A DNA stretch of 64,000 nucleotides from the NCBI GenBank assembly GCA_003142255.1, contig PLLO01000012.1, positions 248,001 through 312,000 of the forward strand, given 5' to 3'. The translations under genes and the position numbers were made by a program. Positions 1-64,000 of the stretch are shown here, in pieces. How positions within the stretch are numbered: the stretch's first letter is position 1; each line of letters begins with the position of its first letter. The stretch comes from Bacteroidales bacterium (GTDB lineage Bacteria; Bacteroidota; Bacteroidia; Bacteroidales; VadinHA17). The notes beneath the pieces are model-generated. The model made no database searches. It was not told where the DNA came from and was given only the letters and a program-made list of their open reading frames with translations.

Positions 1-1
1 A

Positions 2-1300
2 GTAAAAAGAACGACCAATAACGAGTACAAGTTTGAAGTTCCAGGCAGGCAATGGATTGATCTGACTGACAAATCGAACAGTTATGGAGTCTCTATCCTT
101 GAGGATTGCAAGTACGGATCTGATAAACCTGATGGCAGCACTCTGAGGCTGACACTTATGTATACTCCGAAGGCGAAGGATTTTGTATACCAGGGATCAC
201 AGGATTGGGGAATACATAATGTCCGGTATGCGATTTATCCGCACTCCTGCGACTGGGCTTATGCCGGGACTCCCTGGCGTGGCAGCTTCATAAATAATCC
301 GCCGATAGCTTTTGAAACTTCAAAGCATGATGGGAAGCTGGGGAAGGAATTTTCATTTCTGAAGCTCAATACAAGCCAGGTTGATGTGATGGCATTCAAA
401 AAAGCAGAGGAGAGCGATTACTACATTGTCAGGGTTAATGAACTATACGGCAAGGATGCGAGGAATGTTGCGATAAGCTTCCCGGCAAAGATAGCCGACG
501 CCTATGAAGTAAACGGGCAGGAGCAGAGAACCGGAAAAGCCGATTTCACAAATGGTGTGCTTAATTTTGATATGACCAGGTTCCTGATACGGAGTTTTGC
601 AGTGAAATTTGAAGCTCCGGATGCTCCTGCTTCAAAGCCAGTGCAGGCTTCGCTTGAGCTGCCGTTTAACCAGGATGTTTTCAGCTTCGATACCAAGAGA
701 AATGACGGGAACCTTGCTGCAGGCCTTACTATCCCGGCAGAACTGATAGCTGACAAGGTTGTCAGCGAAGATATTGCATTTAAGATAGGAAGCAGGGCTG
801 ACGGACAGAAGAACGCAGTATCGGCTGAAGGGCAGAAGATAGCCTTCCCGGCAGGGAAATTCAATAAACTTTATATCCTTGCTGCAGCATCAGAAGATAC
901 CCAGGGCGCAGTAAAAACAGGTAATAAAACTACAATGCTGGGTTTCCAGTGCTGGACTGGTTTTGTGGGACAGCATTACAACAGGTCTCTTACTCCCGAT
1001 AACCTGACAGTTACTTCAATTGCCGGCGCATATACAAAAAGGGATGAAATTGCCTGGTTTGCCTCTCACAGACACACTCCGGAAGCAAATGGTACCTACA
1101 TGTACAGCTATCTTTATAAATACGAGATCGACCTGCCTGAAGGTGCAAGGAGTGTAACGCTTCCAAAAAACGAAAAGATAAAAGTTCTTTCTATTACCGT
1201 GGCTGACGACAAGAATGGTAATTGTACGCCGCTGCAATTGCTTTATGATGATTTTAAAAATGAAAAGCAGGTTCAACTGAGAACTGTCCCTTCTAATTAA
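2..1300 (+). CDS. Alpha-mannosidase, GH38 family, C-terminal part (5' truncated by window edge)
   Basis: The reading frame is open from base 2, so the gene begins before the window; about 432 C-terminal codons are present. Early residues carry GVSILEDCKYG, LRLTLMYTP and then DWGIHNVRYAIYPH, the pattern typical of the GH38 C-terminal beta-sandwich region, where mannosidases have a G-H-x-F-x-Y-A-x-x-P-H stretch. The catalytic GH38 barrel with its zinc site lies outside the window and cannot be checked. A further beta-rich tail follows, with many aromatic residues. Known GH38 enzymes hydrolyse terminal alpha-mannosyl residues of glycans; export cannot be judged without the N-terminus. A good terminator follows. 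Assignment to the family is fairly sure; substrate is unknown. Confidence 0.85.
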   Translation, partial: VKRTTNNEYKFEVPGRQWIDLTDKSNSYGVSILEDCKYGSDKPDGSTLRLTLMYTPKAKDFVYQGSQDWGIHNVRYAIYPHSCDWAYAGTPWRGSFINNPPIAFETSKHDGKLGKEFSFLKLNTSQVDVMAFKKAEESDYYIVRVNELYGKDARNVAISFPAKIADAYEVNGQEQRTGKADFTNGVLNFDMTRFLIRSFAVKFEAPDAPASKPVQASLELPFNQDVFSFDTKRNDGNLAAGLTIPAELIADKVVSEDIAFKIGSRADGQKNAVSAEGQKIAFPAGKFNKLYILAAASEDTQGAVKTGNKTTMLGFQCWTGFVGQHYNRSLTPDNLTVTSIAGAYTKRDEIAWFASHRHTPEANGTYMYSYLYKYEIDLPEGARSVTLPKNEKIKVLSITVADDKNGNCTPLQLLYDDFKNEKQVQLRTVPSN

Positions 1301-1321
1301 AGACTTGCATAATTAATAATG

Positions 1322-1355
1322 AATCCCGGCTTCCATAACGGTTGCCGGGATTTTT
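1322..1355 (+). terminator. Rho-independent terminator after the alpha-mannosidase
   Basis: A 9-bp stem AATCCCGGC / GCCGGGATT with a 13-base loop is followed by TTTTT, 21 bases after the mannosidase stop codon. Confidence 0.8.
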
Positions 1356-1474
1356 CATGGCTACGGAGGAGCCCTTAACGCAACCTTTTCAGGCATATTA
1401 ACATCAATCTTTAAGGTATTTATTGGATATTGACATAGTTTTTTATATTTTTATGATCTATTAAGGTTTTAACC

Positions 1475-2035
1475 TTGCCGGAGATTAAAAATATAATAAA
1501 CGGTTGCCTTAAAGGCGACAGGAGAGATCAGGAGCTCCTGTACAGACGGTATGCAGCCCGGCTTTATGCCGTGTGTCTTCAGTATTCCGGTAATGACGAG
1601 GAGGCGAGAGACATTCTGCAGGAGGGATTTATAAAGATTTATGAAAACCTCGTTCATTACAAATTTGAGGGTTCTTTCGATGGATGGGTCCGCCGTATAA
1701 TGGTAAATACTGCTCTCGAAAAATTCCGCAGCAAGCATAACCTTTACAGGGTTGATGATATTGACCAGATACCGGAACCAAATGCTGAACCCGATAATGA
1801 AGATTACGCAGGACTTGAAGCAAGAGACCTGATGGAAATTATCAGGGAACTTCCTCCAAGGTACAGGATCGTATTTAACCTTTTTGCTATTGAGGGTTAT
1901 TCTCATAAGGAGATCAGTGATATGATGAGTATTTCAGAAGGAACATCCAAGTCAAATCTCTCAAGAGCAAGGGTTATTCTTCAGCGGCGTGTCGGGTCAT
2001 ATACAGGTCTTAAGAAGAAGTTGATAAATGGTTGA
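1475..2035 (+). CDS. RNA polymerase ECF sigma-70 factor
   Basis: The 186-residue product has the standard sigma2 region (ARDILQEGFIKIYENL, then SFDGWVRRIMVNTALEKFR at about residues 48-88) and a sigma4 helix-turn-helix near the C-terminus (ELPPRYRIVFNLFAIEGYSHKEISDMMSISEGTSKSNLSRA). This is the common Bacteroidota ECF type. The start is TTG at 1475; the next in-frame stop upstream is at 1454 and there is no ATG in between. Its last 8 bases overlap the next gene (ATGGTTGA), so the two are probably translationally coupled. The usual role is to direct RNA polymerase to envelope-stress or transport genes under control of a membrane partner, here likely the overlapping gene. Target promoters are unknown. 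Confidence 0.93.
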   Translation: MPEIKNIINGCLKGDRRDQELLYRRYAARLYAVCLQYSGNDEEARDILQEGFIKIYENLVHYKFEGSFDGWVRRIMVNTALEKFRSKHNLYRVDDIDQIPEPNAEPDNEDYAGLEARDLMEIIRELPPRYRIVFNLFAIEGYSHKEISDMMSISEGTSKSNLSRARVILQRRVGSYTGLKKKLING

Positions 2036-3347
2036 CAGGGGAGCAAATATTGATGTTGTCTTCAGAAACGGGCTTAAAGATTATGAAGTCCTGCCGCCGG
2101 CTGATGCCTGGGATAAAATCCGCCCGGCTATAAGGAAAAGTCAGAAACCTGTTATTGTTCTGAGAGCTGCAGCAATGATTGCTGTTATCATATCATTAAG
2201 TTTCCTGGCATATAAATGGAGCACGAACCTTTCGTCCAGTCTTAGCAGTTTTTCATTTGCTATTAATCCTGAATCCGATAACCCTGGCGCCCTGGTTCCT
2301 GTAAGTGTTAACAGGGACGTTGCCACTACTTTTATTGCAAAGCAGGAACAGCAAAAACCTGTTTCGGATGTCGAATCCGATACCCCGATCCAGATAGCCA
2401 ATGACAATCAGGTAACTCCTGTTCTTAATAACATTGAACCTGAAAACGGACCATCTTTCAGGGGGACCAACTTTAGAAACAAGAACGGCATTATACCTCT
2501 TGAAAAAAGCTATACCGGGCAATATTCAGCATCTTTATTTTTACCGGAGATTGTTTCTGAAATACCTGAAAAGGCACAAGGTGACAGATGGACAATAGCA
2601 GCCCTTGTTTCTCCAACCTATTATTCAGGTTTTAATTCGGATCATAATGCTCTCACCAGCTTGCTGGTATCAAAAGAGCAGCCAATTGTTTCATATACCG
2701 GGGGAGTTGCCTTTGCATATAAGATAAACAAGAGGTTCAGCGTGCAATCGGGTCTGTACTATTCGTCCCTCGGCAATGAACTCTCCGGCATAAGTTCTTT
2801 TGCCGGATTTGAGACCTATGACAAAACAAAGGGCGATCATAATTTTGAGGTGCTGACAACAAACGGAACAGTTTATACAAGCAACAGCGACATATTTCTC
2901 ATTGATAAAATTTCCGCAGCAAGAATAAGTACCCGATACACGTCTGATGTGTTCGACCCTACCAAGGCAAATTTAAAGTATCTCGATAATTCACTTACCC
3001 AGAACTTCAGTTACCTCGAGCTTCCTCTCTTTTTGAAATATAAGCTGGTTGACAAGACACTTGGATTCAATTTGATTGGCGGCTTGTCTTCAAACTTCCT
3101 GGTAAATAATGGTGTATATTCCAGTCTGAACGGAGGAAAATACCTCGTAGGAAAGACCGAGGGAGTAAACACCATAACATTCAGCAGTTCATTAGGTATG
3201 GGAATGGAGTATAGCTTAGGCAAGAATCTTTCTCTTAACCTCGAACCCACTTTCAGGTATTATTTAAATCCGTTCACCGGAACTGAGGGCATGCGTGTAC
3301 ACCCCTATTCCTTCGGGGTCTTCTCAGGTCTATCGTACAAATTCTGA
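2028..3347 (+). CDS. One-TM protein with C-terminal outer-membrane beta-barrel, coupled to ECF sigma factor
   Basis: The 439-residue product starts inside the sigma-factor gene. Residues 1-40 are soluble and contain LPPADAWDKIRPAIRK, a W-x-x-I pattern common in Bacteroidota anti-sigma-like N-termini. One hydrophobic helix follows (about 43-64), then a low-complexity Ser/Pro/Asn spacer, then from about residue 185 a beta-rich region with alternating aromatics that ends in GLSYKF; a terminal Phe is typical of outer-membrane barrels (porT/OMP_b-brl type). A cytoplasmic head, an inner-membrane helix and an outer-membrane barrel in one chain is a topological puzzle unless the helix acts as an uncleaved or late-cleaved signal. 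It may sense the outer membrane and control the sigma factor, but that is inference. Confidence 0.75.
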   Translation: MVDRGANIDVVFRNGLKDYEVLPPADAWDKIRPAIRKSQKPVIVLRAAAMIAVIISLSFLAYKWSTNLSSSLSSFSFAINPESDNPGALVPVSVNRDVATTFIAKQEQQKPVSDVESDTPIQIANDNQVTPVLNNIEPENGPSFRGTNFRNKNGIIPLEKSYTGQYSASLFLPEIVSEIPEKAQGDRWTIAALVSPTYYSGFNSDHNALTSLLVSKEQPIVSYTGGVAFAYKINKRFSVQSGLYYSSLGNELSGISSFAGFETYDKTKGDHNFEVLTTNGTVYTSNSDIFLIDKISAARISTRYTSDVFDPTKANLKYLDNSLTQNFSYLELPLFLKYKLVDKTLGFNLIGGLSSNFLVNNGVYSSLNGGKYLVGKTEGVNTITFSSSLGMGMEYSLGKNLSLNLEPTFRYYLNPFTGTEGMRVHPYSFGVFSGLSYKF

Positions 3348-3352
3348 AAAGT

Positions 3353-3378
3353 ACGGACTCTGGTCCGTCTTTTTTTTG
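3353..3378 (+). terminator. Rho-independent terminator after the sigma/barrel operon
   Basis: A 6-bp stem ACGGAC / GTCCGT with a four-base loop is followed by CTTTTTTTT, five bases beyond the barrel-protein stop codon. Confidence 0.75.
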
Positions 3379-3450
3379 ACTTCCACTGAATAATTTTTAA
3401 GGCCTAAAAATGTTACCTTTGCATTTTATTTTTTATTTGGTCCGATTATT

Positions 3451-4410
3451 ATGAAAAACTGGAATAGTAAGAGAGTTATCACAATATTTGTATTGCTGAC
3501 CAGTGTGATAATTATATTTTCAATAGCCATGGGGTTTAAAGGATTCAGCAATACCCCTGTTATGAAGTCCCTCGCTGATACAGTGATTATAAACAGGCCG
3601 TTTAAGCTGCCTGCTGACGTCACTTTTGCCGGGGAGAAAATGCCACTTGACAACTTTGATACACGCGAGAGCCTCGAAAGGGAACTGCTCACAAATGCCT
3701 ATCGGCACTCTTCAACAATACTGATAATTAAAAGGGCAAACCGCTATCTGCCAGTCATTGAGAAGATACTGAAGGAAAATGATATACCTGATGATTTCAA
3801 ATACCTGGTAGCAGCTGAAAGCGAATACTCTAATATGGTATCTCCTGCGGGGGCTACGGGTTTCTGGCAGATAATGCCGGAAACGGGCAAGGAAGAAGGA
3901 ATGGAGATCAATAATGAAGTTGATGAAAGATATAATATTGAAAAGTCGACTCAATTTGCCTGCGATTATTTTAAAAAATCGTATGAAAAATATGGTAACT
4001 GGACGCTCGCAGCTGCGTCGTATGACGGTGGGAGAGCGGCAATTGATGAACAGATAGCAATTCAGCACCAGAATAATTATTACGATCTTCTTCTTTCTGA
4101 TGAGACGGCTCGTTATATTTTCAGGGTTGTTGGCTATAAGCTTATAATCACAAACCCCGAAAATTTTGGATTCAGGATCGGGAAAAGTGACCTCTACCCG
4201 GAGCTGGATTATTATGAAGTAAAGGTCGATACCGCAGTTACAAACTTTTCTGATTTTGCCGAGCAATTCGGAACTAACTACAAAATGCTGAAACTTCTTA
4301 ATCCCTGGCTAAGGAAACCATATCTCACGGCAAAACAGAATAAGGTGTACCTTATCAAGATTCCTGAAGGTGGCATGCGAAACAGTGAGAGATCAGATTT
4401 AGTGAACTGA
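3451..4410 (+). CDS. Lytic transglycosylase, SLT domain (MltD/Slt-like) with LysM-like tail
   Basis: The 319-residue protein begins with a signal anchor (about residues 8-27). The SLT lysozyme-like domain covers about 95-230: VAAESEYSNM holds the catalytic Glu near residue 123, followed by SPAGATGFWQIMPETG and later NWTLAAASYDGG, all family hallmarks. The last 70 residues (YYEVKVDTAVTNFSDFA ... NPWLRKPYLTAKQNKVYLIKIP) resemble a LysM peptidoglycan-binding module. Such enzymes cleave the MurNAc-GlcNAc bond with formation of 1,6-anhydroMurNAc during wall turnover in the periplasm. The sequence TACCTTTG at 3414-3421 fits the -7 element of a Bacteroidota promoter, but no good -33 element is spaced correctly. 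Confidence 0.88.
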   Translation: MKNWNSKRVITIFVLLTSVIIIFSIAMGFKGFSNTPVMKSLADTVIINRPFKLPADVTFAGEKMPLDNFDTRESLERELLTNAYRHSSTILIIKRANRYLPVIEKILKENDIPDDFKYLVAAESEYSNMVSPAGATGFWQIMPETGKEEGMEINNEVDERYNIEKSTQFACDYFKKSYEKYGNWTLAAASYDGGRAAIDEQIAIQHQNNYYDLLLSDETARYIFRVVGYKLIITNPENFGFRIGKSDLYPELDYYEVKVDTAVTNFSDFAEQFGTNYKMLKLLNPWLRKPYLTAKQNKVYLIKIPEGGMRNSERSDLVN

Positions 4411-4433
4411 TCATTATTCAGCGGAGGAATAAG

Positions 4434-7253
4434 ATGAGCGATGAAATAAAAGTCCTTGGGGCACGGGTTCATAACCTTCAGAATATTGATGTAACCATCC
4501 CGCGCAACAAGCTGGTTGTAATAACAGGCCTTAGCGGCAGCGGAAAATCATCACTTGCGTTTGATACAATTTACGCCGAGGGACAGAGGCGTTATATGGA
4601 AACACTGTCTGCCTATGCAAGGCAGTTCCTTGGAGGAATGGAACGGCCTGATGTTGACAAGATAACAGGGTTAAGTCCTGTAATATCAATAGAGCAAAAA
4701 ACTACCAATAAGAACCCACGCTCCACAGTAGGGACCATCACCGAGATATATGATTTTCTAAGGCTCCTGTACGCAAGGGCTGCCGATGCTTACTCGTATG
4801 CGACAGGAGAAAAAATGGTAAAATATAACGACGACCAGATCATTGACCTGGTAAAAAAACGCTTTGCCGGGGGAAAAGTCTACTTTCTTGCGCCGATAGT
4901 GAAGGGAAGGAAAGGCCATTACAAGGAGTTGTTCGAGCATCTGAGAAGGAAGGGATTCCTGCATGTACGTATTAACAATGAGATCAGGGAGATTACTCCG
5001 GGTCTTAAGCTTGACCGGTATAAGACACACTTTATTGAGCTCATTATAGATAAATTCAAGGTTGGAGATATTACTGACAAAAGATTAAGAGACTCGGTTC
5101 AGATGTCGCTTGACCAGGGTGACGGTGTAATGATGGCGCTCGATTCAGAATCAGGAGAGCAGAGATATTTTAGCCGTCACCTGATGTGCCCTTCGACAGG
5201 TATCTCTTACAATGATCCTGCACCCCATACATTTTCATTTAATTCGCCACAGGGCGCTTGTCCGCGTTGTAACGGGCTGGGTGAAATATCAAGCATAGAT
5301 GAAAAGAAGCTTATTCCCGACAGGAGTCTCAGCATAAGGAAAGGAGGCATCGAACCCCTTGGCAAATACAGGAATGTCTGGATTTTCTGGCAGATTGAAG
5401 CTATTGCCGAGAAGAACGGGTTCACCCTTGACACTCCGATCAGCGAGATTCCTGAAGAAGCGCTGAACAAAGTACTATATGGCTCTGACGAAGTGCTGAA
5501 GTTATCGAATACTCCTCTTGGAATGACGTCCAACTACTTCCTTACATTTGAGGGAGTTATCAATTTCGTTGGCAACCTTGAGGCGATAAATGGTAAAAAG
5601 ACAGGCACAAAAATTAAAGACCAATATGTTCAATACGACACATGTCCTGAATGCAAAGGAACAAGGCTGAAAAAGGAATCTCTCTATTTCAGGATTGCTG
5701 ACAAGAATATCGGTGAACTTGCGGCATTGGATATCAGGGAGCTGACAAGTTTTCTGACAGGTATTGAAGAGAAGATGACCAGCAGGCAAAAACTGATCGC
5801 GGCTGAAATTCTCAAGGAGATAAGATCGAGGCTTGGCTTTCTCCTCGATGTAGGGCTTGATTACCTCTCCCTCAACAGGGGGGCAAGAACACTTTCCGGG
5901 GGCGAGAGTCAGCGGATAAGGCTCGCTACGCAGATAGGCTCACGACTGGTAAACGTGCTATATATTCTTGATGAACCGAGCATAGGATTGCATCAGAGAG
6001 ATAACAGACGGCTGATAGGAGCGCTTAAGCAGCTGAGGGATTCCGGTAATTCTGTAATCGTTGTGGAGCACGACAGGGAAATGATCCTTTCAGCAGACTA
6101 TGTTGTAGACATGGGACCCGGTGCAGGAATTCATGGAGGACTTGTTGTCGCCGAGGGTACCCCTAATGAGATAAAGAAACTTAAGACCCTCACTTCAAGC
6201 TACCTGAACAATAGCAAAAAATTTCACATCCCTGAGACCAGGAGACATGGAAACGGGAAAATGCTTGTACTTTACGGTGCTTCGGGTCACAATCTTAAAA
6301 ATGTCGATGTTGCTTTGCCTCTTGGTACTTTTATCTGTATCACCGGAGTGTCAGGAAGCGGCAAATCAACCCTTATCAACCAGACGCTGCACCCTGCGCT
6401 GGCCCGTAAATTTCATAACTCAGAAAAAGTATCCCTGCCATACAGGGAAATTACAGGCCTTGAATATCTTGATAAAGTAATTGAGGTGAGCCAGTCACCA
6501 ATAGGCAAGACTCCAAGGTCGAATCCTGCAACATATACAGGAGTTTTTACGGATATAAGGAAACTTTTTGAACTAACCACAGAAGCTAAGATCAGGGGAT
6601 TCTCCGCCGGAAGATTTTCATTCAATGTGAAAGGAGGAAGGTGTGAAAGCTGTGAAGGTGCAGGAATGAAAACAATTGAAATGAATTTTCTCCCTGATGT
6701 ATATGTTCATTGCACAGAGTGCAACGGGAAGCGGTATAACCGGGAAACACTTGAGGTAAAATACAAGGGTCAGTCGATAAGTGATGTTCTTGATATGACT
6801 GTCAATAAGGCAGTTGAGTTCTTTGAGAATGTGCCGTCGATCTATCATAAGATAAAGACTCTTAAGGAGGTCGGCCTTGGTTATATAAAGCTGGGACAAC
6901 AGTCAACGACTCTTTCAGGGGGAGAGGCACAACGCGTAAAACTGGCGACAGAACTGGCACGGCGAGACACCGGCAAGACTCTTTATATTCTCGATGAACC
7001 TACAACCGGGCTTCATTTTGAAGATGTCAGGGTTCTGTTGGATGTCCTTGACAAGCTTGTTGAAAGGGGCAACACAGTCATTGTGATCGAACATAATATG
7101 GATGTTATAAAAATGGCTGACTACATAGTGGATCTTGGCAGGGAAGGAGGAAAGGAAGGAGGAAATATTCTGTTTGCCGGCACTCCTGAAAGGTTGGCTG
7201 GATGCAGTGAAAGTTACACAGGAATCTTCCTCAAATCTGAGCTTAAGGTATAG
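4434..7253 (+). CDS. uvrA: Excinuclease ABC subunit UvrA
   Basis: The 939-residue protein has the double-ABC layout of UvrA: P-loops GLSGSGKSS (about residue 32) and GVSGSGKST (about 637), signatures LSGGESQR (about 486) and LSGGEAQR (about 826), and zinc-binding CxxC motifs CPRCNG (about 275), CPEC (about 404), CESCEGAG (about 736) and CTECNG (about 759). The position that in E. coli reads CPVCG is CPSTG here (about 251), so one zinc-ligand Cys of the first finger is missing. UvrA scans DNA with UvrB to find bulky lesions for nucleotide excision repair in the cytoplasm. A clear GGAGG ribosome site lies about 8 bases before the ATG, which is unusual for this phylum. Confidence 0.98.
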   Translation: MSDEIKVLGARVHNLQNIDVTIPRNKLVVITGLSGSGKSSLAFDTIYAEGQRRYMETLSAYARQFLGGMERPDVDKITGLSPVISIEQKTTNKNPRSTVGTITEIYDFLRLLYARAADAYSYATGEKMVKYNDDQIIDLVKKRFAGGKVYFLAPIVKGRKGHYKELFEHLRRKGFLHVRINNEIREITPGLKLDRYKTHFIELIIDKFKVGDITDKRLRDSVQMSLDQGDGVMMALDSESGEQRYFSRHLMCPSTGISYNDPAPHTFSFNSPQGACPRCNGLGEISSIDEKKLIPDRSLSIRKGGIEPLGKYRNVWIFWQIEAIAEKNGFTLDTPISEIPEEALNKVLYGSDEVLKLSNTPLGMTSNYFLTFEGVINFVGNLEAINGKKTGTKIKDQYVQYDTCPECKGTRLKKESLYFRIADKNIGELAALDIRELTSFLTGIEEKMTSRQKLIAAEILKEIRSRLGFLLDVGLDYLSLNRGARTLSGGESQRIRLATQIGSRLVNVLYILDEPSIGLHQRDNRRLIGALKQLRDSGNSVIVVEHDREMILSADYVVDMGPGAGIHGGLVVAEGTPNEIKKLKTLTSSYLNNSKKFHIPETRRHGNGKMLVLYGASGHNLKNVDVALPLGTFICITGVSGSGKSTLINQTLHPALARKFHNSEKVSLPYREITGLEYLDKVIEVSQSPIGKTPRSNPATYTGVFTDIRKLFELTTEAKIRGFSAGRFSFNVKGGRCESCEGAGMKTIEMNFLPDVYVHCTECNGKRYNRETLEVKYKGQSISDVLDMTVNKAVEFFENVPSIYHKIKTLKEVGLGYIKLGQQSTTLSGGEAQRVKLATELARRDTGKTLYILDEPTTGLHFEDVRVLLDVLDKLVERGNTVIVIEHNMDVIKMADYIVDLGREGGKEGGNILFAGTPERLAGCSESYTGIFLKSELKV

Positions 7254-7289
7254 AAATTAATTATATTTGAGATCCTAAAAATCTAAGCA

Positions 7290-8009
7290 ATGGGTAAAGT
7301 AGACAAACAGATAGATCTTATTAAGGAAGCCTTTGAAGAAAAAACATGGAATGAAATTCATACTACTGATTCATGGAGAGTCTTTAAAATAATATCCGAG
7401 CTTGTTGAAGGTTACGAAAAGCTTGCAAGGATAGGACCATGTGTTTCGATCTTCGGTTCGGCAAGAACCCACCATAATGATAAGTACTACAAGCTTGCAG
7501 AGCAAATAGCCTATAATCTTACGCAGAAAGGCTATGGAATTATTACAGGAGGCGGACCAGGGATAATGGAGGCTGCAAACAAAGGCGCAAGGCGTGGAAA
7601 TGGCAGATCAGTAGGGATTAATATTGATCTTCCGTTTGAGCAGCATCCGAACCCATTTATCGATAATGACAAACTCATCACATTCGATCATTTCTTTGTG
7701 AGGAAAGTAATGTTCATGAAATATGCCCAGGGCTTCATAGTTCTTCCCGGCGGATTTGGAACATTTGATGAATTATTCGAAGCTATTACCCTCATCCAGA
7801 CACGAAAGATCGGGAAATTCCCCATTATTCTTGTAGGCAAAAAATACTGGAGCGGACTGATGGATTGGATAAAGGAGGAGATGCTCGCCGAAGAGCATAC
7901 CATCTCAGCTGATGACCTTAACATTTTTTCGATTGTCGATACAGCCAATGATGCTGTAGATACCATTGTGAAGTTCTATTCAAGATACCTGTTAAGCCCG
8001 AACTTCTAA
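7290..8009 (+). CDS. LOG family protein (TIGR00730-type Rossmann-fold nucleotide hydrolase)
   Basis: The 239-residue cytosolic protein carries both family motifs: GGGPGIMEAANKGA (about residues 87-100) and PGGFGTFDELFE (about 153-164). In LOG-type proteins these build the nucleotide-binding site that releases a free base from a nucleoside 5'-monophosphate. The N-terminal 60 residues before the Rossmann core are typical of the larger bacterial subgroup. It sits 36 bases after uvrA on the same strand and may be cotranscribed, but no functional link is evident. Physiological substrate in this organism cannot be read from sequence. Confidence 0.9.
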   Translation: MGKVDKQIDLIKEAFEEKTWNEIHTTDSWRVFKIISELVEGYEKLARIGPCVSIFGSARTHHNDKYYKLAEQIAYNLTQKGYGIITGGGPGIMEAANKGARRGNGRSVGINIDLPFEQHPNPFIDNDKLITFDHFFVRKVMFMKYAQGFIVLPGGFGTFDELFEAITLIQTRKIGKFPIILVGKKYWSGLMDWIKEEMLAEEHTISADDLNIFSIVDTANDAVDTIVKFYSRYLLSPNF

Positions 8010-8010
8010 T

Positions 8011-8469
8011 CTATTTTTTCCTGGCCCTGTCAAGTTCCCTCTCAGAATCCTTCCTTTTCAGAGTCTCTCTCTTGTCGTATTCCTTTTTCCCCTTTGATAT
8101 GGCAATTTCAGCTTTTGCCAGCCCGCGATCGTTTATAAAAACTTTCAGAACAATTATTGTCAGGCCGCTCTCCTTTGTTTTTCTCTCTATCTTATTAAGC
8201 TCGCGCTTGTTAAGGAGAAGTTTTCTGTCGCGTAGCGGGTCGTGGTTATTAAGGTTACCCCACCAGTATTCTGAAATGTGCATGCCCCTGAGATAAAGCT
8301 CTCCATCGCTGAAGAAGCAGTATGAATCTGACAGTGCAGCCTTACCAAGCCGGATTGATTTTATTTCCGTGCCATACAGTTTTATTCCGGCAATGTACTT
8401 TTCAAGGAACTCATAATCGTGTGAGGCCTTCTTGTTTTTAATTGCAATATCGCCGGAGCTCCTTTTCAT
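8011..8469 (-). CDS. smpB: SsrA-binding protein SmpB
   Basis: The 152-residue basic protein matches Smp[25 protein letters not shown] at the N-terminus, [19 protein letters not shown] and [14 protein letters not shown] in the beta-barrel core, then the Lys/Arg-rich tail [25 protein letters not shown] that enters the ribosomal decoding site. SmpB binds tmRNA and is required for trans-translation rescue of stalled ribosomes. The tmRNA gene (ssrA) was not seen in this window. The gene is 11 bases downstream of a membrane-protein gene on the same strand and converges with the LOG gene, with their stop codons almost touching. Confidence 0.97.
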
Positions 8470-8480
8470 ATTTATTCAGT

Positions 8481-9062
8481 TCAGGCAAAAAACGCATAAT
8501 AAACCCTGTCGATAACCAGGTTAAGAACCACGCTGAAAGCTATGTAGAGCCCTGTGATTGTAATGGTGGTGGCAATCAGCAAAGGCATTTTCTTATATTC
8601 AGGCGGATTGAGCATTTTTATTGCCCCTTCCCAGAAAATAAACAGGCCGTACAAAGCAAGGATGTCTACGAAAACCATCGATTCAAACAAGCAGCTCACT
8701 ACCAGGCAGACATATAAAGGAGTAAGGGAATAGACTATTAGTTTAAATGCCACGGAAAAATCTCTTCCGAGGTCAAGCGCATAAGTCATCTCTTTCAGGA
8801 CCACTGCTGAAGAATAGGCAACGGCAAGCAGGAGAATGAAATACTTCAACCCTTCCAGCAGGGAATATATGAACGAGAGCTGTTTATTCGCTAAAAAATA
8901 TGATCCGGCCATCGCAGAAACTGCAACAAGTGCAGCAAGAGGAAGAAGGAAGCTGTTCCTGGTGTCCTTCAGAGGCCTGTTTTCAGAAGATATCGAATCC
9001 CATGCTTTTGCCGGGTTGAATAGAAACTGAATAAATTTTTGAAAAAGAAATTTATAATCCAT
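8481..9062 (-). CDS. Multi-pass membrane protein, Yip1-like
   Basis: The 193-residue product begins with a short soluble stretch containing FNPAKAWDSISSENRPL, a pattern common at the start of Yip1-domain proteins, followed by about five hydrophobic helices (roughly residues 35-55, 60-83, 100-125, 130-150, 160-190). The role of bacterial Yip1-like proteins is not known. It lies directly upstream of smpB with an 11-base gap, and its start faces the start of miaA across 75 bases, so both genes must be driven from that gap. Confidence 0.6.
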   Translation of the reverse strand: MDYKFLFQKFIQFLFNPAKAWDSISSENRPLKDTRNSFLLPLAALVAVSAMAGSYFLANKQLSFIYSLLEGLKYFILLLAVAYSSAVVLKEMTYALDLGRDFSVAFKLIVYSLTPLYVCLVVSCLFESMVFVDILALYGLFIFWEGAIKMLNPPEYKKMPLLIATTITITGLYIAFSVVLNLVIDRVYYAFFA

Positions 9063-9137
9063 AGTATTTGAGGTTCAGAAACGGCAAAATTAAATAAATT
9101 TATGGTAATAATTTTCTTATGACCAATTGTTTCAGGA

Positions 9138-10070
9138 ATGTCAGTCAATGAAAAGACCGGCTACGACCTCCTGGTGATTACGGGGCCTACTGCATCAGGA
9201 AAAACTTCCCTTGCCGTGAATGTGGCCTCGCGTCTGGGCGGTGAGATCATAAGCGCTGATTCACGTCAGGTGTACAGGGGCATGGATATTGGGACGGGGA
9301 AGGATTACAGTGAATATTTCATAAAGGGCAGGCAGGTACCGGTTCATCTTATGGATATTGCCGATCCCGGTTACAAGTATAATGTCTTTGAATATCAGCG
9401 CGATTTTAAGAATGTTTACAATAATCTCAGGAAGAGGGGTGTTTTTCCAGTAGTTTGCGGCGGTTCGGGACTGTATATCGACAGTATAATATCGGGCTAC
9501 AGGATGTTTGAGGTTCCGCCCGACAGCGGGCTGAGGGTTCAGCTTGAAAAGAAATCAATGGAAGAGCTTGGCAACATATTGAAATCCTTTAAATCGCTTC
9601 ATAACATTACAGATCTTGATAGTAAGAAAAGGGCGATAAGGGCTATTGAGATAGAGTATTTTAGTAATTCGAAATCCACAACTCAATCCGGTTTCCCGGC
9701 ATTAAGGTCGCTTGTGACCGCTGTCAGCGTCGAGAGAGAAACCAGGCGTAAAAGCATTACCGGCAGGTTGAATCAGAGGCTTAATGCAGGTATGATTGAG
9801 GAGGTAAAAGGATTGCTTGAAAAGGGTGTCAGCGAAGAGTCAATGATATATTATGGTCTTGAATATAAATATATTACGCTCTACCTGACCGGAAAGTCAG
9901 GTTATGACGATATGGTCAAAGGACTTGAAACTGCAATCCACCAGTTTGCCAAACGGCAAATGACCTGGTTCCGGGGGATGGAGAAGAAGGGAACCAGGAT
10001 CAACTGGATCGACGGGGAACTGCCTATGGAAAAAAAAGTGGAGCAGGTTCTGAGGTTGCTCCACGGATAA
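9138..10070 (+). CDS. miaA: tRNA dimethylallyltransferase MiaA (GTGKD subtype)
   Basis: The 310-residue protein has the P-loop GPTASGKTS (residues 16-24), SADSRQVYRGMDIGTGKD (about 41-58), and CGGSGLYIDSI (about 112-122), all MiaA landmarks. MiaA transfers a dimethylallyl group to N6 of A37 in tRNAs that read codons starting with U, including serine tRNAs. Most MiaA proteins read IGTAKP where this one reads IGTGKD, and the insertion around residues 60-75 (YSEYFIKGRQVPVHLMDI) also differs. Bacteroidota often carry two miaA paralogues and this appears to be the less conventional form. Start ATG at 9138 follows no clear Shine-Dalgarno sequence. Confidence 0.9.
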   Translation: MSVNEKTGYDLLVITGPTASGKTSLAVNVASRLGGEIISADSRQVYRGMDIGTGKDYSEYFIKGRQVPVHLMDIADPGYKYNVFEYQRDFKNVYNNLRKRGVFPVVCGGSGLYIDSIISGYRMFEVPPDSGLRVQLEKKSMEELGNILKSFKSLHNITDLDSKKRAIRAIEIEYFSNSKSTTQSGFPALRSLVTAVSVERETRRKSITGRLNQRLNAGMIEEVKGLLEKGVSEESMIYYGLEYKYITLYLTGKSGYDDMVKGLETAIHQFAKRQMTWFRGMEKKGTRINWIDGELPMEKKVEQVLRLLHG

Positions 10071-10071
10071 T

Positions 10072-12135
10072 CTATTTCAGGTATGTATTCAGCCAATCAA
10101 AAAATTCATGCTGCCAGATAACAGAGTTCTGAGGCTTCAGGACCCAGTGGCATTCATCTTCAAAAAATAACAATTTGCTTGGAACATTATGCAGCTGAGC
10201 AGCCGTGAATGCTTCCATAGCCTGCGTATAGGGTATTCTGAAGTCATTGGCTCCGGTAATTATTAATATCGGAGTATCCCAGCTGTCAACGCGGAGATGG
10301 GGCGAATATTTATAGCTTTTCAGATTGTCCCAGTATGGTCCTTCATAGTCCTTATCGGGGAACCAAAGTTCTTCCGTAGCCCCGTATTCGCTTATGAAGT
10401 CGAACACTCCGGCATGCGCAATAAAGGCCTTGAACCTGCCGCCATGGATCCCGGCAAGGTAAAAGACTGAGTACCCTCCATAGCTGGCACCGACAGCCCC
10501 CATTCTTTCAGGATCTACATATGGCTCTTTCGCCATTGCGTCAGTAGCATCAAGGTAATCCTGCATGTCCTTGCCTCCATAATCACCTGATATCTCTTCC
10601 TTCCATGGCTGCCCGAATCCTGCAACACCCCTTCTGTTGGGAGCATATACAATATATCCTTTTGCTGCCATCATCTGCATGTTCCACCGGTACGACCAGA
10701 ACTGAGTAAGTGCGCTCTGTGGTCCGCCCTCGCAGAAAAGAAGTGCCGGGTATTTCTTTGCAGCATTGAAATCAGGAGGGTAAATTACCCACATCTGGAG
10801 CTTCTGGTTATCTTTTGTCGTTATATATTTCTCTTCTGTTTTACCCATCTTAATTGATTCATAGATGGGTTTATTGATGAAGCTTATCTGTTTTACATCA
10901 CCTGTAGCCATATCGACTTTTGATATTTCAGGAGCCATCGACATCGATGTCAGGGTTGCAATCATAACTCCCGATTTGATCGACAGAGAACCCAGATCAT
11001 GAACACCTTCTGTTACTTTATCAACGCTTTTCCCTTCAAGATTTGTCTTGAATACCTGTACTGTGCCGAGGTATGCGCAGGCAAAATACAGAGTCTGATT
11101 ATCTGCCCAGTTAATACTTTCGACATCATAAGTCCATCCTTTTGTAACCCATGTTCTGACTCCGGTTTTAATATCAAAAACAAACAGGCGATCAAGATCT
11201 GACTCATAACCATCTCTTTCCATGCTCTGATAGGCGATCTTTGAACCGTCAGGCGAGAAGACCGGATACCTGTCGTACCCCTGGTTGCCTTCAGAAATAT
11301 TTATTTCTTTACCTGATGTTATATTATATAGATAGATATCAGAATTTGTACTTTTTGCATCCTCTTTCCCGGTTAACCTTTTGGAAGTGTAGGCAATGAA
11401 TTTTCCGTCGGGACTCCAGGATATTTCTCCCTCATCAAAGTAAGGCGACATGGGCGACTCGAATCTCTGTCCGCTCATGATATCCTTCTCGTCTGAAACG
11501 GATTTACCGTTAAATGAGGCAGCAAAAACATGGCTGTATGAATAATCGCTCCAGTAATTCCAGTGCCTGTACATAAGGTCAGTGATGATCCTTACATGAG
11601 CTTTGGGAAGGTTGTATTTTTCATTGGCTGTCTGGTCAAGCTTGACCCTCCTTGTAAAATAGATATGGTTATCGGTGGGTGCAATGTTAAAGGCTTCAAA
11701 TTCCTTCAGACCTGTGACAGTTTGTTTTACCTTCCCTTCAGGGTCCATAACTGCAAGATTACCATCCTTATCAACGTAAGCGATTGATTTGCCATTATCA
11801 AACCATTGAGGTGAATTTCCCCCTTCGGTAGTAAGCTGAACGGGATCACCTCCTGATGCTGGTACTCTGAAAATATTTGTTCTCTTTGCTTCTGTCTGGA
11901 GATCTATATCAGTGACTGTGTATAATATTGTCGATCCGTCCGGTGAAAGAGCGATTACACCCAGACGTCCGAATTTCCACATAAGCTCAGGGGTCATTAC
12001 ACCACCGGCCTTTTCTTCTGCCGTCAGCTGGTTATTGAACTGAGGTCCCTGTTCCTTTGTAACAACTGTTTTTTGTTTGCAGGAAAAGGACAACAAAAGC
12101 ACGGGAAGAATTATCGTTGCAAGATATCTTTTCAT
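10072..12135 (-). CDS. S9-family serine peptidase (prolyl oligopeptidase type), lipoprotein
   Basis: The 687-residue product begins with a lipoprotein signal (LLLSFSC at about residue 19). Residues about 50-420 form a WD40-like PD40 propeller with repeats such as WSPDGKFIAYTSKR and FSPDGSKIAYQSMERDG. The C-terminal alpha/beta hydrolase holds the nucleophile in GASYGGYS (about 551), the acid in TGANDFRIP (about 632) and the His in DECHWV (about 668). Enzymes of this group cleave short peptides, often after Pro or as dipeptidyl/acylaminoacyl peptidases; specificity is not predictable here. It is the last gene of a likely bcp-recA-S9 transcription unit, 19 bases after recA, and ends one base from miaA. 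Confidence 0.92.
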   Translation of the reverse strand: MKRYLATIILPVLLLSFSCKQKTVVTKEQGPQFNNQLTAEEKAGGVMTPELMWKFGRLGVIALSPDGSTILYTVTDIDLQTEAKRTNIFRVPASGGDPVQLTTEGGNSPQWFDNGKSIAYVDKDGNLAVMDPEGKVKQTVTGLKEFEAFNIAPTDNHIYFTRRVKLDQTANEKYNLPKAHVRIITDLMYRHWNYWSDYSYSHVFAASFNGKSVSDEKDIMSGQRFESPMSPYFDEGEISWSPDGKFIAYTSKRLTGKEDAKSTNSDIYLYNITSGKEINISEGNQGYDRYPVFSPDGSKIAYQSMERDGYESDLDRLFVFDIKTGVRTWVTKGWTYDVESINWADNQTLYFACAYLGTVQVFKTNLEGKSVDKVTEGVHDLGSLSIKSGVMIATLTSMSMAPEISKVDMATGDVKQISFINKPIYESIKMGKTEEKYITTKDNQKLQMWVIYPPDFNAAKKYPALLFCEGGPQSALTQFWSYRWNMQMMAAKGYIVYAPNRRGVAGFGQPWKEEISGDYGGKDMQDYLDATDAMAKEPYVDPERMGAVGASYGGYSVFYLAGIHGGRFKAFIAHAGVFDFISEYGATEELWFPDKDYEGPYWDNLKSYKYSPHLRVDSWDTPILIITGANDFRIPYTQAMEAFTAAQLHNVPSKLLFFEDECHWVLKPQNSVIWQHEFFDWLNTYLK

Positions 12136-12154
12136 AGAATTTAAATTATGTAAA

Positions 12155-13180
12155 TTACTGTTTTTTAAGAGCTTCCTGCACTTTAGCTTTCAGCTCATCA
12201 TATAATTCCGGGTTGTCTTTAAGCATCTGTTTGACGGCATCGCGTCCCTGGCCGATTTTTGTATCACCGTAGCTGAACCATGATCCGCTTTTCTTGATTA
12301 TGTTAAAGTCGGTTCCAAGATCGACAATTTCTCCAAGCTGTGAGATTCCTTCTCCGAAGAGAATATCAAAGTCTGCTTTTCTGAATGGAGGAGCAAGTTT
12401 GTTCTTTACAATTTTTACACGGGTCCTGTTGCCGATAGCCTCTTCGCCATCTTTAAGCTGGCTGGTACGCCGGATGTCAAGTCTTATGGTAGCATAGAAT
12501 TTCAGTGCATTTCCGCCGGTTGTAGTTTCGGGATTTCCGAACATGATACCGATCTTTTCTCTCAGCTGATTTATAAATACGCAGGAAGTATTTGTTTTAC
12601 TGATATTTGCTGTAAGCTTTCTGAGGGCCTGTGACATTAGCCTTGCCTGCAGACCCATTTTTGAATCACCCATTTCACCCTCTATTTCAGCTTTTGGGGT
12701 GAGAGCTGCAACTGAGTCAATAACAACAATATCGAGAGCTCCTGACCTGATAAGGTTATCAGTAATTTCGAGAGCCTGTTCGCCATTGTCGGGCTGGGAG
12801 ATCAGGAGATTTTCCACGTCTACGCCGAGTTTCTCTGCATAGCTGCGGTCAAAAGTATGTTCTGCGTCAATTATTGCGGCAATACCGCCGTTTTTCTGAG
12901 CTTCGGCAATTGCGTGGATAGCCAGGGTAGTTTTACCTGATGCCTCGGGACCGTAAATCTCAATGACCCTTCCCCGGGGTAAACCTCCAATGCCGAGTGC
13001 AGCATCCAGCCCAATAGAACCGGTGGAGATCACCTGGATATCTTCTATGGCATGATCGCCAAGTCTCATGATCGTCCCCTTGCCATAGTCTTTTTCTATT
13101 TTCCCCAAAGTAACCTCGAGGGCCTTCAACTTATCTTTGTTGATCTCTTTTCTGTTGATTTCTTTTGTGTCTTTGCTCAT
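12155..13180 (-). CDS. recA: Recombinase RecA
   Basis: The 341-residue protein is full length for RecA. It has the Walker A motif GPEASGKTT (about residues 76-84), the Walker B region [13 protein letters not shown] (about 150), the L1/L2 DNA-binding region near [16 protein letters not shown] and [22 protein letters not shown], and an acidic C-terminal tail. RecA forms ATP-dependent filaments on single-stranded DNA for recombination and the SOS response. It is 10 bases downstream of bcp. No LexA box could be identified by eye. Confidence 0.99.
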
Positions 13181-13190
13181 ATAATTGGTT

Positions 13191-13655
13191 TTATTGTTTT
13201 AATAATTTAAAAATCTGTTCTGTATGGTTACTTGTCTCGACTTTTGAGATTATCTTTTCAATGTTACCTTTTTCGTCAATTATAAAGGTAGTTCTGACAA
13301 TCCCGAAATAAGTTTTCCCATAAAGGCTTTTTTCTTTCCATACGCCATAATCGTTGATTATCTTTTTAGAATCATCAGCAATCAGGGAAAACGGCAAAGA
13401 GTATTTTCCGGCAAAACCCTTATGGGATTTTTCGCTGTCACCACTCACGCCAACAATTGCAAAACCCTTTTTGATCAGATCGCCATAGTTATCGCGCAGA
13501 TTGCAGGCTTCGGCTGTGCAACCCGGAGTATTGTCCTTCGGGTAAAAGTAAAGCACAACTTTTTTCCCTTTGAAGTCACTTAATTTAACAGTTTTTCCAT
13601 CCTGGTCAATGCCCTCAAATGCTGGGGCTTTCATGCCCTCTTTCAATTCAACCAT
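13191..13655 (-). CDS. bcp: Thioredoxin-dependent thiol peroxidase (Bcp/PrxQ)
   Basis: The 154-residue protein has the PrxQ active site [17 protein letters not shown], with peroxidatic Cys46 and resolving Cys51, the pair spaced five apart as in E. coli Bcp. These cytosolic peroxiredoxins reduce hydrogen and organic peroxides using thioredoxin. It is the first gene of the apparent bcp-recA-peptidase unit; the upstream gap to the divergent SPOR gene is 140 bases. Confidence 0.96.
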
Positions 13656-13795
13656 AGGATTTTTAATTTTGTTATTATGGGTAAATTTACGAAGTTTGAA
13701 TTGTTTTCTGAACTATTTCGGATTTTTTGTTATTAACAAAAACCATTGGCACTTAAATTTTTCAACGCTTTTAAAAGATTGAATATCATATATTT

Positions 13796-15502
13796 GTGAA
13801 ACACATTTTCAAATACCGGCCCATATCAGAAAGGATGCTTTCTTTTTTCCTTTCATCCATTATAATCATCCTGGCAGGAATGCCTCTTTTTTCTCAGGAT
13901 GCCGGGGTGAAAGCCTCCCGGCAATCTTCAATGGAAGCATTTTCAAAGGGCGATTTAGAAAAAGCCTGCAGCGGCTTCAGTGAGTTACTGGCTACTTATC
14001 CAAAAGATCCATTGTACAAATATTATTCCGGTGTCTGCCTTGTAAGGCTAAACCGTGACCCGGACAAGGCAGCTACCCTTTTAAATGAAGCCAGACTTGG
14101 TGGTAGTGTAGCGCGGATAGTACCTTCCGATGCAATATACTGGCAGGGAAGGGCACTGCAGATGACAGGTAAATATGCGGAAGCCATTGAGTGTTTCAAT
14201 TCCTTTGCACAGGTTTCCGGCAAAAAGGCCGCAAGAGATCTCGGTGTATCTGATTATATAGAACAGTGTAACAGGAAGGAAGGACAGTTACTGAATTCAG
14301 AACCTCTGCATCCTCCAGAAATAATGGAAGCAAAGCCTGAACCTGAAATTGCTGTTGATAAATCACAGGAGAATGTCGCCATGGAAGAGGAAACCGTACA
14401 CTATTTCACCTCTCAGGATTCTCTTCCGGCTAGTTACGATGCAATTCTTTCCGATGCCATGAATTTTCATTTAAAGGCCGACTCGCTTTACAGGGTTGCA
14501 GATTCACTGAAGAAAAACATTGAGAATCTCAGCTTCAGGGAGAGATCAGAATTAAGGTCAAAAATCGAATATCTGGAGAATAATGCAGTCTCCCTGCAGA
14601 TTCAGGCCGACAAAAAATATGCAGAAGCCCAGGCTTCAATGAACGCAACTCCCTTTGTGCCTGTAGTTCCGGATGTCAGGAAAATTCCTGCTGAAAAGGA
14701 TTCAGTACCGGTTGTAATAATGGCTGTTGAACCTGTTAAGCTTGCGCCTGTAATTGCGAGTGTTGTTAGGAAAGACAGTATAATGGCAGTGCATAGTGGA
14801 GGGCAGCAGGTCTTTTCATTGTTCGGGATTTCGGCCAAACCTGATGTAAGCGGTAAAAAAGTAAAAGTCGATGCCGTCATTCCGGCAGGGCTTGTATACA
14901 GGATTCAGCTGGCAGTATTCACTAACCCGGTGGCATTATCATATTTTAAAGGAATTACGCCGATTTACGGATTCCGGGTCGCAGGAACCAATAAGATAAA
15001 TTATTATGCCGGGGTGTTCCGCAGACAGGCAGATGCAGGCAAGGCTTTGTCAGCGGTCAGGCAAAAAGGCTTCAGGGATGCTTTTATTGTTTCTCTTTCA
15101 GACGGCAAGGCAGTTTCATCCGAGAGAGCAGCCATTCTTGAAAAAGAGTGGGGGAAAAAGCCGTTCCCTGTTGATATCCAGACCCGGGCGGAGGCTCCGG
15201 CGGATACTCTTCCGCCTACACTGTCATTCAGAGTTGAAATAATGAGCTCGCCGAAACCGGTTAAGGATGATGTGCTTGATGGAATGAAGAAGTTTGCAGG
15301 AAGCCGCGGGTTGGATAGCCAAACGCTTGCTGACGGGACAGTTATCTACCTGGCCGGGCACTTTATCACTTTCGACAGCGCCGAAGTATACGCTAAACTG
15401 CTGGAAAAAAACGGTTATCGCGACGCTAAAGTAACTGCCTGGCTCGGTAAAAAGGAGATACCTGTCGAAACTGCAAGGCAGCTGTTTGAAAACCTGGAAT
15501 GA
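13796..15502 (+). CDS. Periplasmic TPR and SPOR domain protein
   Basis: The 568-residue protein starts at GTG and has an N-terminal signal sequence ending near SQDAG. Residues about 35-150 form TPR-like helices (FSKGDLEKACSGFSELL, YYSGVCLVRLNRDPDKA, AIYWQGRALQMTGKYAEAIECF). The middle is Pro/Val/Glu-rich and partly helical. From about residue 360 (YRIQLAVFTNPVALSYFKGI ... YYAGVFRRQADAGKALSAVRQKGFRDAFIV) lies a SPOR-like module and a second, weaker one from about 480 (FRVEIMSSPKPVKDD). SPOR domains bind denuded glycan strands of peptidoglycan, so an envelope role at division or remodelling sites is plausible. Similar SPOR-like tails appear in two proteins of the PD40 cluster later in the window. 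Confidence 0.75.
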   Translation: MKHIFKYRPISERMLSFFLSSIIIILAGMPLFSQDAGVKASRQSSMEAFSKGDLEKACSGFSELLATYPKDPLYKYYSGVCLVRLNRDPDKAATLLNEARLGGSVARIVPSDAIYWQGRALQMTGKYAEAIECFNSFAQVSGKKAARDLGVSDYIEQCNRKEGQLLNSEPLHPPEIMEAKPEPEIAVDKSQENVAMEEETVHYFTSQDSLPASYDAILSDAMNFHLKADSLYRVADSLKKNIENLSFRERSELRSKIEYLENNAVSLQIQADKKYAEAQASMNATPFVPVVPDVRKIPAEKDSVPVVIMAVEPVKLAPVIASVVRKDSIMAVHSGGQQVFSLFGISAKPDVSGKKVKVDAVIPAGLVYRIQLAVFTNPVALSYFKGITPIYGFRVAGTNKINYYAGVFRRQADAGKALSAVRQKGFRDAFIVSLSDGKAVSSERAAILEKEWGKKPFPVDIQTRAEAPADTLPPTLSFRVEIMSSPKPVKDDVLDGMKKFAGSRGLDSQTLADGTVIYLAGHFITFDSAEVYAKLLEKNGYRDAKVTAWLGKKEIPVETARQLFENLE

Positions 15503-15509
15503 TCCTTTG

Positions 15510-16784
15510 TTATTTGAGATAAGACTCAATCATTTTTTTGACTGCTTCACGGCAGACCGAGCAATAGCCTTTCGGTCCGTTGCTCTTCATCCTGCAATCA
15601 AGTTCAGGCCGGTATATACCTTTTGCCATATAGCCGCCTCCCTCAAATAGCCCGGTTACATCCTTGTATTTATCTTCATTGGGAGTAGGGACAGGTGTAT
15701 CTTTCAAGATCATCTTCTTCCACTTCGCGTCAAAATTGACTCTGGTGGTAAGATTAGGCTCCCATGGCTCAACGTTCAGCGGATAAAAATCTTCGTATGC
15801 GACTTCAGAAGTATAATACTCATCAGCAAGTCCTGAAAAACCATGGCCAAATTCATGAATAAAAACCTTGGGAGAGAGGGGATTGTCAACTGTAGTTCCG
15901 GTATAATAATTATAGACTCCGCCACCGCCATATTTAGTGCTGTTTATTAAAACTACTATATTATCGTGAGGTGCATTTGCAGCGTAATCGTTTATTGATT
16001 TTATATCCTGTGAAGTTAGATAGCGGTCGATATCGAATGTGTAAAAGCTGAAATTCATAGCTGTGCTGACGTAGATCCCGTTTCCGGGAATATCAGTGCC
16101 TGATTCCTGTGAAACGGACTCGACAGCCCATATATTTATCTTATTCTTATACTCACTATAAGGTGACTCCGCAAAAAGGATATCTGCCATCTTTCTCGCG
16201 TCTGCCCTGAATTTCTCCATCTCATCTGCCTTATATCCTTCAGCAAGAAAGACCAGGTCGACGCATGTTGAAGGATCACCGGCATCATTTATTTTTGTCA
16301 CTACGGCTTTAACGGGTTCTTCTTTCCTTATGAAATAGTTAGCCGGGTCGATCGCAGTTTCATAGAGCTTTGAAAATGATCCGGTCTTCTCACGCATGCT
16401 CAGAACAAATTTCACCTTAATCTTCGGGAAAGGCATGGTTGCTACTTCATAAAAGCTTCTGTCCACAGATCTGGCCTCGGCTGTTGTCTGCCATTCCAGG
16501 AAGAGAGTGCTGAACCCCCTCGAATAAATAAGCGAGTTATCTGAAGCATCAAATAATTCATATTTGAAATTCCCGTAATTAAAATTGTCTGTCAGATTCA
16601 CTTTTGACCCTGCATAGAAAGGTTCTTCTTTCATCCCGGCAAAGTAAACTATGGTTTTCTGACTGTTGCCGGCAAGCATGAAGTCAAATCTCAGAACCTT
16701 GCCGGTAAAATACTTATCGAAAGTACTTTGTCCCTGGAGAGCAGCTGCAAAGCTCAGAAGCAGGAATAGTGTTAACGTTCTCAT
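15510..16784 (-). CDS. Secreted zinc metallopeptidase, M64 (IgA peptidase-like) family
   Basis: The 424-residue product has a cleavable signal (LLLSFAAALQG). The zinc motif HEFGHGFSGLADEYY lies near residues 311-325, with the third ligand Asp/Glu after the HExxH as in M64 enzymes. Upstream are the family stretches DLVFLAEGYKADEMEKF (about 173) and NIWAVESVSQESGTDIPG (about 216). The last 40 residues contain a Cys-rich patch, DCRMKSNGPKGYCSVC. The founding M64 member cleaves IgA, but environmental relatives have unknown substrates. No T9SS sorting domain is seen, so periplasmic or other export is likely. The gene converges on the SPOR gene with only 7 bases between stops. Confidence 0.88.
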   Translation of the reverse strand: MRTLTLFLLLSFAAALQGQSTFDKYFTGKVLRFDFMLAGNSQKTIVYFAGMKEEPFYAGSKVNLTDNFNYGNFKYELFDASDNSLIYSRGFSTLFLEWQTTAEARSVDRSFYEVATMPFPKIKVKFVLSMREKTGSFSKLYETAIDPANYFIRKEEPVKAVVTKINDAGDPSTCVDLVFLAEGYKADEMEKFRADARKMADILFAESPYSEYKNKINIWAVESVSQESGTDIPGNGIYVSTAMNFSFYTFDIDRYLTSQDIKSINDYAANAPHDNIVVLINSTKYGGGGVYNYYTGTTVDNPLSPKVFIHEFGHGFSGLADEYYTSEVAYEDFYPLNVEPWEPNLTTRVNFDAKWKKMILKDTPVPTPNEDKYKDVTGLFEGGGYMAKGIYRPELDCRMKSNGPKGYCSVCREAVKKMIESYLK

Positions 16785-16885
16785 ATTGAGTATGATTAGA
16801 CTTATGATATTGTAAAGCTAAAAAGATTATGTGAGACCGATCAATAAATTATATAATTTTGCGAGGAATTTATCAGACCATAATC

Positions 16886-16996
16886 ATGTCATATCCTCAC
16901 GATCCATCCATATGGCTTAAGGAATTTTTCATTAATGCAGGGCTAGTTGCAAACCTTCAGCATTCATCTAACAAAATGAACTTTAATTTGTTATAA
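16886..16996 (+). CDS. Possible 36-codon leader ORF upstream of transaldolase
   Basis: An ATG at 16886 opens 36 codons ending TAA at 16994-16996, 17 bases before the transaldolase ATG. A TAATTTTG element at 16854-16861 fits a Bacteroidota -7 box and would place the transcription start near 16868, so this ORF would lie in the transaldolase leader. It has a plausible mixed composition (begins MSYPHDPSIWLKEF) but no family resemblance that can be recognised. It may be only chance open frame. Confidence 0.2.
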   Translation: MSYPHDPSIWLKEFFINAGLVANLQHSSNKMNFNLL

Positions 16997-17013
16997 ACCA
17001 AAAAAATATAATT

Positions 17014-18231
17014 ATGGCCGATCTTAATACCAGAATCAGCGACTTCGTCTGGAAAAACCTCAGCGAAAAACATATTGCAGGCAAAAAAGACCCTTTCTGG
17101 GTAGCTTTGCACAAAACAGGCACAGAGCTTTGGCTCGACACTGGAGACATGGATGAAGCTGAGGCAAACTGGACAGCTGAGATGAGCGCGCTCACCACAA
17201 ATAATAGTTTGCTGAACAACGAAATACAGAAAGGTATCTATGATGTTTTCATTTCCGAGGCGAAAGGTATAGTAAGGGATCTCCCGGCAGAGGAAAGAGT
17301 AAAAGAGATCGCATTTATCCTGAATGCACGTCATGGGCTGAGGCTGGCATCAAAATTCGGCGGCCTGGTTAGTGTCGAGCTTCATACCGATACGGCTCAC
17401 GATATTAAGGCTATTGAATATTACGGCAAGAGATATCATGAAATTTGTCCCGAGCAATTCATTGTAAAAGTACCATATACTCCCGAAGGATTAATCGGAG
17501 CAAGGAGACTCAGGGATGCCGGTATCAGGATTAATTTCACTCTCGAGTTCAGTGCAAGGGAGAATGTAATTGTGACCAGGGTAGCAAGGCCTGATTACCT
17601 GAACGTATTTATGGGACGTATTGGCGCATTTATGATAGAGAATAAGCTAGGAGACGGATCCGGAGCGGGAGAGATGGCTGTGATAGCTTCCCAGAACTGG
17701 GTAACTGCAATGTCGGCAAAGAATCCATGGCAGACAAAACTTATTGCTGCAAGCCTCAGGAACCAGAACCAGCTTGAACTGCTTGCAGGCACCGATGTCT
17801 TCACCATGCCTCCCAAGGTGGCTGCTGCAGGACATAAATCATTGTCTGGCAAGTTCAAATCGCGGATGCATGAGAATTATGATGTAAGCATGTTCAAATC
17901 GGCCAAGGATGCTCATATTGAGAAATTCTGGAATGTCGATGATAATGTATTGAAACTTGCTGAACGGCTCTCTTCAAAAGTGCCTTCAACCGGCCAGGAA
18001 CTTTTCCATATTGCACACGAGGAAGGATGCGAGGATATGTTCCCATCACTTACCAAGGAGGAAAAAGGCTTTATTGCATCGGACGGGAAGATCCCTGTTT
18101 TTTCAAGATGGGAGAATAAAATCTCGGAAAATAAAATTGCCCCTGACACTCTGCTCACTCTTGCAGGCCTGGCATCATTTACTGCTGACCAGAATATGCT
18201 TGATGAAAGGATCAGGGGAATTATCTCCTGA
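17014..18231 (+). CDS. Transaldolase family protein, long form (405 aa)
   Basis: The product has transaldolase landmarks: ATTNNSLLNNEIQKG-like text at about residues 60-75 (here SALTTNNSLLNNEIQKG), the Schiff-base lysine in FIVKVPYTPEGLIGARRLRDAG (Lys near 152), and INFTLEFSARENVI. Transaldolases move a dihydroxyacetone unit between sugar phosphates in the pentose phosphate pathway. At 405 residues it is longer than classical enzymes; about 100 extra C-terminal residues (from LASKVPSTGQELFHIAHEEG) are helical and of unclear role. The N-terminal WLDTGDMDEAEANW is where classical enzymes have the strand with the first catalytic Asp. It is cytosolic and transcribed alone. Confidence 0.85.
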   Translation: MADLNTRISDFVWKNLSEKHIAGKKDPFWVALHKTGTELWLDTGDMDEAEANWTAEMSALTTNNSLLNNEIQKGIYDVFISEAKGIVRDLPAEERVKEIAFILNARHGLRLASKFGGLVSVELHTDTAHDIKAIEYYGKRYHEICPEQFIVKVPYTPEGLIGARRLRDAGIRINFTLEFSARENVIVTRVARPDYLNVFMGRIGAFMIENKLGDGSGAGEMAVIASQNWVTAMSAKNPWQTKLIAASLRNQNQLELLAGTDVFTMPPKVAAAGHKSLSGKFKSRMHENYDVSMFKSAKDAHIEKFWNVDDNVLKLAERLSSKVPSTGQELFHIAHEEGCEDMFPSLTKEEKGFIASDGKIPVFSRWENKISENKIAPDTLLTLAGLASFTADQNMLDERIRGIIS

Positions 18232-18972
18232 TCAGGATGACCTCTGCCTGATAATCTCGTAGATAAGAATCCCTGCGGCTACTGATACGTTCAGGGAGCC
18301 TATTTTCCCTGTCATGGGTATTATTATTTCCTGATCGGTCAATGCCAGAAGCTCGCGGCTGATCCCCTTCTCTTCAGATCCCATTATCAGTACTGCCGGC
18401 CCGGTGAGTTGAGCTTTTGATGCCTCGATGCCGGATTTTTCGGTAGCACTTATAATTTTAAGCCCTGATTCCTTAAGATATTCGATTGATTTGACTATGC
18501 TTTTTTCCCTGCATACAGGAAATGAATGAAGGGCCCCGGCTGATGTTTTAACTGCGTCGGCCGTGATCCTTGCAGAGCCTTTTTCGGGGATCAGCACCGC
18601 ATGTGCCCCGAGGCATTCTGCACTCCTTACTATTGCTCCGAAATTTCTGACATCCGAGACACCGTCCAGGGCAACTATCAGCGGGTCGTCTCCTTTTTCA
18701 TAGATCATCGGAAGCAGGTTCGCTATATGCTGGTACTCTATAACCGAAAGCCAGGCAAGGACGCCCTGGTGGTTTTTCCTTGTCACCAGTTCAATCCTTT
18801 CGACGGGGACTATCTGGTAAACGATGCCATTCTTTTTTACCTCGGTCATCAGTTCATGGTAGAGCTGACCCTGTAGCCCCTGTTTAATAAGAAGACGGTC
18901 AATCTGTTTGCCGGCTTTAATTGCCTCAATTACAGGCCGGAGGCCAAAAATACAATCGGATTCTTTTTGCAT
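18232..18972 (-). CDS. rlmB: 23S rRNA (guanosine-2'-O)-methyltransferase RlmB-like (SpoU/TrmH family)
   Basis: The 246-residue protein has an N-terminal substrate-binding domain (IFGLRPVIEAIKAGKQIDRLLI) and a C-terminal SPOUT knot with VALDGVSDVRNFGAIVRSAECLGA (motif 1, about 98-121), IMGSEEKGISRELLALTD (motif 2, about 196) and IPMTGKIGSLNVSVAAGILIYE (motif 3, about 216). These are TrmH/RlmB hallmarks; E. coli RlmB methylates G2251 of 23S rRNA. It is the last gene of a four-gene minus-strand run (ABC-F, thioesterase, GWxTD protein, rlmB), 4 bases after the GWxTD gene. Confidence 0.92.
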   Translation of the reverse strand: MQKESDCIFGLRPVIEAIKAGKQIDRLLIKQGLQGQLYHELMTEVKKNGIVYQIVPVERIELVTRKNHQGVLAWLSVIEYQHIANLLPMIYEKGDDPLIVALDGVSDVRNFGAIVRSAECLGAHAVLIPEKGSARITADAVKTSAGALHSFPVCREKSIVKSIEYLKESGLKIISATEKSGIEASKAQLTGPAVLIMGSEEKGISRELLALTDQEIIIPMTGKIGSLNVSVAAGILIYEIIRQRSS

Positions 18973-18976
18973 AATA

Positions 18977-20314
18977 TCAGAATTCTTCAGGGTTATCGAG
19001 CCGGAAGACTATCCCTTTTTTCCAGCAGGCGACTGCCTGGGCCCAAAAGCTTACCAGCGTTTCACTTCTGCTGAGATAATAATCGTTATTGGTAAATATG
19101 CTCTCTTTCCTTTTAAAATTAAAATAGAGATACTCTTCCTTTACTATATACCTTGTACCCCATGTTGATTTTACAATCGGCTTACGGTATCCCCAGGTCT
19201 CGCCATCGATGCTCTTATAAACCTTGTCCGGCGGACCATAAATAAGGTAGATCATTCCCCGTTCAGTACGCCATCCTTCCTTGTAGGAGGTAAAATACAG
19301 ATCTGCGTATTGCACCCTGGTATAATAGATCCTTATAAGCTCGCGCGCTTTATCGACGTTATTTGCGCACTTGATCCAGAACTCGTCGAGAGCGACTTTT
19401 GGTCTGGGTGCTGACCTCATCTGATCAAGTTCATCCGGAGTTGTGAGGTAAGCGAGAGGCTCGATCATGGCTTCAGGTGTGTTCATTCCGGGGAATGATG
19501 GACCGAAGTTCATAAAGGCGTATCCTTCAGCTGTATCTCTTCGGATGGTGCACATATAGATACCATCTTTCGGGAACATCATTGGAAGCGTATCGGAATA
19601 AGGCAAAACCACTGTTGTATCGGGACCGTAATCGATTGTTTTTTCGGGCAGAAGCATTGCAGGAGGATCCGGTATCTGCCTGAATGGTTTATAAAACGAA
19701 ATATATAGCGAATCAGGCTTACCTCTCAGGTAAACAAGGTTAACAAATTCATCCTTCCTGACGACTGGTTCGAAAAGTTCACTCTTTTGGAAATAGTCTA
19801 TTGCCAGAAAATTATAATTATTTATATCCGACAATGTGTTAAACGGAACAAAAGCCTGCATCACCAATAAACGGAGCCTGTCAAGGATCTTGACTTCGGC
19901 AATATATTCAGTTCCTTTTTTTACTTTAAGTGGAATTTCATATAAGTATTCCTGTTTTCCTGCTACTTTTTCTATGCTTAAATCGGTGTGTACAGTATCA
20001 GCAAGGACTCTCCCCTGGCTTATACTGAAAAGCTTTACGGTAATAAGCATTTCTGACGTTGGCAGACCTTTCGAGTTGGCTTCCGAGAAAAAGAGTTCTT
20101 TGCCGGAGAATTTTACATCCAGCACGGACCTGTTGTCAGACTGGTTGATAACATTATATTGCGGGGTAATGGGATTCTTAGTTGGATTATACAGATATGA
20201 GAGATCCTTGGAGTCGGAAACTGTCTGGGTAGTCTTACAGGAGACAAACACCATTGCTGAGATTATCAGTCCGGGTACAATCCAGAGAAAACTTTTTATG
20301 ACAGCTTTATTCAT
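18977..20314 (-). CDS. GWxTD domain lipoprotein
   Basis: The start at 20314 is preferred because it gives a clean lipoprotein signal (IISAMVFVSCKTTQ) and does not overlap the upstream thioesterase; a longer frame back to 20362 exists. The GWxTD motif region GWRTERGMIYLIYGPPDKV lies near residues 346-364, followed by ETWGYRKP. The rest is beta-rich and periplasmic by inference. GWxTD proteins are widespread in Bacteroidota and Acidobacteriota and their function is not established. It sits between an acyl-ACP thioesterase and rlmB, with short gaps of 11 and 4 bases. Confidence 0.85.
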   Translation of the reverse strand: MNKAVIKSFLWIVPGLIISAMVFVSCKTTQTVSDSKDLSYLYNPTKNPITPQYNVINQSDNRSVLDVKFSGKELFFSEANSKGLPTSEMLITVKLFSISQGRVLADTVHTDLSIEKVAGKQEYLYEIPLKVKKGTEYIAEVKILDRLRLLVMQAFVPFNTLSDINNYNFLAIDYFQKSELFEPVVRKDEFVNLVYLRGKPDSLYISFYKPFRQIPDPPAMLLPEKTIDYGPDTTVVLPYSDTLPMMFPKDGIYMCTIRRDTAEGYAFMNFGPSFPGMNTPEAMIEPLAYLTTPDELDQMRSAPRPKVALDEFWIKCANNVDKARELIRIYYTRVQYADLYFTSYKEGWRTERGMIYLIYGPPDKVYKSIDGETWGYRKPIVKSTWGTRYIVKEEYLYFNFKRKESIFTNNDYYLSRSETLVSFWAQAVACWKKGIVFRLDNPEEF

Positions 20315-20325
20315 AATGAGATCAT

Positions 20326-21084
20326 TTACACGTGCTCTTTCCATATAATCCTGATCCTGCAAAGTTCCTTGTTGTCATGGATCCTGATGACGGAGTGGTT
20401 GACGATACTTTTATTTTCAACATCCTGAGAAGATCTGATAAAAATTTCATCATCGAACATCGATTCGGCAAGATAGTTTATTTCTGCCGAACATGGAAGA
20501 TGGTTCATTGTGAAATTGAGATCATAAGAATCGCAGATCCACTTGATATAATTGGCATTGTTTGTATGCAGGTTAACATCAAGGTCACTGACTTTAACCC
20601 TGAAAGGAGCAGCAGAATTTCCGTTTTCAGATAACTCATGCAGCTTTTCCGGATTTCTTGCTGAGGTCGGGATGAGAAGGTTGCTGTCGTTATATTGACT
20701 CAGCAGCCCGTCAGGCCGCTGTATTTTTTTCGTGGTCCGGTCTATTATAAGCCATGATGATACCGCGGAAGCAATCATCCTCCCGTCAGGGAATTGAAGT
20801 TCGTAATTTCTCATTGCAAAGATCTTATCAGTGCCATTTGGCCAGGTTCTGATAATTATCTTATCGCCCCAGGAGGGCCACTGGGTTATTTCAGCATACA
20901 TCCTTGAGAGCACCCAGAACTGGTTTTTTTTCAGCAGGTCGTCTCTTCCGAAACCCAGCAATACGGCATGGTCAGATGCTATATCCTGCATGTAATTGAA
21001 CATGGAATAGAGCGTTAACCGGCTGTCAGGTCCAGTGTCATAGACATGAATTGTATAGTTCTTTTCAAGTTGCCTCAGAGCCAT
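20326..21084 (-). CDS. Acyl-ACP thioesterase (FatA/FatB-type double hotdog)
   Basis: The 252-residue protein has the double hotdog layout of acyl-ACP thioesterases: an N-terminal half with LTLYSMFNYMQDIASDHA and VLSRMYAEITQWPSWGDKIIIRTWPNG, and a C-terminal half with FRVKVSDLDVNLHTNNANYIKWICDSY, where the Asp-x-N-x-H-x-x-N segment supplies catalytic residues. It releases free fatty acids from acyl carrier protein in the cytoplasm, probably to set membrane lipid chain length. The stop is 2 bases... from the upstream ABC-F stop to this start, so the two are almost certainly cotranscribed. Confidence 0.9.
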   Translation of the reverse strand: MALRQLEKNYTIHVYDTGPDSRLTLYSMFNYMQDIASDHAVLLGFGRDDLLKKNQFWVLSRMYAEITQWPSWGDKIIIRTWPNGTDKIFAMRNYELQFPDGRMIASAVSSWLIIDRTTKKIQRPDGLLSQYNDSNLLIPTSARNPEKLHELSENGNSAAPFRVKVSDLDVNLHTNNANYIKWICDSYDLNFTMNHLPCSAEINYLAESMFDDEIFIRSSQDVENKSIVNHSVIRIHDNKELCRIRIIWKEHV

Positions 21085-21086
21085 CC

Positions 21087-23030
21087 TTAACCATTATTTT
21101 TTAAGAAAACTTCAACTTCATCTGTATATTGTTCCCACTTCTCCATTTCTTCATTCAGAAGTTCCTTTAGCTCCTGGTACCTCTTAAAAAAGTCCTCAGC
21201 TTCAGCTTGTTCATTGCTCCCTGTAGCAAAAGATTTATCAAGTTCCGAGATCTCATTTTCTATATTTTCAATTACCTTTTCTGAATCTTCGAGTTTTTTT
21301 CTAAGCTTCCTCAGGTTGCGGTCATATTCCTTCTTTTCGAGGTATTTCAGTTTATTTGATGAAATGTTTTCCAGTTGCATTTCCTTTTTTCCGGCATCCT
21401 TCTTTTCGATCTCCCTGAGGTTATCGATTTTCTTTTTTCTCAGGAAATCGTAAATTCCTCCGAGGTGCTCCCTGATACGGTTATGGCGGAATTCATAAAC
21501 TTTATCGACGATGCCGTCAAGAAAGTCGCGGTCATGTGAAACGGCTATTAGCGTGCCGTCATAGTTGATGAGGGCCTGTTTGAGTATATCCTTCGACCTG
21601 ATATCCAGATGGTTCGTCGGTTCATCCAGGACAAGAAGGTTATGTGGTTCGAGAAGCAGCCTTACCAGCGCAAGCCGTGACCTTTCGCCGCCGGAAAGGA
21701 CCTTGACTTTTTTATCGATTTCCTCGCCGCGGAAAAGAAAAGCGGCAAGCAGATCCCTCATCTTCGATCTGATATCTCCTTTAGCAATATCATCGATAGT
21801 CTGGAACACTGTCTTTTCACCATTCAGAAGCTCATCCTGGTTCTGGGCAAAATAGCCGATTTTAACATTATGCCCTATCTTAAGTGAACCCTCATAATCG
21901 AGCTCTCCGATTATGATCCTTGAAAAAGTCGTTTTCCCTTCACCGTTACGACCCACAAATGCCACTTTATCTCCCCTGTGGATCTTGAAATCAATATGCT
22001 GCAGAACATTAAGGGATCCGAAGCTCTTTGAAAGGTTTTCAGCTTCTATAACGTTGGTCCCGGAGTGGGGCGAGGGAGGAAACCGAAGGTTCATTGCGCT
22101 CATATCCTCTTCGTCGACCTCAAGCCTTTCGACCTTATTCAGCTGCTTTATTTTTGACTGGACCTGGACGGCTTTCGTGGCTTTATACCGGAATCTTTCG
22201 ATGAATTTCTCGGTATCGTCTATCATCTTCTGCTGATTCTTGTAAGCTGCCATCTGCTGTTCCCGTCTCTCTTTCCTGAGTTCAACAAACTTTGACCAGG
22301 AAGCCTTGTAATCATATATCTTCCCCAGCGATATCTCTATTGTTCTGGTTGTCACATTATCAAGAAATGCCCTGTCGTGTGAGACCAGAAGAACGGCACC
22401 CTTATATGCTGACAGGAAAGATTCGAGCCACTGAATAGATTCGATATCAAGGTGGTTTGTGGGCTCATCGAGCAGGAAAAGCGATGGTTTTTTCAGAAGT
22501 ATTTTTGCCAGCTCCACTCTCATCCTCCATCCGCCGCTGAGCTCTTTAGTCGGTCTGTCGAAATCTGTTCTTTCAAAACCGAGGCCGATGAGAGTCTTTT
22601 CGGCTTCAGCCATGTAATTGCTTCCTCCCAGCATCCTGTATCGCTCATCTATAACCGACAGATAGTCGCAGAGCTTCAGGTACTCAACCGATTCGTAGTC
22701 TGTTCTGTTCGCTATTTCTAAGCTGCAGTGCTCAATTTCTTCAGAGAGCCCGGTGACCTCGGCAAAGGCAGTTATCACTTCATTCAAAACCGTGGTTGTG
22801 TCATCGACCTTCATCTGCTGGGGAAGATAACCGATGGTAACCTCCCGTGACATGTCAACCAATCCGGACGATGGACTCTGCAAACCTGCTATTATCCTCA
22901 GAAGTGTGGATTTTCCGGAACCGTTTTTGCCAGCGAGGCCTATCCGGTCCTGATCATTAACCAGGAAGGAAATATTTGTAAGAAGGTCGAAGCTTCCAAA
23001 CGAAACCGAAAGATCCTGAACAGAAACCAT
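21087..23030 (-). CDS. ABC-F family ATPase (Uup/YdiF-like)
   Basis: The 647-residue protein carries two ABC domains without membrane segments: P-loops GKNGSGKST (about 38) and GRNGEGKTT (about 364), signatures LSGGWRMR (about 165) and LSGGERSR (about 448), with a charged helical linker between about 240 and 315 (RKERREQQMAAYKNQQKMI) that corresponds to the P-site tRNA interaction motif. The C-terminal 100 residues form a coiled coil (LRKLRKKLEDSEKVIENIENEISELDK), as in Uup-type proteins. ABC-F proteins act on the ribosome. TATATTTG on the minus strand at 23048-23055 fits a -7 promoter box for this four-gene operon. Confidence 0.93.
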   Translation of the reverse strand: MVSVQDLSVSFGSFDLLTNISFLVNDQDRIGLAGKNGSGKSTLLRIIAGLQSPSSGLVDMSREVTIGYLPQQMKVDDTTTVLNEVITAFAEVTGLSEEIEHCSLEIANRTDYESVEYLKLCDYLSVIDERYRMLGGSNYMAEAEKTLIGLGFERTDFDRPTKELSGGWRMRVELAKILLKKPSLFLLDEPTNHLDIESIQWLESFLSAYKGAVLLVSHDRAFLDNVTTRTIEISLGKIYDYKASWSKFVELRKERREQQMAAYKNQQKMIDDTEKFIERFRYKATKAVQVQSKIKQLNKVERLEVDEEDMSAMNLRFPPSPHSGTNVIEAENLSKSFGSLNVLQHIDFKIHRGDKVAFVGRNGEGKTTFSRIIIGELDYEGSLKIGHNVKIGYFAQNQDELLNGEKTVFQTIDDIAKGDIRSKMRDLLAAFLFRGEEIDKKVKVLSGGERSRLALVRLLLEPHNLLVLDEPTNHLDIRSKDILKQALINYDGTLIAVSHDRDFLDGIVDKVYEFRHNRIREHLGGIYDFLRKKKIDNLREIEKKDAGKKEMQLENISSNKLKYLEKKEYDRNLRKLRKKLEDSEKVIENIENEISELDKSFATGSNEQAEAEDFFKRYQELKELLNEEMEKWEQYTDEVEVFLKNNG

Positions 23031-23228
23031 TACATATAAAATTGACGCAAATATAGAAAAAGTAAGCCACCCTCAGAAGCCCATGATTTTAACTGAAGAA
23101 AAATCCTTGATGCAATGGCACGTTTTAATTACCTTTGAGTGCCTGGTCTGCGGGGAGTTTTTATACCGGTTTTACATTCCGGAAGGATATTAAGTTCAGG
23201 CATAAAACAATTAAATAAAGATCAGGAA

Positions 23229-24668
23229 GTGGGAAGAAAGAAAGAGCTGCCTTTGCTTGAAAAGGTTCTGATAACTGATATAGGTTCTGAAGGAAATGCC
23301 CTTGCCAGGGTTAACAATCAGGTGGTTTTTGTTCCGATGCTCATCCCGGGTGATGTTGTCGATATAAAGGTCCGGAGGAAAAGGAAAAAATTCCTCGAGG
23401 GAAGCGTAGTCAGATTTCATGAATACTCAGCCGACCGTATTGCGCCTGTGTGCAGGCATTTCGGTGTTTGCGGAGGCTGCAGCTGGCAGCACCTGCCATA
23501 TAATCTTCAGCTGAAATATAAACAGAAGCAGGTAACCGATAACCTTACCCGTATTGGCAAGGTCGAGCTGCCGCCCGTAAGCCCGATTTTAGGATCGTCA
23601 AACGTTTTTAATTACCGGAATAAGCTTGAATTTACATTTTCTGACAAACGCTGGCTTACAAGGGAAGAGTTGAACTCGGATACTGATTTTGAAAAAGAGG
23701 ATGCCCTGGGTTTTCATATTCCCGGCCTTTTCGATAAGGTGCTTGATATAAAGGAGTGCCATCTGCAGCCCGAACCGTCAAATGCAATCCGGGATGCAGT
23801 CAGGAGGTATGCCCACCGGAATGCTCTTCCTTTTTTCAATCTCCGTCAGCAGAGCGGCTTTCTAAGAAACCTCATTATCCGGAATTCAGGAGACGGAAAA
23901 GTAATGGTCATAGTGGTATTTTTCCTCGACGAAAAGGAGAGGAGGGAAGGACTCCTGGATTACATTGCGTCGGAATTTCCAATGGTCACATCACTCTTTT
24001 ATTTTATCAATAACAAAAAGAATGATTCTCTTACAGATCAGACGCCTGTCCTTTATAAGGGCGAAGATCACCTGGTAGAGGAGATGGATGGGCTCAGGTT
24101 CAGAATAGGCCCTAAATCATTTTATCAGACAAACACACTGCAGGCCAGGGAGCTTTATCGGATTGCGCGCGACTTTGCCGGGTTGACAGGCAGAGAAATT
24201 GTTTATGATCTTTATACCGGGACAGGTACTATTGCAAACTTTGTAGCATCATCATCGCTAAAAGTGATCGGTATTGAATATGTCGAGGATGCCGTGAGGG
24301 ATGCCGCCATCAATTCGCAGATGAATAACATCAAAAACTGTGTCTTCTTTGCCGGAGATATTAAAGAAGTTCTTACTGAGCAGTTTATGGAGATAAACGG
24401 ACATCCCGATGTGATCATCACAGATCCGCCCAGAGCCGGCATGCATGAAGATGTTGTGAAGACAATATTGTCTGCCGCTCCTTACAGGATTGTTTATATA
24501 AGCTGCAACCCTTCGACACAGGCACGCGATATTCTGTATCTGTCTGAAAAATATGATGTTGTTAAAGTTCAGCCGGTCGATATGTTCCCGCATACGCACC
24601 ATGTCGAAAATGCTATGCTGCTGGTTAGAAGGGAGCTTATCACCGGTATCGGAGAAAAAGAAAAATAA
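23229..24668 (+). CDS. rlmD: 23S rRNA (uracil-C5)-methyltransferase RlmD/RumA-like
   Basis: The frame is open from 23139, but the conserved TRAM domain begins at LPLLEKVLITDIGSEGNALARV, so GTG at 23229 is the better start. Four Cys typical of the iron-sulphur cluster are visible: three in CRHFGVCGGC (about residues 75-84) and one in IKECHLQP (about 175). The Rossmann methyltransferase follows with VYDLYTGTGTIANFVA, TDPPRAGMHEDVV and the nucleophile in ISCNPSTQARD (about 426). E. coli RlmD makes m5U1939 in 23S rRNA; paralogues with the same layout modify U747 or tRNA U54, so the exact site is not certain. Confidence 0.92.
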   Translation: MGRKKELPLLEKVLITDIGSEGNALARVNNQVVFVPMLIPGDVVDIKVRRKRKKFLEGSVVRFHEYSADRIAPVCRHFGVCGGCSWQHLPYNLQLKYKQKQVTDNLTRIGKVELPPVSPILGSSNVFNYRNKLEFTFSDKRWLTREELNSDTDFEKEDALGFHIPGLFDKVLDIKECHLQPEPSNAIRDAVRRYAHRNALPFFNLRQQSGFLRNLIIRNSGDGKVMVIVVFFLDEKERREGLLDYIASEFPMVTSLFYFINNKKNDSLTDQTPVLYKGEDHLVEEMDGLRFRIGPKSFYQTNTLQARELYRIARDFAGLTGREIVYDLYTGTGTIANFVASSSLKVIGIEYVEDAVRDAAINSQMNNIKNCVFFAGDIKEVLTEQFMEINGHPDVIITDPPRAGMHEDVVKTILSAAPYRIVYISCNPSTQARDILYLSEKYDVVKVQPVDMFPHTHHVENAMLLVRRELITGIGEKEK

Positions 24669-24703
24669 TGTATCTTTAGCATTCATGGGTTATAAAACTG
24701 TTA

Positions 24704-25519
24704 ATGGGCAACAAAGAACAAAATAGTCCTGAAATTGATTCGCTGATAAATACTGACAGGCTTGATGATCACCTTGCAAGCCTGAGGTATGCGGAAATAA
24801 TTCAGAGGGCTCTCATGCCTGATCCCGAGCTTCTCAAATCGGTTTTTAGTGATCATTTCGTTCTCTTTCTGCCAAGGGACATTGTCAGCGGTGATTTCTA
24901 CTACGTGCTGCGCAACAGTTCTTTCCTCTGCGTTGCTGCCGGTGACTGTACCGGGCATGGAGTGCCGGGAGCTCTTCTGAGCATCCTTGGTATCAGCTTT
25001 CTTAATGATATACTTCAGCTGCGGAGCGATATGAAGGCAAACAGAGTGCTCAACATGATGAGGGAAAAGATCATGAAGGCCCTTCACCAGACTGGCGATA
25101 AAGCTGAAACGAAAGACAGCATCGATATCGGATTGGTAATTATCGACTGCAATACCGGTGCTATTCAGTTTTCAGGCGCCAACAGGCCTCTCATCAGGGT
25201 CAGGAACGGTGAAATTGCCGAATTCAAACCGGATAAGATGACAATCGGCCTTGACCCTCTGAAAGAGCATCCGTTTACCAATCAGCAGATAGACTCTCTC
25301 GCCGGCGATACCTTTTATCTTTTCTCTGACGGGTATTCAGACCAGTTTGGGGAACTTACTGACAAGACATTCAAGCACAAGCATTTAAAGGCAGTTATAA
25401 GCTCGGTTGCCGGACTTCCCCTGATTAATCAAAAGGAGATACTTGAAAGCACATTTCACGAGTGGAAGGGAAACACGCAGCAGATTGACGATATCCTGGT
25501 ATTAGGTTTTCAATTATAA
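24704..25519 (+). CDS. SpoIIE-type PP2C serine phosphatase
   Basis: The 271-residue protein is essentially a phosphatase domain: FLPRDIVSGDFYYVL (about 50) and VAAGDCTGHGVPGALLSILG (about 72-91) contribute metal-binding Asp residues, and FYLFSDGYSDQFGE (about 205) and DDILVLGFQL at the end complete the site. No receiver, GAF or TPR sensor domain and no membrane segment is fused, unlike most RsbU-type proteins, so it must be controlled in trans. Typical substrates are phosphorylated anti-anti-sigma or STAS proteins, none of which is encoded nearby. It precedes the OLD-like ATPase by 10 bases on the same strand. Confidence 0.9.
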   Translation: MGNKEQNSPEIDSLINTDRLDDHLASLRYAEIIQRALMPDPELLKSVFSDHFVLFLPRDIVSGDFYYVLRNSSFLCVAAGDCTGHGVPGALLSILGISFLNDILQLRSDMKANRVLNMMREKIMKALHQTGDKAETKDSIDIGLVIIDCNTGAIQFSGANRPLIRVRNGEIAEFKPDKMTIGLDPLKEHPFTNQQIDSLAGDTFYLFSDGYSDQFGELTDKTFKHKHLKAVISSVAGLPLINQKEILESTFHEWKGNTQQIDDILVLGFQL

Positions 25520-25529
25520 TTAGAGTTCT

Positions 25530-27806
25530 ATGATGAAACTGGCAGCTTTCAGAATCAGGAATTTCAGGTCGATCGTGGATACCGGATGGCAATCTATTTC
25601 TCCTGACAATATAACCTGCCTTATCGGTCAGAACGAATCGGGAAAGACTTCTGTCCTTGAAGGTCTGAAAGTGTTTTATACGGGCTTGATATCTGAGGAT
25701 GTTCTGCGCAGCGACCTCTCTCTGCCTGAAGTCAGCTGCAGGTTTACAATTCCGGAAGGATGGCTGCTGAAGGTTACCGATAATCCGGGAACTGAATTGA
25801 AAGAACTGCTTGGAGGGCTGACCCATATTGAGCTGACACGTGCGTGGATTGCCGACCTTTCGTCGGTAATAGTAGTAAGCGGTGAGATCAGTCAGTACCT
25901 CGATTCACTTGAAGATGCCTGGAGGCTTTACCTGAATGATGTCACCATAAAGCTGCAGCAGGAGATAAACCAGATTAATGAGCTTGAAAATACCCGGGCT
26001 GACCTTATAAAAACGGAATCGGACCTCAGGGCGAAAATTGCCGAAAACGAACCGGGCTGGAGAGGACTGAGGTTTTTTTGTAAAAAGCCCTCTGAAAGTA
26101 TTGCAGCCCAGAGCCCCGGACTGAAAAACCAGTTAAACGAAACCAGGAAGCGAAAAGAGGAAATCTCGAATGATCTTCTGACCAGGCAGGCGATGAAGAA
26201 AACCGGCGAATCGTGGAAGAGGCTGAAAGAGAAATATGATCTGCTCAATGATCATCTTGCTGAGTTATCGGTGAAGCTCGAAGAACGCCATCAGAAGATG
26301 ACCCTTTTAATGAGGCCGATTGATGACGATGACGATCTTGAATGGAAAGAAATTCTTCAGGATTACAGGAAGACAAGGAGTGAAAGGGACCAGGTAAACG
26401 CGGATCTCGACAGGCACATTGCCATGTCAGGCTATATAATGGATGGATCGAATGAAGAGGATGCCGCTTTCAGTGTAAATGAAATAATACAATCATATAA
26501 ATCTGAATACAACAGCGAAATACTTGGCAAGAAGTACTTTGAATTCTGTCCTGTATTTGAGCTATTCGAGGATTTTGGCAGTCTTCTTCCGAACCGTATC
26601 GACATGGAGGATATTATTACGGGCAACGAAAAGGTTGAAGGATATAAGGCGGCCCGTAATTTTCTCTCGATAGCCCAGCTTGATTACTCATTTTTTCAGC
26701 AGCCATCAAGCAGGATACTTAAGCAGAAAATTGAAAACCTGAACCAGTCTCTCACACACAATTTCCAGGATTTCTGGCAGCAGTCAATAGGCCGCAACAA
26801 TAAGATTAACATACAGTTTGAGCTGGATCATTACAGTGCAGCATATGGTGACAAGGCCGGAAAGCCCTACCTTGAATTCTGGATCAAGGATCAAGGTGAG
26901 AGACTTTACCCCAAGCAGAGAAGCCGGGGAGTTCGCTGGTTCCTTTCCTTTTACATGGAGCTTAAGGCTTCGGCAAATGTCAACAAGCAGATGGTGTTAC
27001 TGGTCGACGAACCGGGAGTAAGCCTGCATGCAAGGGCCCAGGAGGATGTTCTCAAAGTATTTGACGATATTAAGGATAAGATACAGGTGATTTATACCAC
27101 ACATTCCCCGCACCTTGTCGAGATTAACAAGCTTCACCGGGTACTGGCTTTGCAGAGGGATGATCTTGACAGCCTGAGGAGCACGACCCGTATTCTTGAT
27201 CCGCTAAGTCTGTCTGCAGCCTCTCCCGATACACTCAGTCCGCTTCAGAGTATCCTGGGTAACCCAATGGCAGGAGAAGGTTTCTCGAATAAAAAATTCA
27301 ACCTGGTCATCAATAATACCGGATCCTTCTATATCCTCAATGCGATAATCCATCTCATGGGCTTCAAGGGAAAGATAAGCGTGATTCCTTCGACCGGCGT
27401 TTCGAACATACCTTTATTATGTAATATCCTGATGGGATGGGGACTCGATTTTGCCGTGATACTTTTTGATAATGAAAATGAGATTAAGATCGGGGAGCTT
27501 TTAAAGGGTTCTCTTTATAAAACAGATTCCGATAACAGGGAGATGATTCTCAAAATGAAGGATGGGGTTCATGATTCGGAGGACCTCTTATCGACGCTGG
27601 ATTTTAAGAATTTTATCCTTAAATCGAGGGAGGGAATAACTGTTTCAAACTCTGAGTTTGTTCGCGAACACGAGATGCCAAGGAATTTTCTCTTCTCACG
27701 CTTCTTGTCCGATGTGAAGGCCGGATTAATTAAAATTCAGGATTTTGATGAAGAGAGTACCGAGAATTTCCGAATGGTAATCGGGATGTTCAAGGTGTTG
27801 AAATAA
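25530..27806 (+). CDS. OLD-like AAA ATPase with degenerate TOPRIM-like domain
   Basis: The 758-residue protein starts with FRIRNFRSIVDTGW and the P-loop IGQNESGKTSVLEGL (about 33-47). Residues about 145-310 are a long charged coiled coil (ELENTRADLIKTESDLRAKI). The ATPase closes with VLLVDEPGVSLHARAQ (Walker B, about 489) and YTTHSPHLVEI (about 522). From about 590 comes a TOPRIM-like fold: NLVINNTGSFYILNAI where OLD nucleases have V-E-G-x-x-D, and AVILFDNENE where they have a D-x-D. The first acidic residue appears lost. OLD proteins act as ATP-regulated nucleases and GajA of Gabija is one, but no GajB-type helicase is present here; the next gene is a tRNA. It is probably cotranscribed with the phosphatase. 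Confidence 0.78.
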   Translation: MMKLAAFRIRNFRSIVDTGWQSISPDNITCLIGQNESGKTSVLEGLKVFYTGLISEDVLRSDLSLPEVSCRFTIPEGWLLKVTDNPGTELKELLGGLTHIELTRAWIADLSSVIVVSGEISQYLDSLEDAWRLYLNDVTIKLQQEINQINELENTRADLIKTESDLRAKIAENEPGWRGLRFFCKKPSESIAAQSPGLKNQLNETRKRKEEISNDLLTRQAMKKTGESWKRLKEKYDLLNDHLAELSVKLEERHQKMTLLMRPIDDDDDLEWKEILQDYRKTRSERDQVNADLDRHIAMSGYIMDGSNEEDAAFSVNEIIQSYKSEYNSEILGKKYFEFCPVFELFEDFGSLLPNRIDMEDIITGNEKVEGYKAARNFLSIAQLDYSFFQQPSSRILKQKIENLNQSLTHNFQDFWQQSIGRNNKINIQFELDHYSAAYGDKAGKPYLEFWIKDQGERLYPKQRSRGVRWFLSFYMELKASANVNKQMVLLVDEPGVSLHARAQEDVLKVFDDIKDKIQVIYTTHSPHLVEINKLHRVLALQRDDLDSLRSTTRILDPLSLSAASPDTLSPLQSILGNPMAGEGFSNKKFNLVINNTGSFYILNAIIHLMGFKGKISVIPSTGVSNIPLLCNILMGWGLDFAVILFDNENEIKIGELLKGSLYKTDSDNREMILKMKDGVHDSEDLLSTLDFKNFILKSREGITVSNSEFVREHEMPRNFLFSRFLSDVKAGLIKIQDFDEESTENFRMVIGMFKVLK

Positions 27807-27818
27807 GTAGATAATTAT

Positions 27819-27849
27819 TTTGCACTTACTACTTGTTTTTCTATTTTTG
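27819..27849 (+). promoter_or_regulatory. Bacteroidota-type promoter for tRNA-Ser(GCU)
   Basis: TTTG at 27819-27822, a 19-base spacer and TATTTTTG at 27842-27849 match the phylum's housekeeping consensus (TTTG-N19/21-TAnnTTTG). The predicted transcription start near 27856 is 20 bases before the tRNA. Confidence 0.7.
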
Positions 27850-27875
27850 TCGCGCTCACAGTGAAAGGAGAGATT

Positions 27876-27991
<116 letters not shown>

Positions 27992-28017
27992 CCATATTAT
28001 ATGACCGCGATGCCATG

Positions 28018-28039
28018 AAAAAGTATCCGGGACTTTTTT
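28018..28039 (+). terminator. Possible terminator downstream of tRNA-Ser(GCU)
   Basis: A 7-bp A/T-rich stem AAAAAGT / ACTTTTT with loop ATCCGGG and a final T-run. The stem is weak. The remaining sequence to about 28210 is AT-rich and shows no gene or other structure that I can support. Confidence 0.4.
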
Positions 28040-28214
28040 ATGGGACATAAGTTTGAATTCAGAAAGCAGTAAATGTATAGTATAACCCGATAGAATAAAT
28101 TATTTATCAGATTATCAAAGCACTAAGTATTTATTCCATGGTTTTTTTCAGGATTGAAAAGTCTGGCGATGACTCAGTTTAATAAAAATGTTAATAATAT
28201 TATTTGATTTTTTT

Positions 28215-28245
28215 TTTGTTATGTTCCTAAATAGTAGTATATTCG
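28215..28245 (+). promoter_or_regulatory. Bacteroidota-type promoter for the coiled-coil lipoprotein
   Basis: TTTG at 28215-28218, a 19-base spacer and TATATTCG at 28238-28245 fit the TTTG / TAnnTTTG consensus with one change. It leaves a roughly 75-base AT-rich untranslated leader before the ATG at 28329, typical of strongly expressed genes in this phylum. Confidence 0.65.
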
Positions 28246-28328
28246 CCCCGTAAAATTTGAAACTCAAACGATTAATTAAATAAAATCGGAAGTTGTTAAA
28301 TAAACAAAGTATTAAAAAGTTTAAAAAA

Positions 28329-28928
28329 ATGAAGAACAAAGTTTTAATGGGATTAGCAGCTATTGCAATGGTTGCTTTCCTTTCAAGTTGTGGTAAAGTT
28401 CCACAGACTGAAATCGATGCTACTAACGCAGCTATTGCTGCTGCTCAAGCCGCTGAAGCTAATGTTTATGTTCCTGCTGAATTTACAGCATTACAGGATT
28501 CAATGAATGCTATCAATGCTGCAGTTGAAGTTCAGAAATCAAAATTATTCAAGAAATTCGGCCCTATTAAGGAAAATCTTGCAAAAACCTTAACACTTGC
28601 TAACACTGTTGCCGCTGACGCAGCTACAAAGAAAGACGAAGTTAAGAAAGAAGCTGAAACTCTTCTGAATGACATCAAAGCTGTTAATGAAGAAAATGGC
28701 AAGCTTATTACAAAAGCTCCGAGAGGAAAAGAAGGTGCTGCTGTTATCGAACAGATCAAAGCTGACATGGTAACCATCAATACATCAGTTGCCGATGCAC
28801 AGGCTCTTTATGACAAAGGTAACTACATGGATGCTCTTAACAAAATCAAAGCTGCTAAAGAAAAAGCTGACGGAATCAACGCCGAGCTGAAAGAAGCTAT
28901 TGCTAAAGTTCATAAAGGCAAGAAGTAA
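28329..28928 (+). CDS. Abundant helical lipoprotein ending in lysines (Lpp-like by analogy)
   Basis: ATG at 28329 is chosen over an in-frame ATG at 28293 because it gives a standard lipoprotein signal: MKNKVLMGLAAIAMVAFLSSCGK, with the lipid-bearing Cys near residue 22. The mature ~178 residues are almost all Ala/Lys/Glu/Asp and predicted helical or coiled-coil, including YDKGNYMDALNKIKAAKEK, a pattern shared by DUF4398-type domains, and end in KVHKGKK. Codon use is strongly biased (GCT, GAA, AAA), unlike neighbouring genes, which suggests very high expression. It has its own promoter and terminator and precedes two L,D-transpeptidase genes. An envelope tether or spacer role is inferred; no homologue was checked. 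Confidence 0.8.
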   Translation: MKNKVLMGLAAIAMVAFLSSCGKVPQTEIDATNAAIAAAQAAEANVYVPAEFTALQDSMNAINAAVEVQKSKLFKKFGPIKENLAKTLTLANTVAADAATKKDEVKKEAETLLNDIKAVNEENGKLITKAPRGKEGAAVIEQIKADMVTINTSVADAQALYDKGNYMDALNKIKAAKEKADGINAELKEAIAKVHKGKK

Positions 28929-28952
28929 TTGATTATAAATCAATAGTCTTAT

Positions 28953-28984
28953 AAAAACCCCCGGGCTATCCCCGGGGTTTTTTG
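28953..28984 (+). terminator. Strong rho-independent terminator after the helical lipoprotein gene
   Basis: AAAAACCCCCGGG and CCCCGGGGTTTTTT form a GC-rich stem around CTAT with a T-run, 25 bases past the stop codon. It would isolate or attenuate transcription into the transpeptidase genes. Confidence 0.9.
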
Positions 28985-29007
28985 TATTTTGACCAAGGAT
29001 TGAAATT

Positions 29008-30120
29008 ATGAGTCTGATCTGGAAACAAATATTAATTATTTCTTCGGCGGCAATCTTTATTTTCCTCCTAATATTATTCTTAATCATCTATACGCCGAAA
29101 CCCCCTGTGAGTGACATGGCATATGCCCGAAATGCTCTTTCACTTGCTGCAAGGGACAAAGCCGATTCATACTCAAAAAAGCTTTATAAGGAAGCAAAAG
29201 GTTATTATGATTCAGCTCTCAGAAGCTGGCAAAAGGAAAATAAGAGGTTCCTTTATTTTCGGGATTACTCCAAAGTGGCAAAATTAGCAAAACTTGCTGT
29301 TAAGGCTGCAAACCAGGCAACGGATAACTCAAAATTCACCTCTTCAAACCTTAAAAGCAGCCTGAAGCAAAAAATAGATGCCCTTAATGACCTGGTTAAT
29401 AATATAGATGAGATGTTTACAACTTATCCGCTTACCGCTGAAACCAGGAACCGGATCTCCAAGGGGGGAATGCTGCTTAAGGAGGCACGGATAATTTATC
29501 AAAAGGGACATTACCTTGAAGCTGATAAGAAATTAACTGAATCAGAGTATCTGCTTACAACCTCCTATGAGAATGCCAACGTCAACCTGAAAAATTATTT
29601 CAAATCTTACCCCGAATGGAAAAAACTGGCTGAAAAAACTATTGCTAATTCAAGAGATAGCGGCGACTATTCAATAATCGTTGATAAATTCTCACGGAAA
29701 TTGATTGTTTATCTTGAAGGGACAAAAAAATATGAGTACTCAACTGAACTTGGAAAGAACTGGGTAGGTCATAAAATGGTCAGGGGCGATAAAGCAACTC
29801 CGGAAGGCATGTATAAAATAACCATGAAGTTCGAGAGCAATAAAACGAAGTATTATAAAGCACTTCTCCTCGATTATCCCAACGATGAGGATACGGCAAA
29901 ATTCAAAGCCGCAATTGAAAAAGGAATTCTTCCAAGGTCGGCAAAGATTGGCGGCCTGATTGAGATCCATGGCAACGGCGGCAAGGGAATTGACTGGACA
30001 GAAGGATGCATCGCCCTTACAGACAGGGAAATGGATTCTGTTTTCAAAATTGTAAAGGTAGGAACTCCTGTTACAATAGTAGGCTCTATGGTTGACCTGC
30101 ACCACGTAATGAAAAGATAA
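29008..30120 (+). CDS. L,D-transpeptidase-fold (YkuD) protein, YafK/DpaA-like, with helical stalk
   Basis: The 370-residue protein has an N-terminal membrane anchor (about residues 9-30), then about 180 residues of helices (ARNALSLAARDKADSYSKKLYKEAKGYYDSA; YQKGHYLEADKKLTESEYLL) similar in style to the preceding lipoprotein. The YkuD domain runs from about 220 (YSIIVDKFSRKLIVYLEG) to the end. Its active site reads IEIHGNGGKGIDWTEGCIALTD (Cys about 334): the usual S-H-G-C is T-E-G-C, which is closer to the YafK/DpaA group than to cross-linking L,D-transpeptidases. DpaA of E. coli detaches Braun lipoprotein from peptidoglycan. Hydrolase or transferase activity here cannot be decided from sequence. 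Confidence 0.85.
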   Translation: MSLIWKQILIISSAAIFIFLLILFLIIYTPKPPVSDMAYARNALSLAARDKADSYSKKLYKEAKGYYDSALRSWQKENKRFLYFRDYSKVAKLAKLAVKAANQATDNSKFTSSNLKSSLKQKIDALNDLVNNIDEMFTTYPLTAETRNRISKGGMLLKEARIIYQKGHYLEADKKLTESEYLLTTSYENANVNLKNYFKSYPEWKKLAEKTIANSRDSGDYSIIVDKFSRKLIVYLEGTKKYEYSTELGKNWVGHKMVRGDKATPEGMYKITMKFESNKTKYYKALLLDYPNDEDTAKFKAAIEKGILPRSAKIGGLIEIHGNGGKGIDWTEGCIALTDREMDSVFKIVKVGTPVTIVGSMVDLHHVMKR

Positions 30121-30129
30121 ATCGACCTG

Positions 30130-30942
30130 ATGGAAAATGATAATATAATATCTGACCCTGAACAGCCTGTGACAGAACCGGAACAGCCCGGCAAAAGCCA
30201 GGTTGAGACAACCGATCAGGCCACAGAAGAGAAATCATTCTGGCAAAGGCTCCAGGAAAACAAGAGACTTTTCAGCCTGCTCAGGAGACTTTTCTTCACT
30301 CTTATGACTGCACTGGCATTATTCCTCATATTCCTGTTTATTATTTATGTCGTTCCTGCCCTGCAGGAAATACCTTCAGGAGGTAGAACTCATCTGGTAA
30401 ATTCAGAGGAGCTTAAACAAAGCTCTCCTTACAGGAAACAGATAACGCAGATGAAGAAAGACATCGACCATCTTGCTATTAAATATAACAATTATACTAC
30501 CGGCCAGTCATATTTGGTAATTAATACAACAGATAACTTCTTCTACCTCTATAAGAATAAGAAGCTTATCAGGAGCGGCCATTGCAGTACAGGCAGTTAT
30601 ATGATGCTGAAAACTGAAGAGGGCAGAAGCTGGGTATTCAAGACGCCCAAGGGTAAAAGAACTATACAGGGGAAAACCACTCATCCCTACTGGCACAGGA
30701 GCGACTGGTCATATATTGAAGAAGGATCTCCGGTACCTCCGAAGGATGATCCTTCAAGATATGAATACGGAGTCCTGGGCGATTATGCCATGTCGCTTGG
30801 CGACGGTTACATGGTACATGGTACAATCTATAAGCGATTTCTTGGCATGCCCGTAACGCATGGATGCGTGCGGTTAAACGATGAAGACCTCGATGTCGTT
30901 TTCCATTCCCTCAACATCGGGTCAAAAGTGTATATATTCTGA
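30130..30942 (+). CDS. L,D-transpeptidase (YkuD), canonical active site
   Basis: The 270-residue protein has an acidic cytoplasmic head, one TM helix (about residues 56-77) and a periplasmic YkuD domain. The active site is complete: YMVHGTIYKRFLGMPVTHGCVRL, with catalytic Cys near 246, His upstream, and the C-terminal GSKVYIF strand. Such enzymes form 3-3 peptidoglycan cross-links or attach lipoproteins to diaminopimelate. It starts 9 bases after the first YkuD gene, so the two are cotranscribed and presumably act on the same envelope substrate. Confidence 0.92.
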   Translation: MENDNIISDPEQPVTEPEQPGKSQVETTDQATEEKSFWQRLQENKRLFSLLRRLFFTLMTALALFLIFLFIIYVVPALQEIPSGGRTHLVNSEELKQSSPYRKQITQMKKDIDHLAIKYNNYTTGQSYLVINTTDNFFYLYKNKKLIRSGHCSTGSYMMLKTEEGRSWVFKTPKGKRTIQGKTTHPYWHRSDWSYIEEGSPVPPKDDPSRYEYGVLGDYAMSLGDGYMVHGTIYKRFLGMPVTHGCVRLNDEDLDVVFHSLNIGSKVYIF

Positions 30943-30962
30943 TTTGAAAATATTTAACCAAA

Positions 30963-31763
30963 ATGGGAACCGAAAACGAAAATAATCCCAATTTCAGAAA
31001 AATTCTGATAATTACTCTGACTTCGCTTATAGGAGCTGTCCTGGTCTATTTTTCAGTAATGTGTATCCTTGCTCCGGTAAGGAAACTTCAGGAAATAAAT
31101 GAGAAATATGCTTTTCAGCCTGATGAGAAGAATAAAATTGATGAAAGGATATATTCCGATTCAGCTTATCTTAAATTATTGAAGGAGAAATCATTTCTGC
31201 AATCAAGGATTGCAATGGCTGAATCAGATTCCATTTATGTTACAATTAACATACCTGACAGTACTATTGACCTTGAGATCTGCGGAGTGGTAGTACATAG
31301 TACGAAGATTCAGAAAATGAGCATCAGTAATATTATTAAATCGGGGAATGAATACATTATTTCGTCCATGCTGAGCAAACCATTTTCAATTGAAAACAGC
31401 TTTTCCACCATTCCCAGGGAACCCCTTATGATAAAGATGGCGCCGAAGGATACTTCAGAATATGTGCCCGATGTCGTACCTGATACTGCATACCATGAGC
31501 CGGTTAATTATGTCCTCGAAATGAGCAACGGTACCAGGATATTTGTATACCAGGCTGAATTTCCACATTCTGGCGACAAGATGCACCTCTTTAAGTTCGA
31601 TATGAAGTACAGGCTTCAGAATACATTTAACGCAATAAAAAGGACCATGGTCTTTAAAGTCCCTGACTACCATCCCTTTATAAAGATCAGAATACCCATG
31701 GCTGATGCAAAGATAATCTACCGGGCTCTTCCGGTTCATGGCCAGATCGCCGTATACAGGTAA
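30963..31763 (+). CDS. Membrane-anchored periplasmic protein, possibly an inactive YkuD-like paralogue
   Basis: The 266-residue product has one N-terminal TM helix (about residues 13-36) and a periplasmic region. I do not recognise a family with certainty. The segment SIYVTINIPDSTIDLEICGVVVHSTKI resembles the first strands of the YkuD domain in the preceding gene (YLVINTTDNFFYLYKNKKLI), and the end (RALPVHGQIAVYR) lies where the active site would be, but there is no H-G-C motif, so it would be catalytically dead. It follows the second transpeptidase by 20 bases and is probably part of the same operon. Confidence 0.6.
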   Translation: MGTENENNPNFRKILIITLTSLIGAVLVYFSVMCILAPVRKLQEINEKYAFQPDEKNKIDERIYSDSAYLKLLKEKSFLQSRIAMAESDSIYVTINIPDSTIDLEICGVVVHSTKIQKMSISNIIKSGNEYIISSMLSKPFSIENSFSTIPREPLMIKMAPKDTSEYVPDVVPDTAYHEPVNYVLEMSNGTRIFVYQAEFPHSGDKMHLFKFDMKYRLQNTFNAIKRTMVFKVPDYHPFIKIRIPMADAKIIYRALPVHGQIAVYR

Positions 31764-31843
31764 TCAAAATTATTTACTCCCGGTTCAGCTTACATCAAAA
31801 AAAAATGTAAGTTTATGATCGTATTATTTTAACTATAACTTTC

Positions 31844-33121
31844 ATGGGAAGATTTACCGGCGTTATCGGGATTGTGATAATCCTCGGACTGGCGTTTTTA
31901 TGGTCAAACAACCGTAAGGCTATTAACAAGAGGCTTGTGATTACAGGGCTCTTGCTGCAGCTGGTACTTGCTATATTTATTCTGAAGGTACCTCTTGGCC
32001 GGGAAATTTTTGCCTTTCTGGGTAAGGCAATAAATAAACTCCTCGATTTTTCACAGCAGGGCGGGCAGTTCGTCTTTGGCGACCTTACAAAAGTTACGCA
32101 GATACTGCCTGAAGGCATTATAAAGAGCGGAGTCTTCCTTTTTATACTTCTCCCCACAATAATTTTTGTATGTGTTCTGGTAGCGATGGCTTATCATGTT
32201 GGAATCATGCAAAGAGTTGTAGCTGTCCTGGCAAAGTTCGTCCGCTGGGCAATGAGAGTAAGCGGAAGCGAAGCCCTTTCAAACGTGGCAAGCGCCTTTG
32301 TCGGGCAGGTTGAGGCACAAATAATGATCCGGCCCTACCTGTCAGGAATGACAAAATCTGAGCTCCTTGCCTCTATGACCGGCTCGATGGCATGTATTGC
32401 CGGAGGGGTCATGGCAGTATATATTTCCATGGGTGTGCCTGCATCGTACCTTCTTGCAGCCAGCCTTATGGCTGCTCCCGGCGCCCTGGTTATCGCAAAA
32501 ATAGTTTTTCCTGAGACTGAAGTATCCGAAACCATGGGTAAAGTCACTCTTGAGGTAAAAAAGGAACATTCAAATATCATGGATGCAATTGCCTCCGGAG
32601 CATCCGATGGAATGAAGATTTCGATAAACGTTATTGCCATGCTCATAGGAGTAATTGCTCTTATTGCCCTGATTGATGCCCTGTTAGGCTATTTTGGACA
32701 TTTTTTGGCATGGACCGGATTATCGCTGAGCGTTCTAGGTCTTGATGTTGATCATCTCAGCCTGAAAAGTGTCGTTGGCTCTCTCTTTTCACTCCTGGCA
32801 ATTGTGATGGGAGTTCCGCCCAAAGAGTCGATGTCGGTCGGATCTCTTATGGGAACCAAAATGGTCATCAATGAATTCGTTGCCTATTCCGATCTGTCGC
32901 CAATGATCGCCAAGGGAATGCTGAGCGCCAAATCAGTTGTGATCGCAAGCTTTGCCCTGTGCGGATTTGCAAATTTCTCTTCTGTTGCAATTCAGCTCGG
33001 GGGTATCGGGGCAATTGCTCCAAACCGCAAAGCCGATCTTGCAAGACTGGGGTTGAAGGCAATGATCTGCGGGACCATGGCATCATATATCTCGGCTTCT
33101 CTGGCGGGGATACTGCTGTAG
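31844..33121 (+). CDS. Concentrative nucleoside transporter, CNT/NupC family
   Basis: The 425-residue integral membrane protein has the CNT layout: three N-terminal helices, the gate domain, FVGQVEAQIMIRPYLSGMTKSELLASMTGSMACIAGGVMAVYISMG (about 152-197) with the nucleoside-binding Gln/Glu residues, and the late motifs MGTKMVINEFVAYSDL (about 336) and FALCGFANFSSVAIQLGGIGAIAPNRK (about 370). CNT proteins import nucleosides with sodium or protons. It lies close to the putative nucleic-acid scavenging island downstream, although DedA and tRNA genes intervene. Confidence 0.95.
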   Translation: MGRFTGVIGIVIILGLAFLWSNNRKAINKRLVITGLLLQLVLAIFILKVPLGREIFAFLGKAINKLLDFSQQGGQFVFGDLTKVTQILPEGIIKSGVFLFILLPTIIFVCVLVAMAYHVGIMQRVVAVLAKFVRWAMRVSGSEALSNVASAFVGQVEAQIMIRPYLSGMTKSELLASMTGSMACIAGGVMAVYISMGVPASYLLAASLMAAPGALVIAKIVFPETEVSETMGKVTLEVKKEHSNIMDAIASGASDGMKISINVIAMLIGVIALIALIDALLGYFGHFLAWTGLSLSVLGLDVDHLSLKSVVGSLFSLLAIVMGVPPKESMSVGSLMGTKMVINEFVAYSDLSPMIAKGMLSAKSVVIASFALCGFANFSSVAIQLGGIGAIAPNRKADLARLGLKAMICGTMASYISASLAGILL

Positions 33122-33150
33122 AGGATTACCTTCAGTGATCTCTATTTTGG
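33122..33150 (+). repeat. Degenerate fragment of the 121-bp repeat
   Basis: GGATTACCTTCAGTGATC, immediately after the transporter stop codon, matches the inner part of the second 121-bp repeat (34149-34167) at 17 of 18 bases and then diverges. It looks like an eroded copy. Confidence 0.45.
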
Positions 33151-33181
33151 TACTCTGAGCATTTTAATCCTGTTTAAAAAA

Positions 33182-33814
33182 TTACTTTTTGATTTTCTTC
33201 TTTATATAACTATATAAAAAAGGAATCGACGTGATCACAATAAAGAATATTACTATGTATCCCAGGTAATCTTTTATGCCCGGGAAATTCTTACCCAGGA
33301 AATAGCCGGTTAAAACCAATACGTTTACCCAAAAGAATGCTCCCACGAGACTGTAAATAAAGAATTTACGGTAATCTAATTTTACAATGCCGGCAACTAT
33401 CGGAGCAAATGTTCGTACAATTGGAAGAAACCTGCTTAACACTATGGTCTTTTTCCCATATTTTAAGTAAAATTCATTTGCTGCAATCAGATGTTCCTGA
33501 CGGAAGAAAAAGCCTGATTTCCGCTTGAATAACAATGTTCCCACCTTTTCCCCAAATGCATAACCGACCATGTTACCTGCAACCGCAGCAATAATAATTA
33601 AAACAACCAAAATGAGAGGATGCACTACGAGAATCCCGGTTGAACATAATAAGCCTGCCGTAAACAGAAGAGAGTCACCGGGAAGAAAAAAACCAACAAA
33701 AAGACCTGTTTCCGCAAACACAATGAAAAGCAGCAGATAGATTCCTCCGTAAATAATAATGCTTTCAGGAGATACCAGTTGCTTTAAAAAATTGAATATC
33801 TCATCCATGCGCAT
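33182..33814 (-). CDS. DedA family membrane protein
   Basis: About 210 residues with five to six hydrophobic helices and the DedA signature: FAETGLFVGFFLPGDSLLFTAGLL near the N-terminus and GKKTIVLSRFLPIVRTFAPIVAGIVKLDYRKFFIYSLVGAFFWVN (about 125-170) with the conserved Arg and Pro residues. DedA proteins are lipid scramblase/flippase-like; some recycle undecaprenyl phosphate. The N-terminus is ambiguous: ATG at 33808, 33814 and 33832 are all in frame. It is transcribed alone. Confidence 0.9.
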   Translation of the reverse strand: MRMDEIFNFLKQLVSPESIIIYGGIYLLLFIVFAETGLFVGFFLPGDSLLFTAGLLCSTGILVVHPLILVVLIIIAAVAGNMVGYAFGEKVGTLLFKRKSGFFFRQEHLIAANEFYLKYGKKTIVLSRFLPIVRTFAPIVAGIVKLDYRKFFIYSLVGAFFWVNVLVLTGYFLGKNFPGIKDYLGYIVIFFIVITSIPFLYSYIKKKIKK

Positions 33815-33952
33815 TTCTTTTGAGAAGAACAATTCTTTAAATGTAATTGAAAAATTACATCTTGATAATTAAAAAAGCACTTACTGTGGTCAGGGCAACT
33901 GGTTTTTCCACCAACTTCAGAACTTAAGACAATAAGTAATGCCTGGAATGAT

Positions 33953-34073
33953 GGGGACGGGGGAGAGTACAGAGATTACCTTTGGTGATCCCTTTTGGGG
34001 CACCTGGCAAAGCCTTCATGAACCCTTCGGGTATTATTTATTTTCCCTCATCCCCTTACGAAAGCAAGCTTTC
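33953..34073. repeat. 121-bp direct repeat, copy 1
   Basis: Starts GGGGACGGGGGAGAGTAC and ends AAGCAAGCTTTC. It contains GCAAAGCCTTCATGAA followed by CCCTTCGGG and TATTATTTATTTT, which copies the trailer organisation of the two tRNA-Ser genes. Three substitutions separate it from copy 2. No gene is supported in 33833-34313; an apparent 61-codon frame merely reads through the second repeat. Confidence 0.95.
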
Positions 34074-34129
34074 TGAATATTGATCATTAATCGTACTCTA
34101 AATCACGCCCCTCTTTACGAAGTAGAGAG

Positions 34130-34250
34130 GGGGACGGGGGAGAGTACAGGGATTACCTTCGGTGATCCCTTTTGGGGCACCTGGCAAAGTCTTCATGAAC
34201 CCTTCGGGTATTATTTATTTTCCCTCATCCCCTTACGAAAGCAAGCTTTC
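34130..34250. repeat. 121-bp direct repeat, copy 2
   Basis: Same length and orientation as copy 1, starting 177 bases later, with three substitutions. It abuts the terminator of tRNA-Ser(CGA), so the end of the repeat lies 64 bases from the tRNA. Confidence 0.95.
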
Positions 34251-34261
34251 GACGGGGCTTC

Positions 34262-34300
34262 GTAAAATAAATAATCCCGCTATCGGACGATAGCGGGATT
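34262..34300 (-). terminator. Terminator of tRNA-Ser(CGA)
   Basis: On the minus strand AATCCCGCTATCG and CGATAGCGGGATT form a near-perfect 12-13 bp hairpin followed by ATTTATTTTACG, 14 bases after the tRNA 3' end. Confidence 0.85.
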
Positions 34301-34313
34301 CATGAAGGCTTTG

Positions 34314-34402
34314 CGGAGAGGGGGGGATTCGAACCCCCGGTCCGCCGGAAGGCGGACAACGGTTTTCGAGACCGCCGCAATCGACCACTCTGCCATCTCT
34401 CC
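34314..34402 (-). tRNA. tRNA-Ser(CGA)
   Basis: An 89-base class II tRNA on the minus strand. Anticodon loop CTCGAAA gives anticodon CGA (34366-34368), reading UCG. The variable arm is a strong hairpin built from TCCGCC/GGCGGA (34341-34356). T-loop is TTCGAAT. The acceptor is GGAGAGA against CCTCTCC, leaving an A7-C66 mismatch at the base of the stem, where the other tRNA-Ser in this window has a proper pair. CCA is not encoded. Confidence 0.9.
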
Positions 34403-34410
34403 CAAAAATA

Positions 34411-34461
34411 TCTGCCGCATTTGACCACGGCGTCTATCCGCCGGCTGGCGGACCATCTCTC
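34411..34461 (-). pseudogene. Broken tRNA-Ser 5' half
   Basis: Reading the minus strand from 34461, GGAGAGATGG equals the first 10 bases of tRNA-Ser(CGA). It is interrupted by the palindrome TCCGCCAGCCGGCGGA (34437-34452) plus a few bases, then continues with a stretch that matches the tRNA D-arm region at 14 of 18 bases (34411-34428 against 34371-34388). No anticodon arm or 3' half follows. Confidence 0.6.
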
Positions 34462-34528
34462 CAAAAAAAAGCTTCGGGCTGCAAATATATATATAATTTA
34501 TTCGCTGCTTTATACCTGCTTTGTCAAA

Positions 34529-35605
34529 TTAACGTGAAACGATCAGACGTGTAGTCATATTAAGTTTCCCGTCGGAAGCCGAAAGAAAATAATATCCTGT
34601 TTCAAGTCCCGAAATATCAAATATTACAGGCTTGCCTCCAACACTCTTGCTTAAAACAACCCTTCCTGTTATGTCTGAAATCCTTATATTATAGAAATCT
34701 GAGAAGCTATCAGGAAGTTCTATGGTCACCAGATCGTTTGCAGGATTTGGATGAAGAGTGATTTCTATCTTACTGCCAGTAGTTTCATTTACTCCAGTCT
34801 GTGTTCCCCATATGAGAGAAACATAAGCCGGATTATCTATAAAAGGATTGCGGTTGCCCTGTATTGTATAAACAGCTTCATTCCTGTCCTTCTCCTTCTG
34901 ACTGACAGGATCTGCAACATCCCATTCCATAAGCATTTTCAGGGCCCATGCCTTTGGCTGTGAACCCGTTACCATATCGCTTCCCGGCCAGCCGGAATCT
35001 TCTCCGTAATATCTTACCGCCATATAAAAATATGACCTCGCAAAATCTCCTTTATATGCATCTATAGGTTCAAAAACTATACCTGAATAGCCAGTATAGG
35101 ATGAAGGACCAAGTTTGCTTCCGTTTGATGAAGTCCATGTTGGACTTGATGTCACTCCGAACGGGTAATTGTCACGTTTGTTATTTACATAACCGTCGGT
35201 AGGATACAAATGAAAAAGATCAGTGTACATCGGTTCTATCTCTCCCCCGAACCAGCTCTTCGGAAATGAGTGTTCCCTGTTATAGCAGTCGCCTTCAGCT
35301 GAATAATTACCGCACTGGTCAGTAATAAAAGTAAAAGTATAGGCCGGTGTCCCGTATGGCTTATCGGAATACATATCCCACACCTTACTGTCACTTTTCT
35401 TGTCGGTGCTCTGGAACGCTGTCCAGAGTTGAGCATATGTTACATATGTATGATTATCAATTATATCATGAAGCGCCTGCTGAAGGAGTGTGCCCGACAA
35501 CCCTGAAGCAGAATCATAATACCCTGCAGGCTGCGCTGCAGAGTATACGGCAAACAGACAAAAGCCGAGAAAGGATAAAAGATATTTTGAAACTCTTTCT
35601 CTCAT
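34529..35605 (-). CDS. Secreted endonuclease I with T9SS sorting domain
   Basis: The 358-residue product has a signal peptide (FLGFCLFAVYSAAQ). The nuclease domain (about 25-275) contains DCYNREHSFPKSWF (His near 112), DLFHLYPTDGYVNNKRDNYPFG and FEPIDAYKGDFARSYFYMAVRY, all hallmarks of the EndA/endonuclease I beta-beta-alpha metal family, which cleaves DNA and RNA non-specifically. The last 75 residues (ITLHPNPANDLVTIELP ... GYYFLSASDGKLNMTTRLIVSR) are a T9SS type A sorting domain, so the nuclease should be released or displayed outside. It is the last gene of the minus-strand TonB receptor operon, 3 bases after a DUF5689 gene. Confidence 0.92.
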   Translation of the reverse strand: MRERVSKYLLSFLGFCLFAVYSAAQPAGYYDSASGLSGTLLQQALHDIIDNHTYVTYAQLWTAFQSTDKKSDSKVWDMYSDKPYGTPAYTFTFITDQCGNYSAEGDCYNREHSFPKSWFGGEIEPMYTDLFHLYPTDGYVNNKRDNYPFGVTSSPTWTSSNGSKLGPSSYTGYSGIVFEPIDAYKGDFARSYFYMAVRYYGEDSGWPGSDMVTGSQPKAWALKMLMEWDVADPVSQKEKDRNEAVYTIQGNRNPFIDNPAYVSLIWGTQTGVNETTGSKIEITLHPNPANDLVTIELPDSFSDFYNIRISDITGRVVLSKSVGGKPVIFDISGLETGYYFLSASDGKLNMTTRLIVSR

Positions 35606-35608
35606 ATA

Positions 35609-36841
35609 TTATTTTTCTGCAATCACGATATTATCAACTTCCCAGGTAGTGGTTTTTGCCGGAACTCCTCCAGTATAGACCCATGCAAGATAAAGCGTAC
35701 TCCCGATATAGGATGAAAGGTCTACCTGCCCTGAAGAGACAAAGGCACTGTAATATGTGCTATTGCTGGGTGGCAATGTAAAATTCAGTTTTGTCCAGGT
35801 ACTTGTCCATGGTGTTGCGGAACCAGTATAGTCAGTTGACGCAAACAATTCGAGGGTTCCCCCGTTGTCATAACCGTCAGCACTGTCAAAACTGATGTAT
35901 GGGCTTGTAGCTACTGACAGATCCAGCTGAGGTGAAATCATCCAGGTAATAACATTTGGCTGACCTGAGCCAAATGCCGTTGTCTCTACAAATGGACCAA
36001 GAGTGCTAGTTTTGTAACTGAACCAGGTTTTTAATCCTATTTCAGAGTACGTCTTCCAGTTTGTCAGTGATGATACATTTGTGTAGTTAGTTGTTAGTGT
36101 ATTGAAATTCTGGGATAGATATGTCACCGATGGTACTCCGCATATGGCTCCCTTCATTGAAAGCTCAGCGGTATCCCGCAGTAGGATCTGTATGCTGTTA
36201 AAGATAGATGCGACTCCTTTCAGTGTTCCGTTCCCGGTTGGGATGGTTCCTGGTGAAAATGTTGCAGCAGACCTGGTGTACACATCTATATCAGATATAC
36301 AATCCGTCAGAACTCTTGTTCCGGAATAAGTCCCCGCTGTCTTGAACTGAACACCTGTAACAGAAACATACTCAGACTGATGCTTGCCTTCAAGCAGCTC
36401 GCTTATTGTAACGCTGGCCGGAGCCGGCAGTTGTGCAGTAAGGCTTACAAGCTCACTCTGTGTTGCAATATCAATGTTGCCAAACTGAAGCAATCCGTTA
36501 TAAAGTGTAAAAGGTACACTTCTGCAGAATATTTTCACTTCGGAGTTCATGGCGAAGCTGTTTGTTCCGGTAACAGCAAGGCAGATGGCAGCCGTTGAAT
36601 CCTGGATGTAAGCAATGAAAGAAGGTACATTGCCAAGTTCAGGAGTAAGTGTAATATCTCCTTGAATATAGACATTGGTATCTATTGTTGTGATACCGCT
36701 TTCGTACATCGCCCTCAATTGTTTAATAGTAATGTGGTTAATTACCGGTTCTGGCGGAAGCATCGGCTCCCGGTCGCAGGATATGACTGATAATACGCCC
36801 ACTGAAAAAATAATCCCTGCAATACAATTTCTGATATTCAT
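35609..36841 (-). CDS. DUF5689 lipoprotein with choice-of-anchor domain (gene 2)
   Basis: The 410-residue product has a lipoprotein signal (VLSVISCDREP). Residues about 35-230 match the DUF5689 style: ITIKQLRAMYESGITTIDTNVYIQGDIT, SFIAYIQDSTAAICLAVTG and SVTGVQFKTAGTYSG, probably an OB-like fold seen in nucleic-acid-associated surface proteins. A second beta-sandwich (SQNFNTLTTNYTNVSSLTNWKTYSE ... AWVYTGGVPAKTTTWEVDNIVI) is of the choice-of-anchor J type. It is paralogous to the gene just upstream. A surface-exposed binding partner of the TonB receptor is the likely role, but ligand is unknown. Confidence 0.82.
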   Translation of the reverse strand: MNIRNCIAGIIFSVGVLSVISCDREPMLPPEPVINHITIKQLRAMYESGITTIDTNVYIQGDITLTPELGNVPSFIAYIQDSTAAICLAVTGTNSFAMNSEVKIFCRSVPFTLYNGLLQFGNIDIATQSELVSLTAQLPAPASVTISELLEGKHQSEYVSVTGVQFKTAGTYSGTRVLTDCISDIDVYTRSAATFSPGTIPTGNGTLKGVASIFNSIQILLRDTAELSMKGAICGVPSVTYLSQNFNTLTTNYTNVSSLTNWKTYSEIGLKTWFSYKTSTLGPFVETTAFGSGQPNVITWMISPQLDLSVATSPYISFDSADGYDNGGTLELFASTDYTGSATPWTSTWTKLNFTLPPSNSTYYSAFVSSGQVDLSSYIGSTLYLAWVYTGGVPAKTTTWEVDNIVIAEK

Positions 36842-36857
36842 GATTCTGTTGTTTCTT

Positions 36858-38219
36858 TTACTTGGCTGCTGAAATAACTACATTATCAATACGATAGCTT
36901 GTGCTCTCGGTACTGCTGCCTGTGTACTTAAAGGCAATCACGCACGATTTTCCGGATTCGACAGGAAGATTTATGGTCCCTGAGTCGATAAATATATTGT
37001 CAGCATCAGCTTTGCCTGCAATTGTTGCATTTATGGGAATCCAGGTAGCTGTGACAAGATTCTTCCCGGTATAGTTGGTTGAATAGAATACTTCAAAAGG
37101 TACGTGTGTACCGGTATGAGTCCAGTATGCCTTCTCTGTCTGGAAGCTTAAGACTTTCTGTGTTGATATTGTCACAGGCTGGGTTATCAGCCAGCAGATC
37201 ATCGAAGAGAGGTTCGAACCATACCCTGTAGCCTGGGCATAAGTATTGCCGGAATAATATTTTGCCTGCCATGTCCTTGTTCCGGCCTGGGGTACATTCT
37301 GCCATCCCGTTATAAGTATTTCTGCATTGTTTGAGAAGCTGCTGAAATTCTGACTGATTGTTTCAACAGGGGCGCCCAGATCAGGAATGCCCGGAGTGCA
37401 TCTCTCTGCAGTAAGTTTTACTTCCTTAAAGTCCCTTAGCACAAGCTGATAATCAGAGCTGAATATCGTGACTATCCCTGTTACTGACCCTTTTTTGTCT
37501 GATACTATATCACCGGCAAAGGATGCATAGCCTGAAGTGCGGACGATTATCTGGTTCTTGTTGCAGTCCATCAGGTTAAGGTTTACCGATGCAGGAGGGT
37601 TCGAAACAATATCGGCATACGTATGCAGAAGGGCATCGTCGGCAAACTGCACGTTCTTAAGCGCAACCAGCTTCCCCAGGTAGGCTGCGCTCTTTGCCTG
37701 GTTTATTGTTATCGTATCGGGGTGTGTCTGGTTGTTGATAGATGTTTTAAGAATGTATTTATCCATATTCATGCCTGACACTCTTATGCTGCCTCCTGAA
37801 TCATAATATGGCTCACCTCCTACCTGCCAGAAATTGCCATAGTCACCGATAAAAAGCCCTTTGACATTTACCGTCACCGAATCGCCTATGTACAGTCCGC
37901 TTGTCGATTCAAACAGAAGCCTCAGTCCACCCGTGGCATCCTGAATGTAGGCCTCCTTATAGAGGTTGCCATCTTTTTTATCACTGGCAGTTATGATTCC
38001 ATGTAATGCCCAGTCGCTGGTTATTTCAACAGGAAACCGCTTCGTGTAATCAGTGATAGCCATCTGGTCGTCATAAAGAGCCTTTACCTGCTGCACCGTC
38101 ACTATCTCGCCTGCAACGAATTCTTTAACCGGCGGAGGTGTCTCGTTATTGTTGACGCAGGAAATTGTGGTAAAAACCAGCATCAGAATTAGCCCGGGAA
38201 TGAATTTTATTTTTTTCAT
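36858..38219 (-). CDS. DUF5689 lipoprotein with choice-of-anchor domain (gene 1)
   Basis: The 453-residue lipoprotein (signal ending VFTTISCVNNNETPP) has the same two-part layout as the next gene: a DUF5689 region (IVTVQQVKALYDDQMAITDYT, DWALHGIITASDKKDGNLYKEAYIQDATGGLRLLF, about 45-270) and a C-terminal anchor-J-like sandwich (SQNFSSFSNNAEILITGWQNV ... IDNVVISAAK). It lies 99 bases downstream of the TonB receptor and 16 bases upstream of its paralogue. In Bacteroidota such lipoproteins next to a TonB receptor act as surface lids or capture proteins. Confidence 0.85.
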   Translation of the reverse strand: MKKIKFIPGLILMLVFTTISCVNNNETPPPVKEFVAGEIVTVQQVKALYDDQMAITDYTKRFPVEITSDWALHGIITASDKKDGNLYKEAYIQDATGGLRLLFESTSGLYIGDSVTVNVKGLFIGDYGNFWQVGGEPYYDSGGSIRVSGMNMDKYILKTSINNQTHPDTITINQAKSAAYLGKLVALKNVQFADDALLHTYADIVSNPPASVNLNLMDCNKNQIIVRTSGYASFAGDIVSDKKGSVTGIVTIFSSDYQLVLRDFKEVKLTAERCTPGIPDLGAPVETISQNFSSFSNNAEILITGWQNVPQAGTRTWQAKYYSGNTYAQATGYGSNLSSMICWLITQPVTISTQKVLSFQTEKAYWTHTGTHVPFEVFYSTNYTGKNLVTATWIPINATIAGKADADNIFIDSGTINLPVESGKSCVIAFKYTGSSTESTSYRIDNVVISAAK

Positions 38220-38318
38220 AAAGTATTCTATTTTCTGTTCTCTTCTATTTTTATCTTTTTACCCACTACGTCCTCCTGCCCAGACGGGACAAGTTCTCCA
38301 GGGAGGGGATCGGTTCCG

Positions 38319-41039
38319 TTACATTCTTATGCTGAAGTTGATGAAATAATTAAATCCGTTATAGTAGTATATTTTTGGATCAAATAATTCCGGTCTCAGT
38401 GGTTCGAACCGGTACTGCTCATATCCTCCTGTCGACAGGGTTGTATTGTTCAGCACATTGCTCAGGTTTGCGCTTACATTTATATAGATATTATTGATCT
38501 TCCATGATTTGCCTAGGAAAATATCGACAAGGTAGCCGGGAGATTCCTTTTTCTGGAAATCCCAGTACGGATAATAGCCGGTTTGTTCATCCTTAGTACG
38601 GGTAACAGGGTTAAAGTCGAGGTAGATATTATCGTACCAGCTTCCTGTTATACCTGCCCACCAGAACCTTGAAGAGTTGTATTCAAGACCCAGGGAAATT
38701 GCTGTCTGGGGTGTTCCGCTCTGCCTGAAGTATTTTATCCAGACATCATTGTTGCTGAGGACCGAATTACTGTTGTCTTCTGTAATTGTTATGCTGGGAT
38801 TACTAACCCAGAGATATTGGCCAAGTGATGCAGTGGCATTTATCTTTAGCCCTGTTGCAATGGTTACTTCCGTTCCGAATTCAATGCCATAATTTTCCTT
38901 GTCAATATTTGTCATTGCATAATTCACAAGTGTCATCTTTACATCATGATAGAAGCTTGTGACTTCGGTTTGGTTCATGAACCTTGTATAGTATGCTGTA
39001 ATTCTTCCCGTTACAACCGGAGTTCTGAGCACATAGCTTATATCTCCCGAGAAAATGGTCTCTGGAGTGAGCCCCGGTGTTGTAGTATTTCTTGTCCTTG
39101 GCGACAGGAATGAATTGCGGAAGAGGGGAGGGTTGCTGGCAATAAGCGTATTGATAGTGATAAGATGCCTGCCCGTTATCCTGTAATCTCCTCCGGCCTT
39201 CAGGCCCCAGGTGAGGTAATTAAGCTTTTCCGAGTTCCCGAAGGAGTTGTCGGGGAAGAGTCCTTTGCGCATAAGCCCTTCTCTCCACATCGATGTAAAG
39301 CGTCCATCAGCGCTAAAGTAGACTGAAAATCTTTTCTGACTGTACTTTGCAGTACCCCAAAGTGTTGCACCGCGCTGGAAGGCATAATAATCATTCCCGA
39401 AAACATCGCCTTTGACTACTGTCCTGTTCGGATGGTCAAGGTCATTTTGCCATGCATCAGCATTGGTTGGTTGAGCTGTTTCTGCAAACTTATCCACGTC
39501 GAGCCAGAAATCTCCGCCAAGCAGGTCACTGATGACGTTGAAATCATGTCCCCTGTAGAGATCCACCAGCAAGCCTCCTGTTAAATTGATCCTTTCAGTG
39601 ATATCCCATGCTGCCCTGGTGTTGAACTGGAACTGGGAAAGATCATTTCTCCGGTCTTCGACAATATACTTTGACCTGTTGCCCATGACTGTGTTGCCGG
39701 CAATACCATTTGCATTATCAACAGATGCGATGTTTTTTCTGTTTGCAAAATAATAGCTGTCCCAGTCGAGATGGCTGACTGTCGGGTCAGTTTTCCAGTT
39801 GTTTGTAATGCGTTCAATATCAGTTGAATCGGTATAGTATGAAGGAAGTTTTTTGTAATAATCGGGTCTGGGGTCGAGTGGATCGTACCAGTCGAGTGCT
39901 GTATAGCCACTCTTGCCGAACCAGTATCCTGCAGTTGTCTGGATATTGAGCATTTCAGAAGGCTTCCACAGGTGTTCAAGAGTAATCAAAGGTTTATTGC
40001 TGCTGCGCACCCTGGAATTGCGAACCTTCCCGTCCTGGTAACCCCAGTAGGGATTATAGTAATTATCGTTCATCAGATCATAAACTTCCTGGGTGGTACC
40101 TCCTGCGACGCCTCTTTTATAAATTGCATCGAGTGCCGTGAAATTGAGGCTATGGCGATCATTGATCTTTTTTTCAGCCGAAAAGAAAAATGAGTTGGCA
40201 TCATAAAAGGTTCCTGTCTCATAACCATGCTCGCTCCAGCGTCTTGAATAACTTCCGGTAAACGCCCAGTTATTTTTCATCATCCCTGACGAATAGGTGA
40301 CCATCAGCCTGTTGCCATAGGAACGGTTTGAGAGAGAATAGACAGCCTTTACGCCGGTTCTGTATTCGGAAGCCCTTGTATTAATTCGAGTTGCGCCACC
40401 GACCGGCTCAAACAGGAAACCTATGGGTTCCGGACCTGATGATACCATTGCACTTCGCATTACATCATTCAGTCCGCCCCAGTTTGACCAGTAAGGGGAT
40501 CCGGATTCAATATCGTTAACCACGAAACCGTTAAGGCTGACATTGGTATAATTAGCGTCATAACCCCGCACCTTGAACATCATGGAACCGAAAGTATAGG
40601 CAGCGCTGCTGAGAAAAACATCTGCCGACGAGCTGAGAACTCCCTGTACTGATTGTGTTTCAAAACCGTCTTCAGAAGCTCCTTCATTTATGTTTATCGT
40701 AATCATGTCCTGCATTGATCCTGCTGAGGCTTTGAGAGCAATGGTCCCGGCATCGGAGGTTTCACCAGGTTTGACATCAGTTTCAATGACAGCCTGGTCA
40801 AAATCGGCCAGATTCAGATAAAGAATGTGACTCCCTTCCTGGAGATTAACGGCAAATGAACCGTCATTTGTAGTGACGGTAAGTACCCTCCCTGCGGCAT
40901 CAGTTATTTCAACACCCGACAGCCCTGTCTTATTGTCGGAATTAACTACCATTCCTTTCAGTGAACCTTGCTGCGAAAAAGCATATCCGGTACTTAAAAT
41001 AAATGATAATAATAATAGAATCAGCTTGTTATATTTCAT
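38319..41039 (-). CDS. TonB-dependent receptor with carboxypeptidase-like regulatory domain
   Basis: The 906-residue protein has a signal peptide (LLLLSFILSTGYAFSQ), a CarboxypepD_reg-like beta domain (about 25-105, GSLKGMVVNSDNKTGLSGVEITD), a plug (about 125-225, with FKVRGYDANYTNVSLNGFVVND) and a 22-strand-type barrel to the end. It lacks the SusC sizes of 1000+ residues and no SusD gene is present; DUF5689 lipoproteins occupy that place. Receptors of this class import large or scarce ligands across the outer membrane with TonB energy. Given its neighbours the ligand may be oligonucleotides, but that is inference. Confidence 0.92.
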   Translation of the reverse strand: MKYNKLILLLLSFILSTGYAFSQQGSLKGMVVNSDNKTGLSGVEITDAAGRVLTVTTNDGSFAVNLQEGSHILYLNLADFDQAVIETDVKPGETSDAGTIALKASAGSMQDMITININEGASEDGFETQSVQGVLSSSADVFLSSAAYTFGSMMFKVRGYDANYTNVSLNGFVVNDIESGSPYWSNWGGLNDVMRSAMVSSGPEPIGFLFEPVGGATRINTRASEYRTGVKAVYSLSNRSYGNRLMVTYSSGMMKNNWAFTGSYSRRWSEHGYETGTFYDANSFFFSAEKKINDRHSLNFTALDAIYKRGVAGGTTQEVYDLMNDNYYNPYWGYQDGKVRNSRVRSSNKPLITLEHLWKPSEMLNIQTTAGYWFGKSGYTALDWYDPLDPRPDYYKKLPSYYTDSTDIERITNNWKTDPTVSHLDWDSYYFANRKNIASVDNANGIAGNTVMGNRSKYIVEDRRNDLSQFQFNTRAAWDITERINLTGGLLVDLYRGHDFNVISDLLGGDFWLDVDKFAETAQPTNADAWQNDLDHPNRTVVKGDVFGNDYYAFQRGATLWGTAKYSQKRFSVYFSADGRFTSMWREGLMRKGLFPDNSFGNSEKLNYLTWGLKAGGDYRITGRHLITINTLIASNPPLFRNSFLSPRTRNTTTPGLTPETIFSGDISYVLRTPVVTGRITAYYTRFMNQTEVTSFYHDVKMTLVNYAMTNIDKENYGIEFGTEVTIATGLKINATASLGQYLWVSNPSITITEDNSNSVLSNNDVWIKYFRQSGTPQTAISLGLEYNSSRFWWAGITGSWYDNIYLDFNPVTRTKDEQTGYYPYWDFQKKESPGYLVDIFLGKSWKINNIYINVSANLSNVLNNTTLSTGGYEQYRFEPLRPELFDPKIYYYNGFNYFINFSIRM

Positions 41040-41157
41040 ATTGGAGATAAAAAAGTATGGTTAAATATAAATAAAAATATTTATATTATTTAATAGCTTA
41101 AGCATCATTATTGGTAAGAAAGCTTTAAATATTAACTTTACGGAATACAACAAGCGA

Positions 41158-42198
41158 ATGATGAGAAAGCAGTTTTTATTAGCCCTCTTTTTATCAGGCT
41201 CCCTGTTTTTAAGTGCCCAGACGTACCGTGCAGGATTGATTGCCTTTTATAACCTTGAGAACCTGTTCGATACTATTAATACCGTAGGCGTGGAAGATGA
41301 TGAGTTCTCTGCAACAGGGCTCGACAGATGGACCCCCGATAAGTACCTTCATAAGATCAGCAATATGGCCCTTGCCATCTCGAAGATCGGTGAGGATGAC
41401 GGATGGAAGGGCGGCCCTGCCGTAATAGGAGTTTCTGAGCTGGAAAACAGGCAGGTGCTGGAGGACCTTATTGCAGATCCGTCTTTAAGAGAGTCGGGGT
41501 ACCAGATAGTTCATTATGATTCCCCTGACCTGAGGGGAGTGGATGTTGCACTTCTTTACCGCACCAGGTATTTCAGGGTTACATCTTCAACAAGCAACGA
41601 GCTTAAATTATATGACGACAAAAGTGCACGGATATATACCCGTGACCAGCTTGTAGTATCAGGCATTTATGACGGAGAGCCAATGCATTTTATTGTCAAT
41701 CACTGGCCTTCGCGCAGCAGCGGCGAGCTTACAACTAGGCCCAGGCGAAATGCTGCCGCTGACCTTACCCGGCACCTGGTCGATTCTCTTCTTGCCATTG
41801 ACAGCAAGGCTAAAATATTTGTAATGGGCGATCTTAATGATGATCCATCGAATGAGAGTCTCCGCAAGCACCTGAAAGCTGCTCCTGATGCCGGCAAACT
41901 TAAGGAAGGTGAATTGTTCAACACTATGTACCCTCTGTTTAAAAAAGGAATCGGATCGCTTTACTATCAGGACGGACTCAATTTCTTCGACCAGATAATC
42001 GTTACTCCCTCGCTGCTGGGACAGGACTATTCTTCATATAAATTCTATAAGGCACAGGTTTTCAACAGTCCGTTCCTGGTTCAGAAGGATGGGCAATATA
42101 AGGGATATCCGCTCAGAACATATGTAGGAACGGTATTCCAGGGAGGCTTCAGTGATCACTTCCCGGTTTATGTAATGATAGTGAAGAAACAGAATTGA
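41158..42198 (+). CDS. Secreted endonuclease/exonuclease/phosphatase family protein
   Basis: The 346-residue product has a signal peptide (LFLSGSLFLSAQ). EEP catalytic landmarks are in order: IAFYNLENLFDT (Asn near 31), VIGVSELENRQVL (Glu), VNHWPSRSSGE (His), FVMGDLNDDPSN (Asp/Asn) and FSDHFPVYVMI at the end (terminal Asp-His). Such metal enzymes cleave nucleic acids or nucleotides, or phosphoesters. Its start faces that of the TonB receptor across 118 bases, so the two transcription units are divergent from one regulatory gap. Confidence 0.9.
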   Translation: MMRKQFLLALFLSGSLFLSAQTYRAGLIAFYNLENLFDTINTVGVEDDEFSATGLDRWTPDKYLHKISNMALAISKIGEDDGWKGGPAVIGVSELENRQVLEDLIADPSLRESGYQIVHYDSPDLRGVDVALLYRTRYFRVTSSTSNELKLYDDKSARIYTRDQLVVSGIYDGEPMHFIVNHWPSRSSGELTTRPRRNAAADLTRHLVDSLLAIDSKAKIFVMGDLNDDPSNESLRKHLKAAPDAGKLKEGELFNTMYPLFKKGIGSLYYQDGLNFFDQIIVTPSLLGQDYSSYKFYKAQVFNSPFLVQKDGQYKGYPLRTYVGTVFQGGFSDHFPVYVMIVKKQN

Positions 42199-42206
42199 CA
42201 GGTCGC

Positions 42207-43112
42207 CTAACGGGCAGGGGCTGATATCTTTATCCCTACAGGCCTGTGATCGGAAATATATTTTGAATAATCTGAATAGCACGGCGATGCTTTATATACA
42301 ATAGTGGTATCCACCCTGCTGAATAATTCGTTAGTAACGAGGATATGGTCAATATGGCTTGGATAGGATGGGTATGACCACCATAGCTGGCTCCCTCTGG
42401 CTATACTCATATCTTCGAACCTGTAATCAGTCGGGTCATTTATGAAATTCAGGAAAGGGTTATCATCGCTTGAAGTTCCCGTTATTTCATCATTAAAGTC
42501 GCCAAGAACAATGACTGCATCATTTGGTCTTGATGTGTCAATGTAATCCTTCATCATCTCTGATGCATTCCTCCGGCTTGTTTCATTATCGGTCCCGCTG
42601 CAGCACTTGAGGTGGTTATTGATAATATAAAGGTCGGAGTTTGTCGGGATGTGATGTATCTTAACCTCAAAAGGCGGCCGCGGAAAATACTGAGAGTCAG
42701 TGAAGAGTAGTCTGGTTGCACTGGCATCAACAGTGATTTCAGAATTTTTGAAAAGGTATGCCAGGTTCCATTCGCTGTTATTTATAAGGTAGAAGAGTCC
42801 GCTGTAGCCGGGCATCAGCTTTAAAAGCTGATTAAAACCCGATTCGGTTGCGACTTCCTGAAGTGCATAAACATCCGCATCGATCGTGTTTAGCAGCGAA
42901 GCGATCATAATTACTGAATTATATCCCCTGATAGGGAAAGTCTCGACGTTGAAAGATACGATATCGAGGCTCTGGTCAGTTCCGGGGTAGGGTATGCAGG
43001 CCAAAAAAGCTGATGAATCTTCAGGCAGCGGAGGCTCGGCAGCTTTCCTGCAGCTTGGCGGGATGACCAGTGCAATGGTTAAAAACAGTATCAGAAAATA
43101 GCAGGAACGCAT
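42207..43112 (-). CDS. Endonuclease/exonuclease/phosphatase family lipoprotein
   Basis: The 301-residue product has a lipoprotein signal (LIPPSC-type, ALVIPPSCRKA). The EEP core is complete: IVSFNVETFP (Asn), VYALQEVATESG (Glu), YIINNHLKCCSGTDNETSRR (His), VLGDFNDEITG and ISDHRPVGIKI. An additional Cys pair, KCCSG, is present. It is probably anchored in the outer membrane, in contrast to the soluble EEP enzyme next door with which it converges (8 bases between stops). Substrate unknown, nucleic acid or nucleotides likely from context. Confidence 0.88.
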   Translation of the reverse strand: MRSCYFLILFLTIALVIPPSCRKAAEPPLPEDSSAFLACIPYPGTDQSLDIVSFNVETFPIRGYNSVIMIASLLNTIDADVYALQEVATESGFNQLLKLMPGYSGLFYLINNSEWNLAYLFKNSEITVDASATRLLFTDSQYFPRPPFEVKIHHIPTNSDLYIINNHLKCCSGTDNETSRRNASEMMKDYIDTSRPNDAVIVLGDFNDEITGTSSDDNPFLNFINDPTDYRFEDMSIARGSQLWWSYPSYPSHIDHILVTNELFSRVDTTIVYKASPCYSDYSKYISDHRPVGIKISAPAR

Positions 43113-43154
43113 TCGGGTGTGATTTATCAGAGAGCAAAAATGATTAATTTTTCC

Positions 43155-43186
43155 AAATAAAAGAGGCTGTCATGAAGACAGCCTCC
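43155..43186 (-). terminator. Terminator after the T9SS surface-protein gene
   Basis: On the minus strand GAGGCTGTC and GACAGCCTC form a 9-bp stem with a five-base loop followed by TTTTATTT, located just beyond the stop of the 43.2-45.5 kb gene. Confidence 0.8.
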
Positions 43187-43208
43187 GATATTATTTGAAA
43201 GAGTTATT

Positions 43209-45506
43209 TTATTTGATGAATTTACTGGTCACTTTGCCGGTTGGCGTGGTGAGCCTGAGGAAATACATTCCCTTTTTAAGGTCGCTTACAGGAATATTGA
43301 TCTCACTGTCGCTGCTGATATTTGCAGAGCGGATTACCTTTCCAGTGGCATCGAGGATCTCGGCAAACCTGATGTTGTTTATGTTCCGGACCGTCAGCAC
43401 TTCCCTTGCCGGGACCGGGAAAATGACAGGAGCAGAAGATGAAATATTCTCGACTGCTGTAAGTATCTCGAAATCATTAAGTGTTCTGCTGTAAACCTGA
43501 ACTGTAGTCGTTCCCGAAGTATAGAACCCTGCGATGCAGGTCATCTTGATGTGTGATGTCGGCATTGTCGTGCCTATTATATCGCTTTCACCGGCGGCAA
43601 ATGTGCGGAAGGTGATAGTTGTGGCTCCGTCAGTCAGGGTAGCATAGTTTGTCGAAGCAGTAAACACCGTGCTGCCTGTTGCATCAGTGAAATAAACATC
43701 TGTGAGTTTTATCAGCATTGATTCGTAGGCTGCATAATTGGTATTGTAATCAGTAAGGGTCATTTCCGGTGTAGCAACAGTATTCCCGCTGGATGTAACT
43801 GTTACTGTTGCCTTTGTGGGAATATATTCCTTCACCCCGTTATATGTGGCAATCTTGCCTTCGAGTCCTTTAAAATTATCACCCACACTTAGAGTTGTTG
43901 TCAGTATTCCAGATACATCATAAACCATTATGCCAGCTGCGACATCCTGAATATATTTTGTGTTTCCCGTTGCCCTTTTGAAGGTCATTGTAACCTCTCC
44001 GCCAAGCCTTACAATCTCGTCGACAATGTTATTGGTTCTAAGATCAGTTAAGCTGCCGGCATATGCGATCATGGTAAAGGTTCCACTGGTTGAATTTACA
44101 GATGAATTGGAAGCATCTGAAAGTCGGATCTTATACTGGGTTCCGTAATGCGCATCAGCAGGTATTGTATAGTCATATTTTCCGGCCGAAGCTGTTGCAC
44201 CAGTAACTATCGGCACCTAGGAATAAACCCTGGTAGTGTTGTCAGGAACCCAAACTTCCAGGTTAACCGTTGTGACATTTGCTGAAGTCCAGGTAAATGT
44301 AACCGGGTCATTCGCATATACCGTTTCACCTCCAGCAGGATAAGTAAGGGTGACTGTCGGTGTTGCAGCTGCAATGGTTGTAAAGGTGACATTTGAACCT
44401 GTCGACTGGTTACCGCTTGCATCTTTCACGGCACCGACGGCCAGGTAATAAACCTGGGAATTATCGAGTGATGCAGATGGAGTTACTGTTATAACTTTCT
44501 TGGCACTGTTTATTGTGGCCGTGAAGGGAACATCTGTTCCTGAAGCGTTAGTTTTCTTCAAAACTACCAGTGATGATAGGTCTGCATCTGTAACTGCTGA
44601 GCCGTCGGTCTTAAAGATTGCTTCGTCGAATGTGATAGTTGGATTGATATTTACCAGGACATCAACCGTATTATTTACCAGGGAGAAGGTAGCCACAGGT
44701 GCAGTCACATCAGCTCCCGGAGTCACCGAAGCATATGATTCGCCTACGCGGATCTCATCTATATAAACTTTAGGAGTAGATGATCCATTCCTAAGGACTA
44801 TTGATGCAAATGCACTAAAAGGTGAGGTCCCGGTAGAATTGGAAATTGAGCCTGAAGGTTCAGTTCCACCCAAAGTTGCTGGGTTTACCCATAATGAAGC
44901 AACAGTTGGGGAAGAAGCGCGGTCATATTTAACTACAATCAGATATGTGGTTCCAAAATTAAGATCCTGAGCAAATTCTGTATATGAAGGAGTTCCTCCC
45001 GTGGTATTCTGAAGGAGTAACCTATAATTGGCAGCGCTGTTAACAGATTTTATTCCTAATCTTGCACCCATAACAGTATTAGTTCCTCCAGCTACCTGAC
45101 CAATGCTCAGAAAATAATCACCGGTAGTCCCAAGCTGAGTATTGTCAACAACATCTATAAGGGAAGAATAGTAAATTGTTGTTGCACTAGTTGTTATTGC
45201 TCTGTTTATATCTCTTGATACAGTTGAGTTTGTCCCGGGCATTAAGATCATATTCCCTGCAGAGGTTGGAAGTCCTGCATAACTAAGGCTTCCGGAATAT
45301 AGATCGATTGTGGTTGTCTGCCCTGTAGTTACATTCTGGGTAATCCAGTTGTTTGAAGAAGTTCCTGCTGCACCATTCCCACCAATATATCCTGGGATGG
45401 TATAATCAAATCCTTCATAAAGGACCAATTGTGCATTTAGTCCTGTTGCAATAAAGACTAATGCAAGAATTGTGAAAATTGATTTAAAGAGTAAAGATTT
45501 TTTCAT
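43209..45506 (-). pseudogene. T9SS surface protein with Ig-like and OB-like regions, interrupted by one in-frame TAG
   Basis: The frame from 45506 (ATG giving MKKSLLFKSIFTILALVF signal peptide) runs to TAG at 44217-44219 and then continues in the same frame to 43209. The halves are one protein: the first ends inside an Ig-like domain (NVTTVNLEVWVPDNTTRVYS), the second resumes it (VPIVTGATASAGKYDYTIPA). Region order: N-terminal lectin/jelly-roll-like part, SbsA-type Ig-like domain (about 270-370), second Ig-like domain, a DUF5689/OB-like part (FKGLEGKIATYNGVKEYIP), and a T9SS sorting domain at the end. If the stop is obeyed, the N-terminal half loses its export tag. A single base change (for example from GAG, CAG or AAG) explains it. 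Intact strand sequence could also be a sequencing error or readthrough. Confidence 0.85.
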
Positions 45507-45730
45507 ATTATTAGATTTAAGGGAAAGCAATATTTAGGTCCACAATTTCATAAAATATAAAGTAAAAGACAAATTATGGAAGGATTTTTAATTAACAATT
45601 TATGAATTTTCGGAGTATTTAGAAAAGGTGAATGAGTTCCTTTAAATATAGGCGCCCATCAGAAAGAGGTTTATCGCTTGCTCTTGAATTGGCAGTTACT
45701 AAATGAATAGAAGGGAGTATTTGAATAAGG

Positions 45731-45761
45731 AGATTCCTCGCTGGCGCTCGGAATGACAGGG
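45731..45761 (-). repeat. HSERSEES-type repeat half-unit
   Basis: AGATTCCTCGCTGGCGCTCG followed by GAATGACAGGG. It is identical to the left end of the 146-bp units at 45796 and 46370. Confidence 0.9.
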
Positions 45762-45795
45762 TTACAAATAAATATGAGTGAGTAATTGAAGAGGG

Positions 45796-45941
45796 AGATT
45801 CCTCGCTGGCGCTCGGAATGACAGGGTAATTTTGGGAGTTTAGAAGGGGAAGGCGGTTTGCATGTGCAAACCGCCTTCCCCTTCACCCTATTTAACAAAC
45901 GAATTGTCATTCCGAATGAAGCGTAGCGAAATGAGGAATCT
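45796..45941. repeat. 146-bp repeat unit, copy 1, with terminal inverted repeats and central hairpin
   Basis: Ends are inverted repeats of AGATTCCTC ... TCGGAATGAC. The middle has a perfect 20-bp stem, GAAGGGGAAGGCGGTTTGCA, loop TG, then its complement. Copy 2 has exactly the same length. No coding region is supported in 45531-46074; the rest of that stretch is AT-rich spacer. Confidence 0.95.
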
Positions 45942-46074
45942 CCATGATGTATTACATGGTCTAACCTAATTAAGTGTAAATTCTGAAAAAAGTAAATGAA
46001 AAGTGAATATAAAATTTTCTTAACTTAGTATTCTTGAGGATTTATTTCGCTGCATCTATTTCACATTCATCTCA

Positions 46075-46395
46075 ATGAAAATACATTTATATTATGTTTA
46101 TATTTTGACAAACACCTCCCATTCAGTACTTTATACAGGGATTACAAATGATTTAGAGAGAAGGTGTTTTGAGCATAAACAGAAAAAAGTAAATGGATTT
46201 ACAAAAAAATATAACGTAGATAAATTAATCTACTTTGAGAAATATGATTTTGTCGATTTGGCAATTGCAAGGGAGAAACAGATAAAAGGATATTCCAGGG
46301 CAAAAAAGGTAGCGCTTATAGATCAATTCAATCGAGAATGGATAGATTTATATTTTAATGGAAGGATAGAGATTCCTCGCTGGCGCTCGGAATGA
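46075..46395 (+). CDS. GIY-YIG nuclease-domain protein (UPF0213/YhbQ-like size)
   Basis: The 106-residue protein has the GIY-YIG core: YYVYILTNTSHSVLYTGITN (residues 6-25), LERRCFEHKQKKVNGFTKKY with the catalytic Arg and His, and AIAREKQIKGYSRAKKVALI with the metal-binding Glu (about 67). Such single-domain proteins are mobile-element- or repair-associated nucleases of mostly unknown role. The last seven codons and the TGA stop are supplied by the left end of 146-bp repeat copy 2, so gene and repeat are physically fused. No other gene is present between the two repeats. Codon use is AT-rich compared with the flanks, consistent with transfer. Confidence 0.92.
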   Translation: MKIHLYYVYILTNTSHSVLYTGITNDLERRCFEHKQKKVNGFTKKYNVDKLIYFEKYDFVDLAIAREKQIKGYSRAKKVALIDQFNREWIDLYFNGRIEIPRWRSE

Positions 46396-46515
46396 CAGGG
46401 TAATTTTGGGAGTTTAGAAGTGGAAGGCGGTTTGCACTTGCAAACCGCCTTCCACTTCACCCTATTTAACAAACGAATTGTTATTCCGAATGAAGCGCAG
46501 CGAAATGAGGAATCT
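46370..46515. repeat. 146-bp repeat unit, copy 2, with compensated hairpin change
   Basis: Same length and orientation as copy 1. Its central hairpin GAAGTGGAAGGCGGTTTGCA / loop CT / complement differs from copy 1 at G to T in the left arm and C to A in the right arm, which keeps every base paired. Other differences are a few scattered substitutions in the loop and right terminal repeat. Confidence 0.95.
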
Positions 46516-46554
46516 TACATTAAGTATAACTGCATACCCCAGTAAAGATGGACT

Positions 46555-46590
46555 ATCATTCCGAATGGAGCGCAGCGGAACGAGGAATTT
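46555..46590 (+). repeat. HSERSEES-type repeat half-unit (inverted relative to those left of the nuclease)
   Basis: ATCATTCCGAATGGAGCGCA followed by GCGGAACGAGGAATTT; same family as the right end of the 146-bp units. Confidence 0.85.
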
Positions 46591-46629
46591 CCCCTGGTAA
46601 GTTCCTGCATCCCCTATAATAGATGAATT

Positions 46630-46665
46630 GTCATTCCGAGTGAAGCGTAGCGAAATGAGGAATCT
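46630..46665 (+). repeat. HSERSEES-type repeat half-unit
   Basis: GTCATTCCGAGTGAAGCGTA followed by GCGAAATGAGGAATCT, almost identical to the right end of 146-bp copy 1. Confidence 0.9.
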
Positions 46666-46695
46666 TCTTTTAAAAACGACTAGGCTCATAAAGTT

Positions 46696-46730
46696 GATGG
46701 ATCCGCCACCAGCGGAGGAATGAGGAATCT
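46696..46730 (+). repeat. Degenerate repeat half-unit with TCCGCC/GCGGA core
   Basis: Ends in GGAATGAGGAATCT like the other half-units, but its centre is TCCGCCACCAGCGGA, the same palindromic core seen at the tRNA-Ser(CGA) locus. Nothing else is supported between here and the next promoter. Confidence 0.55.
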
Positions 46731-46754
46731 TTTCTGGTCACAGCCCGGGTATGA

Positions 46755-46786
46755 TTTGCCAGTCAAAATCAAAAATCATATCTTCG
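46755..46786 (+). promoter_or_regulatory. Bacteroidota-type promoter for the M3 peptidase gene
   Basis: TTTG at 46755-46758, a 20-base spacer and TATCTTCG at 46779-46786, giving a predicted start near 46793 and a leader of under 40 bases. Confidence 0.6.
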
Positions 46787-46830
46787 TGGAATATGAAAAG
46801 AAACCAAATCCCTAACTAACATCTACAGTC

Positions 46831-48936
46831 GTGAAACAATCTCTTAAATTATTCATTATTACAATTTTAACTGTAATGACAATACAATCCTGCAAAAATG
46901 AAAAGCAGGTTGATAAATCCAACCCCTTTTTCAGCGAGTTTAACACTCCGTTTAATGTTCCCGCCTTCGAAAAGATAATGGCAAAACATTATATGCCTGC
47001 TTTTGATACTGGAATGGCAGAGGGACGAAGGGAGATAGCACAGATTGTTAAGAATAAGAAGAAACCCACTTTCAAAAACACCATTGTTGCACTCGACAAT
47101 TCCGGTGAACTTCTTTCAAAGGTATCCTCGGTTTTCTTCTCCCAGGCTTCTGCCAATACCAACGATTCCCTTAAGAAAATCGAAGTGGAGATATCGCCTA
47201 AGCTTGCCGCTTACAGCGACGAGATAAGGCTCAATCCGGATCTTTTCAAAAAGATAAAATATGTATATGACAACCAGGCAAAATTAAATCTCGATCCTCA
47301 GCAGGCCTTTATCCTGGAAAACCTCTACAAAGGATTTGTCCGCAACGGTGCCAACCTGAGCAAGCAGGATCAGGATTCGCTGAAAAAGCTTAACCAACAG
47401 ATATCCGTTCTGACTGTCAGGTTCTCACAGAATGTTCTGAACGAGACGAACAACTATAAGCTTTTTGTAGACAAGAATGGAATTGATGGCTTGCCGGAAT
47501 CCGTAGTTACTGCTGCTGCTGATGCTGCAAAAGAAGCAGGGCAGGAGGGGAAATGGCTTTTCACGACACAAAAACCAAGCATCTTCCCGTTCCTTACCTA
47601 TTCGGAAAACAGGGAGCTGCGTCGCGAGCTGTTTCATGCCTATACAAACCGAGGTAATAACGGCAACGAATACGACAACAACAAGGTATTTGCTGAACTC
47701 GTAGCCCTTCGCGCTGCACACGCAAAGATACTTGGTTATAAGTCACACGCCGATTATATGCTCGAACTAAGGATGGCTAAAAATCCAGGGAATGTTGATA
47801 AGCTTCTTAACAGCCTCTGGGAAAAGGCCATTCCCGTAGCAAAAAATGAGGTAAAGGAGATGCAGGATATCATAACTAAGGAGGGCGGAAAATTCAAGCT
47901 CGAACCTTCCGACTGGTGGTACTATTCCGAAAAGCTAAGGAAGCAGAAATATGATCTGAACGACTCTGAACTTCGTCCGTATTTCAAGCTTGAAAATGTT
48001 ATCGATGGCGTGCTGACATGCGCAAACAAACTCTTTGGAATAACATTTTCTCCGATAGCAAGTATTCCTCTTCCTCATCCTGATGCTAAGGCGTTTGAGG
48101 TAAAGGATAGCGACGGATCACATCTTGGCGTCCTCTATATGGATTTCCATCCGCGCGAAAGCAAGCACCAGGGAGCATGGTGCGGAACTTATCGCAGCTA
48201 TCATCTCAAGGCTGGAAAAATAATAACACCGGTTGTAACCTGTGTTTTCAACTTTACAAATGCGAACGGCGATATGCCAGCTCTTCTCGACCTGGATGAG
48301 GTAACAACTCTTTTCCACGAGTTCGGGCATGCTCTCGATAACCTGTTCAATAAGAACCCTTATAATTCATCATACGTAGCGCAGGATTTTGTCGAGATGC
48401 CTTCACAGCTTAACGAGCATTGGGCTACGGAACCTGAAGTGCTGAACATGTATGCAAAGAATTACAAGACTGGCGAACCTATTCCGGCTGACCTTGTGAA
48501 GAAAATTACAAACAGCGGATACTTTAACCAGGGTTTTGTAAACGTCGAACTTCTGGCTGCATCGATGCTCGATATGGCTTATCATACTCTTCAGTACCCG
48601 GCTAATATTGATGTTCAGAGCTTTGAAAAGGATTATTTCACTAGGATCGGACTTATCCCTGAGATTGTCTCACGGTACAGGACAACATATTTCCTCCATA
48701 TCGCCGACGGCTATGATGCAGGATATTACTGTTATAAATGGGCTGCTGTCCTGGATAATGATGCCTTTGAAGCATTTAAGGAAAAGGGGATCTTCGATCA
48801 GCCCACTGCACAGTCGTACAGGAAAAATATTCTTGAGAAAATCGGCACCATGGATGCCATGCAGATGTTCGTTAACTTCCGGGGCCGGGAACCAAAGATT
48901 GAGCCCCTCCTCAAAAATACAGGGCTAATGAATTAA
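46831..48936 (+). CDS. M3-family metallopeptidase (peptidyl-dipeptidase Dcp/oligopeptidase-like), lipoprotein
   Basis: The 701-residue protein starts at GTG and has a lipoprotein signal (TVMTIQSCKNEK). The zinc motif LFHEFGHALDNLF (about residues 490-502) with FVEMPSQLNEHW downstream is the M3 active site, and the long helical N-terminal part is as in Dcp. Dcp releases C-terminal dipeptides; oligopeptidase A cuts short peptides. The lipid anchor implies periplasmic action. The gene follows the repeat island and has its own promoter; a C-rich hairpin terminator follows. Confidence 0.93.
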   Translation: MKQSLKLFIITILTVMTIQSCKNEKQVDKSNPFFSEFNTPFNVPAFEKIMAKHYMPAFDTGMAEGRREIAQIVKNKKKPTFKNTIVALDNSGELLSKVSSVFFSQASANTNDSLKKIEVEISPKLAAYSDEIRLNPDLFKKIKYVYDNQAKLNLDPQQAFILENLYKGFVRNGANLSKQDQDSLKKLNQQISVLTVRFSQNVLNETNNYKLFVDKNGIDGLPESVVTAAADAAKEAGQEGKWLFTTQKPSIFPFLTYSENRELRRELFHAYTNRGNNGNEYDNNKVFAELVALRAAHAKILGYKSHADYMLELRMAKNPGNVDKLLNSLWEKAIPVAKNEVKEMQDIITKEGGKFKLEPSDWWYYSEKLRKQKYDLNDSELRPYFKLENVIDGVLTCANKLFGITFSPIASIPLPHPDAKAFEVKDSDGSHLGVLYMDFHPRESKHQGAWCGTYRSYHLKAGKIITPVVTCVFNFTNANGDMPALLDLDEVTTLFHEFGHALDNLFNKNPYNSSYVAQDFVEMPSQLNEHWATEPEVLNMYAKNYKTGEPIPADLVKKITNSGYFNQGFVNVELLAASMLDMAYHTLQYPANIDVQSFEKDYFTRIGLIPEIVSRYRTTYFLHIADGYDAGYYCYKWAAVLDNDAFEAFKEKGIFDQPTAQSYRKNILEKIGTMDAMQMFVNFRGREPKIEPLLKNTGLMN

Positions 48937-48976
48937 AAAAATAATCGTGCAATCGTTTACTATTTATATCCCCCTT

Positions 48977-49002
48977 CCCCCTTCGAAGGGGGATTTTTTT
49001 TA
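48977..49002 (+). terminator. Terminator after the M3 peptidase gene
   Basis: CCCCCTT / AAGGGGG with a tight CG turn is followed by A and eight T residues, 41 bases beyond the stop codon. Confidence 0.8.
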
Positions 49003-49015
49003 AGAAGGCGCCAGT

Positions 49016-50263
49016 CTATTTAAATGAATTTTCTATTTCTGTCAGAGAAATACCCAATGCCTTCATGGATACTTTATTCAATATTTCTTTATCACCTGTC
49101 AGGTGAAGTGTGAACTGGACGTGAGCAAGTCTTTCCCCGGGTTTCAATGCAGCGGCAGGAGAGGAGGTCTCAAGCTCATAGAACGGACCCATCTGCGAAC
49201 CGTCTGCAAGAGGACCGTCATTGTAGGAGTTGAGTGCATCTCCTGAAAAAGGATTATCCTGTATCTTCCATGCTGAATTTACATATTCGGTCTTCCCCTC
49301 AGGAAGCCTGCAGATCAGAAGTGTGAGAATATTATTTGCAGAATCATAGCTACCCATGGTTCCTGTTGCCCTGAGGGGCGGCAGGCCTATTTTCCCCCGG
49401 CTCTTGCCATCGGCCCTGAAAAATATATGATTGCCGGATAACTTTAACCTGTCGGGAGAAATTTTGCCAAAGTAAGAGTCATTTACTGCAGGTCCCATTG
49501 TTTTCTCATCACCAGGATTGAAAGGTATGGCAATAACAACCGAGGGTGAAGGATTGAACATTCCGAGCATCCACACCGACAGCAACCCCGTCTCCTTTAC
49601 CCACTCATTGTCACCTCTGTTTATCAGGACATTTGAAGATTTGTATGCAACACTTTTTAGACCTTTAACATCGATGTCAAGCTGTTTTAGAATATCATTT
49701 TCAGACAGGACTGCAACCTCCCTTTCAAGCCTGAACTTAAGGTGTGTTCCGCTGTAATTATCTGACTCGGCATCACAGGCGAATAATGCTGTCGAATCGG
49801 TGCGCCTGACGACTTCAAACGGTGTCGTATCCATAAAGGCAGGAGTTTGCCAATGGTCATAGTCGAATTGTGATCCTTTTTTAAAGAATATCGAAAACTG
49901 TCCTCCCTCGGGACCGAGCCAGAGTCTCTCTTCACCTCCGAAAGCATTAATATGAGGCTGTATCTTCCCAGCAGCAATCAGGTTACGATTGATCCATCCG
50001 AAGCTGAATCCGGCATCTCCTTCAGCAGTGCTTGTCATTACTCTGCCCTGCCAGGCAGGTATGACAGCAATAGCTGAAATGCCATTTTTCAATTCAATAA
50101 CCTGAACGTATTTCTCGAGGAAAATACGGTTATAGCCATACTGATTTAAGGAGTCGAATATCATCGTTTCTTTTTTTTGATTATCACTTTTCCCCTTAGG
50201 GTTGCCCGAACAGGCTGTCAAAACTAGAGGGATTACCAGAACTATTCTGAAATACTTATTCAT
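49016..50263 (-). CDS. Lipoprotein of DUF6786-like type, function unknown
   Basis: The 415-residue product has a lipoprotein signal (VIPLVLTACSGN). The most striking part is FSFGWINRNLIAAGKIQPHINAFGGEERLWLGPEGGQFSIFF (about 88-129), a Gly/aromatic-rich pattern I associate with DUF6786. The chain is beta-rich throughout and resembles galactose-mutarotase-like or glycan-binding sandwiches, but no catalytic motif can be named. Neighbours are an M3 peptidase, an rRNA methyltransferase and a hexosaminidase; it is divergent from the methyltransferase gene and appears monocistronic. Confidence 0.65.
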   Translation of the reverse strand: MNKYFRIVLVIPLVLTACSGNPKGKSDNQKKETMIFDSLNQYGYNRIFLEKYVQVIELKNGISAIAVIPAWQGRVMTSTAEGDAGFSFGWINRNLIAAGKIQPHINAFGGEERLWLGPEGGQFSIFFKKGSQFDYDHWQTPAFMDTTPFEVVRRTDSTALFACDAESDNYSGTHLKFRLEREVAVLSENDILKQLDIDVKGLKSVAYKSSNVLINRGDNEWVKETGLLSVWMLGMFNPSPSVVIAIPFNPGDEKTMGPAVNDSYFGKISPDRLKLSGNHIFFRADGKSRGKIGLPPLRATGTMGSYDSANNILTLLICRLPEGKTEYVNSAWKIQDNPFSGDALNSYNDGPLADGSQMGPFYELETSSPAAALKPGERLAHVQFTLHLTGDKEILNKVSMKALGISLTEIENSFK

Positions 50264-50344
50264 TCAATTGGTTTTGAAGGTTAAAAGCTTTTGATTGTTC
50301 CATGGATGCTAAGATATTGATAATCGGTTTAATTTTGCTGCCAG

Positions 50345-51382
50345 ATGATCGATATGGAAAGAAAAAAAATGTGCGGCCTGAGTGCCGGGGAAATGCATGA
50401 CTTTATTAAGAATGAAGGTTTCAGTCATGAGCATGCCCTGGCACTTGCCAATGCCATTTATAAAAAAGGAGCCGGCAACTTCTTCAGCATACCTAAGATT
50501 CCAAAAAAATTAATGGGATTTCTTTCATCCTGCGCAGTGACAGGTGTTTATAGTCCTGTTACCTCTGAAAAATCCAGCGACGGAACAAAAAAATACCTCT
50601 TCACGAATCAGGACGGGTTGCATTTCGAGTCCGTATTCATTCCAGACGGCAAAAGAAATACAGTTTGCGTTTCGACCCAGTCGGGCTGCAGGATGGGATG
50701 CCCGTTTTGTGTTACCGGTAAATATGGATTTCATGGTAATCTTGATGCCGGCGATATCGTTAACCAGGTTATTGGCATCTCCGAAGCGGATACGATCACT
50801 CACGTGGTGTTCATGGGCATGGGGGAGCCGATGGATAATATTGAAAATGTAATAAAGGCATGCGGTATATTGTCTGCGGAATGGGGAAAGGCCCTGAGCC
50901 AGGCTAATATAACCATCTCAACTGTAGGAATTACACCCGGAGTAAAGAAATTCCTTGAAAAGTCGGGATGCAATCTTACCTTAAGCCTTTTTTCTCCGTT
51001 TCCGGATGAGAGAAGAATGGTCGTTCCTGCCGAGACAAAATATCCGGCTAACAGTATCATTGATATCATGAAGAGTTACCCCCTTGGCAAGAAGAGAAGG
51101 CTGAGTGTGGCTTATGTGATGATAAATGGCGTTAATGATACTGACAGGCATCTCGGCGGATTGAAGGAGCTTCTGGGAAGAACCGGCATCAGGGTCAACC
51201 TGCTTCCGTATCACAGGATCGGAAATGATATAAACCGCTCTTCACCGGTTGAAAGAATGATGTATTTCAAGCACAACCTGGTTACCTCAGGTATCTCAGC
51301 ATCGATCAGGAAATCTCGTGGGGCTGATATATCAGCAGCATGCGGTCTTCTTGCATCCGGGTTTAAACATGAAGCATTGTGA
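50345..51382 (+). CDS. rlmN: Radical SAM rRNA methyltransferase, RlmN-type
   Basis: The 345-residue protein has the radical SAM CxxxCxxC motif STQSGCRMGCPFCVTG (Cys near 116, 120, 123), VVFMGMGEPMDNIENVI, and a C-terminal Cys in ISAACGLLASGF (about 333) that serves as the methyl-carrier cysteine in RlmN. RlmN makes m2A2503 in 23S rRNA and m2A37 in some tRNAs. The N-terminal region is short and differs from E. coli RlmN, and this could be a second, divergent RlmN paralogue, as found in several Bacteroidota. A TAATTTTG at 50330-50337 could be a -7 box giving a nearly leaderless message, favouring ATG at 50354. Confidence 0.82.
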   Translation: MIDMERKKMCGLSAGEMHDFIKNEGFSHEHALALANAIYKKGAGNFFSIPKIPKKLMGFLSSCAVTGVYSPVTSEKSSDGTKKYLFTNQDGLHFESVFIPDGKRNTVCVSTQSGCRMGCPFCVTGKYGFHGNLDAGDIVNQVIGISEADTITHVVFMGMGEPMDNIENVIKACGILSAEWGKALSQANITISTVGITPGVKKFLEKSGCNLTLSLFSPFPDERRMVVPAETKYPANSIIDIMKSYPLGKKRRLSVAYVMINGVNDTDRHLGGLKELLGRTGIRVNLLPYHRIGNDINRSSPVERMMYFKHNLVTSGISASIRKSRGADISAACGLLASGFKHEAL

Positions 51383-51448
51383 AATTATTAACAGTAAAAT
51401 GTTTTAGCGGAAAACTCCTGCTTACTATATTTATAAAAAATACTGATA

Positions 51449-53107
51449 ATGAAAAAAAGCCTCTTTTCAATTATTGCAATATTACTTCTGGCAACCGGAT
51501 GCAAGTCAGGAGCTCAAATCAATTCAACAGTGAATTATGCTATTATACCGGCACCGGTTTCGCTTATCGAGCTGAAAGGTGATTTTGTCTTCACGGCAAA
51601 AAGCAGGATTATACTTTCGACCTTCAGCAAGGAGACAAAGCTTGCAGCAGATTTTCTCTCACGCCTTGTCGCGAACCCGACAGGCTTTCAAACCGAGGTG
51701 GCTGAAGGAAAGAAACCGGAATCCGGATCGGTATTCATGATGCTTGATACTGCCATAAAGGATAATGAAGGTTACCTTTTAACGATTACTTCCAAAAAAA
51801 TAATCATTAAAGCAAAATCTGCTCCGGGGCTCTTTTATGCAGTTCAGACAATCAGGCAGCTTATGCCTCCTGATGTGGAGAAACCTCTTGTTGTCGAAGG
51901 ATTCAGGCTTGCCGTTCGGGCGTGCGAAATAAAGGATGCCCCAAGGTTTGCCTACAGGGGGATGCATCTTGATGTGTGTCGTCATTTCTTTCCCCCTGAG
52001 GATGTAAAGAGGTATATCGACATGATCGCACTTCATAAAATGAACACCTTTCACTGGCACCTGACTGATGACCAGGGATGGAGGATAGAAATAAAGAAAT
52101 ATCCCAGGCTTACAGAAGTTGGAGCATTCCGTAAAGAGACTCTCATTGGCAATGGCGGGAAGCAACCTTTCGTCTATGATGGAAAACCATACGGAGGCTT
52201 CTATACTCAGGATGAGATCAGGGATATTGTAGCTTATGCAAAATCGAAATTCGTCACCATTATTCCGGAAATAGAGATGCCCGGTCACGCTCTTGCCGCA
52301 CTGGCATCATACCCTTCATTGTCATGCACCGGGGGACCGTTTGATGTCTATACCCGGTGGGGTGTTGTCAGTGATGTTTATTGCGCAGGGAGGGAGGAGA
52401 CTTTCAATTTTCTTGAGGATGTACTTACTGAAGTAATAGGACTTTTCCCGGGTAAGTACATTCACATCGGTGGAGACGAGTGTCCGAAGACCCGATGGGA
52501 AAAGTGTCCTCTCTGCCAGAAGAGAATAAAAGCTGAAGGGTTGAAGGATGAACAAGAACTTCAAAGCTATTTCATCCAGAGGATAGAGAAATTCCTTAAT
52601 TCTAAAGGCCGCAAGATCATAGGCTGGGACGAAATACTTGAAGGCGGGCTGGCTCAGGAGGCAACTGTCATGTCATGGAGGGGAACAGACGGAGGAATAG
52701 CTGCTGCAAAGCAAAAACATGATGTCATAATGACACCCGGTCAATATGTTTATCTCGACCACTACCAGTGCGAGCCTGCCGGTCAGCCGCTCGCTATCGG
52801 AGGATACCTGCCTCTCGAGCGGGTCTATTCTTACAACCCTATGCCTTCCGAGCTTAAATCAGAAGAGCAGAAATACATTCTTGGCATCCAGGGCAATGTC
52901 TGGACAGAATATATAGGAACACGTGATTACCTTGATTATATGGCTTATCCGAGGATGATTGCGATAGCTGAGACTGGATGGACGCCGGACAGGCTTAAGG
53001 ATTTCGATGATTTCCTGGCACGCTTCGAAGCATCGAGAAAGAGATACGATGTTATGGTGATCAACTATTTCAAGGGCGAATACAGGGATACAAGAGCTGT
53101 AAAGTAA
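51449..53107 (+). CDS. Beta-N-acetylhexosaminidase, GH20 family, lipoprotein
   Basis: The 552-residue product has a lipoprotein signal (LLLATGCKSGAQ). An N-terminal GH20b-like domain (about 30-155) precedes the catalytic barrel: APRFAYRGMHLDVCRHFFPPEDVKRYIDMIALHKMNTFHWHLTDDQGWRIEIK (about 166-218), and GGDECPKTRWEKCPLCQ (about 341-357) with the Asp-Glu pair of substrate-assisted catalysis. Such enzymes release terminal GlcNAc/GalNAc from glycans or chitin/peptidoglycan fragments. It follows the methyltransferase gene by 66 bases, and shares the glycan-degrading theme with the partial mannosidase at the window start. Confidence 0.95.
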   Translation: MKKSLFSIIAILLLATGCKSGAQINSTVNYAIIPAPVSLIELKGDFVFTAKSRIILSTFSKETKLAADFLSRLVANPTGFQTEVAEGKKPESGSVFMMLDTAIKDNEGYLLTITSKKIIIKAKSAPGLFYAVQTIRQLMPPDVEKPLVVEGFRLAVRACEIKDAPRFAYRGMHLDVCRHFFPPEDVKRYIDMIALHKMNTFHWHLTDDQGWRIEIKKYPRLTEVGAFRKETLIGNGGKQPFVYDGKPYGGFYTQDEIRDIVAYAKSKFVTIIPEIEMPGHALAALASYPSLSCTGGPFDVYTRWGVVSDVYCAGREETFNFLEDVLTEVIGLFPGKYIHIGGDECPKTRWEKCPLCQKRIKAEGLKDEQELQSYFIQRIEKFLNSKGRKIIGWDEILEGGLAQEATVMSWRGTDGGIAAAKQKHDVIMTPGQYVYLDHYQCEPAGQPLAIGGYLPLERVYSYNPMPSELKSEEQKYILGIQGNVWTEYIGTRDYLDYMAYPRMIAIAETGWTPDRLKDFDDFLARFEASRKRYDVMVINYFKGEYRDTRAVK

Positions 53108-53119
53108 GGTATATAACAG

Positions 53120-53638
53120 TTATCCGTTAATCAGCTGGAACATATATTCATCGAGGTATCCTTCGGAGGTCTTTATCCACTCTTTCCTGATACCGGACTG
53201 AATAAACCCCTGTTTTTTGAATAGTTCCATGCTTTCAGAGTTATTTGCAAGAATATTGCAGTAGAGCTGGTGCAGCTGAAGGGTGGTGAAACAATAATCA
53301 ATAAGGCGCTTCAGGGCCATGGAAGCATATCCTTTTCTTCGTTCTGCATCATCGGCTATAAGGATGCCAACTCCTGCCCTCATGTGAAAAGGGTCGAAAT
53401 CAAATAAATCAATTGTACCTATTGTCTTTTTTTCAGGAACAAGCTCAATCATCAGGCGAAGCTGGCCGGTCTCAAAGATACTCTTGTGAGAATTCTCCAG
53501 GTACCGCTTAAGTGTATATTTCGAGAATGGAGCTACAGTATTGCTGATAACCCAGTATGAATCATTATTTTCCCATTCATAAAGAAGCTCAAGGTCTTCC
53601 GGCTCCAGCGCCCTCAGCTTTATTTTTTCACTCTTCAT
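53120..53638 (-). CDS. GNAT-family N-acetyltransferase (RimJ/RimL-like)
   Basis: The 172-residue protein has GNAT motif A RAGVGILIADDAERRKGYASMALKRLIDYCF (about 92-122) and motif B HQLYCNILANNSESMELFKKQGFIQSGIRKE (about 128-158), typical of the RimJ/L subgroup that acetylates N-terminal amines or small molecules. It lies 18 bases downstream of the PD40/OmpA gene on the same strand; the functional link is unclear. Confidence 0.9.
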   Translation of the reverse strand: MKSEKIKLRALEPEDLELLYEWENNDSYWVISNTVAPFSKYTLKRYLENSHKSIFETGQLRLMIELVPEKKTIGTIDLFDFDPFHMRAGVGILIADDAERRKGYASMALKRLIDYCFTTLQLHQLYCNILANNSESMELFKKQGFIQSGIRKEWIKTSEGYLDEYMFQLING

Positions 53639-53656
53639 ATTGAGAAAAGTAATATT

Positions 53657-56164
53657 TCAATTTACAATAAGAAGGTTTAGTTCTCTTATGAACGCATCCC
53701 CGAATCCGGCATCCTGGACCGATTGAAGAGCTTCCTTCGCCTTGGAGAACTGAGGGTATTCGCCCATTACATACCTGTAATAGCCGTCTTCTGAAAGGAT
53801 CTCCCTCACTCCATTGAAATTTCTGAAAAGGCTCATGTCAATGGGTGAAATAGCTGCCTTGAGTTGGACGGTATAAATACTTTTCCCAATAGTCTGGCTG
53901 AAAATAGGAGCAATCTTTGCATTTGCACTTGTGACATGATTAAGATCGTACTGATTTACCATGTAGGCTCCCGTGAATCCCTTCTCCTTGACATAGCCAA
54001 GAAATTTTATAGCATCCGGATTGTTATAAAATACCCCCAGGGCATAAATATTTATTGAATCAACAGGTATTGTCCTGATGAACAACATACCGCTGAGTTT
54101 GAGATTTTCAAAATGATCATCAGCAATCAGTGCATTTGTCTTTTCGAGGATAATGCTGTATTTCATTGATGAGGCCAGCCTGAGGTGTTCAGGAGTATAT
54201 GTATCCTGCCTGATTACGACCCCGGTCTGCGGATCGACAATTCCAAATGCAACTCTTCTGTTATATTTTCTTCCTTCGGGGTTATCAGACCCATCGCGGT
54301 TAGTATTAACAGCTGCAAAATTTGACTCTCCGAATGCCTTGCAGACGAACCTGGTTGAAGGTATCGCTGAAGACACAAGATATTCAATCACTGAACGGGC
54401 TCTCTTGTTTGCAAGCTTCAGATTGTATGCGATGCTTCCTTTTGCATCGGTGTAACCGGCAATCTCAATTTTAAGGTCGGGGTTGCTTATAAGGATCGAT
54501 TTGACCTGTTCCAACCCTTCTTTTGCGGTCTCATCAAGCTCAAAGCTGTCGAATGCAAAGAGAATGTTTTTAATTGCCAGGAAATTTCCTTCTGCCACCT
54601 TTTCAGGGGTAAGAATCGAATTTATGACCATGTAGTGGCTGAGGAAGTACAGGGGCAGGCTCAGATTGATCGTATCTGTTTTATAACCGGGGTGCGCTGT
54701 CACCAGCTGATACTCGCCGGGTTTTATTTCGAATTTGAATGTGGCATCTTCATTTAATGATATGGTTCTGACAGGTGTGTTCTTCTTAAGGTCGAAAAGC
54801 CTGACACTTGCCTTTTTTGGATCGGCTGTTAGTCCATCCTTAAGAGTAACAGAGCCCTCGGCAGTAGTAACTTCATCGGCAGGATCAATGGCTACCAGTG
54901 AGTATATATTCCTTTCGCCGGTTTTATCGTCATAGAGACTTGTAATAAATCCAGACTTTTCGTAGTTGAGGATAAAGAAAGTGTTCTCCCCGGTTGTATT
55001 AAAGGAATAAGGCATTCCAACCGGGTTTGTCCATCCTCCATTCCTGTAAATTGACCTGAATACATCATAGCCACCCATGCCTATATGGCCCACGGAACTG
55101 AAGGTAAGCGCATTATTTGCTTCATCGTAGAATGGTGTATCTTCATTGAAGGCTGTATTTATTACCTCTCCGCAATTCACAGGGGCATTCCACGATCCGT
55201 CGGCTTTTCTTTCAGCGACCCATATATCGAGTTCACCAAAGCCACCTGGCCTGTTACTCGAGAAATATAATTTCCCGTTGTCAGGCGTGATGAAACCATC
55301 TGATTCCCAGTAAATCGTATTAATTGGCTTTCCGAAGTTTTTTATTTTTGACCAGGTCGTATCTTTTCTTATTGAATAATACAGGTTGCCGTCACCACCG
55401 TCGTCCATATATATTACAAGGGTTCTGCCATCACCTGTAATAGAATTGGAATAAAAGCGGTCAAAGCCACCCAACTGCCTGGTTATGTCGACAGGAGCCT
55501 GCCATTTATCTTTCTTGTAAGAGCAGAGGATTTTGGTTTTATCACCGGTTTTCTGGGTAAATATAAAGATTGAATCGTTTTTTGCGAGAACAGGGTTGGA
55601 TGCCCCGGGGTATTCTTTCAGCCATGGTACAAAGAGTTCGGATATGATAGTCAGGGGCTTTTTCTTCATCTCGATTGCATACCTGCAATCCCTGATCTGG
55701 TTATCGACATATTCTTCCCTGAATATGTCAGTCTCGTGCAGTTTTTTCCTGAAGTCATTATAAAGGGAAATTGCTTTTTCAAGGCTGTCATTCGCATGAT
55801 ATGCCACAGCCAGGTAAAGGTAAGCGTCCAATGGTGCTTTCTCACCATATTCTACATACTCCTTATCGTTTGATACTACATTTGCTGAAGCTGTTTTCAG
55901 AAGCTTTAGGGCCTCCATATTTTTCCCATCAATATTTAGATAGCATATTCCAAGTTTTGCCTGCAGGCTCGAATTGTCAGGATGTGTTTTAAGCAATGGC
56001 TCATACAGGCTGGCCGCCTTCACATAATCCTCATCATAATAATAGGATATATCGGCTTCCTGAACGGCCCTGATAAATTCTTTTTTAGATAAATCCTGGG
56101 AGAAAAGAGGGGTGATGCAGCATGTAATCAAAGAAAGAAAGATAATTTTCGATGACAGATTCAT
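53657..56164 (-). CDS. TPR-PD40-OmpA protein with SPOR-like tail (PorE-like architecture)
   Basis: The 835-residue protein has a signal peptide (FLSLITCCITPLFSQ), TPR-like helices (about 25-170: YYYDEDYVKAASLYEPLLKTHPDNSSLQAKLGICYLNI), a WD40-like PD40 propeller (about 190-400: LYFSSNRPGGFGELDIWVAERKADGSW; VGHIGMGGYDVFRSI), a Cna/CRD-like beta domain (about 435-500), an OmpA peptidoglycan-binding domain (about 535-645: IEIAGYTDAKGSIAYNLKLANKRARSV with Asp and Arg ligands for diaminopimelate), and a SPOR-like end. The order TPR-propeller-CRD-OmpA is that of PorE, which ties the T9SS to peptidoglycan. It starts by a TAATG overlap with the stop of the previous gene, so it is translationally coupled. 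Confidence 0.88.
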   Translation of the reverse strand: MNLSSKIIFLSLITCCITPLFSQDLSKKEFIRAVQEADISYYYDEDYVKAASLYEPLLKTHPDNSSLQAKLGICYLNIDGKNMEALKLLKTASANVVSNDKEYVEYGEKAPLDAYLYLAVAYHANDSLEKAISLYNDFRKKLHETDIFREEYVDNQIRDCRYAIEMKKKPLTIISELFVPWLKEYPGASNPVLAKNDSIFIFTQKTGDKTKILCSYKKDKWQAPVDITRQLGGFDRFYSNSITGDGRTLVIYMDDGGDGNLYYSIRKDTTWSKIKNFGKPINTIYWESDGFITPDNGKLYFSSNRPGGFGELDIWVAERKADGSWNAPVNCGEVINTAFNEDTPFYDEANNALTFSSVGHIGMGGYDVFRSIYRNGGWTNPVGMPYSFNTTGENTFFILNYEKSGFITSLYDDKTGERNIYSLVAIDPADEVTTAEGSVTLKDGLTADPKKASVRLFDLKKNTPVRTISLNEDATFKFEIKPGEYQLVTAHPGYKTDTINLSLPLYFLSHYMVINSILTPEKVAEGNFLAIKNILFAFDSFELDETAKEGLEQVKSILISNPDLKIEIAGYTDAKGSIAYNLKLANKRARSVIEYLVSSAIPSTRFVCKAFGESNFAAVNTNRDGSDNPEGRKYNRRVAFGIVDPQTGVVIRQDTYTPEHLRLASSMKYSIILEKTNALIADDHFENLKLSGMLFIRTIPVDSINIYALGVFYNNPDAIKFLGYVKEKGFTGAYMVNQYDLNHVTSANAKIAPIFSQTIGKSIYTVQLKAAISPIDMSLFRNFNGVREILSEDGYYRYVMGEYPQFSKAKEALQSVQDAGFGDAFIRELNLLIVN

Positions 56165-58122
56165 TATTTGGATACTTTTTTGATGAAGATTTCTTCAGGA
56201 TAGCCCTTCCTTATCAACTCCAATCTTAAAGCTGTTGCTTCCTCCCGTGTTTTAAAACGTCCCGTAGTATACCTGTAGAATTTATCGACATCACTGTACA
56301 TTACCTTCATGTCGTTAATACGCTTGAAATACCTAATATCAACAGGATTATACAGAGCCATAACCTGGACGGTGTAGTAAAGCACATCCGAATCTTTTAT
56401 GTTTAAGTCATTCACATCATTGACTTTCATATTCTTAATGAGGATACTTGAGTCGATGGAAGCGACCACAGGAATATCCTTCAGGTTTATTTTTTCATAT
56501 ACAACAGGAGGAGCTTCAACAGGTTTAATTATAAAGGAAGTATCCTTTTCCATGGTTACATCCATAACGATGGTAAGGGAAGGGTTATCCAGAAGAACTG
56601 AAGTGTCTCTTGACTGAGTAAGGTAGCCATAACCCATATATGTAAGCCTGTAAGACCCCGGAGTTACGATAAAGCTGTAACGGCCTGTGTATTTATTGGG
56701 GTATCCGACATCAATAGTATCGCCCGATGATTTATTTATCAGGTGTACAGAATATTTCTTATCAAATGGAATGATAGTGTCGGCAAGATTATATTTTCCC
56801 ATAATCTCATATGACTGGTTTACATCGGTACTCCCCATACCAATGAAGAAAATATCCTTTTTCTTGTAATCAGTTGTTATTGAATAATACGCATTCTTTC
56901 CTCCGTTGAGGGGCTGGAAGAATTTATCATCATCTGTGGTGTTGATCGGGAATCCGAGGTTCGAAGGCGTCTTCCAAGCCGTACCCTGCCTGATACTCTT
57001 GAAGTTGTCAAAGCCTCCCATCGAGATGTGTCCTTCAGAGCTGAAATAAAGGACGGAATCATTTTCTGTTATGAAGGGAGTATCCTCATTGTACGGAGTA
57101 TTTATTGTATTTCCGAGGTTGACTGCAGGGCCCCAGTCGCCAGCGGCATCTTTTTCTGAGACATAAATATCGAGGCTTCCGGCGCCTCCGTCCCTGTTGC
57201 TGGTGAAATAGAGTTTATTGCCGTCGGAAGAGATCGATGCGTGAGACTCGTAAAATTTGGTATTTATATTTTTGTTAAGCTTCTTTATTGGTGTCCACGT
57301 TCCGTTGACGAGTGTTGAGGAATATATGTTGCCGTCATAACCGTCGTTCTTATATAGGAAGAGTTCTGAGCCGTCTTTATTAAGTGAGCAGGATGAACAA
57401 TCTTCACCGGCTTTGATCATATCCGTAATATCGATGGGAGATTGCCATACGCCTCTCTCTTTATGTGAATAAAGGATAGCATTGACCATTCCCCTGCGTT
57501 CGGTATATACTATTGAATTGCCGTCGAAGCTTACTGCCGGGTTTTCATTAATGGAACCCTGGGAAAAACCTCCTCCAAGCAATTTTTTGCTGAATTCAAC
57601 AGGAGTCTCCTCAAATTTAATTGCATTCTTGCATGCCTGTATCTGCTGGTCGACGAACTTCAGGTTTTTCATTGCTCCTTTGATCTCAGATCCTCTTGAA
57701 AGGTTATTGAAAGTCTGGAGAGTATTAAGCCCTTTCTCCAGTTCGTTATTGATCATATATGCCTTGGCAAGGGAGAAGTAGGCGTCAAGAGGGGCTCTTT
57801 TTTCGGTAAACGATTCGGTCTTAGCGTCATAGCTTGCATTCTTAACTGCCTCTTCGAGGTATGGAATGGCTTTAACTTTTTCGCCCGCGATATTCAGATA
57901 ACAGGTGCCGATCTTATATTTAATATTGAGATTATCTGGTGTTTCAAGAAGGATATAGAGAGGATTTGCAAGTTCATATTCCTCGTAGAGGAAATAGCTT
58001 TCGGCCTGGGCAAAAATGTTTTTTAGCTCTTTTGAGGACTGAGCTGAAGCAGCAACAGAGAAAAAAATCAGAGTCGATAGCTGCAACCTGAACAGGAGTA
58101 TTTTCACTCCGGATTTATTCAT
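56164..58122 (-). CDS. TPR-PD40 protein with SPOR-like C-terminus (second paralogue)
   Basis: The 652-residue protein has a signal sequence (FFSVAASAQ), TPR-like helices (about 25-160), a PD40 propeller (about 180-390: LYFTSNRDGGAGSLDIYVSEKDAAGDWGPAVNLGNTINTPYNEDTPFI), a CRD-like beta domain (SYEIMGKYNLADTIIPF ... GYGYLTQSRDTSVLL) and a SPOR-like end (YYTVQVMALYNPVDIRYFKRI ... YRYTTGRFKTREEATALRLELI). It lacks the OmpA domain of the next gene. The stop codon overlaps that gene's start. The upstream paralogue is 54 bases away. Confidence 0.85.
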   Translation of the reverse strand: MNKSGVKILLFRLQLSTLIFFSVAASAQSSKELKNIFAQAESYFLYEEYELANPLYILLETPDNLNIKYKIGTCYLNIAGEKVKAIPYLEEAVKNASYDAKTESFTEKRAPLDAYFSLAKAYMINNELEKGLNTLQTFNNLSRGSEIKGAMKNLKFVDQQIQACKNAIKFEETPVEFSKKLLGGGFSQGSINENPAVSFDGNSIVYTERRGMVNAILYSHKERGVWQSPIDITDMIKAGEDCSSCSLNKDGSELFLYKNDGYDGNIYSSTLVNGTWTPIKKLNKNINTKFYESHASISSDGNKLYFTSNRDGGAGSLDIYVSEKDAAGDWGPAVNLGNTINTPYNEDTPFITENDSVLYFSSEGHISMGGFDNFKSIRQGTAWKTPSNLGFPINTTDDDKFFQPLNGGKNAYYSITTDYKKKDIFFIGMGSTDVNQSYEIMGKYNLADTIIPFDKKYSVHLINKSSGDTIDVGYPNKYTGRYSFIVTPGSYRLTYMGYGYLTQSRDTSVLLDNPSLTIVMDVTMEKDTSFIIKPVEAPPVVYEKINLKDIPVVASIDSSILIKNMKVNDVNDLNIKDSDVLYYTVQVMALYNPVDIRYFKRINDMKVMYSDVDKFYRYTTGRFKTREEATALRLELIRKGYPEEIFIKKVSK

Positions 58123-58175
58123 CAGAACAAATATAATAATTTTTCAATATCAAATGCCTGCAACACTGGCTTATT

Positions 58176-59450
58176 TTATTTAAAAGTAATTTTATAAATA
58201 TCCTCTTTCCCGTAGCCCGCTGACTCTTTAAAAAGGGAGTAATAACCTGCTTTTCCATTTTCGACCGGCATGAAGAAGATATTATCATCAGGAGTATTGA
58301 TAGGGTACCCGAGATTTTCAGGCTGGCTCCAGATATTATTTGACTGAAGGTTTGATCTGAAGATATCATATCCTCCCATGGTCGAATGGCCCTGCGAACT
58401 AAAGAAGATTGTCTTGCCGTTGTTTATAAGGAAAGGACGATCTTCATTGAACTGTGTATTGATTTCCGGACCCATGTTACCAGCCGGCCCCCAGTCGCCA
58501 TTAACTTTTTTTGATATGTACAGATCAAGTCCGCCAAATCCTCCCGGCCTGTCAGAGGCAAAAATAAGCTGACTGCCATCTTCTGAAACAAAACCGTGCG
58601 ATTCCCAGCTTTTGGTATTTATATTCTTGTTGAGCTTTGCTGTCGGCCCCCAGCTTTTACCATCAAATGAGCTTGTATATATATCGCTGTTATAGTTATC
58701 GTCTTTTGAAAGGTATAAGGTTTTGCCATCAGGAGAGAGACAGGAAATGAACAAGTCGCCGTCGGACTGCAAATCTGGGGTAATGTTGACAGGAGTGCTC
58801 CATTTCCCGTTCAGGCTCCGCGAAACCATTATTGCATTATAAAACTTTAGTGATACCATAAATGCAAAGGTTTTGCCATCGGCAGAGATAACAGGATTGA
58901 AATTTGATCTTTCGTCGTTGAAAGGAGATCCGATATTCTCTTCAGTATAAGAGACCGGTTTGGAAATATACTCTTTTGCCATATCGCACGATCTGATCTG
59001 CTGGTTGACAAAGTCAATATTTTCATGGTCATCAGGTATCAACGTAGCCAGGTACCTCTTAAAGGCATCCTGAGCTTTGTTGAACTGATAATTTACAAGA
59101 TATGCTTCACCCAGTTCAAATAAGTCATCATAAGGTGCCGTCAGCTGACTTACTGAACCCTCCTTACGCTTTGCTGACATATTTTTGGAAGCCGTCTCCA
59201 GGTAATCGATTGAAAGGTTCTTTTTCCCGTTTATATTAAGATAGCAGACGCCTATCCTGTAACTGATATTTGCATTGTCCGGAAACTTTTCAGCGATCTG
59301 AAGATAAAAAGAGATGGCATCTGAATAATCTGCATTCATAAAGAAATATTCAGCTTCATTGAAAGTCTCCTGATAAGTTTTGATATCCTGTGCAATCAGG
59401 AAAAAGGGGGAAAAGGCAATAATGATCAGTGTCACAATTATCCTGCGCAT
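58176..59450 (-). CDS. TPR-PD40 protein, short form (third paralogue)
   Basis: Start ATG at 59450 gives a signal peptide (MRRIIVTLIIIAFSPFFLIA) and is preferred over 59471. TPR-like helices (about 20-150) are followed by a PD40 propeller (about 170-420: LIFASDRPGGFGGLDLYISKKVNGDWGPAGNMGPEINTQFNEDRPFLI; QGHSTMGGYDIFRSN) and then the chain stops, with no CRD, OmpA or SPOR module. At 425 residues it is essentially the shared core of the other three proteins. It may bind the same partner as a soluble or lipid-free component. Confidence 0.82.
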   Translation of the reverse strand: MRRIIVTLIIIAFSPFFLIAQDIKTYQETFNEAEYFFMNADYSDAISFYLQIAEKFPDNANISYRIGVCYLNINGKKNLSIDYLETASKNMSAKRKEGSVSQLTAPYDDLFELGEAYLVNYQFNKAQDAFKRYLATLIPDDHENIDFVNQQIRSCDMAKEYISKPVSYTEENIGSPFNDERSNFNPVISADGKTFAFMVSLKFYNAIMVSRSLNGKWSTPVNITPDLQSDGDLFISCLSPDGKTLYLSKDDNYNSDIYTSSFDGKSWGPTAKLNKNINTKSWESHGFVSEDGSQLIFASDRPGGFGGLDLYISKKVNGDWGPAGNMGPEINTQFNEDRPFLINNGKTIFFSSQGHSTMGGYDIFRSNLQSNNIWSQPENLGYPINTPDDNIFFMPVENGKAGYYSLFKESAGYGKEDIYKITFK

Positions 59451-59509
59451 ATCTATTGGTTTTGCTAACAAATTTAAAAAAAATGGAACAAATAACTAAC
59501 CTGTTATTA

Positions 59510-59544
59510 ATTAAATAAAAAATGGCCGGAATTAACCGGCCATT
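59510..59544 (-). terminator. Terminator between first and third PD40 paralogues
   Basis: On the minus strand AATGGCCGG and CCGGCCATT form a 9-bp stem around TTAATT-like loop, followed by TTTTTATTTAATTAAT. It separates transcription of the 954-residue gene from the three downstream paralogues. Confidence 0.85.
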
Positions 59545-59547
59545 TCA

Positions 59548-62412
59548 TTAATCTTTCTTTTCCTTATCCTTCTTTCTTCTGAAGAAGAATAACAGGAATA
59601 ATGCTCCTGCAGCGCCAATGACCCATAGGTACCATAATTTATGTTGCTGCGAGGCGATCATCTGGGATTTTATTGTATCGACAGAAATATTAGCCGATGA
59701 AATCAGATTTGCAAGGCTGTTAAAGAATGCTTCATCAGTTATATTGCCTTTCCCCTTGTTTTTTAGAATGTAGAGTACAAGCTCTTCCGGGGAAGTGATT
59801 TTCTCTTTCTTCAGGTTCAATGAATTAATCCATGTTTTCAGAGGTTCCTCAGAATTCATAGCCAGGTCACCGGCAGATTTTTCGGCTTTGGTGTCTTTGT
59901 AAGTACTTATTCCAGCTATTAATTTGCTAAACTGGTCATCCGTGAAATTATTTTTAAGGGATTCATCATAAAATGACTTCAGCCATTTACCTGATTTTTT
60001 AATCTTCAGTTTGTCAGTAGCCTCAACTGATTGTCTCAATGATGAAGCTGATCCGGAATTTTCACTATAAGCCAGTATCTTCTCCTTCATAATCGCTATC
60101 AAAGGATCAGTATTGGTAAGGATGTCAGCAGCAACCAAATTCAGATCAGACGGAGTCACTTTGTCTCCAGTTTTCGAGGCTATATACTCCTGCAGATCGG
60201 TCCATGTCTTCAGGTTCTGCTGGTAGATATCAACGTCTCCAAGTATTTTCTTCAGGTCGCCTTCGGAATATTTAGCCATCAGATGGACTGCAGATTGGGT
60301 CAGAACGTTATCCATGACTGCAACCTTCAGGGCCAGCTTATCAACTTCCTCAGGGCTTATTGAACTCTTAGCGGCTTGCTCCTTTATGTAGGATACCAGG
60401 TCATCGACCTTGCCAAACTGCTGATTGTTTATGTCGGCACCTGATATGACTTTTTTCAGCTTGTCATCGGCACGAATATACATCATGGCGGATAGTGCAG
60501 CTACCTGTTTCTTGGCGATGATCCTGCTGTATTCTGGTCTTATAAGCGGCTGGGATATGACTCCCTTTTCCCTTGTAATGAAAACATCAGTAATGGTCGT
60601 ATTGCTGAACCTGTCAGTCAGCTTAAAGGTCACTTTGTTATCGCCGGGCCTTGGAACCATTTTATAATTGAAGGTAGTATCAGAGATGTCGTAAGTATCA
60701 GACTTAATAAGTGAATCTCCTGACCATTGTTCAATTACAAGCCTGGATTGGGGTTCAGTCTTCAGAGGGAAAAGAATGGTATCTCCCTTTGATACAGAGA
60801 TTGTTTTATTGCTCTTTACCAGGAGATCTGCGATAAAATCTGTTTTGGGAAGGACTGTGCCTGGCATTACGAAGCTGTCGGACGGGTTTGTAAGTTCCAG
60901 GTTAAGGTTTCGTTTTACTTTTTCACTGCTCGGAGATTCATAGGTGACTTCATAATTTCCCTGCGGCACCTCAAATTCATATTCCCCGGTCTTTGGATTG
61001 GAATAGACAATTATTGTCTGGTTGGGATTTTTGATATTCATTGCGCTGATCTTTACGCTGTCGTTGAAATTGGATATCAGGTCAGCCACCTTGACCATAC
61101 CTCTTACAAGAAACTTCCTTGGGTGCTGGTCAGAAAAGATCTCTATCCTGTAGATATCCTGTATACCGTATCCAGATGGTTCAACTTTAGAATAGTATCC
61201 TTCATAACCTGCATTTACAGGATCAAAGAAGACATCATCATCGGTTGAGTTAAGCGGGTATCCTAAATTAAGGGGAACTGACCATTCTCCATTATCGAGC
61301 AGGGTGGAATAGAAAATATCATATCCTCCGATATTGAAGTGCCCCCTGGAGCTGAAGAAAAGAGTCTTGTCATCCTCGCTCAGGAACGGAGTCTCCTCGT
61401 TGTACGGAGTATTAATCGCAGGTCCGAGATTTACAGCCGGTCCCCAGTCCCCTGTAGAATCCCTCTCCGATACATAGATGTCAAGTCCGCCAAGCGTCCC
61501 TTTGCGGTTGCTTGTAAAATAGAGCTTCTTATTGTCGTGTGATATTGTAGCGTGAGACTCCCAGTATTTTGTATTTATGTTATCATTCAGCTTGACAAGC
61601 GGTCCCCATGTTCCGTTTTCAAAGGTCGAGGAGTAAATGATTCCGTCGTAATCGGCTGAACTGTACAGATAAAGAGTTTTGCCGTCTTTTGAGATGGATG
61701 TCGGGTAAAGGTCCTTGTCAACTTTAAGAACCTCGTTCATGTTTAGGGGGTTTCCCCATGTTCCGTCAGGATTTTTGGTTGCATAGAGAATGGCATCATA
61801 GAATGCCTCGCTCCTTGAAAATACAATCGTTTTCTCATCATCCGAAACAACAGGATTAAACTCTGAGTTATTGCCATTGATGTTGCTTCCGAGGTTTTTC
61901 TCCTTCACATAAAGAGGAAGCGCTATTAGATCTTTTGCATTGTAGCATGACTGAATTTGCATGTTTACAATTGTTGAATCATAAACTTTGGGATTAAGGC
62001 CTTTTTTGAAGATAGTGTAGCTTTCAACTGCCTTGTCGATCTGATTGTTGATCCTGTAAGCATTTGCGAGATAATAATATGCATCATAGGGGGCTCCTGT
62101 CTCCTTGAATTTGCCCTCCTTATATTTCGGATTTATGTGTTTAACGGCATCTTCAAGAAATCCGATTGATTTATCCTTTTCGCCGGGTATATTTAGAAAA
62201 CATTGCCCTATCCGGTACTTCAAATTATAATTATTGGGATATGATCTTAAAAGCTGCTGATACTCAGGAAGGGCTTCCTTGTAGTCCTCAAAAAGCACCC
62301 AACTTTCAGCATCATAGAAAGTCAGTTTATTCTCAATTTTTGCCTGGGCGAACAAATTATTTCCGGCTGCGAAGACCAGGAGAAATGCAAACAGAATAAC
62401 TCTTTTCATCAT
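59548..62412 (-). CDS. TPR-PD40 protein with helical repeats and C-terminal membrane anchor (first paralogue)
   Basis: The 954-residue protein has a signal peptide (LFAFLLVFAAGNNLFAQ), TPR-like helices (about 20-155), a PD40 propeller (about 170-390: LYFTSNRKGTLGGLDIYVSERDSTGDWGPAVNLGPAINTPYNEETPFL), a CRD-like beta domain (about 430-510), an extra beta-sandwich (about 530-620) and a helical region (about 630-920) with a repeated pattern (GADINNQQFGKVDDLVSYI; GDVDIYQQNLKTWTDLQEYI; LKKEKITSPEELVLYI). One TM helix (WYLWVIGAAGALFLLFFF) and a basic tail close it, so it is probably tail-anchored in a membrane. No OmpA domain is present. This is the only one of the four with a terminator of its own. 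Confidence 0.85.
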   Translation of the reverse strand: MMKRVILFAFLLVFAAGNNLFAQAKIENKLTFYDAESWVLFEDYKEALPEYQQLLRSYPNNYNLKYRIGQCFLNIPGEKDKSIGFLEDAVKHINPKYKEGKFKETGAPYDAYYYLANAYRINNQIDKAVESYTIFKKGLNPKVYDSTIVNMQIQSCYNAKDLIALPLYVKEKNLGSNINGNNSEFNPVVSDDEKTIVFSRSEAFYDAILYATKNPDGTWGNPLNMNEVLKVDKDLYPTSISKDGKTLYLYSSADYDGIIYSSTFENGTWGPLVKLNDNINTKYWESHATISHDNKKLYFTSNRKGTLGGLDIYVSERDSTGDWGPAVNLGPAINTPYNEETPFLSEDDKTLFFSSRGHFNIGGYDIFYSTLLDNGEWSVPLNLGYPLNSTDDDVFFDPVNAGYEGYYSKVEPSGYGIQDIYRIEIFSDQHPRKFLVRGMVKVADLISNFNDSVKISAMNIKNPNQTIIVYSNPKTGEYEFEVPQGNYEVTYESPSSEKVKRNLNLELTNPSDSFVMPGTVLPKTDFIADLLVKSNKTISVSKGDTILFPLKTEPQSRLVIEQWSGDSLIKSDTYDISDTTFNYKMVPRPGDNKVTFKLTDRFSNTTITDVFITREKGVISQPLIRPEYSRIIAKKQVAALSAMMYIRADDKLKKVISGADINNQQFGKVDDLVSYIKEQAAKSSISPEEVDKLALKVAVMDNVLTQSAVHLMAKYSEGDLKKILGDVDIYQQNLKTWTDLQEYIASKTGDKVTPSDLNLVAADILTNTDPLIAIMKEKILAYSENSGSASSLRQSVEATDKLKIKKSGKWLKSFYDESLKNNFTDDQFSKLIAGISTYKDTKAEKSAGDLAMNSEEPLKTWINSLNLKKEKITSPEELVLYILKNKGKGNITDEAFFNSLANLISSANISVDTIKSQMIASQQHKLWYLWVIGAAGALFLLFFFRRKKDKEKKD

Positions 62413-62550
62413 TTCAGAACAGGTATAACTGATTTAACGTAACTCCTAGATAATAATACATTATTCTGCAATACAATGTTTTACAGGGATTGAGGTTTTA
62501 TATTACTCAAATTCAATTCTTATAAGGTACTAATATAGCAGAAATAATAG

Positions 62551-62580
62551 AAAAAGGACAAAAACTATTTGTCCTTTTTT
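62551..62580. terminator. Bidirectional terminator between the PD40 cluster and the E2 gene
   Basis: AAAAAGGACAAA and TTTGTCCTTTTTT form a symmetrical hairpin around AACTA, usable on either strand; for the minus-strand E2 gene it lies about 77 bases past the stop codon. Confidence 0.8.
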
Positions 62581-62656
62581 ATAAACCAGCAGGATTATTC
62601 TGCCAAGTCTGAATTTCAGAGGATGAATTTCAGAATGACATTATTGCAGAATAATA

Positions 62657-63961
62657 CTAAATCTCATCAGCGATATAGTTCTCCAGAATATCCTTTATCC
62701 TGTTCAGGAATTTGCCTGCAAGGGCGCCATCTATTACCCTGTGATCATAGCTGAGGGACAGGATCATAATATTGCGGATTGCAATTACATCTCCGTCGGG
62801 TGTCTCAATAACGGCAGGCATTTTTCGCACTGCTCCCGTTCCAAGAATGGCAGCCTGAGGCTGGTTAATAATAGGTGTTCCGGCAAGATTGTTATAGCTT
62901 CCGAAGTTAGTGATCGTAAAGGTTCCTCCCGTGATTTCATCCGGTTTAAGCTTGTTATTTCTGGCTCTTTCTGCAAGATCATTTACGCTTCTTGCCAGTC
63001 CGGTGAGGCTTTTTTCATTGGCATTCCTGATTACCGGTACTATGAGGTTTCCGTCAGGCAGTGCCGTAGCCATACCTATATTGATATTCTTTTTCCTGAT
63101 AATATTATTCCCGTCAACGGATATGTTTATCATCGGAAATTCGTGTAACGCCCTGGCAGCGACATCTATGAAAATGGGAGTCAGCGTAAGCTTCTGCCCT
63201 TCATCTGCCAGGAATTTATCCTTTATGGAATTTCTCCACCTGACAAGCCTGGTGACATCAGCATCAATAAATGATGTTACATGAGCAGAGGTTCTTTTTG
63301 ACATAACCATGTGCTCGGCAATCAGCTTGCGCACTCTGTCCATTTCAATTATTTCGTCACCGTTTCCGGAAGATTTCCGTTTAATTGCTTCATTAACATG
63401 AGAAGGATTTTTGATGGAAGCTGCTTCATTTTCTTCCTTCGCCTTTTGTTTAAGGCTGATGAACCTTGAAACATCATCTTTTGTTATTCTTCCGTCCATT
63501 CCCGTTCCGGCAATATTATCAAGCTCAGAATAAGTTATCCCTTCGTTTGCTGCAATGCTTCTCACCAGCGGTGAAAGGAATTTTCCGGATGGCGTCCGGC
63601 TTTTAAGGTCATGTGAGACATTTTCTTCCTCATTCTTCTCCCGCCTCGACTCTTCAATGGTCTCGCGGATCCTTTCCACCTCTTTTGTTATTTTTTGTGC
63701 TTCACCGGGCTGGGGGTCATTATTATTTTCAATTATCGCAATTATTTCACCAATTCTGACAACGGATCCTTCTGTAGCCATTATGGATACGATAGTTCCT
63801 GCTGCGGGAGCCGGAACCTCGGAATCCACTTTGTCTGTTGCAACTTCAACAAGCGGATCATCTTCCTTCACCGTGGCACCCTCGGCGACAAGCCACTTAT
63901 TTATTGTTGCTTCAATTACTCCTTCTCCCATTGCAGGAAGAACAATATTCATTCTTGCCAT
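62657..63961 (-). CDS. Dihydrolipoamide acyltransferase (2-oxoacid dehydrogenase E2)
   Basis: The 434-residue protein has one lipoyl domain (residues 1-80; lipoyl Lys in EVATDKVDSEVPAPAAG near 43), a flexible charged linker, an E3-binding domain (about 125-165: FLSPLVRSIAANEGITYSELDNIAGTGMDGRITKDDV) and a catalytic acyltransferase domain ending in LSLSYDHRVIDGALAGKFL (His near 409). E2 chains form the core of pyruvate, 2-oxoglutarate or branched-chain dehydrogenase complexes; the single lipoyl domain and sequence do not settle which. The E1 and E3 genes would lie beyond the window. The start is at 63961, leaving 39 bases of upstream sequence. Confidence 0.95.
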   Translation of the reverse strand: MARMNIVLPAMGEGVIEATINKWLVAEGATVKEDDPLVEVATDKVDSEVPAPAAGTIVSIMATEGSVVRIGEIIAIIENNNDPQPGEAQKITKEVERIRETIEESRREKNEEENVSHDLKSRTPSGKFLSPLVRSIAANEGITYSELDNIAGTGMDGRITKDDVSRFISLKQKAKEENEAASIKNPSHVNEAIKRKSSGNGDEIIEMDRVRKLIAEHMVMSKRTSAHVTSFIDADVTRLVRWRNSIKDKFLADEGQKLTLTPIFIDVAARALHEFPMINISVDGNNIIRKKNINIGMATALPDGNLIVPVIRNANEKSLTGLARSVNDLAERARNNKLKPDEITGGTFTITNFGSYNNLAGTPIINQPQAAILGTGAVRKMPAVIETPDGDVIAIRNIMILSLSYDHRVIDGALAGKFLNRIKDILENYIADEI

Positions 63962-64000
63962 ATTGATAAAAGATCTAATTTGTTTAACCCGGCCCTCTCC

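What the first reader, a model, noticed from the sequence alone, without database searches (positions are those of the whole stretch)
45731..46730. GIY-YIG nuclease gene embedded between two 146-bp repeats: a possible self-contained mobile unit
The nuclease frame (46075-46395) lies between two direct copies of one 146-bp element, 428 bases apart, and its last seven codons and stop are inside copy 2. Each copy has terminal inverted repeats and a central hairpin, like a non-autonomous element; the nuclease is the only enzyme present. The arrangement parallels REP sequences with their REP-associated enzyme, but with a GIY-YIG nuclease as candidate enzyme. That the nuclease moves or maintains the repeats is inference.
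Basis: partly seen in the sequence, partly recalled or inferred. Interest (0 to 1): 0.75.

Follow-up and report, generated by a model that had tools for sequence, protein, structure and literature searches.

The report
Nuclease genes paired with mobile DNA hairpins
A small DNA-cutting enzyme gene sits between copies of a hairpin-shaped DNA repeat, and its relatives in many bacterial groups sit beside matching hairpin repeats too, which suggests that it is the missing partner enzyme of a widespread class of bacterial repeats for which none was known.

Summary
A 106-aa GIY-YIG nuclease lies between two 147-nt copies of a dispersed REPIN-like element (two inverted REPs around a perfect hairpin); its stop codon lies inside copy 2. 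The link is not coincidence. Of 80 relatives from many phyla, 76 have a palindrome of the form TCAT-NNN...N'N'N'-ATC within 400 nt. Without any motif, 5' and 3' flanks match in 49 of 79 nuclease loci but 12 of 549 control ORFs. The inner triplet tracks nuclease phylogeny, and genomes are richest in the repeat type that flanks their nuclease. Related species lack the insertion at the two own-genome sites of this subfamily and at one repeat-only site. In tag and stem start the repeats match the published CGTC-tagged REP superfamily (with Neisseria dRS3), reported to lack a dedicated enzyme. Best reading: this GIY-YIG clade is the cognate enzyme of CGTC-type REPs; it recognises and cuts the REP hairpin and so spreads REPIN units and itself. 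Cutting and movement by this enzyme are inferred, not shown. Main rival: a homing-like nuclease that only uses REPs as landing sites. A second GIY-YIG clade sits beside tRNA genes.

The parts
46075..46395 (+). GIY-YIG nuclease, 106 aa; Y9, Y20, R30, H34, E67 invariant in an alignment of 29 sequences (this one included)
   Evidence: PF01541 57.5 bits; alignment A1; AF2 pLDDT 89.9; dN far below dS
45795..45941 (.). REPIN-like copy 1 (REP - hairpin - REP)
   Evidence: fold z -10.3
46369..46515 (.). REPIN-like copy 2, contains the nuclease stop codon
45796..45823 (-). REP, inner triplet TCC type, left end of copy 1
   Evidence: sequence; motif scan
45905..45941 (+). REP, right end of copy 1 (TGTCATTCCGA...GAGGAATCT)
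45843..45884 (.). perfect central hairpin of copy 1 (2 x 20 nt)
46370..46397 (-). REP, left end of copy 2; its GGAATGA gives the stop codon
46417..46458 (.). perfect central hairpin of copy 2
46479..46515 (+). REP, right end of copy 2 (one change near the tag: TGTTAT)
45731..45758 (-). extra REP upstream of copy 1
46554..46590 (+). extra, diverged REP
46629..46665 (+). extra REP
46700..46730 (+). truncated REP (its GTCATTCC end is missing)
45604..46755 (.). DNA absent at the syntenic site of two related species (2 nt in G088, 29 nt in G018 in its place)

Best explanation
A clade of stand-alone, about 100-aa GIY-YIG nucleases is the dedicated partner of CGTC-type REPs ((T/C)GTC tag, hairpin with AT-NNN...N'N'N'-AT stem, short tail). 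Each subfamily recognises its own REP type through the stem triplet and tag, cuts the REP (probably as an extruded or single-stranded hairpin, as the GIY-YIG enzyme Slx1 cuts branched DNA), and the ends are then joined elsewhere with host repair. REP pairs (REPINs) thus spread in trans and the REP-nuclease-REP unit spreads as the autonomous form. SHOWN: the association across phyla, type matching, REP> gene <REP orientation bias, sites lacking the insertion in relatives at two nuclease loci and one REP-only locus, purifying selection on the nuclease. INFERRED: hairpin cutting, that this enzyme moves the repeats, the joining step.
For: Motif-free flank test: 49 of 79 loci (1 of the 80 had too short a flank) against 12 of 549 control ORFs (MWU 7e-28). 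TCAT-NNN...N'N'N'-ATC rule: 76 of 80 loci, 48 on both sides, density 17.8x the far DNA, reversed-tail control 4 matches against 256. Loci with full flanks: 64 of 66 on any side and 40 of 66 on both, against 109 and 9 of 465 ORFs, or 25 and 2 of 110 small ORFs. Repeat type on the nuclease tree: 23 changes against 45.9 in shuffles, as low in 0 of 200. Double dissociation in 45 genomes that I chose from those of the 80 loci (29 of 40 TGC, all 12 TCT, 4 others): TGC-REPs median 29 in TGC-nuclease genomes and 0 in TCT ones; TCT-REPs 0 and 18.5 (p 3.5e-5, 2.2e-5). Within the genus, A-REP number is higher with the A nuclease (11 against 32 genomes, p 8e-5), not with B-only nucleases (p 0.49). Sites without the insertion in relatives. 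Orientation +/- in 31 of 47 loci with REPs on both sides, of 88 examined. Catalytic residues invariant (their role recalled); dN far below dS. Foldseek against PDB: UPF0213 1zg2 is the only hit at E below 0.001; Slx1 chains follow at E 0.03-0.2.
Against: Genomes with many REPs but no detected nuclease exist: 13 of 32 genus genomes without the A nuclease hold A-REPs, e.g. G088 with 21; all are draft assemblies. G094 has an A nuclease and no exact-pattern A-REP. Over all 98 genomes, B-REPs are also somewhat more numerous with A-only nucleases (p 0.033). 2 of 12 TCT-nuclease genomes hold more TGC- than TCT-REPs; 12 of 29 TGC genomes hold some TCT-REPs. CCT and CCC types are not clustered on the tree. 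30 of 79 loci do not reach the flank-match cut. No clear target-site duplication, and the extra DNA carries about 25-130 nt of non-repeat sequence at its edges. The sites without insertion are in other species, so loss there is possible. A sister clade sits at tRNA genes, not REPs, which fits a 'landing site' reading as well. Relatedness was not corrected for. No biochemistry.
Confidence: 0.55

Rival explanations
1. Homing-like selfish nuclease: the enzyme cuts its cognate REP so that its own gene, carried between REPs, is copied into other REP sites by recombination. REPs are landing sites and homology arms; something else makes REPs.
For: Explains type matching and direct REPIN copies on both sides. 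The sister clade at tRNA genes with partial tRNA copies looks like target use. GIY-YIG is a known homing fold (recalled).
Against: The two own-genome nuclease sites show no REP motif at the syntenic spacer of relatives, so a resident REP was not seen as target there. REP copy number follows the cognate nuclease. A REP-only insertion occurs too.
Confidence: 0.3
2. Passive hitch-hiking: REP clusters are tolerated intergenic hot spots and a gene landing there persists; the nuclease does not act on REPs.
For: REPs cluster in intergenic DNA, and repeats favour recombination (general knowledge).
Against: Control ORFs in the same contigs rarely have REPs on both sides (9 of 465); nuclease subfamily and REP type are matched; the REP> gene <REP orientation is biased.
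Confidence: 0.08
3. REPs are moved by a RAYT/Y1 transposase, and the GIY-YIG gene is incidental.
For: Two Y1_Tnp genes occur in the genome.
Against: Neither has these repeat types within the 1.5-kb flanks held. Di Nocera et al. report that no tyrosine transposase gene of CGTC-positive species was flanked by CGTC repeats (PMC3733652, passages).
Confidence: 0.03
4. The nuclease is a host-beneficial structure-selective enzyme that resolves or restrains REP hairpins (stability factor).
For: Weak fold similarity to Slx1; purifying selection.
Against: Patchy presence (the A subfamily in 11 of 98 family genomes), several broken copies (stops in rows), absence from the syntenic sites of relatives.
Confidence: 0.04

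Closest known systems
CGTC-tagged REP superfamily (Di Nocera et al. 2013, PMC3733652)
   Same: Terminal CGTC/TGTC/CCTC tag, AT at the start of the stem, high copy, inverted dimers; Neisseria dRS3 is a named member, and dRS3 copies surround a GIY-YIG gene here
   Different: The passages read report no dedicated enzyme; window-type REPs have an interrupted stem and a CTC/CTT tail rather than CCA. S. meliloti and A. lipoferum are listed there, but I did not check that their listed repeats are the ones seen here (figures not held)
REP / RAYT (TnpAREP) REPtrons and REPINs (PMC3116915 passages, PMC8266576 abstract)
   Same: Single small enzyme gene flanked by its cognate REPs, subfamily-matched REP types, inverted REP pairs as the dispersed unit
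   Different: Enzyme is a GIY-YIG nuclease, not an HUH/Y1 transposase; tag is GTC, not GTAG
Free-standing and intron GIY-YIG homing endonucleases (I-TevI type, recalled)
   Same: GIY-YIG catalytic domain, selfish-looking patchy spread
   Different: No separate DNA-binding domain (106 aa), no intron, sits among repeats in intergenic DNA
UPF0213 small GIY-YIG proteins (1zg2, 1ywl) and Slx1
   Same: Same fold; Slx1 cuts branched DNA (entry titles)
   Different: Slx1 matches are weak (E 0.03 or more); UPF0213 function not known from these calls

Membership tests
CGTC-tagged REP superfamily | unpaired CGTC tag (or TGTC, CCTC) at one end | tested here: met
   Window REPs begin TGTCAT. Words enriched near nucleases without any motif given include TGTCATTCC and CTTGTCATT. 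Tag counts TGTC 189, CGTC 63, TCTC 7, CCTC 6, but that script only admitted these four
CGTC-tagged REP superfamily | AT in the first two stem positions | tested here: met
   Present in the window copies; it was part of the search rule, so the counts there are not independent evidence
CGTC-tagged REP superfamily | 8-9 bp stem with 4-5 nt loop and CCA tail | tested here: not met
   Window REPs have an interrupted stem and end in CTC/CTT. The Shinella and Azospirillum copies end in CCA; the Neisseria copies in CTA, CCA or CCG
CGTC-tagged REP superfamily | high copy number, mostly as inverted dimers | tested here: inconclusive
   43 copies in the own genome and an inverted pair in each 147-nt copy; the share of dimers genome-wide was not counted
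REP/RAYT REPtron | HUH/Y1 tyrosine transposase | tested here: not met
   Enzyme is PF01541; the two Y1_Tnp genes of the genome have no such repeats near them
REP/RAYT REPtron | GTAG tag | tested here: not met
   Tag is GTC
REP/RAYT REPtron | enzyme gene flanked by cognate REPs, enzyme and REP types matched | tested here: met
REP/RAYT REPtron | enzyme cuts its cognate single-stranded REP | not testable with these tools
   needs purified protein
GIY-YIG homing endonuclease | GIY-YIG domain with catalytic residues | tested here: met
   role of the residues recalled from I-TevI/UvrC
GIY-YIG homing endonuclease | separate DNA-binding region; intron or gene target | tested here: not met
   106 aa, only the elements of one small domain in the AF2 model; TIGR01453 17.5 bits against cut-off 56.05; intergenic
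Classical IS/MITE | transposase plus target-site duplication | tested here: not met
   No transposase gene between the repeats; no clear duplication at the two sites compared

The most novel reading that the evidence does not exclude
Stand-alone GIY-YIG nucleases are the long-missing, bacteria-wide enzymes that generate and spread CGTC-type REPs (including Neisseria dRS3/NIME arrays and rhizobial palindromes): a REP-mobilising system unrelated to RAYTs, with enzyme and hairpin co-evolving through a stem triplet. A sister clade does the same with tRNA-derived hairpins.
Probability: 0.5. Interest if true: 0.95.

Novelty: new variant of a known kind. Interest (0 to 1): 0.88.

Why it matters
CGTC-type REPs were found in five phyla in 2013 and reported to lack a dedicated transposase (PMC3733652, passages); here repeats of that form stand beside a GIY-YIG gene in more phyla still. 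That gives a specific, testable enzyme family, with a possible recognition code (the stem triplet) that can be swapped in vitro. It gives a candidate cause for repeat-linked rearrangements such as those tied to NIMEs in Neisseria (PMC9778887, passages), and it would be a second, independent invention of the RAYT/REP relationship, made with a nuclease instead of a transposase.

Tried and rejected
Chance or contig background as the cause: rejected by control ORFs and the reversed-tail control. RAYT as the enzyme in this genome: rejected. Phage spread: 1 of 50,697 phage records has a weak match; 32 of 72,556 plasmid records match. Target-site duplication: looked for at the two nuclease sites, none convincing. 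Literature: ten searches. No listing or passage that I saw links GIY-YIG genes to REPs, but several lists were capped (30 of 380 papers, 15 of 157, 10 of 13, 25 of 92), most listed papers were not opened (among them the 10), and preprints are not held; so priority is not settled. 'CGTC' together with GIY-YIG was not searched as such; CGTC REP terms return only PMC3733652, and its row shows 0 occurrences of GIY-YIG. Alignment A1 was too diverse for the contig scan; A2 was used instead, and it favours the clade nearest the window, so the 80 loci are the best 80 of at least 569 and not a random draw; at least three of them (L046, L051, L052) are nucleases already seen in the family search. Start codons are the farthest in-frame ATG, so some 5' flanks were taken too far out, which works against a match. 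A- and B-nuclease classes were assigned by eye. Rows dropped before the tree: 4 broken or partial (L018, L022, L026, L044), 4 skipped by the script (L080, L082, L108, L124), 3 duplicates. My note said that the tRNA clade has 0 TCAT...ATC matches; one search shows one match each in L202 and L205, with triplets that look like chance.

Full report
OBSERVATION. The window lies in a 3.73-Mb genome of 19 contigs. Its genus includes G018, whose nuclease protein is the same as that of a named Bacteroidales MAG contig, JALONT010000076.1. Four further REPs lie beside the unit.

OWN GENOME. The repeat is dispersed (43 exact-end copies). Seven GIY-YIG matches occur, five of them small genes. One, on contig C2, has the same layout as the window: repeat, nuclease, repeat. 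The two nucleases are 75% identical, with dN 0.137 and dS about 2.6, near saturation, so they are not a recent duplication. A third nuclease (C5) has a different REP type (TTGC/GCAA) on its 3' side, a fourth (C1) lies between a third kind of inverted repeat (82% complementary arms), and the fifth (C11, at a contig end) looks like the tRNA-linked clade described below.

FAMILY. In 98 genomes of the same family, 63 have a match to the nuclease at E below 0.001; this includes the distant, tRNA-linked clade. Of 34 loci scanned with one-mismatch motifs, 32 (not L011, L045) have a motif match outside the gene within 700 nt, and the nuclease subtype goes with the repeat type by eye; single matches at that threshold include chance hits. 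Exact patterns for repeat A (26 of 98 genomes) and B (32 of 98) show fixed ends around a variable palindrome, with 0 matches of the reversed control. Within the genus, A-repeat number is higher in the 11 genomes with an A nuclease than in the 32 without (p 8e-5), and B-repeat number likewise with the B nuclease (p 0.003). Crossed pairs show nothing within the genus (p 0.49 both ways); over all 98 genomes they give p 0.096 (A repeats, B-only nuclease) and 0.033 (B repeats, A-only nuclease). Also against this, 13 of the 32 hold some A repeats, and one A-nuclease genome holds none.

ACROSS BACTERIA. A contig scan gave 80 loci, the best of at least 569, from Bacteroidota, cyanobacteria, Chloroflexi, Clostridia, several proteobacterial classes, Brocadia, Omnitrophota and others. 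Without using any motif, the 350-nt 5' and 3' flanks match each other (score 16 or more) in 49 of 79 loci and in 12 of 549 control ORFs of the same contigs. Enriched flank words gave a common form, GTCAT-NNN ... N'N'N'-ATC, in which the triplet differs between repeat families but stays complementary. The rule TCAT-NNN...N'N'N'-ATC finds repeats within 400 nt of 76 of 80 nucleases, 48 on both sides, at 17.8 times the density of the rest (256 in 61,957 bp against 187 in 805,232 bp). Of 66 loci with full flanks, 64 have one on any side and 40 on both, against 109 and 9 of 465 control ORFs. Inner segments between the fixed ends hold longer stems than simple shuffles (3.17 against 2.51, 279 distinct segments). 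REPs point as REP> gene <REP in 31 of 47 two-sided loci (88 loci examined).

TYPE MATCHING. On a 111-row nuclease tree (99 columns, many forks unresolved) the repeat type needs 23 changes against 45.9 for shuffled labels, as low in 0 of 200. TGC, TCC and TCT are each clustered (0 of 500 shuffles as low); CCT and CCC are not. In 45 genomes that I chose from those of the 80 loci, TGC-REPs outnumber TCT-REPs in 29 of 29 TGC-nuclease genomes, and TCT outnumber TGC in 10 of 12 TCT-nuclease genomes. One TCT genome, G127, also holds a TGC nuclease (L070 and L086 are from the same MAG). Copies near the nuclease itself are included; without them 27 of 29 TGC genomes still hold TGC-REPs. Relatedness was not corrected for.

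SITES WITHOUT THE INSERTION. At the window site, G088 and G018 keep both neighbours, but 45604-46755 is absent (2 and 29 nt in its place), with no REP motif at the spacer; G088 does have four motif matches about 2.3 kb away. At the C2 site, G083, G108 and G055 lack the 942-nt block, and no motif match is found in their fetched stretches. A repeat-only site (C3) likewise has no motif match in G083 and G108. No convincing target-site duplication was seen. These are other species; loss there cannot be ruled out, though for all three sites it would need losses in several genomes or their common ancestors.

NAMED EXAMPLES. A relative with an open frame sits in a dRS3 array in a Neisseria gonorrhoeae record, and others lie beside palindromes of the same form in S. 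meliloti, Shinella, Rhizobium, Azospirillum (between sufB and sufC), Planktothrix and Spirosoma; the Novosphingobium case has a variant palindrome that the rule misses. The dRS3 formula ATTCCC(N8)GGGAAT is from PMC3898611 and PMC9778887 (passages).

KNOWN WORK. Di Nocera et al. (PMC3733652, abstract and passages) define CGTC-tagged REPs with the same tag variants and AT stem start, include Neisseria dRS3, and state that they apparently lack a dedicated transposase. RAYT/REP systems (PMC3116915 passages; PMC8266576 abstract) have the same layout with an unrelated enzyme. Nothing that I saw in ten searches links GIY-YIG to such repeats; lists were capped and preprints are not held.

MECHANISM. 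The catalytic residues are invariant, the model is confident (pLDDT 89.9), and the only strong structural match is UPF0213 1zg2, with Slx1, a branched-DNA nuclease, following at weak E-values. I commit to cognate REP hairpin cutting that spreads REP-bounded DNA, at 0.55; homing-like use of REPs as targets is at 0.3. Steps not shown: cutting, dependence of REP movement on this enzyme, and the joining step.

SISTER CLADE. I took 20 of the lower-scoring hits (29-41% identical). Two have a single match to the TCAT...ATC rule (L202, L205), with triplets that look like chance. 16 of 20 have an ARAGORN tRNA gene within about 300 nt (15 upstream, 1 downstream). 14 of 18 testable have matching flanks, by eye often a partial tRNA copy whose anticodon arm is replaced by another palindrome. 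This suggests that hairpin-bearing targets are a general theme of small GIY-YIG genes, and it is also the best argument for the homing-like rival.

Noticed in passing
L201-L220 (and, by its look, L011 of the own genome, contig C11): A second clade of small GIY-YIG genes sits directly beside tRNA genes (16 of 20 by ARAGORN) and is often followed by a degenerate copy of the same tRNA with its anticodon arm replaced by a palindrome (by eye).
   Followed up: partly
L010 1750-1803 and 2961-3014: The last codons of the C5 nuclease plus the start of its REP recur 1.2 kb away, as if the gene's 3' end had been copied with the repeat.
   Followed up: no
L043, L045, L009: A further nuclease clade is flanked by other repeats (TTCGACTTCGCTCA type; GGTGGTTGAGGCTC type) that do not follow the TCAT...ATC rule.
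   Followed up: no
46 nuclease loci of the family: 17 of 46 nuclease hits lie within 500 nt of a contig end against 3.5 expected (46 of the 50 loci L016-L045 and L201-L220, without L016, L026, L040, L044), so draft assemblies seem to break at these units and may undercount them.
   Followed up: partly
L195, L199, L198: Nuclease genes lie between an MmeI-type restriction gene and DISARM drmA on a Planktothrix plasmid, between sufB and sufC in Azospirillum, and between two glycoside hydrolase genes in Spirosoma.
   Followed up: no
L024, 5' flank of the nuclease: Five degenerate REP motifs about 96 nt apart upstream of the nuclease, as in a tandem array.
   Followed up: no
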